A stretch of DNA of 64,000 bases. Origin: Cryomorphaceae bacterium (GTDB taxonomy: Bacteria; Bacteroidota; Bacteroidia; Flavobacteriales; Flavobacteriaceae). A program made the position numbers and the translations under genes. The stretch covers positions 1 to 64,000 of the forward strand of contig QOPV01000005.1 in assembly GCA_003331265.1 (NCBI GenBank), read 5' to 3'. Of this stretch, positions 1-64,000 are shown one piece after another. How positions within the stretch are numbered: position 1 is the first letter of the stretch; every line of letters begins with the position of its first letter. The notes beneath the pieces were generated by a model. It had not been told where the DNA came from and did not search any database. It saw nothing but the letters and a program-made list of their open reading frames with translations.

Positions 1-41
1 ACAAGTGGGATAAAAAGTAATAGTAGAAATAGTTTTTTCAT
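1..41 (-). CDS. 5' end of a secreted protein gene (partial, runs off left edge)
   Basis: Only the first 13 codons are in the window. They read MKKLFLLLLFIPL, a typical signal peptide beginning, and are almost identical to the start of the TonB-domain protein gene at 923-1375 (MKKLILLLLFIPLV). The start codon overlaps the stop of the upstream small gene (ATGA at 38-41), which suggests translational coupling. Inference: this is a second copy of the 923-1375 gene, or another gene that uses the same start module. The rest lies outside the window. Confidence 0.6.
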   Translation of the reverse strand, partial: MKKLFLLLLFIPL

Positions 42-187
42 TTTTTCTTTTTTTGTCTCTGCTCAAACATCTCGGCAAAACCTGCTAATCCTAAAAATAT
101 AAGAGCCCAATATGCCTGAATAACATCTATTCCAAAAATGTGAACAAGAGATATACCTAAAGATATTCCAATAAGAAATGTTTTCAT
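38..187 (-). CDS. Small single-span membrane protein (49 aa)
   Basis: No recognised family. The product is a short membrane protein: residues about 4-34 are hydrophobic, followed by a charged tail ending in KKKK. A longer reading from the ATG at 220 is possible, but the 33 nt before 187 are a repeated leader also found at 2046-2086, where the upstream ATG is out of frame with the gene. The start at 187 is therefore preferred. The stop overlaps the ATG of the next gene. The C-terminal half (…LAGFAEMFEQRQKKKK) resembles the shifted frame of the broken gene at 1755-1906 (…VGGLFELLYRKKLKK), so the two may be paralogues. Confidence 0.55.
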   Translation of the reverse strand: MKTFLIGISLGISLVHIFGIDVIQAYWALIFLGLAGFAEMFEQRQKKKK

Positions 188-226
188 AATTATAAATTTA
201 GTTGATTCTTTTAAGCTCATATTAAT
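185..226 (-). repeat. Repeated leader, copy 1 (partner at 2046-2086)
   Basis: On the minus strand both copies start ATTAATATGAGCTTAAAAG and continue AAT-AACTAA-TTT to the ATG of a small membrane gene. The two copies differ by a few substitutions and one length change, so the upstream ATG is in frame here but not in the other copy. The conserved part is therefore leader DNA rather than protein. The first bases also form an imperfect hairpin (about 212-235). Confidence 0.6.
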
Positions 227-261
227 GAGCTCAACCTACTTACGTGGATTGGAAGTTGCTG

Positions 262-293
262 AATTAAAAGAAGAATATATACCCACGGTTTTA
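262..293 (-). repeat. Imperfect 31-bp direct repeat, copy 1 (partner at 891-921)
   Basis: On the plus strand both copies begin AATTAAAAGAAGAA and continue ATAT-CC-A-GGTTT with about four mismatches in 31 positions. Each copy sits directly after the stop codon of a minus-strand gene (stop at 294-296 here, 923-925 in the other copy). It could be a decayed 3' coding remnant or a shared 3' untranslated module. No hairpin was seen in it. Confidence 0.5.
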
Positions 294-845
294 TTAGTAT
301 GAAAAATCTAATTCTTCTTGAGCTTTAGCTCTTTTATAAACATTGATTTTCTTTATTTTACCATCTTCAAAAAGTATATCGTGAACATTATATTCAAAAA
401 TTTCATTACCATTCTCGTCAACATCAGTATATTCATTTCCAGTTGTTAGCCACTGTTCTATAATACCATCTTTATTTTTTGCAGCATTAGCAATCATCCA
501 CTTTACTTCCCATTTTGGATTAGCATTTTTGAACCAATTATCTAAAATCTCAATGTGCGCTTTATTTCCCTTTACTACACTGCCATCCGCAGTATAACCT
601 TCCCAATCCTCAGCATTTATTTCCGCAATAATATCTAGATTTTTATCGTTGTGTGCTTGTATATATTTAATCCATATATCTTGATTTGAAGTTTCTCCGA
701 CAATTATAGGAGTCATTTCAGTAGTTCCGTCCATTAAAGCAGAACCAATTTCCAAGTTAGAATTATCATTTGAGTTTTGTTGTTGATTATCTGTACAGCC
801 AATTAGCAACATAATCAGCAATATGTAAGCAAAATTATTTTTCAT
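294..845 (-). CDS. SnoaL-like (NTF2 fold) lipoprotein
   Basis: The 183-residue product has a lipoprotein signal ending in the lipobox LLIGC (Cys at about 17 from the chosen start), then a Ser/Asn/Gln-rich linker and one NTF2-like domain from about residue 50. Visible family features are an N-terminal helix (IWIKYIQAHNDKNLD), a WEGY-ADGS strand, and the closing FEDGKIKKINVY strand. SnoaL-like lipoproteins of this kind are common in Flavobacteria and have no assigned reaction. The ATG at 843-845 was chosen because it places the hydrophobic core and lipobox normally; an upstream in-frame ATG at 878 adds only a poor extension. Comparable secreted proteins occur at 8118 and 47658. Confidence 0.7.
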   Translation of the reverse strand: MKNNFAYILLIMLLIGCTDNQQQNSNDNSNLEIGSALMDGTTEMTPIIVGETSNQDIWIKYIQAHNDKNLDIIAEINAEDWEGYTADGSVVKGNKAHIEILDNWFKNANPKWEVKWMIANAAKNKDGIIEQWLTTGNEYTDVDENGNEIFEYNVHDILFEDGKIKKINVYKRAKAQEELDFSY

Positions 846-890
846 TTTTATTAAAATTAAATTTATCATAATATACAATTTTTGATACTT

Positions 891-921
891 AATTAAAAGA
901 AGAAGATATGCCTATGGTTTA
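891..921 (-). repeat. Imperfect 31-bp direct repeat, copy 2 (partner at 262-293)
   Basis: This is the second copy of the AATTAAAAGAAGAA-led repeat. It lies immediately downstream of the stop codon of the TonB-domain gene at 923-1375 and upstream of the lipoprotein gene at 294-845. Confidence 0.5.
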
Positions 922-922
922 A

Positions 923-1375
923 CTACCTCAATTTCCAGGTAATAGGAATGCTATAAGGAACTCTTACAGGTTTTCCGTTAATTTTCCCGGGAATCAATTT
1001 AGGGAGTTTTTTAATTATTTTTACTGCTACATCTTCTAAGCTTTTATCTGGGCCTCTTGTCTTTATTTCACTTATACTTCCATCCTTTTCTATTATAAAT
1101 TGAATGAATACTCTCCCTTGGATTCCTCTATTTTGAGCATACTTAGGGTAATAAAAATGGTTAATTATATGTTTTTGTATTTTTTTTTGAAAGCAAATTC
1201 TTTGTTCTGATTTTAAAACATTCTTACAACTACGAAACAAAGGTACATCATCAAGATATAAAGCAGTTTGTGTTAACTCATAAAATGTCTTATCAAATGT
1301 CTTATCTTTTTTTTGAATTTCCTGCCCAAAACTCACAAGTGGAATAAACAGTAATAGTAGAATTAGTTTTTTCAT
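923..1375 (-). CDS. Secreted TonB C-terminal domain protein
   Basis: The 150-residue product has a signal peptide (MKKLILLLLFIPLVSFGQ, cleavage after FGQ) and a C-terminal TonB-type domain over about residues 75-150. Its typical features are NRGIQGRVFIQFIIEKDG, then ISEIKTRGPD, a helix with LEDVAVKIIKKLPK, and PGKINGKPVRVPYSIPITW. In Bacteroidetes such domains occur in TonB energy transducers and also in soluble periplasmic proteins. This one has no membrane anchor, so a soluble periplasmic role is inferred. The start lies 3 nt from the stop of the gene at 1379-1726. Its first codons are repeated at 1-41, 1723-1758 and 1903-1926. Confidence 0.75.
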   Translation of the reverse strand: MKKLILLLLFIPLVSFGQEIQKKDKTFDKTFYELTQTALYLDDVPLFRSCKNVLKSEQRICFQKKIQKHIINHFYYPKYAQNRGIQGRVFIQFIIEKDGSISEIKTRGPDKSLEDVAVKIIKKLPKLIPGKINGKPVRVPYSIPITWKLR

Positions 1376-1378
1376 TTA

Positions 1379-1726
1379 TTATAATTTATTCTTAAATAAT
1401 TTGTACATAAATATGCCGATAAATAAAACGATTGAAAGTATTATAAAATTGGTGAATAAATGAAATTCTGTAAAGTAATCTAAAAGACCATAAAATGGAA
1501 TAATCGCAAGAACAATTACAACTTCTTTATTTAAAAATTTCTTTTTCTTTTGTTGCTTAGAAAAAATATTAATTACAACTGATGCTAAAACAAAAATTGA
1601 TAGAACTAATGTTATATTTTGAGGATAAGCAAAAAGGTCATAAGTGTTAGAAAAATATTCAACAGCTAGTGACGCCACAAATAATATTAGTACTAAGTTC
1701 TTAGCTTTTTTCATTTTATTTTTCAT
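1379..1726 (-). CDS. Small membrane protein, about three spans (115 aa)
   Basis: No recognised family. Three to four hydrophobic segments (about residues 9-30, 35-57, 68-85 and 92-112) are separated by short charged loops, one of which is lysine-rich (KQQKKKKF). A second ATG five codons in (MKKAKNL) is an alternative start. The first ATG overlaps the stop of the 11-codon stub at 1723-1758 (ATGA), as for other genes in this string. Confidence 0.55.
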   Translation of the reverse strand: MKNKMKKAKNLVLILFVASLAVEYFSNTYDLFAYPQNITLVLSIFVLASVVINIFSKQQKKKKFLNKEVVIVLAIIPFYGLLDYFTEFHLFTNFIILSIVLFIGIFMYKLFKNKL

Positions 1727-1758
1727 TTAAACAGTAATAGTATAAGTAGTTTTTTCAT
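1723..1758 (-). pseudogene. Truncated gene start (11-codon MKKL stub)
   Basis: The reading frame MKKLLILLLFK then stop matches the beginning of the TonB-domain gene at 923-1375 and then ends. Its start overlaps the stop of the upstream frame (ATGA at 1755-1758) and its stop overlaps the next gene's ATG (1723-1726). Two explanations fit: a 5' remnant of a deleted copy of the 923-1375 gene, or a short leader ORF that couples translation. Confidence 0.5.
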
Positions 1759-1906
1759 TTCTTCAATTTTTTTCTGTAAAGTAACTCAAACAAACCTCCA
1801 ACAATAAATGCTGCAATAACACGCTCCAAAATCCAAGTTGTCTCCCTGCTAATAAAATAACAAGTATTAATAAAGAACTTATAATAAGGTATGCTTTGTT
1901 TGTCAT
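1755..1906 (-). pseudogene. Frameshifted small membrane protein gene
   Basis: From the ATG at 1904-1906 the frame starts as a membrane helix (MTNKAYLIISSLLILVI) and would run to a stop at 1763, giving 47 aa with an unconvincing tail. A neighbouring frame gives a far more protein-like tail (ETTWILERVIAAFIVGGL, then FELLYRKKLKK) ending at 1755, where its stop overlaps the next ATG in the same ATGA arrangement seen elsewhere. A single-base length change in the T-rich tract near 1855-1860 would join the two halves. The joined product resembles the intact 49-aa protein at 38-187. This is either a real frameshift or a sequencing error. Confidence 0.5.
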
Positions 1907-1926
1907 AGTACAATTAGTTTTTTCAT
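1903..1926 (-). pseudogene. Truncated gene start (7-codon MKKL stub)
   Basis: The frame reads MKKLIVL then stop. It has ATGA overlaps at both ends: its ATG overlaps the stop of the gene at 1923-2048, and its stop overlaps the ATG at 1904-1906. It matches the start of the 923-1375 gene. It may be a remnant or a coupling leader peptide. Confidence 0.45.
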
Positions 1927-2048
1927 ATTAAAAGATAAAATATATACATTAAGATTAGGCAAATAATAAATGCCCAAGGATATTTCTTAAAAAACTTAAT
2001 TATCATTTTAAGACCTTTCAAATCCTCTGATTCTTTATTTCCAAACAT
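1923..2048 (-). CDS. Small membrane protein (41 aa)
   Basis: The short frame begins MFGNKESEDLKGLKMIIKFF and ends in a single hydrophobic segment of about 17 residues (WAFIICLILMYIFYLLI). No family was recognised. It is supported by the repeated leader at 2046-2086 directly before its ATG and by the ATGA overlap with the following stub. It is the first gene of the small-gene string as transcribed. Confidence 0.45.
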   Translation of the reverse strand: MFGNKESEDLKGLKMIIKFFKKYPWAFIICLILMYIFYLLI

Positions 2049-2086
2049 AATTTAAAGTTAGTTAATTCTTTTAAGCTCATATTAAT
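2046..2086 (-). repeat. Repeated leader, copy 2 (partner at 185-226)
   Basis: This is the second copy of the ATTAATATGAGCTTAAAAG leader. Here the upstream ATG opens a frame of about 20 codons that is out of phase with the gene starting at 2048, so the conserved segment acts as leader DNA rather than coding sequence. Confidence 0.55.
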
Positions 2087-2442
2087 TACCTTAATCACCT
2101 CTGTAACTATCGCTTAATCAAAAATACCTAAAACATTAGTAATAAGTGGAAACACTTTTAAGTTTTGTCGTACATATGGTAAGACAAATAGAACTAAGAG
2201 ATTAAGTTTTTGGCGAAATACTTTGTACTTAATCTTTCTACTGTTCCAGACGACGTCCCTCTATTTATAGACACTAGATTGGAGGTTCTATAGAGTTTGT
2301 AGAATAAGTATTGTTAATAATTGTAGAAACATAAAATGTATTAAATTCGCAGTCAAATAGTTTAAAAAAAGCAACAAATGGGAACAATGGTGGGAACATT
2401 ATTTTATTTTGTTCTTTTTATAAGTTATTTTAACAGAGTAAA
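2087..2442. other. Gene-free region between small-gene string and tRNA-Arg
   Basis: About 356 bases without a convincing gene. It holds a hairpin with perfect 9-base arms (2199-2207 and 2227-2235, loop 19 nt) and two direct copies of GGGAACA near 2380-2400, just before the tRNA. Short repeats beside a tRNA can be traces of an integrated element, but no integrase frame was found here. The promoter of the tRNA should lie in the last 60 bases; I could not identify it with confidence. Confidence 0.4.
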
Positions 2443-2516
2443 GGCCTCGTAGCATAACTGAATAGTGCATCTGATTACGGCTCAGAAGGTTGCAGGTTTG
2501 AATCCTGCCGAGGTCA
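2443..2516 (+). tRNA. tRNA-Arg (anticodon ACG)
   Basis: A full cloverleaf of 74 nt can be drawn. The acceptor stem is 2443-2449 with 2509-2515 (one G-T pair), the D arm GCAT/GTGC, and the anticodon stem TCTGA/TCAGA with loop TTACGGC. The anticodon ACG is at 2477-2479 and the T stem is GCAGG/CCTGC. The discriminator base is A and CCA is not encoded. ACG reads CGN arginine codons after A34 is changed to inosine. The D loop has G18-A19 instead of G18-G19 and the T loop has T56 instead of C56, so the elbow pair 19-56 would be A-U rather than G-C. Confidence 0.93.
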
Positions 2517-2521
2517 CTAAT

Positions 2522-2553
2522 AGGATTGTAGAAATACAGTCCTTTTTTTTTTT
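2522..2553 (+). terminator. Rho-independent terminator after tRNA-Arg
   Basis: A 9-bp stem (AGGATTGTA / TACAGTCCT, one wobble pair) with a GAAA loop is followed by a run of 11 T. It begins 6 nt after the tRNA and ends its transcript. Confidence 0.85.
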
Positions 2554-2657
2554 AAGATCACGTATTCCGATTTTACATAAAAAAATAGATTTATTAAATG
2601 AAATCTAATTTGATTCCCTTTTTATAAATAACTATATTGTTATTAAAATTTTATTCT

Positions 2658-4694
2658 ATGAAAAAGAAAGCTTTATTAATTATATTTTTCTTGTTTTCTA
2701 TTACACTAACATCGCAAGAAAAAAATCTTATTTCAGACTTAGATGAACTTAAGCTAAATATTGGAGAGGTTTACAAACCGAATACATATAGTGTTGATAA
2801 TCAAGGAAAAAAATATGATTGTGAAAGAGTTATATATTATAATAAAAAAGGAACTTTTAGCTCAGCAAATGCTATTGAATTTGACAGAAATGAAGGAACA
2901 TTAAAAGGCATTGAACCTGGTTATCACGAGGTAGTTGCAATTTGCTATAGCAGCGGAACTAGTTCTAGAAGATCATTTAACGTTACAGTAAATTATCCCA
3001 AAGCAAAAAGTATAAATATTTTAACTGGTAGTAACACAATTTACAACAATACATACATACCACTTTCATATGAAATAACTGATGAAATGGGTGTAACTAG
3101 AGATATTGATTACTGGAAATCAGATAATGCTGAAAGGTATTTTTCCAATTTAGAATTTTCCATCACCTCGGATAATAATAAACTAGATATTGATGAATCA
3201 AATAATGTATTAGCAGTAAAACAAGGATCTTCTACTATTAACATAGTTTTTGATGGAGTAAAATCATCAAAAAATATTATTATAAAAAAAAATCCTGTTG
3301 TAAATATTGATTTGAAATTAGAAAATAGTGAAAAATTTAAAACCGGAGATGTTTTGAATTTTAATGCAATTCCTTATGACAAGAAGGGAAATATAATTAA
3401 AGATATTAATATTGATTTTTCATTTAAAGGAAAATCTTTTGACAAAAGTAATTCAGCTTCAGGATTAATACTTCAAGATGGAAGATTTGTGGGAGATGTT
3501 GCAGGAAAATATATTATAAGCGCATCATTTGGAAACGTATCAAAATCTAAGGTTGTAAATGTTTTTGAAAGAAATATTAAACGAGAAGTTAAAAATATTG
3601 GTACAGGCCTGGTAAATGACAAACATACATCTGACTTTTGGGTTTTTGAAGGGGTTGATAAAAGAGATTATGCTGTTACAGGGACTTGGGGTGCTGATGG
3701 AACAGCATATTTTTGGGATGTAACCAATCCATCCAACATTAAAAAAATTGACAGTGTACAAGTAGATGCGAGAACCGTAAATGATGTTAAAGTTTCTCCA
3801 AATGGTAAAATTTGTATTATTAGTAGAGAAGGAGCATCAAATCGAAAAAATGGAATAATCATAATTGATGTTACAAACCCTTATGATGTTCAAATAATTA
3901 AAGAATACACGAAAAATCTTACTGGTGGCGTACATAATTTATTTATAGATGAAAAACATGTATATGCTCTAAGTGCAGGTCAAAAATATTATATTCTAAA
4001 TATCGAAGATCCTAAAAACCCGGTTGAAGTAGGTATGTTTGAGGTTGGTAAGAATGGTCAATCGATTCATGACGTGTGGGTTGAAAATGGGATTGCTTAT
4101 TCATCAAATTGGAGAGATGGCGTGTATCTTGTAGATGTAGGAAATGGAATAGCAGGTGGTTCTCCATCAAATCCTGTAGCATTTGGAAATTATACATATG
4201 ACAGTGGAGCGAATCATGCAACATTTCCTTTTAAAAGTAAATCTACTGGAAAATTTTATGCTGTTATGGGAGATGAAATATTTCCCAATGGTGTAAATCC
4301 ATATGGGACTAACGAAACTGCTGGGTTTTTACACTTTGTTGATTTTTCAGATGTTAAAAATCCTATTGAAATTGCTCGTTATGAGCTACCAGGTCATGGG
4401 TCACATAATTACTGGATTGATGATGATATTCTTTATGTTGGAATGTATACTGGTGGAGTTAGAATAATTGACATAAGTGGAGACCTTTTAGGCGATCTTT
4501 ACAAGCAAGGAAGAGAAATTGGATACATTCTAACGGGATCAGCTGATGGTTATATTCCTAATGATACAATGGTCTGGGGAGCCCAACTTTACAAAGGCCA
4601 TGTCTTTTATTCTGATTTTAATACAGGAATTGGAGTTGCAAAAGTATCCGAAGTCAAACCAGACTCATCTATGCAAAATCAATATATTGACTAA
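2658..4694 (+). CDS. Secreted LVIVD-repeat beta-propeller protein, copy 1
   Basis: The 678-residue product has a signal peptide (MKKKALLIIFFLF…LTSQ). Residues about 25-310 form Ig-like or bacterial-Ig-like beta domains, and about 320-670 a propeller built of LVIVD repeats, shown by recurring motifs such as YFWDVTNPSNIKKIDS, IIIIDVTNPYDVQII and VYLVDVGNG. LVIVD proteins are secreted or cell-surface propellers with no assigned reaction. Two Cys in the first domain (…YDCERV…VAICYS) are kept in the paralogue at 4730 and probably form a disulphide. The ATG at 2658 fits the signal peptide better than the upstream ATG at 2637. It is followed 35 nt later by its paralogue. Confidence 0.8.
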   Translation: MKKKALLIIFFLFSITLTSQEKNLISDLDELKLNIGEVYKPNTYSVDNQGKKYDCERVIYYNKKGTFSSANAIEFDRNEGTLKGIEPGYHEVVAICYSSGTSSRRSFNVTVNYPKAKSINILTGSNTIYNNTYIPLSYEITDEMGVTRDIDYWKSDNAERYFSNLEFSITSDNNKLDIDESNNVLAVKQGSSTINIVFDGVKSSKNIIIKKNPVVNIDLKLENSEKFKTGDVLNFNAIPYDKKGNIIKDINIDFSFKGKSFDKSNSASGLILQDGRFVGDVAGKYIISASFGNVSKSKVVNVFERNIKREVKNIGTGLVNDKHTSDFWVFEGVDKRDYAVTGTWGADGTAYFWDVTNPSNIKKIDSVQVDARTVNDVKVSPNGKICIISREGASNRKNGIIIIDVTNPYDVQIIKEYTKNLTGGVHNLFIDEKHVYALSAGQKYYILNIEDPKNPVEVGMFEVGKNGQSIHDVWVENGIAYSSNWRDGVYLVDVGNGIAGGSPSNPVAFGNYTYDSGANHATFPFKSKSTGKFYAVMGDEIFPNGVNPYGTNETAGFLHFVDFSDVKNPIEIARYELPGHGSHNYWIDDDILYVGMYTGGVRIIDISGDLLGDLYKQGREIGYILTGSADGYIPNDTMVWGAQLYKGHVFYSDFNTGIGVAKVSEVKPDSSMQNQYID

Positions 4695-4729
4695 TTAATA
4701 AAAACATCAACTTTAAATCAAAAATTATC

Positions 4730-6808
4730 ATGAAATACTTAATTACCTTATTACTTTTTATTTTTTCTTTTCAGTTTAATCTTTCACAAAATCAAACAAT
4801 TGAATCAAATTTAGAAGGTTTAGTCTTAGAGATTGGTGATTCTTTTACACCTGAATCATTTGTTAGGACATCGGACGGAACTCAAAGGGATTGTCAAGCT
4901 ATTATTTACTACAATAAAAAAGGGGTGTTTAATGTTGGTGGTTCAATAGTACAGGATCCATCAACTGGAAAAATTATTGCCAATGAACCAGGTGAACATG
5001 AAGTTGTTGCCGTTTGTGTAGATTCTAGAAATAATGGGAATAGACTTAGTCAAACATTCCTAGTAACAGTCAAGTTTACAAAAACAAAATCTATTTTACT
5101 TGATATTGAAAATGAAACATTTACAGGCAATTACATACCGTATTCCTACAGTACTATCACTGAAAATGGACTTAAAAGAAATGATCTTATTGTTAACGTA
5201 ACATCCTCAAGCCCAGAAATAATAAATGTGGAATCAAATAATTTATTGAAAGCATCAAATAAAGGCGAAGCTAATATAACTTTTGAAGTTGATGGTGTAA
5301 AAATGACTAAAAAAGTTAAAGTAAAAAACAACCCTGTTAGTTCCTTAAATATAAGAATAAGTGAAACCTCAATAAGAACTGGAGATGTTGTTAACATCGA
5401 GACTAAAATGTATGATAAAAAAGGAAAAAAAATTGAAGGGCTAGCCCCAGTATTTTCTTTTCATGGAGAATCCTTTGACGGCAGTAATTCCGCTTCTGGT
5501 TTGATTAAAAATAATAAGTTTGTCGCTGATGTTGCTGGGCTTTATACTGTTAATGCATCTTTTGGAAATATAACATCATCAACTAAAATTAAAGTTACAG
5601 ATAGAGATGTCAAAAAAAATATAGTTCAGTTAGGTATCGGAAGTGTTTTTGACAAACCTTCATCAGATGCATGGTTTTTTGAAGGAGTTGATGGAAAAGA
5701 TTATGGTGTATCAGGTACTTTTTTTGATGGACTCGCCTACTTTTGGGATATTTCAGACCCAAAAAATATTAAAAAAATTGATAGTATAAAAGTTGATGCT
5801 AGGATCGTAAATGACGTAAAAGTTTCAAAAGATTCAAAAATATGCGTAATTACAAGAGAAGGTGCATCAAACAGAAAAAATGGTTTAATCATACTGGATG
5901 TTTCAAATCCGAGTGATGTAAAAATACTTTCGGAGTATACCGATGGTTTAACTGGTGGTGTTCATAATATTTTTATTGATAACAATCATGTCTATGCATT
6001 AAATGCATTTGGTAACCCCTCAAAATTTGAAGTTATAAATATTGAAGATCCTAAAAACCCAAAAGGAGTTGGAGTTTTTGAACTTGAATTAGGTTCTGCT
6101 ATTCATGACATATGGATTGAAGACGGAATAGCCTATACATCAAATTGGAAAGATGGATTATACATAGTAGATATCGGTAACGGTATAGCCGGAGGCTCTC
6201 CTTCAAATCCGGTAGCTATTGCTAATTATAAGTATAAAACAGGAGCAAATCATGCAGCATTTCCATTTAAAAGTAAATCTACAGGAAAATTTTATGTTGT
6301 TCTTGGGGATGAAATTTTCCCTGACGGAGTAGATTTTTTCTCATCCAATGAAACAACAGGATTTTTACATTTTGTAGATTTTTCAGATTTAAAAAATCCA
6401 AAAGAGGTAGCTAGGTTTGAAGTACCGGGTTACGGATCTCACAACTTTTGGGTTGAAGATGACGTAGTTTACGCAGCGATGTACAACGGAGGTGTAAGAG
6501 TAATTGATGTAAGTGGAGAGCTGTTAGGTGATTTATATAAGCAAGGGAGAGAAATAGCAGCATTCAAAACAGGTTCTCCCAATGGTTTTATTCCGAATAG
6601 TACAATGACTTGGGGAGCACAATATTTTAAAGGAAATATTTTTTACTCAGATTTAAATGCTGGAATTGGTGCTTTAAAATTATTAGATTCAAAACCGGAT
6701 AATTCAAAATCAATGCAATTCACAACAGACAAATCTCTTGATCTTTTATTTGGAGCAAAAAATCTGATAGAATTATTTGAATATCTTGAAAGTCCACCAA
6801 TTGAATAA
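4730..6808 (+). CDS. Secreted LVIVD-repeat beta-propeller protein, copy 2
   Basis: The 692-residue product is a tandem paralogue of 2658-4694, alignable end to end: signal peptide (ending LSQ), Ig-like N-terminal half with the same Cys pair, then LVIVD propeller (AYFWDISDPKNIKKIDS, LIILDVSNPSDVKIL, LYIVDIGNG). It differs by an extra C-terminal tail of about 30 residues (SMQFTTDKSLDLLFGAK…ESPPIE). No catalytic motif was seen. The YncE-like gene follows after one base, so the three genes look like one operon. Confidence 0.8.
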   Translation: MKYLITLLLFIFSFQFNLSQNQTIESNLEGLVLEIGDSFTPESFVRTSDGTQRDCQAIIYYNKKGVFNVGGSIVQDPSTGKIIANEPGEHEVVAVCVDSRNNGNRLSQTFLVTVKFTKTKSILLDIENETFTGNYIPYSYSTITENGLKRNDLIVNVTSSSPEIINVESNNLLKASNKGEANITFEVDGVKMTKKVKVKNNPVSSLNIRISETSIRTGDVVNIETKMYDKKGKKIEGLAPVFSFHGESFDGSNSASGLIKNNKFVADVAGLYTVNASFGNITSSTKIKVTDRDVKKNIVQLGIGSVFDKPSSDAWFFEGVDGKDYGVSGTFFDGLAYFWDISDPKNIKKIDSIKVDARIVNDVKVSKDSKICVITREGASNRKNGLIILDVSNPSDVKILSEYTDGLTGGVHNIFIDNNHVYALNAFGNPSKFEVINIEDPKNPKGVGVFELELGSAIHDIWIEDGIAYTSNWKDGLYIVDIGNGIAGGSPSNPVAIANYKYKTGANHAAFPFKSKSTGKFYVVLGDEIFPDGVDFFSSNETTGFLHFVDFSDLKNPKEVARFEVPGYGSHNFWVEDDVVYAAMYNGGVRVIDVSGELLGDLYKQGREIAAFKTGSPNGFIPNSTMTWGAQYFKGNIFYSDLNAGIGALKLLDSKPDNSKSMQFTTDKSLDLLFGAKNLIELFEYLESPPIE

Positions 6809-6809
6809 A

Positions 6810-8009
6810 ATGAAAATAAAATTTGAAAAATTAATTAAAAGCGAATATTTTAGATTTATTCTTGCTTTTGGAATTATTAAAAAAGTAATTATTATTTTGT
6901 TAATACTTTCTCCACATTTGACTTTTAGTCAAAGTTATTATCTTTATGTAGCATCAGAGTCGGAAGATACCGTCTCTCTTTTAAAATTTGATAAAAATCA
7001 AATTGAAGAGATTGAGAGAATATCTGTTGGGACATTTCCAACTGAAATTGAGGGTCCTCACGGAATAACAGTTGATCCCAACGGGAAGTATTGGTATTTA
7101 TCTTTAGCTCACGGTAATCCCTTTGGAAAATTAATAAAATACTCCACTAAAACTAACAAAGTTGTGGACGAAACTACTTTAGGTCTTTTTCCTGCATCAA
7201 TGCAAATTTCGACAATAACTGGATTTTTATATTGTGTTAATTTTAATTTACATGGAACTATGGCTCCATCAAACGTTTCAGTAGTTGATCCTGAAACCAT
7301 GACAGAAATTACTAAAATCACTACTGGATCTATGCCTCATGGATCTAGAATTTCCCCTGATGGATTGTATCAATATTCTGTTGCAATGATGTCTGGTGAA
7401 CTCTTTGAAATTGATGCATTAGGTCTAAAGGTAAATAGAGTTTTAGATCTTGAAAATAAAATGATGAAGAATAAAAAAATGAGCCATAAGATGATGGACA
7501 TGGATAAAAAAATGGATAATATGAAGATGAATAAAGATAAAATGAAATCTATGCAAAACATGAAGCATTCTATGGTTAAACCCACTTGGGTTATACCACA
7601 TCCAAATTTAAAGTTAGCCTACATTGCAGGAAATGGCTCTAATGAAATTATAGAAGTTGATCTTGAAAACTGGGAAGTGTCGGATAGATTTAAAACCGGA
7701 AAAGGACCCTACAACTTAGAAATATCACCAAACGGAGAATTATTAATAGGAACAATAAAAAGTGAAGGTAAAACAGCTATATGGGGACTTAAAGATAAAA
7801 AACTATTAAGCCTTTTAAAAAACACCACAAGTATATCTCATGGAATTGCCATATCATCAGATAGTAAATATGCATTTATATCCTCAGAGGGAATAGGTGG
7901 TGAACCTGGAATTGTTGATGTAATAAGCTTAGAAACTTTCAAATTAATTAGTTCTGTTGAAGTTGGCAAACAAGCTGGTGGTATCGCTTTCTGGAAAAAA
8001 GAAATTTAA
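6810..8009 (+). CDS. YncE/YVTN-type secreted beta-propeller with Met-rich insertion
   Basis: The 399-residue product has an N-terminal hydrophobic segment (about 22-38, ending TFSQ) that serves as a signal peptide or anchor. It is followed by YVTN/YncE-like propeller blades with the recurring pattern PHGITVDPNGKYWYLSL, PHGSRISPDGLYQYSV and GPYNLEISPNGELLIG. Between two blades, at about residues 214-255, lies a low-complexity stretch with roughly 14 Met plus many Lys, Asp and His (e.g. KMSHKMMDMDKKMDNMK). Met/His-rich segments bind Cu(I) or Ag(I) in several exported proteins; metal binding here is inference. The ATG at 6810 was chosen because the ATG at 6777 overlaps the previous gene and weakens the signal. 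Confidence 0.75.
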   Translation: MKIKFEKLIKSEYFRFILAFGIIKKVIIILLILSPHLTFSQSYYLYVASESEDTVSLLKFDKNQIEEIERISVGTFPTEIEGPHGITVDPNGKYWYLSLAHGNPFGKLIKYSTKTNKVVDETTLGLFPASMQISTITGFLYCVNFNLHGTMAPSNVSVVDPETMTEITKITTGSMPHGSRISPDGLYQYSVAMMSGELFEIDALGLKVNRVLDLENKMMKNKKMSHKMMDMDKKMDNMKMNKDKMKSMQNMKHSMVKPTWVIPHPNLKLAYIAGNGSNEIIEVDLENWEVSDRFKTGKGPYNLEISPNGELLIGTIKSEGKTAIWGLKDKKLLSLLKNTTSISHGIAISSDSKYAFISSEGIGGEPGIVDVISLETFKLISSVEVGKQAGGIAFWKKEI

Positions 8010-8050
8010 ACTTATAAAAAAATAGTTTTTTTTAAAAATATAACATAAAA

Positions 8051-8076
8051 AAACCCTCTTGCTAAAAAGAGGGTTT
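8051..8076. terminator. Bidirectional terminator between convergent genes
   Basis: A perfect 10-bp stem (AAACCCTCTT / AAGAGGGTTT) with a 6-nt loop lies between the plus-strand gene ending at 8009 and the minus-strand gene ending at 8118. On the minus strand it is followed by a run of 7 T. On the plus strand the tail is shorter, so it probably works best for the minus-strand transcript. Confidence 0.8.
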
Positions 8077-8117
8077 ATTATGAAAAAATTAATTTTCTAA
8101 AAATATATTTGAATGAC

Positions 8118-8621
8118 TTATTCGATCAAACCTAGTTGTTTCATAAAGGAATAGTTATCAAAAAAATCTTCTTCTTGTAACACTTTACTATCTTTCATTT
8201 TAACAATAGTAGTTCCAGAAAGATTTAATGTTTTATTAGTAGCTGGAATTCCAAAAAAATCTCCATCATGAGTCCCTTTAAAATTCCAATGTTTTACTAA
8301 ATTATCACCATTGCCAAATGCATTAATTATAGAAAACTCTCCATCAGAAAATCCGTTTATATAATTAGCATAATATGCTTTAAAATCATCAAGACCTGTT
8401 ACATTTCCAGATGAAGTAACAACTGTTACATCATCATGAAAATTTTCACTTGTTATAAGTTCAATGTTTTTCTCAGAAAAGGCGCTTTCCCATACAGAAA
8501 CATACATTTCTACATTAGTTTCAACATATTGTTTATCAGCTTTTAGCTGATTTAATTCTTCTGTGTTTTGTGCACAACTAATAAAAAGCAATGCAACAAC
8601 TATTGTTAATATTTTATTCAT
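8118..8621 (-). CDS. SnoaL-like (NTF2 fold) lipoprotein
   Basis: The 167-residue product has a short signal with lipobox LFISC (Cys about 16), then a helix (EELNQLKADKQYVETNVEMY) and one NTF2-like domain over about residues 38-160. Visible features are WESAFSEKNIELI, an ADG-like turn (TSSGNVTGLDDFKAYYANY) and the NLVKHWNFKGTHDGDFFG strand typical of SnoaL/DUF4440 proteins. No enzyme activity can be assigned. It lies 35 nt downstream of the esterase at 8657-9544 and probably shares its transcript. Confidence 0.75.
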   Translation of the reverse strand: MNKILTIVVALLFISCAQNTEELNQLKADKQYVETNVEMYVSVWESAFSEKNIELITSENFHDDVTVVTSSGNVTGLDDFKAYYANYINGFSDGEFSIINAFGNGDNLVKHWNFKGTHDGDFFGIPATNKTLNLSGTTIVKMKDSKVLQEEDFFDNYSFMKQLGLIE

Positions 8622-8656
8622 TTTGTTTTTTTGAAGTTAGAATTAAATATAATAAA

Positions 8657-9544
8657 TTAATTTCTTAATCCATCAATATCATATTTTGATACAAAATCCC
8701 ATATTAATTGTCCTGTATTTTTACCATCAAAATCGTTATTAAACCAAACATGTTCACCGCCAATAATTTTATAATGTTCAACAGAAACACTATTGTCACC
8801 ATTTTCGTATTTGTATCTTGTTATTGAAGTGCCGTTATCATTAATATTACTTATTATTGGATTAGTATCAGTATTATTAAAATTTACCCAAAAGTTAAGA
8901 ACAGATTCTACAGAATTGTAAACCCCGCCCCCGTCATAGTGATCGGTTGTACCATGTAATTTTATCAAGGGGATTGAGTGAGAAGGACTACATTCGGTTT
9001 GAAGCATGTATCCTGAAACTGAACCAATAGCAGATATTAAACCGCTCTTGTAACAAGCCAAAGCATAACTCATCATACCGCCATTAGAATAACCAACGGC
9101 ATAAACTCGTTTTAAATCAATTAAATTTTCAGAGGATAATTTATTAATTAAAGCTTCAATAAAACCCAAATCATCAACATCACTTTTATTATCACCTCCG
9201 TTCAGGGCAGCATTCCAATGAGGAGAACCGTCCAAATCGGTGCCTTGAGGATATACTAAAATGAAATTCTCAGAATCAGCAGTAGATCTCATGTTTGAAT
9301 ATGACATATAATCACCAGCCTGTCCACCAAATCCATGAAAATTTAATAGTAGTGGTAATTTTGAATTACCGTCATAGCCTTGAGGAGTATAAATAATATA
9401 TTTCCTTTCTAAACCATTATGGTTGATAGTTTCAATAGGCCCATCATAAGAGTTACCATCCTTATCATAACCATCTTTTTCAAATTCATCGTTAGAACAT
9501 GAAATAAATAGTGTTAACAATGAAATAACTAAAATATTTTTCAT
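8657..9544 (-). CDS. PHB-depolymerase-like esterase lipoprotein (LpqC-type)
   Basis: The 295-residue product has a lipobox (LFISC, Cys about 16) followed by an alpha/beta-hydrolase domain of the LpqC / polyhydroxybutyrate-depolymerase / feruloyl-esterase group. Visible motifs are the oxyanion region LPLLLNFHGFGG, the nucleophile elbow GYSNGGM (Ser at about 151), the acid loop LHGTTDHYDGGG, and the His region GGEHVWFN. The acyl or polymer substrate cannot be read from sequence. A related lipoprotein lies at 17669-18553. It is transcribed away from the alkaline phosphatase at 9644. Confidence 0.8.
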   Translation of the reverse strand: MKNILVISLLTLFISCSNDEFEKDGYDKDGNSYDGPIETINHNGLERKYIIYTPQGYDGNSKLPLLLNFHGFGGQAGDYMSYSNMRSTADSENFILVYPQGTDLDGSPHWNAALNGGDNKSDVDDLGFIEALINKLSSENLIDLKRVYAVGYSNGGMMSYALACYKSGLISAIGSVSGYMLQTECSPSHSIPLIKLHGTTDHYDGGGVYNSVESVLNFWVNFNNTDTNPIISNINDNGTSITRYKYENGDNSVSVEHYKIIGGEHVWFNNDFDGKNTGQLIWDFVSKYDIDGLRN

Positions 9545-9643
9545 TTTAAAATGATTTAATTTATAGCAAACAAAATTAATGCCAAAAAATTAATTTCGAT
9601 ATAAAAATTAATAAATAATATATTTAATCTGTAAATTTATAAA

Positions 9644-10696
9644 ATGAATATAAATTCAATTTTTAAAAGCTGTTTACTTTTACAATTAATATTTATTAAT
9701 TATAGCTGGTCTCAAAATAAATCTCCAAATATTATCCTCATGATTGGAGATGGTATGGGTCTAACTCAAATTAGTTCTGGAATGTATGCTAACGGAAATT
9801 CAACTGCTCTTGAGGAATTTCAATACATAGGATTATCAAAAACAAATTCATCTAATAGCCTAGTTACAGATTCTGCAGCAAGTGGAACTGCTATGGCGAC
9901 TGGTGTTAAAACTCTAAATAAAGTTCTTGGAATTGACTCTAAAAATGTTTCAAAAAAATCTATTTTAGAAATTTGTCAGGATAAAGGTTATAGGACAGGA
10001 CTTATTGCTACCTCATCGATAGTTCATGCCACTCCTGCTTCATTTTATGCAAAAGAAATAAGTAGATATAATTATGAAAATATAGCCTTTCAATTTAGTA
10101 ATCATTCTGTTGATTTATTTGTTGGAGGGGGGAGCAAGTATTTTACAGCAAGAAAAGATAAAAAAAACTTGTTAAAAGAAATGTTGGATTACGATTTAGT
10201 TAGATCAATAAGAGAATTTGAAAAAAGTAACGCTTCTAAAATTGGATTTTTCACATATTTTGATGAACCTCCATCGATTATCAATGGTAGATCTCCTAAT
10301 CTTGATAGAATTACAACTATAGCAATAAATAAACTTTCATCAAAAGACTCTCCTTTTTTCATAATGATTGAAGGATCTCAAATTGATTGGGGAGGTCATG
10401 GAAATGACAGTAATATGGTGATTTCAGAATTTAAAGACTTTAACTCCGCCATTAAAGTGGCATTAGAATTTGCAAAATCTGATAAAAACACTTTAGTTGT
10501 TGTAACTGCTGATCATGAAACAGGTGGCATGTCCTTAAATGGAGGTAAAATAAATAGAGTTTTCAATACCTTTAATACTAAAGGACATACTGCAACTATG
10601 GTACCTGTTTTTAGTTATGGGTTAAATTCTAATTTATTTAAGGGAATTTATGAAAACACAGAGATATTTGAAAAATTAAAAAAAACTATTGAATAA
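9644..10696 (+). CDS. phoA: Alkaline phosphatase (PhoA family), secreted
   Basis: The 350-residue product hydrolyses phosphate monoesters outside the cytoplasm. It has a signal peptide (about 1-23, ending SWSQ) and the family motifs IILMIGDGMG (metal Asp about 35), VTDSAASGTAMATG (nucleophile Ser about 76), MIEGSQIDWGGHGND (metal and His ligands) and VVTADHETGG. The length is short for the family (E. coli PhoA is about 470 aa), with the peripheral crown region reduced. It faces the esterase gene across a 99-bp divergent region and converges with the gene at 10699. No Pho box could be recognised. Confidence 0.88.
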   Translation: MNINSIFKSCLLLQLIFINYSWSQNKSPNIILMIGDGMGLTQISSGMYANGNSTALEEFQYIGLSKTNSSNSLVTDSAASGTAMATGVKTLNKVLGIDSKNVSKKSILEICQDKGYRTGLIATSSIVHATPASFYAKEISRYNYENIAFQFSNHSVDLFVGGGSKYFTARKDKKNLLKEMLDYDLVRSIREFEKSNASKIGFFTYFDEPPSIINGRSPNLDRITTIAINKLSSKDSPFFIMIEGSQIDWGGHGNDSNMVISEFKDFNSAIKVALEFAKSDKNTLVVVTADHETGGMSLNGGKINRVFNTFNTKGHTATMVPVFSYGLNSNLFKGIYENTEIFEKLKKTIE

Positions 10697-10698
10697 CT

Positions 10699-11718
10699 TT
10701 ATTTGGTTCTTGCTTTATCTAAAATTGAATTCTTAAATTTATTATCATCTTCAATAATTTCAAAAAAATCTTCCATAAATTCATACATCTTATCAAACTC
10801 ATATTCATTATCAAATTCTGATTTAAAAGAATTAACAAGTGAAACAATATCTGTTTTAGAATCAATAAATTCTTTTCTTACACTATTCATCAGCAGATCA
10901 TCTCTTTTGAAACCTCTGTAAACTCTTTCAGTCAAAGAACTTAAACCTAAAGTTGGATTTCCAAATCCATAACTAGGATCAACCCATCCTGTCATATCAA
11001 AATCATAAGGTAAGGGAAGAAACTCCTTAGATGTATACAAAAGTTTTCCGTTATGTTGAAAAGAAACAGAAAAATCTGTATTACCAATTAAATATTGAAA
11101 AAATGCATGTCTTACAGAGGTTAAACCTCTCATAGCCATTGGATGAATAAATTGCTCCACTACTCTACCATCAAATCTTTTTGCCAACCTACTGTCATCT
11201 TCTATTAAAAAACCTTTGAGAAAAAAAGTTTTTGATTTTTTACCTTTTGGTTCAGTAAAATCAACATCTACCCTTCTAGTTTTAAAATGATATGGAGAGA
11301 TTAATTCATATATTTTATATGCAATATATTCTTGAAGAATGTTATCGTTTTTTTCGTTTTCAGTTCTGCATGGCAAAACCAATTTGAGAGATTTATTTCC
11401 ATTAAAAACAGTATTTTTAGTTTGACTTTTTTTAATTTTCATTTTTATAGGTGGGAAATAACACTTAGCTCTTCTAAAATTACCTCTAGCTCTTAGAGAA
11501 ACAGGAATTGTATTCCACTTCTCCTCGTTAAAAAAATTAAGATTAGTTTCAATTAAAGTAGAATCATTAGTCTTCTTCTTCATGTCTTTGTTTGAATAAT
11601 TTAATTTAATTTTCATTGGGGTTTGATCCTCATAAAGAAGGTCAGAACTTAAAGCTTTTTGGGCTTGAGCAAATGAACAAATAAATAAAATCAAGATTAA
11701 AATAGCTTGTTTCTTCAT
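10699..11718 (-). CDS. Secreted protein, weakly CotH-kinase-like (339 aa)
   Basis: I do not recognise a named family with confidence. The product has a clear signal peptide (ending FAQAQ). The middle contains VSLRARGNFRRAKCYFPPIK and later FLPLPYDFDMTGWVDPSYG; the order RGN…, extended basic strand, YDFD loosely recalls CotH-type protein kinases (RGNSS…, DWD/YDFD). The C-terminal 60 residues are acidic and helical. Conserved Cys (KCYF, LPCRTE) could form a disulphide. It converges with alkaline phosphatase with 2 bases between stops. Confidence 0.5.
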   Translation of the reverse strand: MKKQAILILILFICSFAQAQKALSSDLLYEDQTPMKIKLNYSNKDMKKKTNDSTLIETNLNFFNEEKWNTIPVSLRARGNFRRAKCYFPPIKMKIKKSQTKNTVFNGNKSLKLVLPCRTENEKNDNILQEYIAYKIYELISPYHFKTRRVDVDFTEPKGKKSKTFFLKGFLIEDDSRLAKRFDGRVVEQFIHPMAMRGLTSVRHAFFQYLIGNTDFSVSFQHNGKLLYTSKEFLPLPYDFDMTGWVDPSYGFGNPTLGLSSLTERVYRGFKRDDLLMNSVRKEFIDSKTDIVSLVNSFKSEFDNEYEFDKMYEFMEDFFEIIEDDNKFKNSILDKARTK

Positions 11719-11760
11719 ATATTAGATTTAATTTTAGTGTAATTTAATGTTTTTTTTACA

Positions 11761-12498
11761 ATGTCTAGATACTTAATAATACTAAATTTTAGAACTTTAT
11801 TTGCTTTATCAATTTCATTCTTTACTCCATTTATAGCATATAGATACGATATTATTTATGATATTGATTTGACTTTAATTAGCATCGCTATTATATTCCC
11901 TCTCGTATTTGCAATCAGAGGAGCATTTAGAAGAAGAGAAAAAGCATTAGAACATTTAAGTTTATATAGAGCTAGCTTAAAGACAGTCGAAAATATTATT
12001 TCTTCCTCTAAACTAGAATCTCACGATGTAAAAAAAGGAATTGAGTTAATAAATAATTCTAATACAGGATTATTTGATTTTTTAAGTATTTCTGATAGCT
12101 CGACTGAAATCCACGACAACAATATTAATCAGATATATGAGTTTTTAAAAACTAAAAAAAATGTTATGGGAGGAGGGACTGTACAAAAAGCTATTAGGTT
12201 TTTAAAAGATACAGTTGATAGTGCTGATAACTTAGTTGGAATTCACAGACATAGAACGCCAATTAGTTTAAAAGCTTACTGTCTAATTTTTGTATACATA
12301 TTTCCTCTAGTTTATACACCAACTATTATTTATAAAATAGGAGTAGAAAACCCATATTTTTTAACTTATTTTGTGGTTATTTTAAGTGAATTTATTTTAA
12401 TTTCGTTATATAATATTCAAGATCAAATGGAATATCCTTTTGACAGAGAGGGGCTTGATGATATCAATTTAAATGATTTTAAGATGACTAGAAAATGA
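11761..12498 (+). CDS. Integral membrane protein, unknown function (245 aa)
   Basis: Hydrophobic segments lie at about 5-26 and 36-54, followed by a cytoplasmic helical region (about 58-175) starting with a basic stretch (IRGAFRRREKALEHLS), and then two more spans at about 176-197 and 200-220. This two-plus-two layout with a central helical domain resembles bestrophin-like or DUF4239-type proteins, but no diagnostic motif was seen. It is a single gene between convergent neighbours. Confidence 0.5.
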   Translation: MSRYLIILNFRTLFALSISFFTPFIAYRYDIIYDIDLTLISIAIIFPLVFAIRGAFRRREKALEHLSLYRASLKTVENIISSSKLESHDVKKGIELINNSNTGLFDFLSISDSSTEIHDNNINQIYEFLKTKKNVMGGGTVQKAIRFLKDTVDSADNLVGIHRHRTPISLKAYCLIFVYIFPLVYTPTIIYKIGVENPYFLTYFVVILSEFILISLYNIQDQMEYPFDREGLDDINLNDFKMTRK

Positions 12499-12520
12499 TT
12501 TTTTATTTTATATCAAAAAA

Positions 12521-13306
12521 CTACAATTCTTTTATTTTTATTTCTCTAAACTCAACAGGATGACCTTCTGATTGTAACGAGATATACCCATCTTTAAGTG
12601 GGGATCCTATGTTTTTTAAATAATTTTTTGGGACCTTGTTTCCACCTACTCTAATATTAGAATAAGTCAAAACAGTATCATTTTCTACAATATGTTTAAT
12701 TAACTGATTTGAACGTACGATTACTTCGACTTTAACCCAGTCATCACTATGAAAAGTTTTAGAATTAGAACTATTACAGTGTGCTTTAGCTAACTTGTCA
12801 TTTATATCAACGTCGGTACCAGGGGAGCAAATATTAGCAGTAGTTCTATTTCCTTCACCTAAGCCTCCTAAAAGCTGAACCTCTGCACTTACTGGAAAAT
12901 CTTGATCTAATAACATAGTTTTAGGATCCTGACAATGTAACATTATTCCACTATTTTTTACAGACCAAGCTGGAGCACCCTGTAGATGATTTCCACTAAA
13001 CTTATACTCTAAACTTAAATGATAGTTTTTATATTTTTTTTTCATGTAAAAAATGTGTCCAAATTTTTCTTCAAAAGATTGATATTCTTCGTAAGAAACT
13101 TTCAAAACATTACCATCAACCTTAAAAGTATTATTATAGTTTTCCCCAAATTCATGATTTTTAATTTTTATTCCCCAATCACTTAAATCATTTCCATTAA
13201 ATAAGTATTGCCATTCCTTTTCTTCTTTTGGATCAGTAAAACATGACATAAGGACTAAGCTTAATAAAAGAAAAGATGAAATTGTAAATTTTAATATATT
13301 TTCCAT
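12521..13306 (-). CDS. DUF1080 (3-keto-disaccharide hydrolase family) lipoprotein
   Basis: The 261-residue product has a lipobox (LVLMSC, Cys about 22) and a concanavalin-like DUF1080 domain with the diagnostic beginning EWQYLFNGNDLSDW, then HLSLEYKFSG, SGIMLHCQDP, AEVQLLGG and the closing DGYISLQSEGHPVEFREI. Members include 3-keto-glycoside hydrolases, and many are periplasmic glycan-acting proteins. It precedes nothing obvious in the same pathway; the gene upstream on the same strand (13324) is a reductase. Substrate unknown. Confidence 0.85.
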   Translation of the reverse strand: MENILKFTISSFLLLSLVLMSCFTDPKEEKEWQYLFNGNDLSDWGIKIKNHEFGENYNNTFKVDGNVLKVSYEEYQSFEEKFGHIFYMKKKYKNYHLSLEYKFSGNHLQGAPAWSVKNSGIMLHCQDPKTMLLDQDFPVSAEVQLLGGLGEGNRTTANICSPGTDVDINDKLAKAHCNSSNSKTFHSDDWVKVEVIVRSNQLIKHIVENDTVLTYSNIRVGGNKVPKNYLKNIGSPLKDGYISLQSEGHPVEFREIKIKEL

Positions 13307-13323
13307 AATAGTAAAAATAATAT

Positions 13324-14547
13324 TTATTTGTGTGTAAAACTAAAAGTTAATCCTGCATTATTCTGCAGTCTATTTAAAATAGCATCACCCATAGCTATTG
13401 ATGGTGTTATAATTCCTGCAGAATCTGGAAGAGAATCTTTTGCTAAACAAATAGCACTTTCTGCTAACATTTTGGATGTTGATCCATATCCAGGATCCAT
13501 ATCCCCAATTACCTTTGCAATAAAACAGGATCCATCTTCTAATTTGATGTAAAATCTCAAATTAAAAAAACCAGTTTCCCTGTTTTTTTTACTAGGTCCT
13601 TCACCTGGTTTTGGTAAAAAAGTATCAATTACTTTTTTTAATAGTGATTTGGGTTTAGCACTCATTAATAAAGCTAAGGGAATAGCTGAAACATAAGCTT
13701 TTATCATTCCTTTTAATCCTTTTCCATTCAAAGTGGCTTCATCATACATGAAATCTTTTCCATAAGAATAACCTATTAATGCATGACTTCTTCGAACAAT
13801 TTTAGTGTTTATAGCAGCCATAACAAATGGTCCAATCCAATTATTTGACACTTTATCAAAAACTATTTTCCTTAAATCATGTTTATCTAAACCATTTTGC
13901 TCACCAACTGGATTAAGCCCATAAGGGTTAATAACATTTTTAAAAACATCTCTGTCCTTGTAAGCTTCTTTACTTACATTACTTAAACTTGCGTAAGTTC
14001 CTCCGCTTATTCCGCCCTTAACTCCAGCAACTCTCATCATTATATGTTTAGCAGTTTTTTTTAATTTTTGTTGACATTGTTTTTGAATATAATAAACACC
14101 TATATCTGATGGGATAGAATCAAATCCACAAGAGTTTACAATTTTAGTGCCATTTGATTTTGCCTTTTCGTGATATTGATCAATCATTTTTCGAATCCAC
14201 TGAACCTCACCTGCTAAATCACAATAATGAGTTTGGTTCTCAACGCATGATAACACTAAGTTAGATCCATATTTAGCGTAAGGACCAACAGTTGTACAAA
14301 TTACCTTAGTTTTCGACGTAATAGAGTTTAAACTATCTTGATCGTTACTGTCTGCAATTATTATTGGTAAAGAATTGTCGGCTATTTCACTTCTAATTAC
14401 TTCTAGTTTAGAAAAATCCCTTCCGGAAATAGCCCATTTCAAATCTTTATTTACCCCATAATTTTTAAATAAATACTCAGCTACTAATTTTCCTGTAAAA
14501 CCTGAAGCTCCAAAAATTATTATATCATATTCTCTTTTTTGAATCAT
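13324..14547 (-). CDS. Saccharopine-dehydrogenase-like trans-acting enoyl reductase
   Basis: The 407-residue product has an N-terminal Rossmann fold (YDIIIFGASGFTGKLVAEYL), the TVGPYAKYGSNLV and CDLAGEVQWIRKMI motifs, and NSCGFDSIPSDIG, all diagnostic of the trans-acting enoyl reductase group (human SCCPDH, mycobacterial Rv2953-like). These use NAD(P)H; known members reduce lipid or polyketide enoyl groups. A middle hydrophobic stretch (MIKAYVSAIPLALLMSA) may touch membrane. It is not the lysine enzyme; that is at 18689. It starts 12 nt from the stop of the small gene at 14560. Confidence 0.8.
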   Translation of the reverse strand: MIQKREYDIIIFGASGFTGKLVAEYLFKNYGVNKDLKWAISGRDFSKLEVIRSEIADNSLPIIIADSNDQDSLNSITSKTKVICTTVGPYAKYGSNLVLSCVENQTHYCDLAGEVQWIRKMIDQYHEKAKSNGTKIVNSCGFDSIPSDIGVYYIQKQCQQKLKKTAKHIMMRVAGVKGGISGGTYASLSNVSKEAYKDRDVFKNVINPYGLNPVGEQNGLDKHDLRKIVFDKVSNNWIGPFVMAAINTKIVRRSHALIGYSYGKDFMYDEATLNGKGLKGMIKAYVSAIPLALLMSAKPKSLLKKVIDTFLPKPGEGPSKKNRETGFFNLRFYIKLEDGSCFIAKVIGDMDPGYGSTSKMLAESAICLAKDSLPDSAGIITPSIAMGDAILNRLQNNAGLTFSFTHK

Positions 14548-14559
14548 AAAAATTATTAA

Positions 14560-14817
14560 TTAAGAAAAGTAATATATTAGAAATAGTATTAAATAAACCA
14601 AAAGATAAATTCTGTAATAATTTCTAGCCTCAATATATTTTTTATTATTTGGGTGAATATTATAAATCAATCCTTTTATTTCCTTTAAAAATACAGGTTT
14701 GATATTTATTTTCCAGTCATTAGTTTGATAAATAATCTTCCTGAATTTACTTCTAAAATAGGTGCTTGGAAATCCCCAAATAAATAAAACAATTAGTAGT
14801 ATAGTTTTTTGTGACAC
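14560..14817 (-). CDS. Small membrane protein with GTG start (85 aa)
   Basis: No recognised family. A signal or anchor at about 3-19 and a C-terminal hydrophobic segment at about 70-84 flank a basic central part (FRSKFRKIIYQTNDWKINI). The only plausible start is GTG at 14815-14817. It lies between the 33-codon gene at 14836 and the reductase at 13324, all on the same strand and tightly spaced. Confidence 0.5.
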   Translation of the reverse strand: MSQKTILLIVLFIWGFPSTYFRSKFRKIIYQTNDWKINIKPVFLKEIKGLIYNIHPNNKKYIEARNYYRIYLLVYLILFLIYYFS

Positions 14818-14835
14818 TTAAATAAAAGTAATGTA

Positions 14836-14937
14836 TTAAATTTTTTCAATTATAGGAAATAAAGCAAAGCCTAAAACTATTCCTAATATAATAATTATAA
14901 AAACAGCAATGTATTGTTTTAAATTAGATCGATTCAT
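14836..14937 (-). CDS. Tiny single-span membrane protein (33 aa)
   Basis: The frame is MNRSNLKQYIAVFIIIILG followed by IVLGFALFPIIEKI and stop: one transmembrane helix with a short basic N-terminus. It sits in the 126-base space between the PNGase F gene and the GTG-start gene, starting 7 nt after the PNGase F stop. The clean N-in helix supports a real gene, but no homologue is known to me. Confidence 0.45.
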   Translation of the reverse strand: MNRSNLKQYIAVFIIIILGIVLGFALFPIIEKI

Positions 14938-14943
14938 TTTTTT

Positions 14944-16305
14944 TTAATTAGTTATTATTGCTGTATTAATTTCTTTATTACTTTTTAATACAACAAAAGA
15001 TGAAATAGCATAATATGCTTGTTTGTTACTTGCGGAAGATTTTAAATCATTTACCCAATTTTCAAAATCGTATTCATAATTAAATGTAGAATTTGAAAGA
15101 TTGTTGTTAAATTTATTAATCCTTACAGGAACTTCCATGCCTGGACACCATCCAGCTCTATCAGGTTCCCAATTACCATTTTGAGGGCTAACTGGATTTG
15201 AAGCACACCCAATTGGTCCCATATAATGTTGAAAAGTATTTGCGTTGTTAATTTTAATATTATGTGTTCTGTAACACCATTCTGCACAAGGTCTTCCATC
15301 TGGATCATTAGGTGTTGCATGCCCCCATCCAGTAATAATAGTTCTTAAATGAGTACTTTCAACATCAGAACCAATACTTACAGTTTTAATTAAATCAAAT
15401 TTAGACTCATCTTCACCATAAACAACTCCTTCTAAAGAATTTCTATTATATTGAATAATTTCAGAAACTTGATAATTAATATAATCCGGTTCTCCGATTA
15501 CATAATCAAAGTCTACAGATAAATTCCAGCCATCACTTCCCCAAACCTCAATAAATGCTTTTAACTCAACATTTCCTGTAAGCATAGATTTAAAATCTGT
15601 AACATCGATTTCAAAACCTCTCTCTAATTTTTTATTATCAATACCATAGGGTGTAATATATCTTCCAATTTCAAAATATTTAGATGAATTAGGGTCTTTA
15701 ACAAAGATATTTGAAAACACATCCCAAGCATTACACCCGCCTGATGGACAATCAAGTTGAATGAACATTTTAATAGACTCTATATTTTCAAGAGTATCAT
15801 GTAAATCAAAGTTTTGAACAGAAGTCTGATTTTTTCCAGATCCAAAAGCCAAATGTTGTTGATTGAAAGCTTTATAATTAATTCTTAATTTTATAGCATT
15901 CGCAGATAAATTAATATTAATTGGGTTAGTTTTGGAATTATCAATTTTTAAATTACCCGTTTTACTGCCAATCTCATCAGGGCTAAATCTTACATATATA
16001 TTTATATAATCTTTAGGGTTAATTGAAAGGGTTTTTCCAAATGTTGTATTATCAGTTGACAGTTCAAATTCATCAGAAACCGAAATATTAATATTTGAGT
16101 TTATATTTTTACTTGAAATTATTATTGACTTAGTAGTAGAGAACTTTGTAATCATAGTGTCCTCGAACAATATAGAATTTATATTAGTGGAAATATAAGG
16201 CAAATCTGAATCAATATTATTTGAATCTGCAGAATCATTTTTACTGCAGCTTGTGACAACAAATAACATTATTTGGGTGATTAATATTAAATTAAAATTC
16301 TTCAT
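14944..16305 (-). CDS. PNGase F-type peptide N-glycanase (lipoprotein)
   Basis: The 453-residue product belongs to the PNGase F family, which cleaves the bond between Asn and GlcNAc to release N-glycans. A lipobox (FVVTSC, Cys about 20) is followed by an Ig-like ASPM/HYDIN-type domain (about 50-150, ending NPININLSANA) and two PNGase F beta domains. The three residues known to matter in Elizabethkingia PNGase F (Asp60, Glu118, Glu206) have equivalents: D in CNAWDVF (about 194), E in FIEVWGSDGW (about 251) and E in CAEWCYRTH (about 341), with nearly the same spacing. The RAGWCPGMEVPVR motif follows. Its start overlaps the end of the gene at 16292 by 14 nt. Confidence 0.9.
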   Translation of the reverse strand: MKNFNLILITQIMLFVVTSCSKNDSADSNNIDSDLPYISTNINSILFEDTMITKFSTTKSIIISSKNINSNINISVSDEFELSTDNTTFGKTLSINPKDYINIYVRFSPDEIGSKTGNLKIDNSKTNPININLSANAIKLRINYKAFNQQHLAFGSGKNQTSVQNFDLHDTLENIESIKMFIQLDCPSGGCNAWDVFSNIFVKDPNSSKYFEIGRYITPYGIDNKKLERGFEIDVTDFKSMLTGNVELKAFIEVWGSDGWNLSVDFDYVIGEPDYINYQVSEIIQYNRNSLEGVVYGEDESKFDLIKTVSIGSDVESTHLRTIITGWGHATPNDPDGRPCAEWCYRTHNIKINNANTFQHYMGPIGCASNPVSPQNGNWEPDRAGWCPGMEVPVRINKFNNNLSNSTFNYEYDFENWVNDLKSSASNKQAYYAISSFVVLKSNKEINTAIITN

Positions 16306-16696
16306 TCTTTTTTATGATATTTTTAAAAGTCTTAAACTCCTTTTTACCAAAATACATTTTACTAACCAATAAGATTGATTCATCTGTAATGTCTTTAGCA
16401 TTATTTGATGAAAGAATAAATTTAGTTCCATCCATACTTATTAGTTGATTTTTATCTGCATTTAAATCTATGGCAGTATAAAAATGATGTCTTAGTACAA
16501 ACTCTAAAGTCATGTCTGTTCCATTGTATTTTTTTTGAAACAAAGATTGATCTGAAATAGTTGTCATTAAGACTCTAAATGGTTTTGAACCATTATTACT
16601 TTTTCTTAGCGAAATTAAATCTATGCTTTGTTCGTTAGATTGAGAATATCCAAAAAAAATGGAAAAAATAAAATATAAAAAAAGACAATTTTTCAT
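16292..16696 (-). CDS. Secreted protein of unknown function (134 aa)
   Basis: The signal peptide ends at YSQS, followed by a single domain with a beta-rich pattern (KPFRVLMTTISDQSLFQKKY, LEFVLRHHFYTAIDLNAD). No family was recognised. It lies between the DUF4920 gene (18 nt upstream) and PNGase F (14-nt overlap), so it is probably cotranscribed with them. Confidence 0.5.
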   Translation of the reverse strand: MKNCLFLYFIFSIFFGYSQSNEQSIDLISLRKSNNGSKPFRVLMTTISDQSLFQKKYNGTDMTLEFVLRHHFYTAIDLNADKNQLISMDGTKFILSSNNAKDITDESILLVSKMYFGKKEFKTFKNIIKKNEEF

Positions 16697-16714
16697 TTAA
16701 TAAAAATTATAATT

Positions 16715-17170
16715 CTAATCTTTTATTATTACTCCATCTGCAAGAAAAGATATCGTTATTTCTGGTTCATTTATTAATGCTATTTCAGCTTTAGTTTTAC
16801 CAGCATCTTCAGCATAATGCTTTAATTGATCAATGCTAAGAGTATCTATAGATATCTTTCCATTAATTAAAGATGATTTTCCTTCTATTCCATTTTTAGG
16901 AACAAAAAATCCATAGTCTTTAAATCTAACAAGAATTGTATCATTATTTACATTCATCTTCATCCAACATCCTTTCATCGGGCAACTTGATAAAATTTTA
17001 CCTTGAATTTTTACATCTGTACTTTTAAGTTCTAATATTTTATTTTTGATTACATCATAATCTTTTACATCAAAGTAATCGATTCTTTTTCCAAAAAAAC
17101 TTGAGCTGTCTAATTCTTGACTAAAAGAAAATAAAGAAATAAAAAAAAATGTAAAAAAATAATATTTCAT
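16715..17170 (-). CDS. DUF4920 secreted protein
   Basis: The 151-residue product has a signal peptide (ending FSQE) and a DUF4920 domain whose hallmarks are visible: KIQGKILSSCPMKGCWMKM, ILVRFKDYGFFVPK, GKISIDTLSIDQLKHYAEDAG. The CPMKGCW motif supplies two Cys near a Met and Trp, suggestive of a metal or redox site, but the function is unknown. It is the first gene of the three-gene run that ends with PNGase F. Confidence 0.8.
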   Translation of the reverse strand: MKYYFFTFFFISLFSFSQELDSSSFFGKRIDYFDVKDYDVIKNKILELKSTDVKIQGKILSSCPMKGCWMKMNVNNDTILVRFKDYGFFVPKNGIEGKSSLINGKISIDTLSIDQLKHYAEDAGKTKAEIALINEPEITISFLADGVIIKD

Positions 17171-17277
17171 AGCATATAAAATTAAACAAATATTATAATA
17201 AAATTTTTAACTTATTTTTTTCTTTAATTAATCAATATATATTTGCAAATTGATTGTTCAATTTGATTATAATAAAA

Positions 17278-17664
17278 ATGAAAAAAAAACCTGATAACGT
17301 TGCCGATAAACCTAGTATACTCCCTTACGGAACCAATGTAGGTGCACCAGCTATAAAACCTAACGATGTAGGGGTATGGAGAAGTGAAAAAATAATCAAA
17401 ACAAATCAATACTTTGAAGCCAAATTCAATGAGATAAAAGAAGATTATAAAAAACTTATTGAAAATTATGAGTGGAATAAATTAGTCTATGCTTCTGATT
17501 TTAAATTTGAGCCTGAAAAAGGTAAAATTTATTTTTTATATCAAAAAAAAGATGAAACTTTATTTTTATCATTAATTGAACCTGACATGTGGGATAAAAT
17601 ATTTGTTGGAGCGTTCAAGTTAGATTCGGAAAACAAATGGATTAAATTAGAAAAAGTTGAGTAA
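17278..17664 (+). CDS. DUF2452 protein (128 aa)
   Basis: This small cytoplasmic protein is of the DUF2452 family, recognised from the N-terminal KPDNVADKPSILPYGTNVGA and IKPNDVGVWRSEK motifs and the YEWNKLVYASDFKFEPEKG and FLSLIEPDMW segments. The role is unknown; it is widespread in Bacteroidetes. The ATG at 17278 is used rather than the TTG at 17254, since the family begins just before KKKPDN. It converges with the esterase at 17669. Confidence 0.8.
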   Translation: MKKKPDNVADKPSILPYGTNVGAPAIKPNDVGVWRSEKIIKTNQYFEAKFNEIKEDYKKLIENYEWNKLVYASDFKFEPEKGKIYFLYQKKDETLFLSLIEPDMWDKIFVGAFKLDSENKWIKLEKVE

Positions 17665-17668
17665 TATT

Positions 17669-18553
17669 TTAATACTCCTTTAAAAAATTCCAAATTCTGT
17701 TATAAATTAAATCTCCTAATCCATAATTCGATTGATGACCTGCTCCGTCTACAAGATGATATGAAACCACATGACTGTTTTCACAATTTATATATGAAAA
17801 AGATGAGACTTTAAAGTCACCCCAAATGCTAGATTTTTCAACTAAATTATTTAAATCACATTTTGAATTTACAGCCCAATTTTCAGCACTGTTTTTTGCT
17901 GAAAGAAATACATGTCCAACAGGTGAATTTCCTCCTTCAACAGGAATTAAATCATCATTCGTACCGTTAATTTGAAAAACTGAAAGAGATCTTTTAGAGA
18001 TAGTCTTTCCAATAACATCAGATTGTTGACTAACAATCGGAGCTATTGCTCTAAATAATGAAGTTTCTTTTGCAATCTTATTGACTATCAATCCACCATT
18101 AGAAATACCAATACCATAAATTTTATCGTAATCCATCAAATCTGCGGGTTGTGTATTACTTTTCAAAAAATCAATTATCATATTCACAAATTCGACATCA
18201 TTAGCTTTTGAATTTTCATTTCCACAATTCCAACTCCTAAGATGACCATTAGGGAAAATACCAATAAACTCACCATCATCGATCAAATCTTTAATTTCTG
18301 AAGATCTTTGATAAAAATTAAATGCTTCATCACCATTTCCATGAAAAAACATAACAATTGGATATTTATTTTTAGTGGTTTTTTTCGGAATCCTAACCCA
18401 AAATTTTCTATTAACATTTTCATCTAGTATAATTTGAGAAACTGAAGAAGAATAAATATAGTTAAGCTCTGTAGGAATGTTTTCAGATTGTTTTTCTTTA
18501 CAAGCGTAAAATAAAAACAAAGTAATAAAAAAAGATAGTAGTTTAATTTTCAT
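17669..18553 (-). CDS. PHB-depolymerase-like esterase lipoprotein
   Basis: The 294-residue product has a lipobox (LFYAC, Cys about 19 from the ATG at 18553) and an alpha/beta-hydrolase domain of the same LpqC type as 8657-9544. Visible motifs are PIVMFFHGNGDEAFN, the nucleophile elbow GIGISNGGL (Ser about 150), QINGTNDDLIPVEGG with the acid residue, and DGAGHQSNYG with the His. The substrate is unknown. The ATG at 18574 would put seven extra residues before the signal, so 18553 is preferred. It is divergent from the lysine operon. Confidence 0.78.
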   Translation of the reverse strand: MKIKLLSFFITLFLFYACKEKQSENIPTELNYIYSSSVSQIILDENVNRKFWVRIPKKTTKNKYPIVMFFHGNGDEAFNFYQRSSEIKDLIDDGEFIGIFPNGHLRSWNCGNENSKANDVEFVNMIIDFLKSNTQPADLMDYDKIYGIGISNGGLIVNKIAKETSLFRAIAPIVSQQSDVIGKTISKRSLSVFQINGTNDDLIPVEGGNSPVGHVFLSAKNSAENWAVNSKCDLNNLVEKSSIWGDFKVSSFSYINCENSHVVSYHLVDGAGHQSNYGLGDLIYNRIWNFLKEY

Positions 18554-18646
18554 ATTATTTTTCAAAAATACCAAATAATTGAAATATCAATAATAGTTTG
18601 AGAATTGTTAAAAAGAATTAACTAAATAACAAACAAGAACAAACCT

Positions 18647-18670
18647 TAATTGTTATATTTATAACAATTA
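18647..18670. promoter_or_regulatory. 24-bp palindrome upstream of lysine operon (probable operator)
   Basis: Two perfect 11-base arms (TAATTGTTATA and its reverse complement) flank a central TT. It ends 18 nt before the ATG at 18689 and lies in the 135-bp divergent region. The size and position suit a dimeric repressor or an Lrp/GntR-type regulator; there is no regulator gene nearby to pair with it. It is AT-rich, but an 11-base perfect arm is unlikely by chance at this exact place. Confidence 0.55.
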
Positions 18671-18688
18671 TCATTTATTTTGTTATAT

Positions 18689-19750
18689 ATGAAAAATATA
18701 ATTGTTCTTGGTTTGGGAAAAGTAGGATCTTTAGTTGGAACTTTATTGACTAAAAATTTTAATGTAATAGGTTTAGATCAAAATAAACCACATTATAATT
18801 ATGAACTTCCTTTTAAAATATTAAAGGAAGATGTTTCTGACATAAAAAAAATGAAGGAAATTTTAAATGATTTTGATGCTGTGGTATCGGCTCTTCCATT
18901 TTTTTTAAATAAAGAGATTGCAAAATTAGCTCATGATTTAGGTATACATTACTTTGACTTAACTGAGGATGTAGAAACAACAAAATATATACAAAAACTT
19001 AGTAAATCCTCAAATAGAGTGATGGCTCCTCAATGTGGATTAGCTCCGGGACTAATAGGAATAATTGGAAATGATTTAGCCTTAAAATTTGATGAGTTGA
19101 GAGATATTGAACTTAGAGTTGGCGCATTGCCAAGATATCCAAATGGACAATTAGCATATTCCTTCACTTGGTCTCCTTTTGGAGTCATAAATGAATATAT
19201 CAATGATGCAGAGGTAATTCAAAATGGTGTAAAAAAAACAGTTCCTTCTTTAGATGGTTTTGAATATATTAATATTGAAGGTCAAGAGTTTGAAGCCTTT
19301 ACAACATCAGGTGGGTTGGGAACTATGTGTGATACTTTTAAAGGAAAATTAGATACCTTAAATTATAAAACTATAAGATATCCTGGTCATGGAAAACTTA
19401 TGAGGTTTTTAATGTATGAGCTAATACTTAAAAATGACAAACCACTACTAGAGAAAATTTTAAGTAATGCCAAACCACCTGTAGATGATGATGTAGTTTA
19501 TGTTTATGCTGTTGTAGAGGGATGGAAAAAGAAAAAAATATCAAGAAGTGAATATTTTAAAGCATTTTACCCTTTAGAAATTCAAGGGAAAAATTGGAGA
19601 GCAATTTCTTGGACTACTGCGGCATCCTTAGTTTCAGTTGTAGAAATGGTTGCAAATGGCAAACTTCCAGAGAAAGGGTTTTTGAAACAGGAAGAAATTC
19701 CTTACGGAGAATTTTTAAAAACTAGTTCAGGTAAATTATTTTTAAACTAA
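18689..19750 (+). CDS. Lysine 6-dehydrogenase / saccharopine dehydrogenase family
   Basis: The 353-residue product has an NAD(P)-binding Rossmann start (IIVLGLGKVGSLVG), the SALPFFLN region, FDLTEDVETT, and MAPQCGLAPGLIGIIGN, all typical of the saccharopine-dehydrogenase / lysine-6-dehydrogenase group. The length (about 350) is closer to lysine 6-dehydrogenase than to the roughly 440-residue saccharopine enzymes. Either would give 2-aminoadipate 6-semialdehyde, the substrate of the ALDH at 20672. The ATG at 18689 is preferred over the TTG at 18680. It is the first gene of an operon with gaps of 9 and 3 nt. Confidence 0.8.
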   Translation: MKNIIVLGLGKVGSLVGTLLTKNFNVIGLDQNKPHYNYELPFKILKEDVSDIKKMKEILNDFDAVVSALPFFLNKEIAKLAHDLGIHYFDLTEDVETTKYIQKLSKSSNRVMAPQCGLAPGLIGIIGNDLALKFDELRDIELRVGALPRYPNGQLAYSFTWSPFGVINEYINDAEVIQNGVKKTVPSLDGFEYINIEGQEFEAFTTSGGLGTMCDTFKGKLDTLNYKTIRYPGHGKLMRFLMYELILKNDKPLLEKILSNAKPPVDDDVVYVYAVVEGWKKKKISRSEYFKAFYPLEIQGKNWRAISWTTAASLVSVVEMVANGKLPEKGFLKQEEIPYGEFLKTSSGKLFLN

Positions 19751-19759
19751 CTTTAATTA

Positions 19760-20668
19760 ATGAATTTTCGAGAAAAAAAACCGATTCACTTAATACTTGA
19801 ATCACTTTTTAAAACTTATTCCAACAGAGTTCCGGATGTTAAAAAAATAACCAATGGATTGGTTAAAAATAAAATAATTTCAAATCAAGAAGATATAATC
19901 AATGATCACATAGCATTTAGAACCATGGGAGTTAAAAATCTTGGAATAAATTCTTTTGAAAAAATATTTTTACATCATGGCTATGTTAAAAAAGACAATT
20001 ACTCTTTTAAATTAAAAAAACTAAATGCATTTTGGTATTCTCACTTTGACAAGAACATGCCAAGAATATTTATAAGTGAATTAAAAGTTGATGAACTTTC
20101 TAGTAAATCACAAGAAATAATATATAAATACACTGATCAAGTGATAAAAGATCCTGTAGATGAATTAGATCTTGACAACATTAAGGAGGTCATAAATTTT
20201 TTAAGTAAACCTTTATGGAGTTTACCCTCGTTGAACGATTTTAAAAGCTTATTAAAAGAAAGTGAATATGCCTCATGGGTAATTTACAATAGATATTACT
20301 TAAATCATTATACTATTAGTGTACATGAATTAATTAAAGGCTACAATACTTTAAAAAAATTTAATAAGTTCTTGGAAAAACTAAATATTAAATTAAATAA
20401 TTCTGGGGGAGTAATTAAAAAGAGTAAAGATGGCCTACTATTACAAAGTAGTACAATTGCCAATAAAGTTAAAGCCAAATTTTTAAATAATGAAACGTTT
20501 ATGATTTCTGGAAGTTATGTGGAATTTGCAGAAAGAAAATTATTTCCAGAATTTAAAAATCTACCAATTGAAGATATAGAACCAAAACATCGAAGAGAAG
20601 GTTTTGAAGCATCAAATGCCGATAAAATATTTGAAAGTACATTTATTAAACAAACTGAAAGAAAATAA
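19760..20668 (+). CDS. hglS: DUF1338 2-oxoadipate dioxygenase/decarboxylase-like (HglS)
   Basis: The 302-residue product belongs to the DUF1338 family; characterised HglS converts 2-oxoadipate to 2-hydroxyglutarate using Fe(II) and O2. The family motifs are present: NDHIAFRTMG (metal His about 50 and the substrate-binding Arg), LNHYTISVHEL (metal His about 183) and SGSYVEFAERK (metal Glu about 255). It is much shorter than the Pseudomonas enzyme (about 460 aa) but keeps the ligands in order. It sits between a lysine-type dehydrogenase and an ALDH7-like enzyme, which matches a lysine to 2-aminoadipate to 2-oxoadipate to 2-hydroxyglutarate route. The required aminotransferase is not in the window. 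Confidence 0.82.
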   Translation: MNFREKKPIHLILESLFKTYSNRVPDVKKITNGLVKNKIISNQEDIINDHIAFRTMGVKNLGINSFEKIFLHHGYVKKDNYSFKLKKLNAFWYSHFDKNMPRIFISELKVDELSSKSQEIIYKYTDQVIKDPVDELDLDNIKEVINFLSKPLWSLPSLNDFKSLLKESEYASWVIYNRYYLNHYTISVHELIKGYNTLKKFNKFLEKLNIKLNNSGGVIKKSKDGLLLQSSTIANKVKAKFLNNETFMISGSYVEFAERKLFPEFKNLPIEDIEPKHRREGFEASNADKIFESTFIKQTERK

Positions 20669-20671
20669 GAT

Positions 20672-22222
20672 ATGAGAAAAAATGAAAAAGTTGATGCTAT
20701 TTTAAATAAATTACATATTTCAAAAAAACAAAAAGGATGTTCAAATGGTGGTAAGTGGTTTGGATCTGGTGAGATTATTAAATCATTTAGCCCGGTAGAT
20801 GATTCTTTAATTGGAGAAATACAAACTGGAAATTATAAAGATTATGAAAAAATAATTAAAGAAGCTCAAAAGGCTTTTTTAAGTTTTAGAAAAATCCCAG
20901 CTCCTGAAAGAGGCAATTTAGTTCGTCTTTTAGGAAATAAAATAAGAGAAAATAAAAGAGAATTAGGGGAATTAGTGTCATGGGAAATGGGTAAATCATT
21001 GCAAGAAGGTTTAGGTGAAGTACAAGAAATGATTGACATATGCGATTTTGCTGTTGGACTCTCAAGACAATTATATGGATTAACAATGCATTCTGAAAGA
21101 CCTAACCACAGAATGTATGAGCAATATCACCCTCTGGGCACAGTTGGTATTATTTCTGCTTTCAATTTCCCTGTTGCTGTATGGAGTTGGAATGTGGCAT
21201 TGGCATGGATATGTGGGAATGTTTGTGTTTGGAAACCATCTGAAAAAACTCCGATATGTAGCATTGCTTGTCAAAATATGATTTCAGATGTGTTAAAAGA
21301 AAATAATATTCCCAGTGGTGTTTCTAGTCTAATAAATGGAGATAAAAAAATTGGACAGTTAATGTCAGATGATAAAAGGATTAATCTTTTATCTGCAACT
21401 GGTTCAACCAATATGGGAAAAGAGGTTGCTAAAAGAGTTGGTGCTAGATTGGGAAAGACATTGTTAGAACTTGGAGGTAATAATGCTGTAATTATAACTC
21501 AAAATGCTGAAATAAAACACGCTATTAATAATATTGTATTTGGAGCAGTAGGTACTTGCGGTCAACGTTGCACATCAACAAGAAGAGTTATAATTCATGA
21601 ATCTATTTTAGAAAAATTAAAAACAGAATTAAAAAAAGCATATGATCAAATTAAAATAGGTAATCCCTTAGATGAAAGTAACCATATGGGTCCGTTAATT
21701 GACCAAGATGCTGTAAATCAATATCAAAACGCACTTAAACAAATCATAAAAGAGGGAGGAAAAATAATTGTTGAGGGAGGATTGTTGAAAGGAGATAAAT
21801 ATCCCAGTTCAAACTTCGTAAAGCCAGTAATTGCAGAAATTAAGAATAATGCAGAAATAGTACAAAAAGAAACTTTTGCTCCAATATTATATTTAATTAA
21901 ATATAAAGGTGATGTAGAAAATGCAATTCAAATTATGAATGATGTAAAACAAGGTCTATCCTCTGCTATTTTAACACAAAACATAAAAGAATCAGAAAAA
22001 TTTCTTTCATACTCAGGAAGTGACTGTGGGATAGCTAATGTAAATATTGGAACTTCTGGAGCTGAAATTGGAGGAGCTTTTGGAGGTGAAAAAGAAACAG
22101 GCGGCGGAAGGGAAAGTGGATCAGACGCTTGGAAAGTTTATATGAGAAGACAAACTAATACAATAAATTATTCCTCAGAAGTTCCTTTAGCACAGGGAAT
22201 TAACTTTAATTTAGATGTATAA
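20672..22222 (+). CDS. ALDH7-like 2-aminoadipate 6-semialdehyde dehydrogenase
   Basis: The 516-residue aldehyde dehydrogenase has IISAFNFPVAVWSWN, the NAD-binding TGSTNMGKEVA, the general-base Glu in LELGGNNA, the catalytic Cys in GTCGQRCTST and the FGGEKETGGGRESGSD end motif. These forms are characteristic of ALDH7 (antiquitin/AmaB), which oxidises 2-aminoadipate 6-semialdehyde to 2-aminoadipate. The operon context with the lysine dehydrogenase and DUF1338 genes supports that. Its stop lies 6 nt from the stop of the convergent acyl-CoA dehydrogenase. Confidence 0.88.
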   Translation: MRKNEKVDAILNKLHISKKQKGCSNGGKWFGSGEIIKSFSPVDDSLIGEIQTGNYKDYEKIIKEAQKAFLSFRKIPAPERGNLVRLLGNKIRENKRELGELVSWEMGKSLQEGLGEVQEMIDICDFAVGLSRQLYGLTMHSERPNHRMYEQYHPLGTVGIISAFNFPVAVWSWNVALAWICGNVCVWKPSEKTPICSIACQNMISDVLKENNIPSGVSSLINGDKKIGQLMSDDKRINLLSATGSTNMGKEVAKRVGARLGKTLLELGGNNAVIITQNAEIKHAINNIVFGAVGTCGQRCTSTRRVIIHESILEKLKTELKKAYDQIKIGNPLDESNHMGPLIDQDAVNQYQNALKQIIKEGGKIIVEGGLLKGDKYPSSNFVKPVIAEIKNNAEIVQKETFAPILYLIKYKGDVENAIQIMNDVKQGLSSAILTQNIKESEKFLSYSGSDCGIANVNIGTSGAEIGGAFGGEKETGGGRESGSDAWKVYMRRQTNTINYSSEVPLAQGINFNLDV

Positions 22223-22228
22223 AAAAAC

Positions 22229-23353
22229 TCAATAATTATTAATTTTTGCTAGTCTATCTAAATGATAATTAGAGTCTCCTAAAATTCTCTGAATGACTCT
22301 AGCTCTTTTGAGAAAAAATCCAATATCTGCATCATCAGTAACGCCTATTCCACCATGCATTTGTACAGCTTCATTACTTACTAGTTTAAAAACCAATCCT
22401 AATTTAGCTTTTGCAAGACTTGCATGTTTTGAAAGATTCGAATCATTTGAATCTATGGACTGTAAAGCTTTTAAAACAATAGATTTACAAAGTTCAATTT
22501 CACCAAACATTAGAGCTGAACGATGCTGTAATGCCTGAAAAGAACCTATTTTAACTCCAAATTGTTCTCTTTCTTTTAAATAAGTCATAGTTATTTCAAA
22601 AGCTTCTTGAATACTACCAAGCATTTCAGAGGCCAATCCAATTCTAGCTATATCAAAAGTTTTATCCAAAATTGAAAAACCATCTCCATTTGAAGATAAA
22701 AAATTATCTTTTTCTATTTTTACATTATTAAAGGTTATATCAGAATAAGTTCTAGAATCCATATGAACTTTATGATTGAATTTAATTCCATTAGCATTTG
22801 CATCTACAAGAACTATTAAAGTATTTGAATCACTTTCATCTTTTGCGCTGACTATTAAATAATCTGAAACACTTCCATCAATGACAAAATTCTTTTTTCC
22901 ATTTAACACAAAAAAATCTTTCTCATTAGAAATTAAAGTATCTAAAGAATTAGAATTATGATGTTTTCCTTCCTCATGTGCTAAGGTCAAAAGCTTTGAT
23001 CCGTTCATGATTTCTTGAAACAACTTAGTCTTTAATACTTCATTTTTTGAAAGGTTTATTAATGTGGAAGACATCAAAACTGTAGATATAATGGGAGATG
23101 CAGTTAATTTTCTACCCATTTCTTCAAGCACCTGTCCTAAACCAACATATCCAAAATTTAAACCATTGTATTTTTCAGGGATAGTTAAAGAAGTCCAACC
23201 CATTTCTACCATTTCCATCCATAATTCCTTGTCGTAAGTCTGGAAGTCGTTATCCCTTAACTCTCTCATACTAGAAAAAGGTGATTTTGAATCTAAAAAC
23301 TCTTTTGTAGATTCTTTAAGCATTTGCTGCTCTTCATTAATTATTAATGCCAT
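22229..23353 (-). CDS. Acyl-CoA dehydrogenase (pair member, 374 aa)
   Basis: The product has the standard ACAD fold: N-terminal helices (INEEQQMLKESTKEFLDSK), GWTSLTIPEKYNGL, a central beta domain, and the C-terminal helical domain with YLKEREQFGVKIGSFQALQH and VQMHGGIGVTDDADIGFFL. It lies 6 nt downstream of a second ACAD gene. Adjacent ACAD pairs of this kind are known to form alpha2beta2 enzymes on bulky or side-chain CoA esters (steroid FadE pairs). It is the last gene of the long minus-strand operon. Chain length and substrate are unknown. Confidence 0.88.
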   Translation of the reverse strand: MALIINEEQQMLKESTKEFLDSKSPFSSMRELRDNDFQTYDKELWMEMVEMGWTSLTIPEKYNGLNFGYVGLGQVLEEMGRKLTASPIISTVLMSSTLINLSKNEVLKTKLFQEIMNGSKLLTLAHEEGKHHNSNSLDTLISNEKDFFVLNGKKNFVIDGSVSDYLIVSAKDESDSNTLIVLVDANANGIKFNHKVHMDSRTYSDITFNNVKIEKDNFLSSNGDGFSILDKTFDIARIGLASEMLGSIQEAFEITMTYLKEREQFGVKIGSFQALQHRSALMFGEIELCKSIVLKALQSIDSNDSNLSKHASLAKAKLGLVFKLVSNEAVQMHGGIGVTDDADIGFFLKRARVIQRILGDSNYHLDRLAKINNY

Positions 23354-23359
23354 AGTATT

Positions 23360-24556
23360 TTATTTTGATGGGAGACCTAAGATTCTTTTTGCGATTATAT
23401 TTAATTGAATTTCATGTGTTCCTCCTTCAATGGAATTTCCTTTTGTCCTACAGAAGAAACGAGCCTGCTTTCCATTTTCTGATTCTTCACTATTCCATTC
23501 AGAAGAATTAAAACCATTAATACTTAATCTCAACTCCTCTCTTTGAATATTCAACTCAGTTCCATAATATTTAAAGAAAGAAGAGGCGGCACCGGAATTA
23601 TTTCCAGATTTTTCTTCATCCATAGTTCTTTGTATAGTTAAATCAAATATTTCTTCATTCATTTCAAATTCTGAAATTTTTGATCTTAAAACTGTATCAG
23701 TTAAAATTCCATTAGTTTTTGAAATTTGATCAATAGCTTCTTTTCTAATAAATTCTTTTTTATCTGTTTCACCAACTCCACCAATCATTTGACGCTCGTG
23801 GGTAAGTAAGTACTTAGCAATTGTCCAACCGTCATTCAAAGTTCCAACTAAATTTTTCTTAGGAACTTTTACAGAATCTAAAAAAGTTTCACAAAATGGA
23901 GATTTTCCACTTATTAATTTAATAGGTCTTGTAGAAACACCCTCAGATGCCATATCAATTAATAAAAAACTAATCCCTGTATGTTTAGAACTGCTAGAAT
24001 CCGTTCTGACTAAACAAAAAATCCAATCAGCTTTTTCAGCATATGAAGTCCAAACTTTTGAACCAGTAACTAAAAAATGATCTCCTTTATCCTCTGCTTT
24101 TGTTTGAAGATTAGCTAAATCACTTCCAGCGTTTGGTTCACTGTAACCTTGACACCATCTGATTTTTCCTTCAACGATTTCAGGAAGATAATGAAGCTTT
24201 TGTTCTTCGGTTGCAAATTTTAACATTGCAGGTCCAAGCATAGAAATACCAAAATTATAATGAGGTTTTCTACATCCTAACCTACCCATTTCTTGATTAA
24301 GAATGTTGTTCTCTTCAGATGAAAGACCTCCTCCTCCATATTTAGCTTCCCAATATGGAACAATCCATTTCTTTTCAAGCATTCTATCAAACCATATTTT
24401 TTGATCATTACTACTAAATTCTCCATTTCTTCCTCCCCAATATAATTGTGAGGGATCTTTAGTAGGTTCTCTCATACTAAGAGGACAATTGTCCTCTAAC
24501 CATTTTCTAGTTTCCGTTCTAAAACTAGTTAAATCAACGTTCACTTTTGTTTCCAT
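23360..24556 (-). CDS. Acyl-CoA dehydrogenase (pair member, 398 aa)
   Basis: ACAD of the FadE-like type: RKWLEDNCPLSMREP, WIVPYWEAKYGGGGLS, the FAD-contact region CQGYSEPNAGSDLANLQT, KVWTSYAEKADW and a C-terminal domain ending SIEGGTHEIQLNIIAKRILG. The SIEGGT-E-QLN end is usual in members that act on large CoA esters. It is paired with 22229-23353 and transcribed just before it. It probably introduces an alpha,beta double bond that the crotonases or MaoC protein then hydrate. Confidence 0.88.
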   Translation of the reverse strand: METKVNVDLTSFRTETRKWLEDNCPLSMREPTKDPSQLYWGGRNGEFSSNDQKIWFDRMLEKKWIVPYWEAKYGGGGLSSEENNILNQEMGRLGCRKPHYNFGISMLGPAMLKFATEEQKLHYLPEIVEGKIRWCQGYSEPNAGSDLANLQTKAEDKGDHFLVTGSKVWTSYAEKADWIFCLVRTDSSSSKHTGISFLLIDMASEGVSTRPIKLISGKSPFCETFLDSVKVPKKNLVGTLNDGWTIAKYLLTHERQMIGGVGETDKKEFIRKEAIDQISKTNGILTDTVLRSKISEFEMNEEIFDLTIQRTMDEEKSGNNSGAASSFFKYYGTELNIQREELRLSINGFNSSEWNSEESENGKQARFFCRTKGNSIEGGTHEIQLNIIAKRILGLPSK

Positions 24557-24584
24557 TATTTATTTAATCTTTAAAATTATATTT

Positions 24585-25367
24585 TTATTTTCCTAAAAAT
24601 TTTGCGGGTCTCTTTTGAATAAAAGCAGTAACTCCTTCCTTTAAGTCATGACTATTAAAAGCAGCAACCTGTTCCTCTGCCTCAAAAGCAATTGTATCAC
24701 TTAAGTTATTATCCATTGAATACATCATATCAGCTTTTGCAATTCCAATTGCTAATGTTGGTCTAATAGAAAGTTCATGAGCCCATTTTATAGCATTTTT
24801 TAAAACTTCATCTTTTTCCACAATTTTATTTGTTAAACCTAGGTTTAAACACTCTTCTCCCAAGATTTTTTTACCACTTATAGCGATTTCTAAAGCTTTA
24901 CTATATCCAACCTGTCTAGCTAATAACCAACTTGCACCACCATCAGGTCCAAGACCAATATTAACGAAAGCATAAAGTATCGCACTTTCTTTGCTCATTA
25001 CTCTTAAATCACAAGCTAATGCAAATGCAGCCCCTACTCCTGCAGCAGTACCATTAATAGCTCCTATTATAGGTTTTTTTAAATTAAAAAAACGCTTCAT
25101 TAATGGTTGATATTGTTCGATTATATAATCTCTTCTCTGTTCTGGGGAAACTTCACCCCCAAAAACTGACATATCCGCCCCCGAACAAAAACCTTTACCA
25201 TTTCCGGTTAGAACGATGGCTCTTATATCTTTATCATTTTCAGCAATTGATAACGAATTATTAATTCCATCTACTAAATTCTGATTTACTGCATTATATC
25301 GTTCTGGTCTATTTAATGTAATTACTGCAATATTTTTTTCTTTTTCTAATAAAACTGCTTTTTCCAT
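24585..25367 (-). CDS. Enoyl-CoA hydratase/isomerase (crotonase, PaaG/PaaB-like)
   Basis: The 260-residue crotonase has the oxyanion loop GFCSGADMS and the motif GTAAGVGAAFALACDLR followed by GLGPDGGASWLLARQVG. The Glu usual in the GGG-x-E position is replaced by Ala/Phe, and the second acid is the Asp of PDGG, as in isomerase-type members such as PaaG. A double-bond isomerase role is therefore at least as likely as hydration. It lies 11 nt downstream of the MaoC gene and upstream of the ACAD pair. Confidence 0.83.
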   Translation of the reverse strand: MEKAVLLEKEKNIAVITLNRPERYNAVNQNLVDGINNSLSIAENDKDIRAIVLTGNGKGFCSGADMSVFGGEVSPEQRRDYIIEQYQPLMKRFFNLKKPIIGAINGTAAGVGAAFALACDLRVMSKESAILYAFVNIGLGPDGGASWLLARQVGYSKALEIAISGKKILGEECLNLGLTNKIVEKDEVLKNAIKWAHELSIRPTLAIGIAKADMMYSMDNNLSDTIAFEAEEQVAAFNSHDLKEGVTAFIQKRPAKFLGK

Positions 25368-25378
25368 ACTATTTATTT

Positions 25379-25855
25379 TTATTCGTATCCCATTGCTAAA
25401 GTTTCAGCAACACATACTGGTTTTTCTTGACCTTTAAGTTCAACAGTTATACCTAATTTATATTTTGCTCCACCTGGTTTAGATTCAAATTCTAATAAAG
25501 AAACTCTTCCTCTAACTAATCCCCCGGATGGAGTTGCGCTTGTAAATCTAACTCTATCTACTCCGTAATTAACTCCCATTTTCACACTCCCAATGGTAAC
25601 GGTATCATAAGAAAATCTAGAAGCTAAGGATAATATCATAAATCCATGAGCTATAGTAGTTTTATATGGTGATTCTTTAGCAGATTTTTCTGCATCAATG
25701 TGAATCCACTGTTCGTCTTCAGTAATTTTTGCAAATAAATTAATCTTTTCTTGATTAATTTCGACCCAATTACTTATTCCTAATTCTTTACCAACACTTT
25801 TACCCATTTCTTCTAAATTTTTAAAATGAGTTTTGTAAGCTTCTTTATTTTCCAT
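25379..25855 (-). CDS. MaoC-like (R)-enoyl-CoA hydratase
   Basis: The 158-residue single hot-dog domain carries the hydratase-2 signature: ITEDEQWIHIDAEKS with the Asp and His dyad, followed by TTIAHGFMILSLASRF. It adds water to trans-2-enoyl-CoA to give a 3R-hydroxyacyl-CoA. The partner SDR is immediately upstream at 25883 and may oxidise that product. Length is normal for one-domain MaoC proteins. Confidence 0.85.
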   Translation of the reverse strand: MENKEAYKTHFKNLEEMGKSVGKELGISNWVEINQEKINLFAKITEDEQWIHIDAEKSAKESPYKTTIAHGFMILSLASRFSYDTVTIGSVKMGVNYGVDRVRFTSATPSGGLVRGRVSLLEFESKPGGAKYKLGITVELKGQEKPVCVAETLAMGYE

Positions 25856-25882
25856 TGTTTATTTAATTTTTAAATTTAGTTA

Positions 25883-26623
25883 TTACATTGGCATTGCTCC
25901 TCCATTTGCGTGAAGAGTTATTCCACTAACAAAACCAGATTCTTTAGACGCTAAAAATAAATAAGCATGACCCATGTCCTCTGGAGTTCCTATCCTTCCC
26001 ACTGGAATCATTCTTATACCAGCTTTAATAACCTCCTCTGGCATACTATCTGACATTACTGATTTTACAAAGCCAGGGGCAACTGCATTTGCTGTAATTC
26101 CGTATTTACCAACTTCTTTACATAATGCACGTGTAAATCCTGAAATCCCTGCTTTAGTAGCGCAATAATTTGTTTGACCAAAAGCACCAGCGCTTCCATT
26201 AATTGAAGAAGCTGAAACTATTCTTCCGTATCCATTTTCTTTCATGTAAGGGATTACTGATTTAGTAACAATGAATAAAGATTTTAAATTAACATTAATT
26301 ACTGAATCCCATTCATCTTCAGACATTTTTAAAAAAGATCTATCTCTTATAATTCCTGCATTATTAATTAATATCTCTATTTTACCATATTTTTCAATAA
26401 TTTCACTAATTGCAGTATCGACTGACTCTTGTGAAGTTACATCTACATTTTGATAAAATATTTTACCTCCTGCTTTAGATATCCTCTCAACTGTTTCAGT
26501 TCCATCTAAAACATCCCACAAAGCTACTATCGCTCCTTCACTACAAAAAACTTCACAAATACCTTCTCCAATTCCTCTGGCTCCTCCAGTTACAATTGCT
26601 ACTTGACCTTCTAATCTTTTCAT
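25883..26623 (-). CDS. Short-chain dehydrogenase (FabG/PhaB-like)
   Basis: The 246-residue classical SDR has cofactor motif TGGARGIGEG, NNAG, the catalytic Ser in VSASSINGSAGAFGQ and the YCATK motif, and ends in the typical FVSGITLHANGGAM. It is closest in pattern to 3-oxoacyl reductases working on 3-hydroxyacyl-CoA. Set between a MaoC hydratase and a thiolase, it most likely oxidises the 3-hydroxyacyl-CoA before thiolysis. Confidence 0.87.
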   Translation of the reverse strand: MKRLEGQVAIVTGGARGIGEGICEVFCSEGAIVALWDVLDGTETVERISKAGGKIFYQNVDVTSQESVDTAISEIIEKYGKIEILINNAGIIRDRSFLKMSEDEWDSVINVNLKSLFIVTKSVIPYMKENGYGRIVSASSINGSAGAFGQTNYCATKAGISGFTRALCKEVGKYGITANAVAPGFVKSVMSDSMPEEVIKAGIRMIPVGRIGTPEDMGHAYLFLASKESGFVSGITLHANGGAMPM

Positions 26624-26671
26624 TTTTTTAATTTAAGTTATTATTTATTATTTCAATACTTAATTTTTTAT

Positions 26672-27853
26672 TTATATAACTTCAAATAAACCTGCAGCTC
26701 CCATTCCGCCTCCAACACACATTGTCGAAACAACATATTTTACTCCTCTTCTTTTACCTTCAATAAGGGCATGAGCAACCATTCTAGAACCACTCATCCC
26801 ATAAGGATGACCTACTGAAATTGAACCTCCATTTACATTTAGTAATTCATTAGGAATATCTAAAACATCTCTGCAATAAATAACTTGGACAGCGAATGCC
26901 TCATTTAATTCCCATAATCCAATATCACTCATTTTTAAACCATTTTGCTTTAAAAGTTTAGGAACAGCATAAACCGGACCTATACCCATTTCATCAGGCT
27001 CACAACCAGCTACAGCTATCCCCCTATATATTCCCAGTGGTGTTACATTATGTTTGGCAGCAACATTTGATTCCATTAAAACACAAGCCGAGGCACCATC
27101 TGAAAATTGGCTAGCATTTCCAGCAGTAATTGAACCTCCCTCAACAACAGGCTTTAATGATTTTAAACCTTCAATTGAGGTTGATGGTCTATTGCATTCG
27201 TCTTTGGAAAGTGTTTTATCGACAAATGAGACTTCTTTTGATTCTTTATCGATAACAGCCATTGAGGTAGTAACCGAAATAATTTCATCAACAAACTTCC
27301 CTTCCTTTTGACCTTTAGCCGTTCTTAATTGGCTCTGTAAAGCATATTGATCTTGATCTTCTCTTGATATTTTATATCTATTAGCTACAACTTCTGCTGT
27401 TTGGAGCATAGGCATATAAATATGATTGTGCTTAGCAACCAATTTTTTATCTACATATCTATCGAGGTTCATTTTTTTAGTTTGAACTAAACTTATAGAA
27501 TCTAAACCGCCTCCAACAACAACATCCATTCCGTCACTAATAATTTGTTTAGCAGCAGTTGCAATTGCCATCATACCAGATGAACATTGCCTGTCAAGAC
27601 TCATCCCACTAACTGTTACAGGGAGACCTGCTGCTAAAGCGGCATTTCTAGCAATATTAGCATGTGTAGTACCTTGTTGAAGTGCTGCGCCCATAATTAC
27701 ATCGTCTACTTTACTTGGATCAACACCTGATCTTTTTACAGCTTCCTCAATAGACCATCCAGCCATAGTTGGTGCTGTAGTGTTATTAAAGGTTCCTCGA
27801 TATGATTTTCCAAGTGGAGTTCTAGCGGTTGAAACTATTAACGCATCTCTCAT
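26672..27853 (-). CDS. Acyl-CoA thiolase (acetyl-CoA acyltransferase)
   Basis: The 393-residue thiolase has all four catalytic motifs: the nucleophile Cys in [10 protein letters not shown] (about 89), NEAFAVQ, the His in [10 protein letters not shown], and the second Cys in [15 protein letters not shown]. It cleaves 3-oxoacyl-CoA with CoA in the last step of a beta-oxidation round. It starts 2 nt from the stop of the upstream MDR gene, indicating one transcript. Substrate size cannot be read. Confidence 0.9.
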
Positions 27854-27855
27854 AA

Positions 27856-28854
27856 TTATAATTTTAAAATTAATTTACCTTTTTTATCTCCATTAAATAA
27901 TTTTTTAAAAATTTCATAAAAATTTTCAATTCCCGAATAAATATCCTCTTTTGATTTTAATTTATCTTGTTCGATCCAAATTTTCATTTGATCAACCGCC
28001 AAGGCATATTTGTTTGAATAATCAAATACTACCATACCTGACATTGTAGCTCTGTTAACTAGTAAAGAAAGATAATTCTTTGGACCTTTTACTGCTGTCT
28101 CGTTGTATTGAGAGATTGCTCCACAAACTACAATTCTAGCATTTTTATTTATAAAAATCAGAGCTGCATCTAAAATATCTCCTCCAACATTATCAAAATA
28201 AACATCTATTCCATTTGGGCATTCCCTTTTAATTCCTCTTGTTACACTTTCATTTTTGTAATCAATACAACCATCAAATCCCAAATCATTAATAACATAA
28301 TCACATTTGTTTTTTCCTCCTGCGATTCCAATAACTTTACATCCTTTTATTTTGGCTATTTGTCCCACAATACTACCTACAGCACCAGCTGCTGCTGAAA
28401 CTAAAACAGTATCACCTTTTTTAATTTTTCCGACTTCTAAAATTCCAAAATATGCTGTCATTCCAGGCATACCTAAGGTTCCTATAAATACTGGTAAATC
28501 TAAATTTCCAGGATTTATTTTAAAAAACCCTTTTCCATTATTTATTGAGTATTGTTGAACTCCTGCCCAACCAGAAACGATATCACCTTTGGAAAATTTA
28601 GAATTTTTTGATTCTAAAACCTTACCAATCGAACCTGCTCTCATAACTTCTCCAATCTTAACAGGCTCTATGTAGGATCTGGTTTCATTTAACCATCCCC
28701 TCATTGCTGGATCAAAAGAAATATAATGGTTTTGAATTAAAATTTCATTTTCATTTAACGGAGGTAAAGTTTCTTCATCAAGTTTCCAAGTATCTTCACT
28801 AGGAAATCCTAACGGTCTCTTCATTAGTCTAATAAGTTTATTTTTTATTTTCAT
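27856..28854 (-). CDS. MDR-family NADP-dependent enone/alkenal reductase (CurA-like)
   Basis: The 332-residue protein belongs to the medium-chain reductase group of leukotriene B4 dehydrogenase / prostaglandin reductase / CurA. It shows [14 protein letters not shown], the cofactor region [31 protein letters not shown] and CGAISQYN. It lacks the zinc ligands of alcohol dehydrogenases. Members reduce C=C next to a ketone or aldehyde with NADPH. That is relevant because the divergent operon carries a ketone-acting monooxygenase. It is the first gene after the 20-bp palindrome at 28878. Confidence 0.85.
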
Positions 28855-28877
28855 AATTCATTCAAAAGTATTAATAT

Positions 28878-28897
28878 TTACTATGCATGCATAGTAA
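28878..28897. promoter_or_regulatory. Perfect 20-bp palindrome before MDR gene (probable operator)
   Basis: The sequence TTACTATGCATGCATAGTAA is its own reverse complement. It lies in the 62-bp gap between the crotonase gene ending at 28917 and the MDR start at 28854, centred about 34 nt before that ATG. Uninterrupted palindromes of this size are typical TetR-family operator sites. A TAnnTTTG-like match (28863-28870, minus strand) lies between it and the ATG, but it is too close to the start codon to be trusted as a promoter. Confidence 0.55.
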
Positions 28898-28916
28898 TTT
28901 AGCAAAATAAAATTTA

Positions 28917-29729
28917 TTAATTCCATTTTGGTCTTCTTTTTTCTTTGAAAGCTTTTATTCCTTCAACAGCATCATCTGATTTCAAAACCTTTTCTAGCAT
29001 TTTTGATAAATATTCGTGATTCAATTCACTAGAATTAATCTTGTCTGAAGCTTCTAAGCCTAATTTAATTGCAATTGGAGAATTAGATGTCACTTCATTT
29101 AACCATTTGGAAACGAATGATTCAATTTCACCTTGATTTACTATTTTAGAAACCAAACCCCATTTTTTAGCTTTTTTAACATCTAAATTATAGCCTCTTA
29201 TACACCAATCAATAACATTTCTAACAGACATAACTTTCGATAAAGATTCCATGACCTGCATAGGAAAAATACCTCTCTTTACTTCAGGCAAACCAAATTT
29301 AATACCATCAACAGAAACAACATAATTACAACCTGCAATCAACAAAAAACCTCCTGCATAAACATCACCCTCTAATTGACATATTTTTGGCTTATATAAC
29401 TTATTAAATATTTCACTGATTAAAATTTTTGAACTAGGTTTCGGAACAGTTGAATTGTTTTTTTCTACATTACCTGAAACTGCTTTCAAATCTAATCCAG
29501 AGCAAAATACATCTCCGTTAGCTTTCAGCACTAATGCTCTTAAATTGTTGTTTAAAGAGACATACTGAAAAACAAATGCTATTTCATTAATCATCTGAGG
29601 ATGGAGAGCGTTTTTTTTGTTTGGACGATTTAAAATGACATTAATAACATAATCCTTTTCATTCCATTGGATAAAATCAAATTTGAATGATTTTATTTTT
29701 TTTACATCTTTTTCCTTAAAATAATTCAT
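28917..29729 (-). CDS. Crotonase, methylglutaconyl/isohexenylglutaconyl-CoA hydratase-like
   Basis: The 270-residue product has the crotonase start (INVILNRPNKKNALHPQMI), oxyanion loop VFCSGLDLKAVSG and FGLPEVKRGIFP with the second acid Glu. In the first acid position (GGG-x-E) it reads AGGFLLIAGC, so that Glu is Leu. It lies 7 nt after an acyl-CoA carboxylase beta gene, as hydratases acting on carboxylated branched CoA esters often do (leucine or Atu terpene routes). The true start is the ATG at 29727-29729; a longer frame would overlap the carboxylase. Confidence 0.78.
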   Translation of the reverse strand: MNYFKEKDVKKIKSFKFDFIQWNEKDYVINVILNRPNKKNALHPQMINEIAFVFQYVSLNNNLRALVLKANGDVFCSGLDLKAVSGNVEKNNSTVPKPSSKILISEIFNKLYKPKICQLEGDVYAGGFLLIAGCNYVVSVDGIKFGLPEVKRGIFPMQVMESLSKVMSVRNVIDWCIRGYNLDVKKAKKWGLVSKIVNQGEIESFVSKWLNEVTSNSPIAIKLGLEASDKINSSELNHEYLSKMLEKVLKSDDAVEGIKAFKEKRRPKWN

Positions 29730-29736
29730 AACAAAA

Positions 29737-31335
29737 TTATAATCGAAAAATTCCAAAAGAATTCGTTCCTTTAATTTCGGAGGAATAAACTGCCGCCAAT
29801 GCCAATGATAAATATTTTCTAGTTTCTGTAGGGTCAATAACTCCATCATCCCAAACCTCAGAAGTTATATGCCACACACTAGCTCTTTTATCAGCATCTT
29901 CAGCTAACGCTTGTTTTTCTTTTTTTAGTTTATTTTCATCAATAACTTTATTTGAAGATTTCGCTGCATTTCTTTTTATTATTTCCATAACTCCAGAAAG
30001 TTGATCTGCTCCCATAACACCAGATTTTACATTTGGATAAGAAAATAAAAATCTTGGTTCAAATGATCGTCCACACATAGCATAATTTCCAGCACCATAA
30101 GAGTTTCCTACTTGAAGACTAATGTGAGGAACTGTACTTCCAGATACCGCGTGTATTAACTGAGATCCAGAGTTAATCATTCCATTTTGCTCATATCTTT
30201 TACCAACCATAAACCCTGTAGTGTTATGAATAAATAATAAGGGTGTATTTGATTTATTTGCTAATTGAATGAAGTGAGTAGCTTTTCGGGCTGACTCAAT
30301 AAAAATAACACCATTATTCGCTATAATACCTACTGGATAACCATTTATTTTTGTCCAACAACAAAACATTGTTCTGCCATAATTTTCTTTAAATTCGACA
30401 AAATCAGAATTATCAATAAATCTTTTAACTAAATCTTTAATATCAAAAGGTTTTTTGAGATTAGAAGAAACAATACCTAAAATTTCTTTAGGATCAAATT
30501 TTGGTGCAGATGCTCCTTTTTCAAAATTATTTTCAGTGGGATTCTTAATTTTTTTAATTAATTTTTTTGCAAAATCTAAAGCCTCTTTTTCATTTTTTGC
30601 TAAAAAATCTGAAACTCCAGAAATACTACTGTGCATTTGAGCCCCTCCCAACTCTTCATCAGTAGAATCTTCATTAGTTGCCATTTTAACAAGCGGAGGG
30701 CCAGCTAAAAATACCTTTGCGGCATTTTTTTGAAATATTGAATAATCGGACATCCCTGGAACATATGCTCCACCTGCTGTAGCGCTTCCAAAAACTACAG
30801 AAATTGTTGGAATACCCTCTTTCGATCTTCTAGACATTTCCATAAAAAATTTACCATAATTATTAAAAACCCTATCTTGATCAGGCAAGTTTGCTCCCCC
30901 ACTTTCGACCAAATTAATAGTCAGTAATTTATTCTCTTTCGCGATTTGTGATAGCCTTAAATTTTTCAAGCTTGTAGCATAATCGACAGCACCAGCTTTT
31001 CTTGTTGCAACATTTGCGTTAATTAAACAAAGAACATTTGAAACATATCCCAATACCACAACAGTAGTTCCACCAGCACCAAAACCCTTTTCATGTTTTA
31101 GCCCAGCAAGAGGCATCAATTCTATATATGGTTTTTTCTTATCAAGTAATAAATCTATTTTTTCTCTAGCAAGTAGTTTTTTTCTAGTTCTTGACCTTTT
31201 TATTTGGGCTTCACTACCCTCTTGTTTTGATAATTTGTAATATGAATTAAGTTCTTTTAATAATTTTTTCATTGAAATTTCATTTTCAATAAAATTTGAA
31301 CTTAATACATCCACACTAGGTTTTCGAACTTTCAT
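29737..31335 (-). CDS. Acyl-CoA carboxylase beta subunit (MCC/GCC-type carboxyltransferase)
   Basis: The 532-residue carboxyltransferase has LLAREKIDLLLD, the N-terminal oxyanion region GSATAGGAYVPGMSDYSI, ATNEDSTDEELGGAQMH, and the C-terminal HNTTGFMVGKRYEQNGMI, SYGAGNYAMCGRSF and the VMGADQLSGVMEI stretch. The pattern fits methylcrotonyl-CoA or geranyl-CoA carboxylase beta subunits, which carboxylate branched 3-methyl-2-enoyl-CoA using biotin from an alpha subunit. No biotin carboxylase or biotin carrier gene is in the window. It is the first gene of the minus arm and is divergent from the transporter at 31466. Confidence 0.85.
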   Translation of the reverse strand: MKVRKPSVDVLSSNFIENEISMKKLLKELNSYYKLSKQEGSEAQIKRSRTRKKLLAREKIDLLLDKKKPYIELMPLAGLKHEKGFGAGGTTVVVLGYVSNVLCLINANVATRKAGAVDYATSLKNLRLSQIAKENKLLTINLVESGGANLPDQDRVFNNYGKFFMEMSRRSKEGIPTISVVFGSATAGGAYVPGMSDYSIFQKNAAKVFLAGPPLVKMATNEDSTDEELGGAQMHSSISGVSDFLAKNEKEALDFAKKLIKKIKNPTENNFEKGASAPKFDPKEILGIVSSNLKKPFDIKDLVKRFIDNSDFVEFKENYGRTMFCCWTKINGYPVGIIANNGVIFIESARKATHFIQLANKSNTPLLFIHNTTGFMVGKRYEQNGMINSGSQLIHAVSGSTVPHISLQVGNSYGAGNYAMCGRSFEPRFLFSYPNVKSGVMGADQLSGVMEIIKRNAAKSSNKVIDENKLKKEKQALAEDADKRASVWHITSEVWDDGVIDPTETRKYLSLALAAVYSSEIKGTNSFGIFRL

Positions 31336-31465
31336 TTAACAATCGTTTATTTATAAAATTGAAAAATGTAAATTTAATGAAAAATATATTGCTTATTAAT
31401 TTTTACACATCAACTTAAATTTAAAAATTTTACTCTAATTATATTAAAAGAACAATTTTACAATA

Positions 31466-32872
31466 ATGAGTTTAGATTCTAAAACAAAATTTTTTTACGG
31501 ACTTGGATTTATTTCTGTCGGAATTAAAGACATTTTATATGCCATTTTTGTGTTCTTTTATTTTAGTCAAATCCTAGGACTAGACCAAGCCTACACAGGT
31601 TTAGCAACTCTAATTGCTATTTTATTTGATGCTGTTTCTGATCCAATTATTGGAACTATTTCCGATAATTATAATTCAAAAAAATGGGGACGAAGACATC
31701 CTCTAATGTTTATGTCAGCGATTCCTCTTGGAATATCAACCTACCTTTTATTTACACCAATTAGTGGACTAAACCAATTACAATTATTTTTGTGGATGAC
31801 TATTTTTTCAATTTTAATAAGATTTTTTTTAACACTTTTTTTAGTTCCGGGAATGTCACTTGGAGCAGAACTAAGCTCTGATTACAATGAAAGAACCGTT
31901 ATCACTAGTTATCGTATAATGTTTACTACATTAATTTCACCGTTTGTATCGTTGTTTGGTTTAATTTACTTTTTCATTCCAAAAGAGGGAATGTCAACTG
32001 GATTGTTAAATAGTGATGCTTATCCAAAATTTGCAATGTTTTGTTCTCTTATTATGGTAATTTCGATTCTGTTGAGTGTTTATGGAACAAAACATACGAT
32101 ACCCAAATTACCTAAAATTAATAAAAAAGAATCCATTAATTCATTATTGAAAAATATTCGAATTGCCGTAAAGATGAAATCGTTTAAATCTGTTGTTTTG
32201 TTTACTATGATGGTTTACGTCGCCTTTGGAATTGGAAATTCAATGACAACATATTTTTTATCTTATTTTTTTGAACTTAATCAAAACGAAATAGCCGTTA
32301 TTATTTTTTCAGGTGGAATTGCTGGTCTAATTTCTTTGTATACTGCTCCCAAAATGGGTGAAAAATTTGATAAAAAAACAGGTGTAATCATTAGTACTAT
32401 ACTTTTTGGATTTTTCATGTCTAGTCCATATAATTTTAGATTATTAGGTTTTTTTCCAGAAAACGGCTCTTCAAATTTACTTTTAATATATATGTTACTA
32501 TCAACTATTGGATTTACTTTTTTGTGGACTTCAATGAGTCTTGCCTATTCAATGATGGCAGACGTTGTAGATGAATACGAATCATTAACTAAACAAAGGC
32601 ACGAGGGCTTATTTTTTTCGACAATGTCATTTGCTTATAAATTAACAGTAGGATTTGGATATTTTTTTGCAGGAATTCTTCTGAAATTAATTTCATTTCC
32701 AACACAAACTGACTTACAAGATATTCCAAATGAAATTATATTAAAACTTGGAATAATTGGAGGGCCACTTTTAATGTTTATTTATTTTTTTTCAGTTTTA
32801 TTTATTTTGAAATATCCAATAACAAAAGAAAAACATAATGAAATTAGACAAAAAATCAAAAAAATAAAATGA
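31466..32872 (+). CDS. GPH/MFS-type transporter, 12 spans
   Basis: The 468-residue membrane transporter is of the glycoside-pentoside-hexuronide (GPH) superfamily. Its hallmark is the DPIIGTISDNYNSKKWGRRHPLMF loop between spans 2 and 3 (here around residues 57-80), with a matching SMMADVVDEYESLTKQRHEGLFF motif in the second half. GPH members use Na+ or H+ symport for sugars, but close relatives occur in lipid and steroid catabolic clusters. It is placed at the head of the BVMO operon, so uptake of the cluster substrate or a breakdown product is inferred. Confidence 0.82.
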   Translation: MSLDSKTKFFYGLGFISVGIKDILYAIFVFFYFSQILGLDQAYTGLATLIAILFDAVSDPIIGTISDNYNSKKWGRRHPLMFMSAIPLGISTYLLFTPISGLNQLQLFLWMTIFSILIRFFLTLFLVPGMSLGAELSSDYNERTVITSYRIMFTTLISPFVSLFGLIYFFIPKEGMSTGLLNSDAYPKFAMFCSLIMVISILLSVYGTKHTIPKLPKINKKESINSLLKNIRIAVKMKSFKSVVLFTMMVYVAFGIGNSMTTYFLSYFFELNQNEIAVIIFSGGIAGLISLYTAPKMGEKFDKKTGVIISTILFGFFMSSPYNFRLLGFFPENGSSNLLLIYMLLSTIGFTFLWTSMSLAYSMMADVVDEYESLTKQRHEGLFFSTMSFAYKLTVGFGYFFAGILLKLISFPTQTDLQDIPNEIILKLGIIGGPLLMFIYFFSVLFILKYPITKEKHNEIRQKIKKIK

Positions 32873-32899
32873 AGTTCAAAATACATATTTATTAAAATT

Positions 32900-34384
32900 A
32901 TGAAAGGAATCGAAAAGTCTTATGATGCAATAATTATCGGAGCAGGTTTTGCTGGAATTGGAATGGCCATAAGACTAAAACAAAATGGTTATAATTCTTT
33001 TTTAATATTAGAAAGAAATGATAAAATTGGTGGAACTTGGCGAGATAATAATTACCCCGGATGCGCATGTGATATTCCTTCATTTTTATATTCATATTCA
33101 TTTGAGTTGAACCCTGAATGGAGTAACTTATGTGCTCCTCATGATGAGATTCTAGATTATTTAAATTATTGTGTTAAAAAGTATGAACTTAAAAATCATC
33201 TAAGAACAAATACTTTGGTAAAAGACGTTAAATTTGATGAAAAAGTTGGTAAATGGAACATTACTGATTCCAATAACAAATCATTAGAAGCTAGATTGGT
33301 ATTAGCCGGAGTTGGAGGTTTAAACGAACCTTCATATCCAAAAATAAAAGGAATTAATATTTTTAAAGGAGAAAGTTTTCATTCATCAAATTGGAAGCAC
33401 GACTATAAATTTGAAGGTAAACGAGTTGGAATTATTGGAACTGGAGCAAGTTCAATTCAAATAATTCCTCATGTTGCTGATCTACCCAAAAAAATGACAA
33501 TATTTCAAAGGACTGCACCTTGGATTTCACCTAGACAGAACAACGAAATATCTAATGAAGGAAAAGAGAGGTTTAAAAAATATCCTTTATACAATTGGCT
33601 ATGGAGAGAATTTATTTATTGGACATTAGAATTAAGAGGAATGTTTAAGTACAAAAATAGTTTTGCTGCAAAAGCTCTAAAGAAGGAGTCTATTAAATTT
33701 TTAAATAAATCTGTAAAAGATCCTGATCTGAGAAAAAAAATTACACCAAACTATGAAATTGGATGCAAAAGAATTCTCTACTCAAATTTATACTATGAGG
33801 CTGTTCAAAAAGAAAATGTTGAGTTAGTAACTGAAAACATTGAAGAAATTACTGAAAAAGGAATTATTGATTTAGATAGAAATTTTCATGAACTGGATGC
33901 TATAATTTACGGTACAGGTTTTAAAACTGCTCAATTTTCACACATGTTTAATCTTGAGGGAATTAATAATAGAAAATTGTTTGAGGAATGGGATATAAAC
34001 GGTGGAGAAGCTTACTATGGCATGGCGTCTAATGATATGCCTAACTTTTTATTTTTAGTTGGCCCAAACAGTGGATTATCACATACATCTATTATCCATG
34101 TAATGGAATCTCAATACAATTACGCATTAGATTATTTGAAAAAATTAAAAAAACGTCCAAATTCATTTTTAAATCTTAAGCATGAAGTTTTAAAAAAATT
34201 CAATGATAAAATTCAAAAAAAATTATCAAAAATGATATGGTATACTGGTGGGTGTAGAAGCTGGTATATTTCGGGTGTCAAGAAAAAAAATGTTACAATT
34301 TGGCCTGGAAGTACTATATCATATCGGTTTAGAACTAGAAAAGTAAACCTTTCTGATTACCATATTGTAAATATTAAAAGGTAA
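32900..34384 (+). CDS. Baeyer-Villiger flavin monooxygenase (class B)
   Basis: The 494-residue product has an FAD Rossmann motif GAGFAG (14-19), the type I BVMO fingerprint F-x-G-x3-H-x3-W at 155-165 (FKGESFHSSNW, followed by K instead of P/D) and an NADP Rossmann motif GTGASS (180-185). The GGTWRDNNYPGCACDIPS region is typical of BVMOs. The enzyme inserts an oxygen next to a carbonyl, giving an ester or lactone, using NADPH and O2. The alpha/beta hydrolase at 36291 could then open the product. Confidence 0.88.
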   Translation: MKGIEKSYDAIIIGAGFAGIGMAIRLKQNGYNSFLILERNDKIGGTWRDNNYPGCACDIPSFLYSYSFELNPEWSNLCAPHDEILDYLNYCVKKYELKNHLRTNTLVKDVKFDEKVGKWNITDSNNKSLEARLVLAGVGGLNEPSYPKIKGINIFKGESFHSSNWKHDYKFEGKRVGIIGTGASSIQIIPHVADLPKKMTIFQRTAPWISPRQNNEISNEGKERFKKYPLYNWLWREFIYWTLELRGMFKYKNSFAAKALKKESIKFLNKSVKDPDLRKKITPNYEIGCKRILYSNLYYEAVQKENVELVTENIEEITEKGIIDLDRNFHELDAIIYGTGFKTAQFSHMFNLEGINNRKLFEEWDINGGEAYYGMASNDMPNFLFLVGPNSGLSHTSIIHVMESQYNYALDYLKKLKKRPNSFLNLKHEVLKKFNDKIQKKLSKMIWYTGGCRSWYISGVKKKNVTIWPGSTISYRFRTRKVNLSDYHIVNIKR

Positions 34385-34620
34385 ATGAAAACTAGAAAAC
34401 AACTTACTTTAAATACTGATACTCGACTCGACTTTTTACTTATAAAAGAAAATATTTTATATTTGATTTATTCAAGGATTCAATATAAACCCTAAAAATT
34501 AGTTTACGGAAAAGTAAATATTGAAAATTCCGATTGGAGTTCATGCCAGGCTGAGCCAGAAAATAAATTTCATTTTTGATTATTCAAAATGGAGCAGATT
34601 AACCAATAAAATTTAAAATC

Positions 34621-36285
34621 ATGATTGATGAATTATTTGATTTTCCCTTCTACAAGTGGGAACAAAAACTTAGCAACAAGCCGTTTTTAAAACAACCCTT
34701 TGGAGATTTATGGGAAAATTATACATGGGGAGAAGTCGGAATTATGGCTAGAAAACTTGCTAACGGTTTAAAATCATTAAACCTTTCTGAGAACAGTCAC
34801 ATTGGTTTAGTTTCAAAAAACTGCAGAGAATGGATTATTGCTGATTTAGCAATCTCAATGGCTGGATACATTTCGGTTCCTTTTTTTCCAACTCTTAAAT
34901 CTAATGAAATTCAAAAATTACTTGATTTTGGAGATGTCGAAGCTTTGTTTGTTGGAAAACTGGAAAATTGGGAAGAAATGAAAAAAGGAGTAAAAGATGA
35001 TATGCCAATTATAGCATTTCCTCACTATAAAGATCACTCAAAAGTTTCTGAAGGAAAACAATGGTATGATTTTATTAATCAATTTGATCCTCAAACAGAG
35101 GATTTTAAACCAAAATTAAAGGATATTTGGACTATAATTTTTACTTCTGGAACAACAGGTGACCCAAAAGGTGTTGTATTAACTTATGAAACATTATTTA
35201 ATACTAAAAGAATCACCGAAGATGGAAACCCTTTAAAAGTTGATCTAAGTGGAAACAACCGTTTTATTTCCTACATGCCGTTAAATCATATTTTTGAAAG
35301 GGTTGTTATTGAACATGTTGCTTTAAGGTACGGTGGAACAATTTCATTTGTAGAATCATTGGAAACTTTTGGACAAAATTTAAATGATACTCAACCTACA
35401 GCTTTTCAAGGAGTACCAAGAATATACTCTAAATTTCAGGAAAAGATTTTAATAAAAATGTCTCAGGCTAAACTTGATAAAGTTTTGAAAATCCCTATTC
35501 TTTCTTGGATTATAAAAAGAAAATTAAAAAGTGCACTTGGAATGTCAAAGGCTAAAGCATTAGTTACTGGTGCTGCAGCTATGCCTCTTGAACTTTTAGA
35601 CTGGTATAAAAGTCTAGGTATTTATATTACAAACGGATATGGAATGACCGAAAACTGTGCAACATGTACAAACCTAAACCCTTACCAACCTTTAGGTAGA
35701 GGTTCGGTTGGAAGACCAACGGCTGGAGTTGACTTAAAAATAAGTGATCAAGGTGAAATTCTCATGAAAGGACCATTTACCCTTACTTGTTATTACAAAA
35801 ATGAAGAAATAACTAATCAAACTTTAAAAAATGGATGGTTACATACTGGTGATAAAGGTTATATTGATGATGATGGTTTCTTATACATTACCGGAAGAAT
35901 AAAAGACATATTTAAAACATCAAAAGGAAAATATATTGAGCCTGGTGTTTTAGAGGCGTATTTTGGAGATGTTAGTGAATTTTCTCAAGTCTGTGTAGTT
36001 GGGTTAAATTGTGATCAACCCCTTCTTTTAGCTGTTCCAAGTGAAACCGCAAAAAATGATAGGGAAATTACAAATTCTAAAATGTCTAAAATTTTAGAAA
36101 AGGTCAATAACAATTTAGATAATTATAAAAAGATGTCTAAAATAATTTTTGTGAAAGAAGACTGGCTTCCAGAAAATGAAATGACAACACCAACACTAAA
36201 AATTAAAAGAGCAAAAATTGATGAGAAATTTTCTGAAAAGTATACAGAATGGGAAAAAAGTGATAAAACAGTTATTTGGGAGTAG
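34621..36285 (+). CDS. Long-chain-type acyl-CoA synthetase (AMP-forming)
   Basis: The 554-residue ANL enzyme has the P-loop IFTSGTTGDPKGVVLTY, YMPLNHIFERVV, the adenylate motif TNGYGMTENCATC, WLHTGDKGYIDDDGFL and IKDIFKTSKGKYIEP. The pattern is that of long-chain (FadD15/ACSL-like) enzymes. It makes acyl-CoA from a carboxylic acid and ATP. A 236-base space with no supportable gene separates it from the BVMO. It is followed directly by the hydrolase at 36291, consistent with hydrolysis then activation. Confidence 0.88.
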   Translation: MIDELFDFPFYKWEQKLSNKPFLKQPFGDLWENYTWGEVGIMARKLANGLKSLNLSENSHIGLVSKNCREWIIADLAISMAGYISVPFFPTLKSNEIQKLLDFGDVEALFVGKLENWEEMKKGVKDDMPIIAFPHYKDHSKVSEGKQWYDFINQFDPQTEDFKPKLKDIWTIIFTSGTTGDPKGVVLTYETLFNTKRITEDGNPLKVDLSGNNRFISYMPLNHIFERVVIEHVALRYGGTISFVESLETFGQNLNDTQPTAFQGVPRIYSKFQEKILIKMSQAKLDKVLKIPILSWIIKRKLKSALGMSKAKALVTGAAAMPLELLDWYKSLGIYITNGYGMTENCATCTNLNPYQPLGRGSVGRPTAGVDLKISDQGEILMKGPFTLTCYYKNEEITNQTLKNGWLHTGDKGYIDDDGFLYITGRIKDIFKTSKGKYIEPGVLEAYFGDVSEFSQVCVVGLNCDQPLLLAVPSETAKNDREITNSKMSKILEKVNNNLDNYKKMSKIIFVKEDWLPENEMTTPTLKIKRAKIDEKFSEKYTEWEKSDKTVIWE

Positions 36286-36290
36286 TTTCG

Positions 36291-37313
36291 ATGCTATATA
36301 TTCTTACTTTCATTATCGGATTAATTTCTTTTAAAGTATTTCATTCTTTACTTAATGACAATATAATTGAAAATTACATCGAGAAATTAATTTCCAATGC
36401 AACATTTAAAGAAATTCCTGAACTTATTAAAGGTGAAACAGGCTATGCAAAAAATATAGATGTAAAAATTTTTTATGAAGATTTATGTCTATGTGAAAAT
36501 CCTATATCAACAGTAATTCTAATTAATGGATCCTCTGAATCATTAATACAATGGCCTGATAAAATGGTTAGAAATATTTTAAAAAATGATTTTAGAGTAA
36601 TAAGGTTTGATAACAGAGGAGTAGGAATGTCCGACTGGATTTCTAATTGGAAGAATTCTAATTCATACAGTCTAAACGATATGGCTTTAGATACCTTAGC
36701 AGTAACCAGTCATCTAAAATTAGACAAGTTTCATTTAATTGGGTATTCAATGGGTGGAATGATTTCTCAAATTCTAGCAATCAACTATCCTGATAAAATA
36801 CTTTCTCTTACCACTTTAATGTCAAGTGGTCATTTATTTGATCCTGAAGCCGAAAAAGCAGATAGCAAAAGGTTTAATCAGTTGAAAAAAATGATTTTAG
36901 GATATCGAAATAAAAAAAGAGATTTGAAAAAGGCTCTTAAATTTCACTTTAAATTATCTCATCTTTGGATAGGTAGTGATAATTGTGTACACAATCATGA
37001 AAAACAACTAGAAAAGACACTTTACGAGATAAAAAAAAGGAATGGTTTTAATAAAAAAGCATTTTATCAACATAAAAAAGCTATTAAAAATTCAGGTTCA
37101 AGATATAGTAAATTAAAAATAATTAAAACCCCTTCTTTAATTATTCATGGATCAGATGATCCTCTGATAAAATGCAGTCATTCAAAAAAAATGGCCTCTT
37201 TAATTCATGGATCTAAGCTCTTTATTATAAGAGGAATGGGGCATGATTTTAATAAAAATTTTAAAAACCGGATAAATAGTATTATTTTGCCGCATATATT
37301 GACAAATTCTTAA
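36291..37313 (+). CDS. Alpha/beta hydrolase with N-terminal membrane anchor
   Basis: The 340-residue product has a hydrophobic N-terminus (MLYILTFIIGLISFKVFHSL), then an alpha/beta hydrolase fold: oxyanion ILINGSSESLIQWP, FDNRGVGMSDW, nucleophile elbow GYSMGG (Ser about 147), acid in IIHGSDDPLIK, and His in IRGMGHDF. It resembles esterases and lactone hydrolases found beside BVMOs. The ATG at 36291 is used; a TTG at 36276 would overlap the previous gene and adds nothing conserved. Ester or lactone hydrolysis after the BVMO is inferred. Confidence 0.8.
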   Translation: MLYILTFIIGLISFKVFHSLLNDNIIENYIEKLISNATFKEIPELIKGETGYAKNIDVKIFYEDLCLCENPISTVILINGSSESLIQWPDKMVRNILKNDFRVIRFDNRGVGMSDWISNWKNSNSYSLNDMALDTLAVTSHLKLDKFHLIGYSMGGMISQILAINYPDKILSLTTLMSSGHLFDPEAEKADSKRFNQLKKMILGYRNKKRDLKKALKFHFKLSHLWIGSDNCVHNHEKQLEKTLYEIKKRNGFNKKAFYQHKKAIKNSGSRYSKLKIIKTPSLIIHGSDDPLIKCSHSKKMASLIHGSKLFIIRGMGHDFNKNFKNRINSIILPHILTNS

Positions 37314-37384
37314 TTTTGATATATAAAAAATTAAAATAATACAAATAAGAATAAAATTATTACAATTTAACCAAAACAATAATT

Positions 37385-40150
37385 ATGAAATTTAAATTTT
37401 ATTTAACTAGTTTAATGTTTCTTTTAGCCACATTTTTTATGGTTAACGCACAAACAAACACAGTAACTGGTAAAGTTAGTGACGGAGTTGACGTACTTTT
37501 TGGAGTTAATGTTATTATCCAAGGCACCAATACTGGTGTTATAACAGATGATAATGGGATTTTTTCTATTTCATCTGATATAAAGCTTCCTTGGACTTTA
37601 GAAATAAGTTCACTTGGATTTACAAGTCAATCTCTTGTTGTTAATTCTACAGCCCAGCTTATTTCGGTTGATTTAGTCTCTGGAGAACAATTAAATGAAG
37701 TGGTCATTACTGGTGCAAGAAAAGCTGAAAAGGTTTCTGAATCTGCAACGTCCATTTCTACTATTCTTTTAAAAGAAATTGAAAATAGACCAACTTTTAA
37801 TGCTGCCGTCATGCTTGACAATGTTCTTGGAGTTCAAGTTGATAGACAAGGTGCCAGTAGAACTAACATAACTATAAGAGATAATGTGGACATTTTTTCT
37901 ACATCCACATTAGCTATGTTAGACTACAGAGATTTATCTCAAGTAGGTCTTAATATTTTTGACGCTGCAAATAGTAACTTAAGTATGATCGACCTTGAAA
38001 GAGTGGAGGTTGTAAGAGGTCCTCAAGCAGCTCTATATGGAGCAGGAGTTGGAGGTGGAGTTGTTCATTATCAAAGTAAAGATCCTTTCAAATATCCAGG
38101 ATCAACTTTACAGTTACAAGCTGGAGCAATTGCTAATGGAGGCTCGTTATTAAACAAAGGAAACCTTAATATGAAATCTGTGAATTTTAGACATGCAGTT
38201 AGTAATGACGACCAAACATTCGGATATAAATTTAATTTAAGATATACTGAAAATGGGGAATGGGATTTAAGTGATGCTCAAAAAACAGGTGTTTTTGGTG
38301 CTTCAGGTTCTAGATCTTTGATTGACCCGATTACAAATCAAGCAATTGGAGGTACTATTGATAAAATTCAAGATGGGGTTGGTAAAGGTGCTGATGCAAC
38401 TCTTTATTACAGACCAAATGATAACTTCTCTGTTACTGCAGTAGCAGGAATGGGAAGTACTGTTGGAAATGCTTGGACTAGTGGAACTGGTGAAGTTTTT
38501 GCTGACCAAAAAACTTATTTTGTACAATTGAGAATGAATTCAAATGACTTGTTTGTTAATTATAATTATACAAAAAATATCCCAGGTCGATATGATGATG
38601 AAATTGGCTATAACTATAGAACAGGATTAGTAAGTTATATTGATAGTAATCAATCTCAACTTCAGGTTCAACAAGAACTTTTCTTTGATAACATTAATAC
38701 CGATGTCTCAATAGGTTACGAACATAAATTTGCTGAATTTGAGTCATATGGCAGAACTTTTGGTAGAAATGAAGATAAAGATGACTACAGAGTTTATGGT
38801 GCATATGTTTCAACTAAAAGTGATTTAACTAAAGACTTAATATTAACATTATCTGGAAGATATGATAAGTTTACAGCACTAAACGAACAATCATTTTCAC
38901 CAAGAGCAGGTTTAATTTGGAAAGCGAGTCCACGTCACAGTCTTAGATTAACTTACAATAAATCTCACACACCTCCTTCTGCACTAACAATGTTTTTAGA
39001 CTTACCTGTAGCAAGTTTAGGTGGAGGGCTTAATATTTCTATTTTAGGTAATAGTCAAGCTCAAACCTTTGATAACATTAGAACTAAATGGTTATTTGGT
39101 GGAGGAGCAGTTCCTTCAAATGCTGGAATTGGAATGCCTCACGCAACACTTTTTGGAGTCTTAGCTCCAGGTGTAGGTCCATTGTTACCTGGAACACCTT
39201 TAGCAGGTTTTATTCCATGGCTAGCCGATCAAAATACTTTAGCAGCTATAGCTGGTACAGGAGGATTCACAAATGGATTCTTAGTTGACACCAATGGCCG
39301 TCCTTTTGGTCCTCTTGAGGGTGGAGACAAAGGAACTCTACAAATAGATAATACATACGAACTTGGTTTTAAAGGAATGCTTTCAGATAATTTAACCTGG
39401 AGTTTTGATGTATACAACACTCAAAAAGAAAATTTCATTGCTCAAAGAATTTTATCTCCCTTAGTAGCATTACCAACTCTAGCTAATGATTTTGCTGCTA
39501 CTGTTTACCCCTCTGCTTATGCTTATGCTTTTAACACAATTTTTGGTGGAGTTAATGGTTTTCAACCATTTGCTGACCAATTAGCTACAGGAATGGTTAA
39601 TACAATGGCAGGTGCTGCTATACAAAATGGATTAACTGGTGCGGTTGGATTAATTGAAACTGATCAAGCTCCAGAAAGTGGTAACAACATAATGATGGGT
39701 TACAAAAACTTTGGTAAAATTAGCTATTGGGGATTCGATACTGCATTAAATTGGAGACCAACGGATAGTTTTTCTATGTTTGCTAATTATTCAGTTATTA
39801 GTGAAACAGAATTCACGAAGGACGACCTAGGTGCATTAGATGATCCTAATTCATATTTCATGAATCATTCTAAACACAGAGTAAAAACTGGTCTAAACTA
39901 CGCTTCTGGAAAATGGGTATTTGGATTATCTCACAAGTATGATAGTGGATTTAATGCTGATATGGGAGCATTCTACTCAGGTATCGTTGGTCAAAGAAAT
40001 ATATATGATACTAATGTAGGTTTAAATATAAATCCAAAAACTTATTTAGATATAGCTGTTTACAATTTAGGGGGCGAAAAATATAGTGTATTCCCAGGTA
40101 TGCCTTTAGTTGGTATGAGTGGAATGGTTACACTTAGGCTAGATCTTTAA
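37385..40150 (+). CDS. TonB-dependent outer-membrane receptor with hydrophobic segments
   Basis: The 921-residue product has a signal peptide (ending NAQ), a carboxypeptidase-like domain (about 25-100, TGKVSDGVDVLFGVNVIIQG), a plug (about 105-230, with NITIRDNVDIF and VRGPQAALYGAGVGGG) and a 22-strand-type barrel ending GMSGMVTLRLDL. Two long stretches, about residues 535-645 and 690-760, are rich in Gly, Ala, Leu, Pro and Phe with few charges (e.g. FGVLAPGVGPLLPGTPLAGF), unusual for extracellular loops. No SusD-like partner is present. Its place in the catabolic operon suggests it imports the hydrophobic substrate. Confidence 0.85.
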   Translation: MKFKFYLTSLMFLLATFFMVNAQTNTVTGKVSDGVDVLFGVNVIIQGTNTGVITDDNGIFSISSDIKLPWTLEISSLGFTSQSLVVNSTAQLISVDLVSGEQLNEVVITGARKAEKVSESATSISTILLKEIENRPTFNAAVMLDNVLGVQVDRQGASRTNITIRDNVDIFSTSTLAMLDYRDLSQVGLNIFDAANSNLSMIDLERVEVVRGPQAALYGAGVGGGVVHYQSKDPFKYPGSTLQLQAGAIANGGSLLNKGNLNMKSVNFRHAVSNDDQTFGYKFNLRYTENGEWDLSDAQKTGVFGASGSRSLIDPITNQAIGGTIDKIQDGVGKGADATLYYRPNDNFSVTAVAGMGSTVGNAWTSGTGEVFADQKTYFVQLRMNSNDLFVNYNYTKNIPGRYDDEIGYNYRTGLVSYIDSNQSQLQVQQELFFDNINTDVSIGYEHKFAEFESYGRTFGRNEDKDDYRVYGAYVSTKSDLTKDLILTLSGRYDKFTALNEQSFSPRAGLIWKASPRHSLRLTYNKSHTPPSALTMFLDLPVASLGGGLNISILGNSQAQTFDNIRTKWLFGGGAVPSNAGIGMPHATLFGVLAPGVGPLLPGTPLAGFIPWLADQNTLAAIAGTGGFTNGFLVDTNGRPFGPLEGGDKGTLQIDNTYELGFKGMLSDNLTWSFDVYNTQKENFIAQRILSPLVALPTLANDFAATVYPSAYAYAFNTIFGGVNGFQPFADQLATGMVNTMAGAAIQNGLTGAVGLIETDQAPESGNNIMMGYKNFGKISYWGFDTALNWRPTDSFSMFANYSVISETEFTKDDLGALDDPNSYFMNHSKHRVKTGLNYASGKWVFGLSHKYDSGFNADMGAFYSGIVGQRNIYDTNVGLNINPKTYLDIAVYNLGGEKYSVFPGMPLVGMSGMVTLRLDL

Positions 40151-40173
40151 TAAATTTAATATTTGTTTAATTA

Positions 40174-40923
40174 GTGACAGAATTTAAAAATAAAATAGCC
40201 CTCGTCACTGGCGCGGGTGCAGGAATAGGAAGAGCAACGGCAGTTGCTCTTTCTGTTAAAGGTGCAAAAGTTATTGTAACTGATTTTAATGAAACAAGTG
40301 GAAATGAAACAGTAACTAAGATTAACTCTAGTGGTGGAAAAGCTATTTTCTATAAACTTGACGTGTCTAATAACGAAGAAGTTAAGTCAGTTATTAATAC
40401 AATCTATAAAAATGAAGGAAGTATTGACTTTGCCGTAAATAATGCAGGAGTCGGAGGAAATTTTGCGGGCATTCACGATCTAGATGTTAATGACTGGAAT
40501 AACACAATAAATATAAATCTTACTGGAGTTTTTTCTTGTATGCAATCGCAAATTCAATGCATGCTTAAAAAAGGATTTGGTAGAATAGTCAATGTAGCGT
40601 CAATGGCTGGAATTAAAGGAGTTGGAGGAGGTTCAGCTTACTGTGCATCAAAACATGGTGTATTAGGTTTAACAAAATCTGCCGCTATTGAATTTGGCGC
40701 CCACAACATTAGAGTAAATGCTGTATGTCCTGGATTTATTGAAACGGATTTAATAAAAGGAGTACCAAAAAAAATATTAGAATTTAATACCCATGTTAAC
40801 CCAATGAAAAGGGTCGGTAATACCAAAGAAGTAGCTGATACTATTGTTTGGTTGTTATGCGACGAATCTTCATTTGTTAATGGTTCTTCAATGACCATTG
40901 ATGGAGGGTATGGAAATGTATAA
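40174..40923 (+). CDS. Short-chain dehydrogenase with GTG start (249 aa)
   Basis: Classical SDR with TGAGAGIGRATA, NNAGVGGNF, catalytic Ser in VASMAGIKGVGGG, YCASKHG and a closing FVNGSSMTIDGGYGNV. The pattern suits oxidation of a secondary alcohol to a ketone. That would make the substrate of the Baeyer-Villiger enzyme in the same operon, so this is my inferred role. The start is GTG at 40174, since no nearby ATG keeps the cofactor motif in place. Confidence 0.85.
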   Translation: MTEFKNKIALVTGAGAGIGRATAVALSVKGAKVIVTDFNETSGNETVTKINSSGGKAIFYKLDVSNNEEVKSVINTIYKNEGSIDFAVNNAGVGGNFAGIHDLDVNDWNNTININLTGVFSCMQSQIQCMLKKGFGRIVNVASMAGIKGVGGGSAYCASKHGVLGLTKSAAIEFGAHNIRVNAVCPGFIETDLIKGVPKKILEFNTHVNPMKRVGNTKEVADTIVWLLCDESSFVNGSSMTIDGGYGNV

Positions 40924-40933
40924 ATATATTTAA

Positions 40934-41890
40934 ATGAAAAAACCTGAATTTATAAATGAACTAAACATTCCAGCTGTTGCAGCTCCAATGTTTTTAATTT
41001 CTGGACCAAAACTTGTATTAGAATGTTGTAAAAATGGAATTGTAGGAACTTTTCCTGCGTTAAACCAAAGAACAACTGAAGGTTTTGAGGAGTGGGTAAT
41101 TGAAATTAAAAAAGGATTAGAGGAATTTGAAAAGGAAACTGGAAAAAAAGCCGCTCCTTTTGGAGTTAACTTAATAGTTCATCATTCGAATCCAAGAGTA
41201 AAGAAGGATCTTGCTATTTGTATTAAACACAAAGTACCATTAATTATAACATCTTTAGGAGCTGTAAGTCAACTTGTTAGCGCGGTACATTCCTATGGTG
41301 GGCTTGTATTTCATGACGTCATCAAAAAAAGACATGCTGAGAAAGCTGCTGAAGCTGGTGTAGATGGACTAATTTTAGTTGCAGCAGGTGCTGGCGGACA
41401 CGGAGGAACTTTAAACCCTATGCCATTTATATCAGAAGTAAGAAATTTCTTTGATAAAACAATTTTATTGTCTGGATGTATCTCTAATGGAAAGGATGTA
41501 GCCTCTGCAATGCAAATGGGTGCAGATTTAGCTTATATGGGTACTAGATTTATAAACACTAAAGAAAGTCGAGCTGATGAGAAATATCAACAAATGATAA
41601 TTGATTCCTCAGCTAGTGATATTATTTATACGGCTGCTGTTTCTGGTGTAAATGCTAATTTCTTGAAACCGAGTTTAGAATCAATGGGGATTACGGAAGA
41701 AATGTGGGGTGAGAAAGCTAAAATGGATATTGAAAACGAAGCCAAAGCCTGGGCTACAATTTGGTCAGCAGGTCAAGGTGTAACAACTATAAAAGATTGC
41801 CCTTGTGTAAAAGACTTAATTGAAACGACTAAACAAGAATTTATTGATTCTATTAGTGATCATGCTAAACTTTTAGAAAAGTATTCATAA
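40934..41890 (+). CDS. Nitronate monooxygenase-family flavoprotein
   Basis: The 318-residue FMN TIM-barrel is of the 2-nitropropane dioxygenase / nitronate monooxygenase family. It shows AAPMFLISGPKLVLECCKNG, FGVNLIVHHSNP, DGLILVAAGAGGHGGTLNP (FMN and catalytic-His region) and LAYMGTRFI. Members detoxify nitronates, but many act as enoyl reductases or have unknown roles in fatty-acid and steroid clusters. Its last 31 nt overlap the 3' end of the acetoacetyl-CoA synthetase gene on the other strand. Confidence 0.82.
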   Translation: MKKPEFINELNIPAVAAPMFLISGPKLVLECCKNGIVGTFPALNQRTTEGFEEWVIEIKKGLEEFEKETGKKAAPFGVNLIVHHSNPRVKKDLAICIKHKVPLIITSLGAVSQLVSAVHSYGGLVFHDVIKKRHAEKAAEAGVDGLILVAAGAGGHGGTLNPMPFISEVRNFFDKTILLSGCISNGKDVASAMQMGADLAYMGTRFINTKESRADEKYQQMIIDSSASDIIYTAAVSGVNANFLKPSLESMGITEEMWGEKAKMDIENEAKAWATIWSAGQGVTTIKDCPCVKDLIETTKQEFIDSISDHAKLLEKYS

Positions 41891-43734
41891 AAGTCTATAA
41901 ACCAATCTAAAGAAGCTGGGTTTCTTAAAGAATCTTTACTGAGAACGTTTTCAGCTTTTTCTCCCATCAAGATTTTTTTTATAGGAACTTCAACTTTTTT
42001 TCCACTTAGAGTGTAGGGAATATCTGGCGACTGAAAAAATAAATCGGGGATATGCCTTGGTGAACATTTTGATCTAATTAAAACTTTTAAATCCTCACTA
42101 TTGATTTTTTCTAAAGATTTAATGAAAAGAATTAGTTTATCATTTTTGTTATGATCAATATGAATTATCAAACTATCTTCAACATAACTCAAATCTTTAA
42201 TCGCGCTGTATATTTCAGATGTTCCTATTCTTATTCCAGATCTATTTAAGGTGGAGTCAGAACGTCCGTGAACTATAATTCCACCTCTTGAGGTTTCAGT
42301 AACCCAATCTCCATGATTCCAAATAGTTTTAAATTTAGAATAATAACTGTTTTTATAGCTAATATTATCATCATCATTCCATAAAAAAATAGGCATGGAG
42401 ATAAATGGTTTAGTTAAGACCAGTTCGCCCATCTGATTTTTTAATTTATTACCATCATTATCCCAAACTTCAACTGCAGCTCCCAACATTTTACATTGTA
42501 TTTCTCCTGGCACAACTTTCAAATCTAAATTACCCCCGATAAATGCTGTACAAACATCAGTTCCTCCACTTAATGATATAATGTGAGCATTAGGAAAAAT
42601 TTTATTTAAACCTAAATTAGTTTCTTTAAATAAGGGAGAGCCAGTGGAACCAATTGTTTTTAAAAATGTAAAATCTGTAAAATTTAGATCTTCTGGTAAT
42701 TTTGATAAAAAATTTTGATAAAAAACTGCACCATGTCCAAAATGATTAATTTTTGCTTTTTTTGCAAGTCTCCAAAGTACACCATTATCAGGAAATACAG
42801 GAGATCCATTGTAGATACATAATGAAGATCCTATCAATAAACTACTTAACGAATAATTCCACATCATCCAACCCGTAGTTGAGTACCAAAAATAAGTCTC
42901 ATTTTTTGATACATTTTGATGTAATGATAAAGCTTTATAATGTTCTAAAATCATACCACCAGTTCTATGAACAATAGCTTTTGGTTTTCCTGTGGTTCCA
43001 GACGAAAATAAAATCCATATTGGATGATCAAAATCTACAGAAATAAAATTTAATTCAACTTCCTTACACTTACCAATAAATTTTGATTTAGTATTTAAAT
43101 CTAAAATATAGGAAATAGATTTAATTGTTTTTTTTAAACTTAAAGCTTTAGACTTTAAAAAAAATTGCTTTCCATTATATTTATAAGATGAGTGATAAAA
43201 TAAAAATTTAGGCTGAATTTGCTTAAATCTATCTGAAACTGAATCAAAACCGAAATCAGGAGAACATGAAGACCAGATTGCCCCCAATGAATTAACTGCT
43301 AAAAACGCTGCTATAACCTCAGGTGTGTTAGAACAGTAACCCACTACTCGATCCCCAATTTCAATTTTATTCTTAATTAAAATTTCTTGAAACTCTAATG
43401 TCTTTGCTTTTAATGAGTTCCATGAAATCTCATAGTATTCACCACTCTCATCTTGATACTTAATAGCTGGAGTTTTAAGATTATCGTTTTTAAAGACGTT
43501 CTTAGAATAGCTAATTTTTGAGCCATAAAACCATTGTGTTTTAATAAAATCTTCATTGAATTTATAAACTTCTTTTGAAGATTTATCAAACTCTATTTTA
43601 AAAAAACTAACAATTGACTTCCAAAAAGATGAGGTTTCATTTACACTCCAATCATGTAAATCATCATAAGATTCAAATTTTAATTTATTTTTTGAATCTA
43701 GGAACTCTTCATAACTGGACAAGATAGATTTCAA
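41860..43734 (-). CDS. Acetoacetyl-CoA synthetase
   Basis: The 624-residue ANL enzyme has the acetoacetate-CoA ligase N-terminal region (ETSSFWKSIVSFF), P-loop WILFSSGTTGKPKAIVH, GWMMWNYSLSSLLIGSS, SLSGGTDVCTAFIGG, and GRSDSTLNRSGIRIGTSEIY. It converts acetoacetate, CoA and ATP to acetoacetyl-CoA. Acetoacetate is a product of HMG-CoA lyase (a candidate gene is cut by the right edge), so it would recover the last piece of a branched-chain or terpenoid substrate. It is the only minus-strand gene between the two plus-strand operons. Confidence 0.9.
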   Translation of the reverse strand: MKSILSSYEEFLDSKNKLKFESYDDLHDWSVNETSSFWKSIVSFFKIEFDKSSKEVYKFNEDFIKTQWFYGSKISYSKNVFKNDNLKTPAIKYQDESGEYYEISWNSLKAKTLEFQEILIKNKIEIGDRVVGYCSNTPEVIAAFLAVNSLGAIWSSCSPDFGFDSVSDRFKQIQPKFLFYHSSYKYNGKQFFLKSKALSLKKTIKSISYILDLNTKSKFIGKCKEVELNFISVDFDHPIWILFSSGTTGKPKAIVHRTGGMILEHYKALSLHQNVSKNETYFWYSTTGWMMWNYSLSSLLIGSSLCIYNGSPVFPDNGVLWRLAKKAKINHFGHGAVFYQNFLSKLPEDLNFTDFTFLKTIGSTGSPLFKETNLGLNKIFPNAHIISLSGGTDVCTAFIGGNLDLKVVPGEIQCKMLGAAVEVWDNDGNKLKNQMGELVLTKPFISMPIFLWNDDDNISYKNSYYSKFKTIWNHGDWVTETSRGGIIVHGRSDSTLNRSGIRIGTSEIYSAIKDLSYVEDSLIIHIDHNKNDKLILFIKSLEKINSEDLKVLIRSKCSPRHIPDLFFQSPDIPYTLSGKKVEVPIKKILMGEKAENVLSKDSLRNPASLDWFIDFYEYFSKSLA

Positions 43735-43792
43735 ACCCTAATAATTATATTAAAAATGGTATTTTAGTATGAGCTAATATACTCAACCTATT

Positions 43793-44578
43793 ATGATTAA
43801 AGAAAAATTCAATTTAAATAATAAAGTAGCTATAATAACAGGTGCTTCGAAAGGGATTGGTGAGTCTATTGCAAGAGGACTTGCAGAATTTGGTGCTAAT
43901 GTTGTTATAAGTAGTCGAAAACAAGAATCTGTTGATAAAGTAGCATCTCAATTTAATTCTGATGGACTTTCTGCTATTGGAATTGAATGTCATGTAGCTA
44001 AAGAAGATCAACAAAAAGAATTAATAAGAAAAGTGATGGATAAATTAGGTCGTATTGATATTCTTATTAATAATGCGGGTACTAATCCTTATTTTGGACC
44101 AGTAGATAAAATGCCTTTGAATCTGTATCAAAAAACAATGGATATTAATGTCAACTCTGCCATTTCATTAAGTAATCTAGTATACCCAATAATGAAAAAA
44201 CAAGGAGGTGGAAGTATCATTCATGTTAGTTCAATCGAAGGAATACACCCATCTAAAATGATGACAGCTTATAATATTAGTAAAGCGTCTTTAATTATGC
44301 TTGGAAACAATCAGGCTATTGAATGGGGAAAAGACAATATTAGAGTTAACATGATTTGTCCAGGATATGTAAAAACTAAATTAAGTGCAGCTCTATTAGA
44401 GCATGAAGCATCTTATAAAAGTTTTTTAAAAAATGTCCCATTAGGCAGAGTTTCAACACCAGATGAAATGGCTGGATTAGCAGTTTTTTTAGCCTCTGAT
44501 GCAAGCTCTTACATGACTGGATCTTCGATTGTTAATGATGGAGGTTTATTACATGCTCCATTAATTGACAATTTGTAA
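43793..44578 (+). CDS. Short-chain dehydrogenase (DHRS4-like, 261 aa)
   Basis: SDR with TGASKGIGESIA, NNAGTNPYFGPV, catalytic Ser in HVSSIEGIHPSKMM, YNISK, and CPGYVKTKL. The NAGTNPY and SPD-like pattern places it near DHRS4/FabG-type reductases that often accompany ACAD10/11-type genes. It heads an operon with the ACAD and kinase genes and may interconvert a hydroxy and oxo group on the CoA ester. Confidence 0.85.
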   Translation: MIKEKFNLNNKVAIITGASKGIGESIARGLAEFGANVVISSRKQESVDKVASQFNSDGLSAIGIECHVAKEDQQKELIRKVMDKLGRIDILINNAGTNPYFGPVDKMPLNLYQKTMDINVNSAISLSNLVYPIMKKQGGGSIIHVSSIEGIHPSKMMTAYNISKASLIMLGNNQAIEWGKDNIRVNMICPGYVKTKLSAALLEHEASYKSFLKNVPLGRVSTPDEMAGLAVFLASDASSYMTGSSIVNDGGLLHAPLIDNL

Positions 44579-44599
44579 AATAATCTCTAAAATTAAATT

Positions 44600-45811
44600 A
44601 TGAATTTTGAATACAGTAATCAATCATTAAAGCTTCAAAATAAGTTAGATGATTTCATGCAAAAACATATTTTTCCCAACGAAAAAGAAATTCTTGAATT
44701 TAGGCTTGATAATCCATGGAAACATTCTCCAAAATTAGAAGTTTTAAAAAATCTAGCTAAAAATGAAGGACTTTGGAATTTATTTCTTCCTAAAGGATAT
44801 GGTAAGTTAAGTCCAGGCTTGACAAATCTTGAATATGCTCCACTAGCTGAATTAATGGGTAGATGTTCTTTTTCATCAGAAATATTTAACTGTTCTGCTC
44901 CTGACACAGGAAATATGGAGGTACTTGCTAAATATGGAACTGATAAGCAAAAAAATAAATGGTTGAATCCTCTAATGAACGGAGAAATTAGATCTGCATT
45001 TTTGATGACCGAACCTGAAGTTGCTTCATCGGACGCTACCAATATTGAGACTTCAATTGTAAAAGATAAAGATGAATATGTTATAAACGGACGTAAATGG
45101 TGGTCATCAGGCGGAATGAATCCTAGAACTAAAATTTATATATTAATGGGTAAAACTGATCCAACTGCATCTCGTCATGTTCAACAGAGTATGATTTTAG
45201 TACCAGCAAACTCCCCAGGAATATCAATTGTTAGACCATTAAGCGTATTTGGTTATTTAGATTCACCTGAGGGTCATGCAGAAATTGAGTTAAAAAATGT
45301 AAGGGTGCCTAAAGAAAATATGATTTTAGGAGAAGGAAAGGGTTTTGAAATTGCACAAGGTAGATTAGGCCCAGGAAGAATACATCATTGTATGAGATTA
45401 ATAGGTGCCGCCCAAAGATCACTAGATTTAATGTGTAAAAGAGTGGATGAAAGAGAAACTTTTGGAAAAAAACTTAAAGATTACAGTAGTATAAGGCAAG
45501 ATATAGCAAAATCAGCATGTGAAATTGAACAAGCTAGATTACTAACTCTTGCTGCTGCAGACAAAATTGATCAACATGGAGCTAAAATTGGAGCTAATCT
45601 TATTGCAATGATTAAAATTGTAGTTCCTCAGATGGCTTGCAATGTTGTAGATAGAGCAATACAGGCGTTTGGTGGAATGGGTGTTTCCCAGGACACTCCC
45701 CTAGCTTCATTCTACGTCTATGCAAGAGCAATTAGGTTAGCAGACGGTCCCGATGAAGTTCATATGTACCAATTAGGAAGAAATTTAGTGAAAGATCAAA
45801 TAAATAAATGA
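44600..45811 (+). CDS. ACAD10/11-like acyl-CoA dehydrogenase
   Basis: The 403-residue ACAD carries the end motif [15 protein letters not shown] and [15 protein letters not shown] that marks the ACAD10/11 group, together with [15 protein letters not shown] and [11 protein letters not shown]. In mammals ACAD10 and ACAD11 fuse this domain to an APH-type kinase domain, and they are reported to break down 4-hydroxyacyl-CoA through a phosphorylated intermediate. Here the kinase is a separate gene that overlaps this one by 4 nt (ATGA). Confidence 0.87.
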
Positions 45812-46872
45812 TCCAAAAAGTTAGAAAAGGAGAAGAACTTGATGAGGTAAATATTAAGAAATATTTATATAAAAATCAATTTATCACAGATAAAAATAGT
45901 GAACTAATTATTGAGCAGTTTTCTAATGGTTTTTCTAATTTAACTTATCTTTTAAAAATTGAAAAAAAAGAACTAGTACTCCGTTGTCCACCAAATGGAG
46001 CAGTGAAATACGGTCACGATATGAGTCGTGAATTCAAAGTTTTAAAAGGTCTAAACAAAGGTTTTGAGAAAGCTCCAAAAGCACATCTCTTCACTAATGA
46101 TATTGACATAATTGGAGCACCATTCTATATTATGGAAAAAATAGAAGGTATTATTCTTTCCAGAAAAGAAGCCAATAATAGAAATATTTGTGCGGAGGAT
46201 TACCAAAAAATAGCTTGTAATTGGCTTGACACTTTTGTTGAACTTCATGAGTTAGATTACAAAAAAATGGGTTTGGAGGATTTAGGTAAACCAAATGGTT
46301 ATGTTGAAAGACAAGTTAAAAATTGGAGTAAGCAATATTTAAGAGCTGCAACAGAGGAAATTCCTGAGTCATATAAAATAATGGAATGGTTAGTGAAAAA
46401 TCAACCATCTACACACACTTACAGCTTGATACATAATGATTACAAGTATGATAATGTTGTTTTTAAGGACAACTCATGGAAGGAAATTAAGGCAATATTG
46501 GATTGGGAGATGTGTACTCTTGGTGACCCATTAATGGACTTTGGAACATCGCTTGCCTACTGGACAATGGAGTCAGATCACGCTATGATATTAGATGGTT
46601 TAAACTATCCAACATCAAAACCTGGAAACCCAGGAAGAATGGAATTGGTTGAAATGTATGGAGAAAAAAGTGGAAAAAAAATGAATGATTTAGTTTTCTA
46701 TTATGTGTATGGATTATTTAAAATTGCTGTAATAGTTCAACAAATTTACTTTAGATACGATAAAGGGTTAACCACAAATGAAAAGTTCAAAGACCTTAAT
46801 AAAATGACCAACTTGATGTGTACTATTGGTTGGCAGTCGATTCAAAAAAATAAAATAGAAAATCTTTTTTAA
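45808..46872 (+). CDS. APH-type kinase (ACAD10/11 kinase-domain-like)
   Basis: The 354-residue aminoglycoside-phosphotransferase-fold protein has a glycine-containing start [31 protein letters not shown], the catalytic loop [12 protein letters not shown] (about 207-218) and the metal motif [16 protein letters not shown]. These forms are typical of ACAD10/11 kinase domains and Pseudomonas LvaA, a 4-hydroxyacyl-CoA kinase, not of antibiotic-resistance enzymes. Start and stop overlap with the ACAD gene implies coupled translation of a two-part enzyme. Confidence 0.85.
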
Positions 46873-46875
46873 AAA

Positions 46876-47589
46876 ATGAGTAAAATATATTTTTTTAGAC
46901 ATGCTCAAGCCTCTTTAGGAAGTGACAACTATGATGTATTATCAGAAAAAGGTGAATTACAAGCCCTAGAACTAGGAAAATACCTTATTAGTAAAAAATA
47001 CTATTTTGATAAAATATATGTTGGGACATTAAGAAGGCAACAACATACTTATGAAATTATTTCTGAATTATATAAAAAAAATAACTTAAATATTCCGGAT
47101 CCAATTATTCTTGAGGGATTAAATGAACACCAAGCCACTGAAGCTATGAAGACCGAAATGCCTAAAATGATTAGTTCTGATGCATATCTTATAAAGTTAT
47201 GGAAGGAAATTGAATTAAACCCCAAGAAGAAAAATGGAAATATGATGTTGGGGTTTAAGTATTTTTTAAACTTATGGGTTAATGAAAAAATTATAGTAAA
47301 GGGAATTATACCATGGAAAGATTTTAGAAAGAATGTAAGAAATGGATTGAAAATAATTTTAAAAAATACAAATAGTAATGAAAATATTGGGGTGTTTAGT
47401 TCAGGTGGAACAATAAGCTCAATAACAGCTGAATCATTAAATATTAAAGAAGAAATGAAAATTGCAGATTTAAATTTTTCTATTAGAAATACATCTTTTA
47501 CCTCTTTCTTGTATTCAAGAGAAAAATTTAATCTTTTATCCTTTAATGAGCTACCTCATTTAAAAAAAGAGATGATAACTTTTGTTTGA
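46876..47589 (+). CDS. Histidine phosphatase superfamily protein
   Basis: The 237-residue product of the phosphoglycerate-mutase-like family has the phospho-acceptor RHAQASLG at the N-terminus, YVGTLRRQQHTYEII, GLNEHQATEAM and a C-terminal GVFSSGGTISSI. The second His usual in the C-terminal GVFSHGG-type motif reads Ser (FSSGG), which also occurs in this branch. It starts 3 nt after the kinase stop, so it belongs to the same operon and could act on a phosphorylated intermediate; that is inference. Confidence 0.8.
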   Translation: MSKIYFFRHAQASLGSDNYDVLSEKGELQALELGKYLISKKYYFDKIYVGTLRRQQHTYEIISELYKKNNLNIPDPIILEGLNEHQATEAMKTEMPKMISSDAYLIKLWKEIELNPKKKNGNMMLGFKYFLNLWVNEKIIVKGIIPWKDFRKNVRNGLKIILKNTNSNENIGVFSSGGTISSITAESLNIKEEMKIADLNFSIRNTSFTSFLYSREKFNLLSFNELPHLKKEMITFV

Positions 47590-47597
47590 TTTAGATC

Positions 47598-47629
47598 AAA
47601 AAAAAACCCGTATTTAACAGGTTTTTTTT
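47598..47629. terminator. Bidirectional terminator between convergent operons
   Basis: A GC-containing stem with one mismatch (AACCCGT / ACAGGTT around an ATTTA loop) is flanked by a run of A on the left and T on the right, so it can stop both the operon ending at 47589 and the minus-strand gene ending at 47658. Confidence 0.65.
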
Positions 47630-47657
47630 AAAATTTAAATATTTTTTAAAATTATTC

Positions 47658-48590
47658 CTAATTTAATAAGGACCCATTATAATACATATATCTCTTAATT
47701 ATTTTTCCATCATTATCAAAATCATCCATAAACAATACTTTTATTACAACTTTTTTTTCATCTGATTTTCTCGTCATTCTAAAGTTCCACCATGATTGAA
47801 CTACTTTAGATTCTAACCAATCATACTCAAGATAATCAGGATATCCAGATTCATCTATAGAATCTAAATTCCAAACACTAAACATTTCTTTGTCTCTGTT
47901 TTTTATATCATCAAGAGTTAAAATTTCCGTTTCATTTATATCCTCAAATGTAGAGTTTTCATGAAAAAAACTATAACATTTTTCAGTATCTCCGTTTAAA
48001 AATGAATATAAAACTTTTCTAACAGTATTAATATTTTCATGATTAATATAAATAGTGCCATTTTCTCTATCACGGCTTGGCCAAGCATCCCACATTCTTC
48101 TATAATTACTCCTATCAGTATAGTCTTGTAAGTATAGAATCTTTGTAGCTTCTTTATTCAGCATATATAATCGATGAATTGGCATATCGAATTCAACTCC
48201 TGTTTGTTTATTAACTCCATAAACATTTTCCCAAGTTTGTATCCATAATTGACCTCCTTGCTTGTATTCAATAGCATCCGGATAAGCTGGTGAATCTTGT
48301 GAAATTTTAAAATAATCTATGTTAGCATTCCACCATTTTGATTGACCTATAAAAGCAGTTTTTGATGTTCCCACTTGTTTTTTGTTAGATGATAATGCAT
48401 TAAAAGCTTTAAAATCATCATGAAGAATTGAAGATAATTTATCAACATCAGCTTCAACAAAAGCTTTATTAAATGAATTGACTAATTCAATTCCTGGGTG
48501 ATCAACATAGACAGTTCCATTTTTCTTTTTTTTCTGTGCACTAACAGAAAATGTAATAAGTGCGATTAAAATAAATGTTATTTTTTTCAT
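47658..48590 (-). CDS. Secreted protein with two SnoaL-like (NTF2) domains
   Basis: The 310-residue product has a signal peptide (ending VSAQ) and two successive NTF2-like domains, about 30-165 and 175-310. Each begins with the similar phrase (NGTVYVDHPGIELVNSF, NGTIYINHENINTVRKVL), showing an internal duplication. Conserved positions are those of SnoaL proteins (FKAFNALSSNKK, YLQDYTD, WNFRMTRKSDEKKV). No reaction can be named. It is the last gene of a minus-strand run and lies 14 nt after the gene at 48605. Confidence 0.7.
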   Translation of the reverse strand: MKKITFILIALITFSVSAQKKKKNGTVYVDHPGIELVNSFNKAFVEADVDKLSSILHDDFKAFNALSSNKKQVGTSKTAFIGQSKWWNANIDYFKISQDSPAYPDAIEYKQGGQLWIQTWENVYGVNKQTGVEFDMPIHRLYMLNKEATKILYLQDYTDRSNYRRMWDAWPSRDRENGTIYINHENINTVRKVLYSFLNGDTEKCYSFFHENSTFEDINETEILTLDDIKNRDKEMFSVWNLDSIDESGYPDYLEYDWLESKVVQSWWNFRMTRKSDEKKVVIKVLFMDDFDNDGKIIKRYMYYNGSLLN

Positions 48591-48604
48591 AGTTTATAGT
48601 TTAA

Positions 48605-49357
48605 TTAATTTCCTTTGAATTTGAATAATATGGTTTGTAAGGTGTCACCTATTATTCTTTTTCTTGATTCAACTCCATGCTTGACTAACATTTGTTCTGA
48701 AAACGACAAATCTAGTTCATTTGTCTGATTTAAATCTCTAACATCCATGGTGAAATGTGTCACATCTTGATTAGCGTTATTACTTCTTTTTATCACACGA
48801 TTGAATTCCCACCATCCCATTGATCCATCTGAAATATTTTTTTCATGCATGTTTTTAAAAAATTTCATTTCATAATCTTCATAATCATCATTTAAAGCTT
48901 GAAATCCATTAAACAAAAGAACACCGCCTTCAATTTCAGTCCAAGTTGTATTATCTAATCTTTCAACTAAAAAAGTTTTAGTTTCTTTTCTTACATTCAT
49001 ACCTAAATCCCATTTCTTCTTAAATTTTGATTTAGACAATTTATTCTTGTAAACTTTTTTTGCCAATTCCTCCCAATTAACTCCCTTATTCATTTGTAAT
49101 GAATCCTTATATCCATTCATGACTATATAATCAGGTTTATTAGAGTCTTCATCATCATTTAAAACTTTTGAAACAACCCAAAAGTTCTGAGTGTCATCAC
49201 TAATTGCTTGTTCTTTAATTAATGACCAAAATTCCTCAACCTCAACATAAGAATCTTCCATTCCATCCTTTAGCCATATAGCTTCATATGAAATTAATTG
49301 AGAAAATGATAAAAAGAATGATAGAACAAAAAGAATACAAAATGTTATTTTTTTCAT
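48605..49357 (-). CDS. Secreted protein of unknown function (250 aa)
   Basis: The signal peptide ends LSFSQ. The mature part opens SYEAIWLKDGMEDSYVEVEE and contains WTEIEGGVLLFNGFQAL and MGWWEFNRVIKRS, a layout with two similar halves reminiscent of dimeric alpha-beta barrel (NIPSNAP-like) proteins, but no family is certain. The ATG at 49357 was chosen because it gives a clean signal peptide; the frame could extend 13 codons upstream. A 20-bp inverted repeat lies 40 nt before the start. Confidence 0.55.
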   Translation of the reverse strand: MKKITFCILFVLSFFLSFSQLISYEAIWLKDGMEDSYVEVEEFWSLIKEQAISDDTQNFWVVSKVLNDDEDSNKPDYIVMNGYKDSLQMNKGVNWEELAKKVYKNKLSKSKFKKKWDLGMNVRKETKTFLVERLDNTTWTEIEGGVLLFNGFQALNDDYEDYEMKFFKNMHEKNISDGSMGWWEFNRVIKRSNNANQDVTHFTMDVRDLNQTNELDLSFSEQMLVKHGVESRKRIIGDTLQTILFKFKGN

Positions 49358-49396
49358 AATAAATAATTTTTTACAATATAATAAAAAATAGAACAA

Positions 49397-49416
49397 AACA
49401 TACTTTTTAGTATGTT
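49397..49416. promoter_or_regulatory. Inverted repeat (possible operator)
   Basis: Perfect 8-base arms AACATACT and AGTATGTT are separated by TTTT, in the gap between the genes at 49357 and 49437. It could be an operator for the two downstream secreted-protein genes. It could also be a small terminator for the gene at 49437-50093, but it lacks a T run on the minus strand. Confidence 0.35.
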
Positions 49417-49436
49417 ATTTAATTGATAAGAAAAGT

Positions 49437-50093
49437 TTATTGCTTTACAACAATAAAAGTTGCTGTAGCTCCGGTTGAAAGATTCCACTGATTTGAGGAA
49501 ATCATCGTGTTATTATCATCATAAACTCTCAATTCAGCTGTGTTAGGACCAGATGAACCTTGGTTTAAAGCAGTAAAATCAATTTTATTAAACCCTGTTG
49601 CTAAAGGAAGTTTAAAGCCTGAAAAAGCAGACTCGAGCATTAGATTATTAATAATAATAGAGTCATTAACTAAAATACGTACTCTATCTCCATCTACATA
49701 CTCAAAGTCTCTACAAATAACATTAACATACTCTGCACCAGTGATAACATCTCCTAAATAATCACCCTTACTATAATTACCAGAATTTTGTTTTTGCTTT
49801 TCCTTTTTAATATTTTTCATATAAATATCAGCAGGATCTAAAAAAGTTTCTGATTCAAAAACAGATTTTCCTTTTACTTTTTGAGTTTCACTTTTTTTTA
49901 AAATTGAAAAATAATTTGGATTATTAGGTGTAGTATTTAGGTTTTTTAATGCAGACGACATAGGAGGTAAAAGCTCTACTTTTCTATTAGAATTTTCTAT
50001 TTGAGAGAAAGAATTGAAATAAATAAAAATAAATAAAAAAGAAACTATTTTATTTAATTCTATAAATTTAGATAAGTATAAATTTAATATCAT
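49437..50093 (-). CDS. Secreted protein, unknown function (218 aa)
   Basis: An N-terminal hydrophobic segment (about 15-30, ending NSFSQ) is followed by a low-complexity linker and a C-terminal beta domain (about 110-218) with VICRDFEYVDGDRVRILVND, FNKIDFTALNQGSSGPNT and AELRVYDDN. The latter pattern resembles small secreted Ig-like or carbohydrate-binding-like modules seen in Flavobacteria, without assigned function. It is directly adjacent to the stop of the small membrane gene at 50094. Confidence 0.55.
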   Translation of the reverse strand: MILNLYLSKFIELNKIVSFLFIFIYFNSFSQIENSNRKVELLPPMSSALKNLNTTPNNPNYFSILKKSETQKVKGKSVFESETFLDPADIYMKNIKKEKQKQNSGNYSKGDYLGDVITGAEYVNVICRDFEYVDGDRVRILVNDSIIINNLMLESAFSGFKLPLATGFNKIDFTALNQGSSGPNTAELRVYDDNNTMISSNQWNLSTGATATFIVVKQ

Positions 50094-50285
50094 CTATCTT
50101 TTGTTATTGGCACTGATCATTAAACAAATACCCAAATTAGTTAATACCAGTGCTAAAGTTCCAAGCAAAAACCATGCCTCATCTTGATTTTTTAACGTCA
50201 GGGCCTCTCCAAAAATACATAATCCGGAACTAAAAATTAAAATCCCTAATAATGAAATAAAAAACCACTTTTTTTTAGAGTACAT
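50094..50285 (-). CDS. Small two-span membrane protein (63 aa)
   Basis: Two hydrophobic segments (about 8-28 and 38-59) are joined by a short acidic loop (TLKNQDEAW). No family is known to me. Its ATG overlaps the stop of the CcsBA gene by one base, and its stop touches the next start, so it is translated from the same transcript and may belong to the cytochrome c assembly function. Confidence 0.6.
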   Translation of the reverse strand: MYSKKKWFFISLLGILIFSSGLCIFGEALTLKNQDEAWFLLGTLALVLTNLGICLMISANNKR

Positions 50286-53200
50286 TACCTATAATATCTT
50301 TTATACTTAAAGAATGAAAAAAGCCCCAATACAAGAACAAAAGCCAAAGAGTAATAAACAAAGTTGGGTGTAATAACTTTATCTCCACTTGCATAAGAAT
50401 GTAAACCAGTTAAATAAAAATTAACTCCAAAATAAGTCATCATAATTGATCCAAAAGCTAGTATTGACATCAGATTAAAAATCCATTTTCCTTTAAGTCC
50501 AGGGATAAGCCTCATGTGTAAAACGAAGGCATAAATCATTATACTTATTAAAGCCCATGTTTCCTTGGGGTCCCACCCCCAATATCTTCCCCAACTTTCA
50601 TTAGCCCACTGTCCACCTAAAAAGTTACCAATAGTTAGCATTATTAATCCAACTGTCAGAGAAAGTTCATTAATTATTGTTAGCTCTTGTAAATTTAAAT
50701 TTATTTTATTTTTATTTTTTTCATTTGTTATCAAAATTAAAAATAACGACACTATACCTAAAATCATTCCTAAAGTAAAAGGACCATAACTGCCAACAAT
50801 AACAGAGACATGGATCATCAACCAATAACTATCTAATACTGGAACTAAATTTGCTATTTCAGGATCCATCCAGTTCCAATGAGCTATCATTAAAATCATT
50901 GCAGCTACAAATGAAGTAGAGGCTATTGTGAGATTAGATTTCCTTCCAAAAGCTAGTCCAATTCCCACAGTTGCCCAAGCTACATAGATCATCGATTCAT
51001 AAGCGTCACTCCAAGGGGCATGACCAGAAACATAGGACCTCGCTATCAAACCTAATGTATGTATGATAAATAAACCAACAATTGAATATTTTGAAAATAA
51101 AACTAAAATTTTCACAAACTTTTTCTCATAAAATATTTGAAAAATCAGGAATGCAAACATTAGTGTTCCAACATACATATACCAACTAAATAGATTTTTA
51201 AAAATATCGTACTTGTTATATATAATTTCTGCTTTTATTTTCTCATCCGAGGGAAGAATTTCTGATCCATATTTAGTTTGAAAACCTCTTATGCTTTCTA
51301 AAAGTTTTTTTGAATTGTTGTAATCCCCAGTCTCAATATCATTATCTAAAGCACCTAAATAAAGTGGAAGAACATTTTTAACATACAAAGAATCAATTCC
51401 CTCAAAATCTTTTGGCTGGACATCAGGAAAAGCAACCCATTTATTATTAAAATCATTAGGTATTGGGAAAATTCTTAAAATCTTACCCTCAAAAGCAGAA
51501 AAAAGTAAGTTAACTCGTCTATCAAGCTCAATAAAATCTTTTTGAAATTGATTTGGTAGAGATGCTTTATAAGCAGCCTCTAATTGAGAAGATATCTTAT
51601 AACTTCCATTTTCATCAAAAAAATCAACGAAGGAGGCATATTTTTCTTTTTTATTTCTTCCAGCAATTTTTCTAATACTATCATTTCCTCTCTTCAAATA
51701 TATTATAGGAACATTATACCAAGAAATAGGATTTTTTATTATTGAGACCAATACTTGATCTGCATTCAAGCCTTTGTATGTATCTGATTTACTTACTTTA
51801 CGTAAAAGTTCAGAGGCAAAAGTATTTAAAGGTTTCATTCTCCCACCCGAATCTTGAATAACAAGGCTTCCAAATTCCGCAGCATGTTCTAAACTTACTG
51901 GGTTATTAATTATTAAGGAATCAATTTGATTTAAATTAGATGATTGATTATGCTCATGGTTATCTTGAGAATAAAAAACAGTAGAAAAAAGAAACATTAA
52001 AATAATCATGGATTCTTTTTTGATTTTAACTTTTTCAAGTTTATTAGACAAATCTTTAAAACGAGTTTTTCCAAAAAACATTATTCCTAATAAGCCTAAA
52101 TACAATAAAAAATATCCAACGTAAGTCATCAAAGTTCCTAACCAATCATTATTAACTGATAATACAGTCCCCTTTTCGTCAGGATCAAATGAAGCTTGAA
52201 AAAAACGATATCCTTTGTGATTTAAAATATGATTCATATAAATGTCATAATCAAAAGTAGAATCATCAATTACGGTAACTTTACTTTTAAAACTACTATA
52301 ACTCTTTTCAGTTCCAGGGTACTTTTCCGCAATAAAGTCGTTAAGTTTTATTTCAAAAGGTAAAGTCTTTTCTAAAGAACCATATTTTAATGAGAAATCA
52401 AGATTATCAACTCTAATTTTTTTTGGTGTATTTACTATTCCTTTAGCTCCAAGCAAGCCAACAACTTTAGAATCTCCATTAGATGAAATTTTAACAAACA
52501 AACCATCTTGTTGAGTAGGTTCATCTTCTGATTTTACAATTTCAAATTTACCTTTAATTATATTTTCAGGAAAGACAAATTGTAATCCAGCTGTGTTGTA
52601 AAGAGATCTAAGAATAAGTGGGTGATTAGTATTGGTTAATAAATTACCTTTTAACTGATCGGCCATTCTCATATAGTTCCCTTCAAATGGACTGTTGATT
52701 GATAACGACCCATCCTCATTATAGTTAATATTTATTGCCCCTTTCGTATCATTATTTAAAGCAAATAATATATTATGAATACTAGTTACTTTACCTGACT
52801 CTAAATAATGATCATGTCTATTGCCATCGCTAGCCTCTACAATTTTTAAATATTCTTTACCATTAGGATCTTCAACTAAACCCTCTTTTACATTTTCAAT
52901 AAAATTCACATATTCCACTAAAAAGTCTTGTCCCTTAAAGTCGTATTTCCATTTAAAATAATTGCTAGTACTTTCAGAAAGTAACAAATCCCCCTCTAAA
53001 TATTTTCTTAAAGGTTGACCGTTATCTTCTCCATCAACATTAATTGTTAAATAAGTTTTTTCTGAGAGAAAAGTATTAGAACTTGCATTTTCTCTAATAG
53101 GCATAACTCCCTCAAAACCTATATAACGAGTAATACCTGCACCTAATATGATTAGAATCCAAGATATATGTAGTAGCAAAACAGGCCATTTCTTAAAACT

Positions 53201-53416
53201 TAATAAATTATATCTTTTAATATTAAACGTAAAATTAATTACAAAAAAGACCATCATTAGTTCAAACCACCAGGCATTATAAATAAGAATTTTAGCTGTT
53301 GTAGTATTATAATAACTTTCAATAAAAGTTCCTATACCCATTGAAAGTGGAAATAGAATAAATAAAACAGCAGTAAATCTTGTGGAAATTAAAAAGGAAA
53401 CTATTTTTTTACCCAT
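50285..53416 (-). CDS. Fused ResB-CcsA cytochrome c assembly protein (CcsBA)
   Basis: The 1043-residue membrane protein exports haem and attaches it to apocytochrome c. The N-terminal ResB part (about 1-460) has spans at the start, a large periplasmic part with FNFTIKR-type loops, and a span near 435-455. A periplasmic linker follows (about 490-745). The C-terminal CcsA part (about 750-1043) contains GHAPWSDAYESMIYV with a haem-ligand His, and the WWD motif WGRYWGWDPKETWALIS (about 935-952). The fusion order is usual in Bacteroidetes and Epsilonproteobacteria. Its first 16 nt overlap the PPIase gene upstream. Confidence 0.9.
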   Translation of the reverse strand: MGKKIVSFLISTRFTAVLFILFPLSMGIGTFIESYYNTTTAKILIYNAWWFELMMVFFVINFTFNIKRYNLLSFKKWPVLLLHISWILIILGAGITRYIGFEGVMPIRENASSNTFLSEKTYLTINVDGEDNGQPLRKYLEGDLLLSESTSNYFKWKYDFKGQDFLVEYVNFIENVKEGLVEDPNGKEYLKIVEASDGNRHDHYLESGKVTSIHNILFALNNDTKGAININYNEDGSLSINSPFEGNYMRMADQLKGNLLTNTNHPLILRSLYNTAGLQFVFPENIIKGKFEIVKSEDEPTQQDGLFVKISSNGDSKVVGLLGAKGIVNTPKKIRVDNLDFSLKYGSLEKTLPFEIKLNDFIAEKYPGTEKSYSSFKSKVTVIDDSTFDYDIYMNHILNHKGYRFFQASFDPDEKGTVLSVNNDWLGTLMTYVGYFLLYLGLLGIMFFGKTRFKDLSNKLEKVKIKKESMIILMFLFSTVFYSQDNHEHNQSSNLNQIDSLIINNPVSLEHAAEFGSLVIQDSGGRMKPLNTFASELLRKVSKSDTYKGLNADQVLVSIIKNPISWYNVPIIYLKRGNDSIRKIAGRNKKEKYASFVDFFDENGSYKISSQLEAAYKASLPNQFQKDFIELDRRVNLLFSAFEGKILRIFPIPNDFNNKWVAFPDVQPKDFEGIDSLYVKNVLPLYLGALDNDIETGDYNNSKKLLESIRGFQTKYGSEILPSDEKIKAEIIYNKYDIFKNLFSWYMYVGTLMFAFLIFQIFYEKKFVKILVLFSKYSIVGLFIIHTLGLIARSYVSGHAPWSDAYESMIYVAWATVGIGLAFGRKSNLTIASTSFVAAMILMIAHWNWMDPEIANLVPVLDSYWLMIHVSVIVGSYGPFTLGMILGIVSLFLILITNEKNKNKINLNLQELTIINELSLTVGLIMLTIGNFLGGQWANESWGRYWGWDPKETWALISIMIYAFVLHMRLIPGLKGKWIFNLMSILAFGSIMMTYFGVNFYLTGLHSYASGDKVITPNFVYYSLAFVLVLGLFSFFKYKRYYR

Positions 53417-54786
53417 TTGTTAGTAAAGTTACAATCCTTATTATCTTGATTAATATTTATATAGGTTTCGTCTATTTTCTCAACCATCCAATTTTGAATT
53501 TTGTTCAACTGCTTCTCTTTTAAAGCTAGTTCTTTAATCTTTATATAATCTTGAGAATAATCAGCTATATGTTCATCGAATCTATTACTTACTTTAATAA
53601 TTTTATATTTTTTAATACCCCGTTCATCCTCCTCAAGTAGAGGCGCAGAAATCTCATTATCCTTTAGTTTTTGTGCTTGACCATACAATACTGGATCCAT
53701 TTTTGTAAGTTCGAATCTAGTATCTCCAGTGGTAGGATTAATTAATACTCCTCCATTATTTTTTGTTTCTTCCTCGTCAGATGAAGATTTTGCAGCTTCC
53801 TCAAATGTTAAATCTCCGTCTTCTATTCTTTTTCTTATTATATCTATTTTCTTTTTGGCTTCACTTAAAGCGTCGTTAGTTACCTCGGGAATTAATAAAA
53901 TATGTCTCACGTCAACTTCTTGCCCCCTAATTCTTTCTACTTTAACAATATGCCAACCAAATTGTGTTTTAAATGGTTCCGAAATTTCTCCCTCTCTAAG
54001 TCTGTAAGCAGCATCTCTAAATTCTTTTACCATTTGAGGACGGTTTCTATTTAAAGTATACTTGCCCCCTGTTGGTCTAGAACCAGGGTCTTGAGAATAT
54101 AAAATAGCCTTTGTAGCGAATGATGAACCATTAACAACTATATCGTTTCTAATAGTTTCTAATCTATCTATTACTTTTTGGTTATCGAGCTCAGAAACTT
54201 GTGGTTTTACAACAATTTGAGCAATTTCAAGTTCAGCACCAAAAACAGGTCTTTCATATTTAGGAATAGAGTTGAAAAACTGTCTTACTTCTTCAGGTGT
54301 AATTTCAATTTCATCTACAATTTTGGTTTGCATTTGTTCAGATAACTGATTAATCTTATTTATTTCAAAAAGTTCAGTTCTAAAGGATTGTTCATCTTTC
54401 TTTTTATAGAATTCTAGTACTTTTTCTAAACTTCCGAGTTGGTTAACAAAATAATCAATTGTTCTATCTACATATGAATAAATCTGATTGTTATCAACTT
54501 CCAAACTATCTTGTTCTGCGTGGTGGGCATAGAGTTTATCCTCCATCAACTTTCCTAGCAAACTACATCTACCAATATTTTGAGTAGACACCCCTTGAGA
54601 TTGAAGATCAATTAATGTTTTATCAACATCAGATTCTAAAATAACGTAATCACCAACTACAGCAGCAACTCCATCAATTTTAATTTTATTTTGGACATCA
54701 TTAGAATTTGTATCAGATTGAGAATAACCTAAATACATATATTGAATAAGAAAAAATGATAATAAAAATTTGTTAACTACTTTCAT
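53401..54786 (-). CDS. Peptidyl-prolyl isomerase, SurA-like, two parvulin domains
   Basis: The 461-residue periplasmic chaperone has a signal peptide (MKVVNKFLLSFFLIQYMYLG), a SurA-type N-terminal domain (about 30-160), a first parvulin domain (about 165-275, GGKYTLNRNRPQMVKEFRD, QFGWHIVKVERIRG) and a second (about 280-390, DVRHILLIPEVTNDAL, NNGGVLINPTTGDTRFEL). These proteins help fold outer-membrane proteins. The ATG at 54786 is preferred to the one at 54816 because it begins the signal peptide. It overlaps the gene on each side. Confidence 0.87.
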   Translation of the reverse strand: MKVVNKFLLSFFLIQYMYLGYSQSDTNSNDVQNKIKIDGVAAVVGDYVILESDVDKTLIDLQSQGVSTQNIGRCSLLGKLMEDKLYAHHAEQDSLEVDNNQIYSYVDRTIDYFVNQLGSLEKVLEFYKKKDEQSFRTELFEINKINQLSEQMQTKIVDEIEITPEEVRQFFNSIPKYERPVFGAELEIAQIVVKPQVSELDNQKVIDRLETIRNDIVVNGSSFATKAILYSQDPGSRPTGGKYTLNRNRPQMVKEFRDAAYRLREGEISEPFKTQFGWHIVKVERIRGQEVDVRHILLIPEVTNDALSEAKKKIDIIRKRIEDGDLTFEEAAKSSSDEEETKNNGGVLINPTTGDTRFELTKMDPVLYGQAQKLKDNEISAPLLEEDERGIKKYKIIKVSNRFDEHIADYSQDYIKIKELALKEKQLNKIQNWMVEKIDETYININQDNKDCNFTNKWVKK

Positions 54787-55633
54787 AAAATTCAAGCTCT
54801 TTGTTTTGTATAGCATCGTTTATTAAATCATTCTCAAAATCCCTAACAAAGTCTAATTTCTTTTTGTTTAAAAGAATTTGTTTTAATGTTGGTTTGATGT
54901 AATCCATTGGGGCAACATCATTTCTGAAAATAGATTTATTAATTTTTATCAAATATAATTCTAATGAATCTTCTAATTGATAAAATAAAGATTTTTTTAC
55001 AATATTATTTTTAATATATGTTTTTAAAAAAGGAAGTTTTGAAAAAAACAAGTCTTTATTGATCCATATAGAGTCATTAAAAGAAAATGATGAAAACTGT
55101 AATGATATCGAATCTAAAAAAACTACATCGTCTTTATTAAATCTTCTAAATCTAGCTCTTACATCCTTAATATTATAATTATCATTATTAATTTTTAAAA
55201 ATCTGGCTTTTACCAAATCTTGATTTAATTTAAAATTAGATTTATTTAAATCATAATAATTTTCGATGTCAACATCTAAAATTATGGTATCCATAGTTGT
55301 TTTAACCATTTTTTCTTGGTAGGAATGAGAAAATAGATCGTTTTTATATAAATCAACTAAATCCATAAGATTCTTTTGGTCATCTTGAGACAAATTAATT
55401 AATGCCTTTTCATTTAAAATATGGTTTTTAGCCCAATTAACAATGGCATTTCTAACATAAACAACACTGTCTTTTTCACTCAATTTATTTGGAATCCTAT
55501 CTTGAATATCATTGAAAAATAAATATTTATCCCCAACTCTTGCAATAGCTAGTTTTGGTTGAGTAGAAAAATATTCACAATTGATAAAAAAGAATAAAAA
55601 AGATATGAGAAAAAGTAAATTTTTATATTTCAA
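54773..55633 (-). CDS. SurA-like lipoprotein without an obvious parvulin domain
   Basis: The 286-residue product has a lipobox (FFFINC, Cys about 19) and a SurA/PpiC N-terminal-type helical region (AIARVGDKYLFFNDIQDRIPN, NWAKNHILNEKAL). The second half is helical and charged and lacks recognisable parvulin motifs. It lies just upstream of the two-parvulin SurA homologue and overlaps it by 14 nt, as sister genes do in Bacteroidetes. The start is TTG at 55631-55633; no ATG fits the signal sequence. Confidence 0.7.
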   Translation of the reverse strand: MKYKNLLFLISFLFFFINCEYFSTQPKLAIARVGDKYLFFNDIQDRIPNKLSEKDSVVYVRNAIVNWAKNHILNEKALINLSQDDQKNLMDLVDLYKNDLFSHSYQEKMVKTTMDTIILDVDIENYYDLNKSNFKLNQDLVKARFLKINNDNYNIKDVRARFRRFNKDDVVFLDSISLQFSSFSFNDSIWINKDLFFSKLPFLKTYIKNNIVKKSLFYQLEDSLELYLIKINKSIFRNDVAPMDYIKPTLKQILLNKKKLDFVRDFENDLINDAIQNKELEFYESS

Positions 55634-55640
55634 AACTTTA

Positions 55641-57149
<1,509 letters not shown>

Positions 57150-57188
57150 CTAAAATTTACAGTACCAGTTACTTGTATAAAAAGCTGA

Positions 57189-57431
57189 CTAACTTAGAGA
57201 AGGTTGCCAATCAAAACACAACATTCCTTTAGATGCAGATTTAGGATGACTGCACGATGTTAAGTTAAATGAACTACAGTTAGTACAATTAGATTGTTTA
57301 GAAAAAACCTCTTTAAAAGAATGACTATCACAAACATTTAAAATATCCACCTCAATATCATGCTTTGAACATGTTAGGTTGTTAACTAAGTTCTCACAAT
57401 TTAAACATGTATTATTAGTTCTAATACTCAT
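57189..57431 (-). CDS. Small Cys-rich protein (80 aa, possible zinc ribbons)
   Basis: No known family. It contains eight Cys, with CLNC near residue 9 and CTNC near residue 48, plus four single Cys with neighbouring His (CSKHD, CDSHSF, CSHP, CFDW). The layout is that of two treble-clef or ribbon-like metal sites repeated once. It is cytoplasmic with no signal. It is transcribed just upstream of IMP dehydrogenase with a 75-base space. Confidence 0.6.
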   Translation of the reverse strand: MSIRTNNTCLNCENLVNNLTCSKHDIEVDILNVCDSHSFKEVFSKQSNCTNCSSFNLTSCSHPKSASKGMLCFDWQPSLS

Positions 57432-57502
57432 AATTATTAATTTTAAATCAAATGTATAGTAAAGATTGTTTAGAATGAATTTAAATTTTTTTATAAAAAA
57501 AA

Positions 57503-58465
57503 TTATTCAAAAAAATTATTACATAAAGAATCGAAAAATATTAAGTCTTTTGAGTTATAATCAATACTTAAATACTCACCTTTTTTTATAGGCTGATTAG
57601 TGAAAAAATACCAATTATGACCATTTAGATTTCCTATTATTTTATATTCTTTTCCTTGAAAAAAACATTTCTCAACAAGAACTTTATTGATTGATTCTTT
57701 GACTATTTTAACATTTTCAGGTCTTATATAATATGTCTTGTCATCTATTTCAATCTGATTTAACTCGCCCAACACTTTAGCACAGTAACAATTTGCTGGT
57801 TCACAATACATATTGACTGGATCATCATATTGTTGCAAAACACCAGCTTTAAAAATTAAAATTCTATCAGCAATATTCAGAGAGTCATTTATATCATGAG
57901 TTACCAATATAGTAGTTGTTTGGGTCTCTTTAATGATTTTATATATTTCATCTCTCATAGAGAGTTTGATATTAGAATCTAGGTTACTAAATGGTTCATC
58001 TAACAAAAGTAATTCAGGTTCTCTAATAAGTGCTCTTGCAATACATGCTCTCTGCTGTTCACCTCCTGAGAGTTCGTGAGGATATCTCATCAACAAACTT
58101 TCTAAGCCTGTTAAAGATATCATGTAATCTAGTTTTTTAAAGTACTTGGATTTTAAATTAAATATTATATTATCTTTTAAGTTTAAATGAGGAAAAAGAG
58201 GGTAGTCTTGAAAAACAAAACCTATTTTTCTCTCTTGAGGTTTTATGAAAATATTTCTATTATTAAGGATCTTATTATTTAAGGAGATCGTTCCTGAATT
58301 GATTTTTTCTAGTCCAGAAATACATTTTAAAAAGGTTGTTTTTCCAGAACCACTCTCACCAAGAAAAGATATAATCTCGCCTTTTTCGACTGAAAAGTTT
58401 AATTTCTTAATTACAGGATTATTTTCACTGTAATATTTTACTAAGTTTTTTACTTCAAGATACAT
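57503..58465 (-). CDS. fbpC: Iron(III) ABC transporter ATPase
   Basis: The 320-residue ATPase has Walker A GESGSGKT (36-43), signature LSGGEQQRACIARAL, Walker B LLLLDEPFSNLD, and the switch VTHDIND. The C-terminal TOBE-type region (about 240-320, TYYIRPENVKIVKE) matches the FbpC branch. It powers iron uptake from the periplasm. Its start overlaps the permease gene by 11 nt; it is the last gene of the operon. Confidence 0.87.
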   Translation of the reverse strand: MYLEVKNLVKYYSENNPVIKKLNFSVEKGEIISFLGESGSGKTTFLKCISGLEKINSGTISLNNKILNNRNIFIKPQERKIGFVFQDYPLFPHLNLKDNIIFNLKSKYFKKLDYMISLTGLESLLMRYPHELSGGEQQRACIARALIREPELLLLDEPFSNLDSNIKLSMRDEIYKIIKETQTTTILVTHDINDSLNIADRILIFKAGVLQQYDDPVNMYCEPANCYCAKVLGELNQIEIDDKTYYIRPENVKIVKESINKVLVEKCFFQGKEYKIIGNLNGHNWYFFTNQPIKKGEYLSIDYNSKDLIFFDSLCNNFFE

Positions 58466-60068
58466 TTAACTGCTTATTAATAACATTTTTTAAAATTAAT
58501 AATAACAAACTACCAATTAAAATAATCATGAGAGAATAAATACTAGACAATGGTATCATTTCTTCAATTGCAAACTCGTAGGTTTGAGTAGCCAAGTTAT
58601 CAAAATTAAAAGGTCTCAGAATCAGTGTAATGGGCAGCTCTTTCATAAGGTCAATAAAAGTAATAATAAAAGCTGTTATCAATGCCAATTTATTTATTGG
58701 TAAATGGATTTTTCTTAAAAGTTTAAAGGGACCTAAACCTAAACTTTTAGCGGTATCATCATATGAATCAGGATGTTTTTCTAGACTGGATTTTATTGGA
58801 GATTTTCCAACTGCTAAAAATCTAACTATATATGCGTATATAAGAAGAAAAAAAGAACCTAAGAGGGCAGAAGAAAATGTCTTATCAATATAAGTGAACA
58901 GCATAATTAAGCCTAATCCAATAACTGCTCCTGGAATAGCATATCCCATTGAAATCGATTGACTTATATAATAATTTATTCGAGTTTTTGAGATCTTTTC
59001 TACAAAGAGAAAAAACAACGCAATTAAAACTATTAAAAAAGCCGAAACACTAGACACTTTAATAGTATTATAAGTTAGCTCTAATAAATCATTAAAATCA
59101 ACCTGAGAAAAAGTCAAGAACACATTGTTTAAAATAAAAACAACTGGAATTAAAAAACCAATTAAAAAAGGAAAAAAACAAACTAAAATGGCTGTAATTT
59201 TTTTAAAACCATCCAATCCTTGTAAAGTTTGAATTTTTGAATTGGTTCCATAATAGAATTTTATTGTAGAATGATAATATTTTTCGATGTAAAAAAACAT
59301 AAAAACAACCAATAATAATATAACAGAAAGTTGAATAGCAGTACCAACATCACCCATAGATAACCATGCTCTAAAAATACCGGTTGTATAGGTATTGACT
59401 CCAAAGTATTTAACCGCACCATATTCATTTAAAACTTCCATTAAAACTAAAAATAAACCAGAAAAAATTGCAGGTCTAGACAGAGGTAAGATGATTTTAT
59501 AAAATGTCTTAAAGGTTGATAAACCTAAATTTTTAGAAATATCTATATAATTTGTTCCTAGCAAACTAAATGAAACTCTACAAGCAGTATATATATATGG
59601 ATATAAAGCTAAAGCTAGAATGATTCCTAAAACCTCAATCTGTAAATAGTCTTGATTAAAGATAACAGACAAATCATTAAAGTTTTTTCTTAAAAAACTT
59701 TGAATAGGTCCAGTATAACTTAATATATCGCTGTAAGTAAAGGCCATAATATATGAGGGAATTGCTAAGGGTAGATACAAAGCAATATCCAGAAAATTAC
59801 GCCCTTTAAATCTATAGTTACTAATAAACCAGGCCGGAATAACTCCAAATAAAAGAGAAAAAAAAGAAGTAATTATTATTAAATAAAATGTATTAAAAGT
59901 ATATTCAAATAAAATGTTTTCCCATAAATAATTGAAAGAATTACCCTCTATATATATAAGTTTGTAAAAAAGAGTAAAAATTGGAAGTAACAATAATATT
60001 GCAAAAATTACACTTCCAATAATCCATCTTTTATTTTCTAAATAAAAAAATTTTTTTATTATTTCCAA
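58455..60068 (-). CDS. fbpB: Iron(III) ABC transporter permease (two-domain FbpB)
   Basis: The 537-residue membrane protein has two homologous permease halves (about 12 spans). Each half has a BPD inner-membrane motif: YIDISKNLGLSTFKTFYKII in the first and DDTAKSLGLGPFKLLRKIHL in the second. This fused form is usual for FbpB/SfuB. The start is TTG at 60066-60068, overlapping the fbpA stop; no ATG is available nearby. Confidence 0.87.
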   Translation of the reverse strand: MEIIKKFFYLENKRWIIGSVIFAILLLLPIFTLFYKLIYIEGNSFNYLWENILFEYTFNTFYLIIITSFFSLLFGVIPAWFISNYRFKGRNFLDIALYLPLAIPSYIMAFTYSDILSYTGPIQSFLRKNFNDLSVIFNQDYLQIEVLGIILALALYPYIYTACRVSFSLLGTNYIDISKNLGLSTFKTFYKIILPLSRPAIFSGLFLVLMEVLNEYGAVKYFGVNTYTTGIFRAWLSMGDVGTAIQLSVILLLVVFMFFYIEKYYHSTIKFYYGTNSKIQTLQGLDGFKKITAILVCFFPFLIGFLIPVVFILNNVFLTFSQVDFNDLLELTYNTIKVSSVSAFLIVLIALFFLFVEKISKTRINYYISQSISMGYAIPGAVIGLGLIMLFTYIDKTFSSALLGSFFLLIYAYIVRFLAVGKSPIKSSLEKHPDSYDDTAKSLGLGPFKLLRKIHLPINKLALITAFIITFIDLMKELPITLILRPFNFDNLATQTYEFAIEEMIPLSSIYSLMIILIGSLLLLILKNVINKQLNVS

Positions 60069-61087
60069 CCTGTTTTATCAAAAATACGTATTGCTTCTTC
60101 TCTAAATTTTCCAAGCATATTAAGATCTAATTTATCTGTTTTAAATGTACCCCAGTCTTGTACAATTTTTGAAGGCTTTACATTAGGATTAGCTGCATAT
60201 TCATAACTATTATTAACATATGTATTTTGTGCTTCTTCACTAGTTAAGTATTCCATTAATTTAATCGCATTCTCCTTATTTGGAGAATATTTTGCCAACC
60301 CAATCCCAGAGACATTTATATGACTTCCTCTTTCGTTATCTCCTTGATTTGGAAAAAATACCGACACTGATCTTCCAGCATCAAGTTCTTCTTCTTTTTG
60401 GGAGGATAAAAGGAGTCCAATATAATAAGAATTCACAATTGCTATATCTCCTTGACCAGCTGCAATTGCCTTAACCTGATCTCTATCACTCCCTTTAGGA
60501 TCACGCGCAAAATTTTTAACCACCCCTTCAGACCAATCATTGGCTACATCTCTTCCTAAATTAGCTACTATTGATGACATTAGCGCTTGATTATATGCAT
60601 TTGAAGATGATCTTACGAGTATTCTTCCCTTCCATTTTTCATTTGCTAAATCTTCATAAGTAGAGAGATCACTTTTATTAACTCTATCATTACTGTAAAC
60701 TATTATTCTGGCTCTGTATGTAATTGGAGTCCAATAACCATTTATATCAATGAGATCTTTTGAAACATTCGTGTTAATTGTTGAATTAGAAACTTTTTGA
60801 AGTAGGTTAAGATCAGCAGCTCTTTGTAATTTTCCAGCATCAACTGAAATAAATAAATCTGCAGGACTTTTATCGCCTTCATTTTTCAACCTTTCAATTA
60901 ATTCATCCGCATTAGCTTTAATTACATTGACTTTTATTCCAGTTAATTTAGTAAAATTTTCGTACTGCAATTCATCCACAGAGTAATGTCTTTGACTGTA
61001 TAAATTAACTTCATTTGATTTTTTTTCGTTGTTATCACAGCTCAAAAATAAAGAGCACATTATTATTGAATAAATTATATTTTTCAT
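60059..61087 (-). CDS. fbpA: Iron(III) ABC transporter binding lipoprotein
   Basis: The 342-residue extracytoplasmic binding protein has a lipobox (SLFLSC, Cys about 17), VNLYSQRHYSVDELQY and the Tyr pair in VNSYYIGLL (about 218-220) that binds Fe(III) in FbpA-type proteins. It also has FPNQGDNERGSHINVSGIGL, typical of the family. It is the first gene of fbpABC, preceded by a 17-bp operator-like motif 8 nt before the ATG. Confidence 0.88.
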   Translation of the reverse strand: MKNIIYSIIMCSLFLSCDNNEKKSNEVNLYSQRHYSVDELQYENFTKLTGIKVNVIKANADELIERLKNEGDKSPADLFISVDAGKLQRAADLNLLQKVSNSTINTNVSKDLIDINGYWTPITYRARIIVYSNDRVNKSDLSTYEDLANEKWKGRILVRSSSNAYNQALMSSIVANLGRDVANDWSEGVVKNFARDPKGSDRDQVKAIAAGQGDIAIVNSYYIGLLLSSQKEEELDAGRSVSVFFPNQGDNERGSHINVSGIGLAKYSPNKENAIKLMEYLTSEEAQNTYVNNSYEYAANPNVKPSKIVQDWGTFKTDKLDLNMLGKFREEAIRIFDKTGWK

Positions 61088-61095
61088 GATTGTTA

Positions 61096-61112
61096 TTTAG
61101 ATTTATTCTAAA
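61096..61112. promoter_or_regulatory. TTTAGA-N5-TCTAAA operator-like site before fbpA
   Basis: This 17-bp inverted repeat has perfect 6-base arms TTTAGA and TCTAAA separated by 5 bases, ending 8 nt before the fbpA ATG. The same motif lies at 63353-63369 before the TonB receptor. Shared only by these two iron-uptake starts, it is most simply an iron-responsive repressor site (DtxR- or Fur-type; I cannot tell which). Confidence 0.65.
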
Positions 61113-61139
61113 CTGCAAGATAGATAAAACAATTAAATT

Positions 61140-63347
61140 TTAAAATTTGTATTCTAATCCAGTATAAATTCCAAATGGGTGTCCTGGTCTTAATCCAGCA
61201 GGTGCTCTTGAAACAGCATATTTTTCATCTAATAAATTGATTATTTTCGATGTATAAGTTATTCCTGATCGAACTTTATATTTAAAAGAAATATCAAAAA
61301 TAAAATATGATGGAACTTCAATTGAACCATCTGCTATAGTTGAAAATTTTCCATTATAATTCCCATTAAAATTAATTTCAAATTTATTTGTTTTGATACC
61401 AATATTTGAATTCAATTGATGTTGTGGAATATATGGAATTCTATCGCCATTACTTACTTCTCCCCAAATGTCTTGAGTACTTCCAAAATCAGTCAAGAAC
61501 TTAGCATTTGTAAGAGTATATGAAAATGAAAAGGGAACAGAAATATTTTTATTCTCAATAAAATCAGATGTCAGTAATATTTCTAATCCATTAACCAAGG
61601 CTTTTCCGGCATTAAATGGATCAAGTTCTCCAAAACCACCAGTTGCTGCAAGATCATTTCCTAGTAAGTTGCTGTAATCGTTTTGATATGCTATAATTTC
61701 AGCATTTACCCTATTTATGGAAAATCGACCTCCTAATTCTAAATTCAAACTCTCCTCAGCTCTTTGACCAATAGAACTACCTGGAGGTGAATATCCTTTA
61801 TGTATTCCTCCAAATATTGAAAATTTATTATTTATAGTATAATTAACTCCAATTCCAGGTATAAATACTGATACTTTATTTTCTCTTGAAGAAAGATCAT
61901 TTATATTTCTTAAAGGATTATCTTTTCCAAAATCATCTCTTGCTAATATTATTGATTCATATCTTAAGCCAGGTGAAACTGTAAATCCTTTGATTTTATA
62001 TTTGTACATTATATATGAGGCAAAAGAATTTGCAGAGCTTATTCTGTTTCCTTGAGATCCTTTTTCTCCATAAGTGTTTAATGACATAGATCCATTTGTT
62101 ATTAAATACTTATCCTCCCATTGAAACCTGTCTTCCTCGTCGTAATGAACTCTAAAACCAATTTCTAGATCATTAAACGAGTTGTTATCTCCATACCAAT
62201 GATAATCGATTTTAGTTTGAACTCCTTTTGAAACATATTTTCTGTTATTTGCTTTAACTTTTAAAGCATTTTCTGAATCTGATAGTCCTTTTAAAATTGA
62301 AATGTGACCAGCGTAATTTTGAGAATTAGAAATTATTTTTGAAATTTTTTGTGAACTTCCTTCAAAGACAACGTCATCCAATTTATACCAATTTCTTTTA
62401 AATCCATTGTAATACGCATTAGTTGTAATTTTAAATCTCTCATTGAAATTTAACTCATGAGTTACTAGAAATTGTATGTGTTCAGCATCCATTTTATCTT
62501 TTTCAGATCCTGGATACCTAAGAAAAGGATTTTTTTCAAAATCATTTTCAGAAAGTCCTAAATAAGTTTCATTCGATATCTCATCATAATGATGAAATTT
62601 TAATTCTAAATTTTGTTTAATTTTTCTTTTTTTTGATAGTTGAAATCTAATTTTAGAAGTTATTTCATTTATATCAAATCCAGTATTTAAATTATTTGCG
62701 AGAGTTTTAAAACCATCAGAATTATAATTTAAATATTCAAACATATACCCAAATTTATTAGAGCTATTACCAAGAGTTAAATGTGTTTGTCCAGTTTTAA
62801 AACTACCGTAACTTGAAGAAATTTTTCCATTGAATGATTCTGGTATTTCAGTTGATACAAAATTTATAGCTCCACCTGTTGTATAGGGTCCATATTGTAT
62901 TTGACTACTTCCTTTTAAAACTTCAACAGCTTGCATTCTAGCAATAGATGGAAAATAATATGCAGATGAAGCGCTGTAAGGCGCTGGAGAAATTAGGATT
63001 CCATCTTCCATAATAGCTATTTTTGAACTTCTTTCTGGCGATGTCCCCCTAATACTTATATTAGGGCGTAATCCAAAACCGTCTTCCTCATAAAAATTGA
63101 TTCCTGAAATTTTATTTAATGCTCTATTAATATCTGTATAATTAAATTTTGCCAATTCCTCGGTAGAAAGGTAATATGCGGCTCCGGTTCTATTTTTTGC
63201 AACAAATTTATTTCCTAAAATAGTATTGGCTTTGATGATTACTTCATCCAATGCGGTTATTGAATCTTTAGATTTTTCATTTTGTTGATTCTGAGTATAT
63301 AAATTTAAACTTAAAAATAAGGTTAAAGTGAGTATTGTTTTTTTCAT
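61140..63347 (-). CDS. TonB-dependent ferric-siderophore/FecA-like receptor
   Basis: The 735-residue outer-membrane receptor has a signal peptide (ending LYTQ) and a plug with NISIRGTSPERSSKIAIMED and PAPYSASSAYYFPSIARMQ, then PYTTGGAINFVSTEI, a form usual in FecA/Fe-citrate-type receptors. A 22-strand barrel ends in GIYTGLEYKF with a terminal aromatic. It lies upstream of fbpABC with a matching operator motif, so import of a ferric chelate is inferred; the chelator is unknown. Confidence 0.85.
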   Translation of the reverse strand: MKKTILTLTLFLSLNLYTQNQQNEKSKDSITALDEVIIKANTILGNKFVAKNRTGAAYYLSTEELAKFNYTDINRALNKISGINFYEEDGFGLRPNISIRGTSPERSSKIAIMEDGILISPAPYSASSAYYFPSIARMQAVEVLKGSSQIQYGPYTTGGAINFVSTEIPESFNGKISSSYGSFKTGQTHLTLGNSSNKFGYMFEYLNYNSDGFKTLANNLNTGFDINEITSKIRFQLSKKRKIKQNLELKFHHYDEISNETYLGLSENDFEKNPFLRYPGSEKDKMDAEHIQFLVTHELNFNERFKITTNAYYNGFKRNWYKLDDVVFEGSSQKISKIISNSQNYAGHISILKGLSDSENALKVKANNRKYVSKGVQTKIDYHWYGDNNSFNDLEIGFRVHYDEEDRFQWEDKYLITNGSMSLNTYGEKGSQGNRISSANSFASYIMYKYKIKGFTVSPGLRYESIILARDDFGKDNPLRNINDLSSRENKVSVFIPGIGVNYTINNKFSIFGGIHKGYSPPGSSIGQRAEESLNLELGGRFSINRVNAEIIAYQNDYSNLLGNDLAATGGFGELDPFNAGKALVNGLEILLTSDFIENKNISVPFSFSYTLTNAKFLTDFGSTQDIWGEVSNGDRIPYIPQHQLNSNIGIKTNKFEINFNGNYNGKFSTIADGSIEVPSYFIFDISFKYKVRSGITYTSKIINLLDEKYAVSRAPAGLRPGHPFGIYTGLEYKF

Positions 63348-63352
63348 TTTTG

Positions 63353-63369
63353 TTTAGATTAATTCTAAA
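63353..63369. promoter_or_regulatory. TTTAGA-N5-TCTAAA operator-like site before TonB receptor
   Basis: The second copy of the 17-bp motif has perfect 6-base arms with spacer TTAAT, ending 5 nt before the receptor ATG. A third, degenerate copy (right arm TCTAAA at 63434-63439, left arm TTTTTA) lies further upstream. The near-identical placement before two starts of the same transport system supports coregulation. Confidence 0.65.
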
Positions 63370-63489
63370 TAGTGTTAAATTTTTAGCGAAAGTAAGTCAC
63401 AAAAACCTTAAAAACAAGCTTATTTTTAATTATTCTAAATAAAGATAGTGTATAAATTTAATTTATATATATATCTATTTAAATATCAA

Positions 63490-64000
63490 TTATTTAGGTT
63501 TTGAAAAAATTTTTGTTGCAAAATTATAGGAAGATTCAAAATTAAGAGAATTCAAGTTTAAGGGAACTTTTTTTGAGTTAAAATAGGAGATTAATTTTTC
63601 TGTTGGAAAATTTCCTGTAAGTTCATCTTTAGCCATAGGGCAACCTCCGAATCCCTGAATGGCAGAATCAAATCTAAAACATCCAGCATTGTAAGCAGAA
63701 TCTATTTTATCAAACCAATCATCAGCATTAGTATGAAAATGTGCTCCAAATTCAACATCGGGATAATCAACAACTACGCTAGAAAACACCTTTGAAATAT
63801 CGTCTTTTTTAGCAGCTCCAATCGTATCAGAAATTGAAATAGTTTTTATACACATATCATTTAACAAGTCTATCCATTTTTGAACTATCTCATAATTCCA
63901 AGGATCTCCGTAAGGATTGCCAAATCCCATAGAAAGATAAATGACTAATTCTTTCTGAGATTTGTGACATATCTCTATAATCTGATTTAATTCCACAACA
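63490..64000 (-). CDS. mvaB: Hydroxymethylglutaryl-CoA lyase, 3' part (runs off right edge)
   Basis: The last 169 codons of a DRE-TIM metallolyase are present; the 5' part is outside. Visible are CIKTISISDTIGAAKKDDI, FGAHFHTNADDWFDKID with the metal His-x-His, and FDSAIQGFGGCPMAKDELTG, equivalent to the HMG-CoA lyase GCP signature with its catalytic Cys. It cleaves HMG-CoA to acetoacetate and acetyl-CoA in leucine or terpenoid breakdown. A different HMGL-like lyase cannot be excluded. Confidence 0.8.
   Translation of the reverse strand, partial: VVELNQIIEICHKSQKELVIYLSMGFGNPYGDPWNYEIVQKWIDLLNDMCIKTISISDTIGAAKKDDISKVFSSVVVDYPDVEFGAHFHTNADDWFDKIDSAYNAGCFRFDSAIQGFGGCPMAKDELTGNFPTEKLISYFNSKKVPLNLNSLNFESSYNFATKIFSKPK

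Follow-up and report, generated by a model that had tools for sequence, protein, structure and literature searches.

A candidate integron-like cassette system of Flavobacteriales with a putative attachment site at the 3′ end of the integrase gene

The DNA analyzed here, a 64,000-nucleotide stretch of a Cryomorphaceae contig that we refer to as the window, begins with what is probably (we would put it at roughly three in four) a decayed fragment of a gene-cassette array, spanning positions 1 to 2100, in which a tyrosine recombinase (Int) would insert cassettes into its own gene, at the 3′ end. The array piece adjoins a tRNA-Arg gene. The cassette system that we infer resembles integrons and would use the 3′ terminus of the integrase gene for attachment. 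Read from sequence, comparison with related genomes shows what the repeated tails are, in which order the arrays run, where the boundary between tail and body lies and that cassettes are shared in differing contexts.

Results

An earlier sequence-only reading had described the left end of the window as a series of small genes with repeated starts, leaders and 3′ repeats, stubs and ATGA stop/start overlaps. On re-reading, these repeats, stubs and overlaps were all found again, and they are fragments of a larger structure. Base 1 of the window is the end of contig C39, and the array thus cannot be extended leftward. MKKL starts are present in four copies, at 41, 1375, 1758 and 1926. The first is a start module (1 to 41, minus strand), an ATG with the signal-peptide start MKKLFLLLLFIPL.., that belongs to a gene truncated by the contig end; it matches the 39-mer start pattern with 3 mismatches, and positions 1 to 46 are 91% identical to 1335 to 1380 (BLASTN, E = 4.5e-12). 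It is joined by an ATGA overlap to a gene for a 60-aa small protein, judged by eye to be a membrane protein (38 to 220, minus strand), and positions 10 to 206 have a 90% DNA match in a genome of the genus (G016:C1). Leader modules lie on the minus strand at 185 to 226 and 2031 to 2118, and copies of this module occur in relatives. As DNA the repeated leader holds (185 to 234 versus 2046 to 2094, 88% identity, E = 1.9e-10, BLASTN), but a conserved leader peptide is ruled out, since the peptide differs in loci L051 and L054, where the leader reads ATGAGTTAA.

The two copies of the 3′ repeat (233 to 293 and 888 to 921, plus strand) are likewise real, but the earlier reading had missed their origin, which is the terminus of a gene for a tyrosine recombinase. 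When translated and aligned with other tails, the first proves to be an integrase tail (TYLRGLEVAELKEEYIPTV) with a core decayed to TATATACC; the second has the intact core GATATGCC and ends short, at about −24. Positions 891 to 922 match a second place in the same genome (G000:C10) at 32 of 32 bases. Between the tails lies the only cassette in the window that is complete from tail to tail, with a gene for a 183-aa protein that looks lipoprotein-like by eye (294 to 845, minus strand) and has only subthreshold Pfam matches, to SnoaL/DinB. Window positions 290 to 881 are matched in G010 at 84%, and positions 298 to 921 in G008 at 83%. Right of the second tail, all on the minus strand, follow a TonB_C protein gene (923 to 1375; PF03544, E = 8.9e-17) with the full start module MKKLILLLLFIPLVSFGQ, a 115-aa membrane protein gene (by eye; 1379 to 1726) whose start lies within an ATGA overlap, an 11-codon start-module stub (MKKLLILLLFK*, 1723 to 1758), a 47-aa small gene (1763 to 1906), a 7-codon stub (MKKLIVL*, 1903 to 1926; counterpart MKKLILL* in G014) and a gene for a 41-aa small protein, again a membrane protein by eye (1923 to 2048). 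Both stubs run by ATGA into the next gene and may be coupled to it. All five ATGA overlaps proposed earlier (38, 1723, 1755, 1903 and 1923) are present, but the one at 1755 belongs to the ancestral frame of the 47-aa gene; in the window, 7 bp are missing and the gene is frameshifted relative to its 52-aa form in G014 and G016. A tRNA-Arg(ACG) gene (2443 to 2517, plus strand) forms the right edge of the array remnant; in an Rfam scan of positions 1 to 3000, only tRNA reached the gathering score. Of 22 genomes of the genus, 19 contain a 32-mer tail pattern, with 3 mismatches at most, and 17 contain the 39-mer start pattern, while reversed versions of both gave no hits, and so their recurrence is far beyond chance.

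The MKKL starts are a second shared module, consisting of a start codon and a signal peptide. The earlier proposal of recombination at shared starts gains support from the finding that cross-genome homology begins at the start-module ATG in 20 of 129 sides of high-scoring pairs (HSPs), compared with a random mean of 4.9 and a maximum of 13 in 500 runs. Of 101 start modules, 29 are stubs of fewer than 35 codons, and 7 of these (about 5 independent cases) end in ATGA and lead into an ORF of 35 codons or more; among the 69 start modules whose ORFs have 60 codons or more, the figure is 4. Three stub-plus-gene pairs are preserved in relatives. Together with these counts, the recurrence of ATGA-ending stubs in relatives suggests translational coupling, an alternative that the sequence-only reading had itself raised. 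It is unlikely, however, that the stubs function as leader peptides and are maintained for their amino acid sequence. Such conservation would account for the retention of MKKLxLLL*/ATGA in G016 and G015, of MKKLI(V/L)L*/ATGA in the window and G014, and of MKKLILLLWI* in G014 and G007, but conservation resides in the DNA of the common start module, and the same small gene is followed by different elements in different genomes: a stub of 11 codons in the window, a GTG-start stub of 9 codons in G014 and an ORF of 327 codons in G016. Moreover, locus L012 of the window's own genome keeps a stub ahead of a broken gene, and the upstream leader peptide is not kept.

The 3′ repeat, read on the strand opposite to the window genes, encodes the C-terminal end of Int. 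In related Bacteroidota, mostly labeled Flavobacteriales, the stretch downstream of int often contains direct repeats of the final ~22 int codons, and between the repeats lie unrelated small genes, most of them in the opposite orientation (in 94 of 117 segments, the longest ORF is antisense to int). Of 68 int-bearing loci, 53 retain an int ORF of 330 codons or more. Around these 53 full-length genes we found 40 tails in 315 kb downstream versus 3 in 383 kb upstream; 21 loci have a recognized downstream tail and 32 have none, and in 14 of the 53, less than 1.5 kb of contig remains downstream. Of 93 orphan tails in int loci, 89 share the strand of int; L143:1052, included among the orphan tails, is the terminus of an int that carries a premature stop codon. 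Orphan tails are 73% identical to the local int and 69% to other ints, and the local int has a median rank of 10 among 68. Similarity to the local int sets in at −65 and drops off at +10, and many tails are shortened (identity of 0.53 to 0.76 across −65 to −30). In 72 of 73 int ORFs ending in DMP plus a short tail, counted without a DNA pattern, the core Asp codon is GAT, whereas elsewhere in these genes GAT and GAC stand at 525:335; after DMP the ends differ (MV, IF, MYN, RID, SL and others). In a second set of 11 regions, the own tail is repeated in 4 and not in 7, the latter including L204, L205, L206, L211 and L212 despite several kilobases downstream; in L208, a tail copy lies upstream. 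The motif TAnnTTTG (consensus from PMC6847099) gives 29 hits at 60 to 69 nt in 159 tails, about a fifth of them, versus 1.2 in shuffled sequences. The tail site has no defined inverted core-binding pair. The window's own genome (80% complete) gave no int match at E ≤ 1e-60 and no intact integrase, and the whole 77-codon int piece was matched in only one of the 22 genus genomes, G013, at a contig end.

These tails might instead be relics of accretion, in which whole int-bearing elements inserted serially at one site and later mostly lost int, leaving tails and no single-gene cassettes. Some tails do reach further into int (L179:2386 and L182:8034), and in S_MB185 (L135) another int ORF, shorter than the intact one, lies 4.6 kb upstream of it. 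Accretion nevertheless appears improbable: averaged over tails, identity to int falls off at about −66 and does not fade gradually, and complete tail-to-tail bodies of 340 to 580 bp with no int inside are common to different genomes.

To the right of the tail, 28 locus pairs, representing 15 independent cassettes, share a body at ~94% identity. The tails of the same pairs are 66% identical ungapped (background, 57%) and 75% gapped (background, 67%), with the jump from tail to body between about −9 and 0. This difference between body (~94%) and tail (75%) places strand exchange at the near-invariant core GATATGCC, a few codons before the int stop. Of 108 cross-genome HSPs, 23 terminate at the site on the right (random, 1.4), 9 do so at both ends (random, 0.09), and 85 do not have their right end there. 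Tails are linked, imperfectly, to the left-hand body: in 67 pairs sharing a left body, mostly pairs that include an int, the tail is 82% and the body 88% identical, and in six hand-picked non-int pairs the gapped tails are 74 to 97% and the bodies 93 to 97% identical.

Homologous recombination alone, with tails, leaders and start modules as short repeats for RecA-type recombination or natural transformation and int as a bystander, is a poor explanation of these boundaries. It fits the start-module junctions, to which no recombinase is linked, but identity breaks at one conserved 8-bp core and not across the 75-bp repeat, the tails sit downstream of int on the int strand, and the repeats of diverged ints in G145 and G401 match the local int 3′ end at 80 to 90%. 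As for repeated duplication of a unit of membrane protein and TonB protein, later shortened at shared starts, we regard this original proposal as highly improbable: the shared starts and stubs are real, but the window proteins are mutually unrelated (best blastp E = 0.10 over 11 residues), the repeating parts are short modules around differing bodies, block 888 to 1378 recurs at 99.6% identity in another genus genome (G016:C6:713-1203) with different flanks, and the identity of the 3′ repeat as the end of a tyrosine recombinase gene indicates cassette insertion and not duplication with trimming.

Seven of seven tested Int proteins matched only PF00589 above cut-off (41 to 50 bits; cut-off, 27.1), and Phage_integr_3 (PF16795) gave no match above cut-off in these seven. 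Residues R209, K237, R297, H320 and Y329, which we take to be catalytic, with Tyr in place of the first His, are invariant in 36 of 36 Int proteins. Against the IntI family TIGR02249 (cut-off, 265 bits), all seven scored 17 to 30 bits, and none of the 22 genus genomes had a protein above cut-off. The predicted structure has three N-terminal strands ahead of the core-binding helices, presumably the arrangement of an arm-binding domain. Among the 50 Foldseek matches listed, query TM-scores were 0.30 to 0.48 and identities 13 to 18%, and the best were lambda Int, IntI and Tn1549 Int; these three, Xer and Cre lie at about equal structural distance from the model. A PDB sequence search (E ≤ 0.001) returned archaeal XerA (4A8E) only. 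A phage or plasmid origin of Int was rejected, as one int query gave no tblastn match in plasmids or phages at E ≤ 1e-20 and none was confirmed in IMG/VR.

Discussion

We propose that a cassette circle would carry one site of ~75 bp, corresponding to the last ~22 int codons plus ~10 bp, and would recombine at GATATGCC with the identical sequence in int, presumably with Int as the catalyst; exchange would fall in GATATGCC/TATGGTTTA. The int reading frame would be kept, with the last few residues and the stop codon supplied by the cassette, whose own tail would move to the far end and become the boundary to the next cassette. Each insertion would thereby rewrite the last Int residues and leave a tail copy. 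Cassette genes would mostly run against int, some with a TAnnTTTG promoter in the tail directly ahead of the gene. The start modules may act as a second junction, at which homologous recombination would swap 5′ ends, and bodies behind a truncated start module might survive if an ATGA overlap couples them to the translation start of that module.

Extended to the group, the same comparisons lead us to favor, by a narrow margin over even odds, the view that Flavobacteriales evolved, independently of IntI, a cassette-capture platform that lands in the recombinase's own 3′ coding end. Captured genes would rewrite the C-terminal residues past the catalytic tyrosine, so that the activity of the integrase could be adjusted by whichever cassette it had inserted most recently, and the universal start-plus-signal-peptide module would turn captured bodies into exported proteins. 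If true, this would be a second, non-homologous solution to gene capture with integron logic; it would explain the gain and loss of small exported proteins in small-genome flavobacteria and the breaks of many such assemblies at these arrays, provide a natural test of how a recombinase co-evolves with a site that is part of its own gene and perhaps offer a new recombination tool. Among the matches listed from the open-access PMC literature, we found no paper describing this system.

Integrons are the textbook gene-capture platform and, to our knowledge, have rarely been reported from Bacteroidota. As in integrons, a tyrosine recombinase adjoins an array of single-gene cassettes with one site each, the cassette genes mostly share one orientation, different arrays have cassettes in common with boundaries at the site, and some arrays lack an integrase, as in CALINs. 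In integrons, attI is upstream, on the side of intI where the array lies; here the putative site coincides with the 3′ end of the integrase coding sequence and the array lies downstream, on its 3′ side. The attC R″/R′ consensus is RYYYAAC/GTTRRRY; both motifs occur in 2 of 231 distinct sites versus 1.7 in shuffles, and 80 of the 231 sites, when folded as single-stranded DNA, gave mean z values of 0.2 and −0.04 on the two strands. Cassettes of integrons generally lack promoters of their own and depend on a common one in the platform; here some cassettes may carry one, as TAnnTTTG stands at a fixed place in about a fifth of the tails. Unlike integrons, the arrays have neither an attC palindrome nor R″/R′ motifs, and Int scores far under the IntI cut-off; a canonical integron is ruled out by IntI score, folding and motifs. 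Within Bacteroidetes proper, IntegronFinder 2.0 is reported to have detected a single complete integron, that of Salinibacter ruber (PMC9024848).

A shufflon or other invertible array is contradicted by the direct, not inverted, orientation of 89 of the 93 tails in int loci. Defense islands do not describe the arrays in general, as each of the 10 PADLOC models with a match hits a single one of the 74 cassette proteins. The N-terminal strands of the Int model resemble the arm-binding domain of lambda, Tn1549 and CTnDOT-type integrases, but similarity to the matches listed is low. Archaeal suicidal integrases (SSV, pTN3 and pT26-2) likewise have their att site inside the integrase gene, and one account describes integration as splitting the gene and the type as exclusive to archaea (PMC8371274). 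Here, however, only the last residues would be replaced, the long ORF is retained in most loci without an IntN/IntC split, and PF00589 is matched and PF16795 is not. Islander-type genomic islands are described as restoring the 3′ end of the gene they enter (PMC4383910). The modules resemble tRNA-gene islands in lying near tRNA-Arg in several genomes, but the tail is not a tRNA end, and the gene restored would be the integrase itself.

Identity and range of the recombinase

On the plus strand, the 3′ repeat of the window translates into peptides like TYLRGLEVAELKEE(D)MPMV. In another genome of the set, a 77-codon piece (G013:C45) extends upstream from this repeat into a tyrosine-recombinase catalytic domain, matching PF00589 with an E value of 3.3e-5 and 24.2 bits, under the cut-off of 27.1. 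Scanning named genomes with this piece yielded 78 loci, the best 78 of 167 matches. Their titles are mostly Flavobacteriales, Flavobacteriaceae or Bacteroidetes, and many look marine; three are titled from other phyla (Rhodobacteraceae, Nitrospirae and Rokubacteria), which we take to be binning errors. All seven full-length recombinases (int) tested matched PF00589, at 41 to 50 bits, and R209, K237, R297, H320 and Y329, taken as the catalytic residues, were invariant in an alignment of 36 ints. The predicted structure (mean pLDDT 86.8, pTM 0.60) has three N-terminal strands followed by core-binding helices, with a poorly ordered C-terminal tail.

At E ≤ 1e-60, a sample of 395 genomes from the order contained int in 19, and a sample of 395 from the phylum in 2, both distant and neither with a repeated tail. 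Among 11 int regions inspected, these two included, the int's own 3′ end was repeated in four: once downstream in G145, four times in G317, and in G401 once downstream at one int and once upstream at another. The repeat was absent from the other seven, one of which had only 16 bp left. With one int as query, no match was found at E ≤ 1e-20 among 72,556 plasmid and 50,697 phage records, and the int was not found in IMG/VR either.

Tails follow int in directional arrays

Searching with a 23-base tail core and up to five mismatches, a setting at which 386 kb of shuffled DNA gave no hit, we located 233 sites, including 68 at int genes. Full-length int genes, taken as ORFs of 330 codons or more from stop to stop, were present at 53 loci. 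Orphan tails (tails without int) numbered 40 in the 315 kb downstream of them and 3 in the 383 kb upstream. At least one downstream tail was present at 21 of the 53 and none was recognized at 32; at 20 of the 53, the contig stops less than 3 kb downstream. Across int loci, 89 of 93 orphan tails have the same orientation as int. Aligned on the core, they gain similarity to the local int at −65 and lose it at +10; between −65 and −30, identity stays intermediate (0.53 to 0.76), since many of them are truncated or diverged. Identity of tails to the local int is 73%, only slightly above the 69% to other ints.

The many tails on OX044355.1, a Polaribacter MAG whose 2.3-Mb chromosome is one contig, argue against an assembly artefact; one locus there (L134) holds an intact int, and another (L144) shows 13 matches to the motif, among them an int remnant of 79 codons. 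Distinct tail-to-tail segments numbered 117, with a median length of 810 bp, and in 94 of them the longest ORF is antisense to int. The cassettes encode 93 proteins of 60 amino acids or more; the 74 of these that were scanned matched 44 Pfam families at E ≤ 1e-5, each family with at most two members. At one contig end (L059:2-733, G010:C1), an int C-terminal tail is in frame with a fragment of the beta-galactosidase small chain (PF02929), possibly a read-through fusion.

Exchange probably maps to the core

After GATATGCC, int ends vary by locus (MV, IF, MYN, RID, SL, ILL or MIY). Among the 73 int ORFs whose products end in DMP and a short tail, a set drawn up independently of the DNA pattern, 72 have GAT as the core Asp codon; elsewhere in these ORFs, GAC accounts for 335 of 860 Asp codons. 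We compared 28 locus pairs, representing 15 independent cassettes, that share a body on the right side of the tail only. Mean body identity was 94%, and tail identity was 66% versus 57% for unrelated tails (ungapped) or 75% versus 67% (gapped), with the jump falling between about −9 and 0. Three bodies stand behind an int at one locus and behind an internal tail at another: L116 (full-length int) and L162 (99%), L117 and L111 (96%), and L132 and L181 (91%). For the 67 pairs common on the left but not the right, body identity was 88% and tail identity 82%, and most among those listed include an int. Six hand-picked pairs lacking int had tails 74 to 97% identical (gapped) and bodies 93 to 97% identical, so on average a tail is indeed tied to the body on its left, though loosely.

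We also examined a cross-genome set of 108 distinct HSP sides of 150 bp or more and 88% identity or more, with the coding sequence of int left out. Right ends fell at the site in 23 (random mean 1.4, maximum 6, 500 runs), starts inside a tail in 42 (mean 5.0, maximum 13, 500 runs), and both in 9 (random 0.09, maximum 2). Because the rest of the sides stop at other places, rearrangements of other kinds are common.

Start modules and stubs

TAnnTTTG, given in PMC6847099 as the Bacteroidetes −7 element, was found 29 times among 159 orphan tails at a distance of 60 to 69 nt from the core, versus 1.2 after shuffling. In a less strict form, and at 55 to 110 nt, it is present in 52 of the 159 (shuffled mean 15.3, maximum 25), with a start codon most often 3 to 4 nt beyond. 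The same paper states that Shine-Dalgarno sequences are absent from members of the phylum and that adenine at −3 promotes initiation; the mobile start module, opening with ATGAAAAAA, would fit such initiation.

Stubs (under 35 codons) make up 29 of 101 start modules. In seven of the 29, a closing ATGA leads into an ORF of 35 codons or more (two pairs are one stub in two genomes); among the 69 modules whose ORFs reach 60 codons, 4 end this way. Three stub-plus-gene pairs are common to different genomes, with homology starting at or near the stub ATG, and one such stub precedes a broken gene in the window's own genome (L012). Over the whole set, homology sets in at a start module for 20 of 129 HSP sides (random 4.9, maximum 13). 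We read stubs as start modules that may have been joined to a different body; ATGA coupling would keep that body translated, and the stub would thereby be retained.

The window and its relatives

The stubs, five ATGA overlaps, four MKKL starts, two leaders and two 3′ repeats of the sequence-only reading were all recovered as described. The small genes lie on the minus strand, followed by tRNA-Arg(ACG) at 2443-2517. The proteins between modules, among them the TonB_C protein, showed no kinship to one another within the window (best blastp E value 0.10 over 11 residues). The small gene at 1763-1906, between two stubs, is frameshifted and 7 bp shorter than the 52-amino-acid form in two other genomes (G014 and G016). 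The genome (1.53 Mb, 43 contigs, 80% complete, with window base 1 at a contig end) contains no int at E ≤ 1e-60, and the core of the first window tail is mutated (TATATACC); we therefore read the window as a putative orphan array in decay. Two adjacent proteins of about 690 amino acids at 2637-6808, the second with LVIVD repeats, share 69% DNA identity across 557 bp and look like an ordinary tandem duplication beside the array.

Matches to window positions 1-2600 were found in 38 of 40 relatives; among the matches listed, many were to the tRNA only, and modules formed dense arrays, often close to contig ends. Of 22 genus genomes, 19 carry a tail 32-mer (up to three mismatches) and 17 a start 39-mer; reversed patterns gave no hits in the same 22. 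Block 888-1378 recurs at 99.6% identity on contig G016:C6, of the same genus, with different flanks on both sides. By eye, at least 7 of the 21 genus genomes with tRNA-Arg(ACG) among the matches listed have a tail or start module no more than about 4 kb from that tRNA (G000, the window's own, G006, G007, G008, G011, G016 and G019), a putative hotspot. Tail, leader or start modules are found near contig ends in G000, G016 and G009 (L009, L010, L011, L014, L195, L197 and L200), so draft genomes probably under-report such arrays. The leader module (185-226, 2031-2118) is a third repeat family, kept as DNA; it lies between tail and gene start in some loci, and its opposite strand in L011 reads ..NLINSVTIA*.

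Comparison with known systems

None of the open-access papers listed by searches aimed at this proposed int-tail cassette system was seen to describe it. A true integron was ruled out, as the IntI model, the attC fold and the attC motifs all failed; for Bacteroidetes proper, IntegronFinder 2.0 reports just one complete integron (PMC9024848). Archaeal suicidal integrases, which split upon integration and are described as exclusive to archaea (PMC8371274), are alike in carrying att inside int. The likeness to integrons lies in the way of working: judged from its sequences, the proposed system would work like one.
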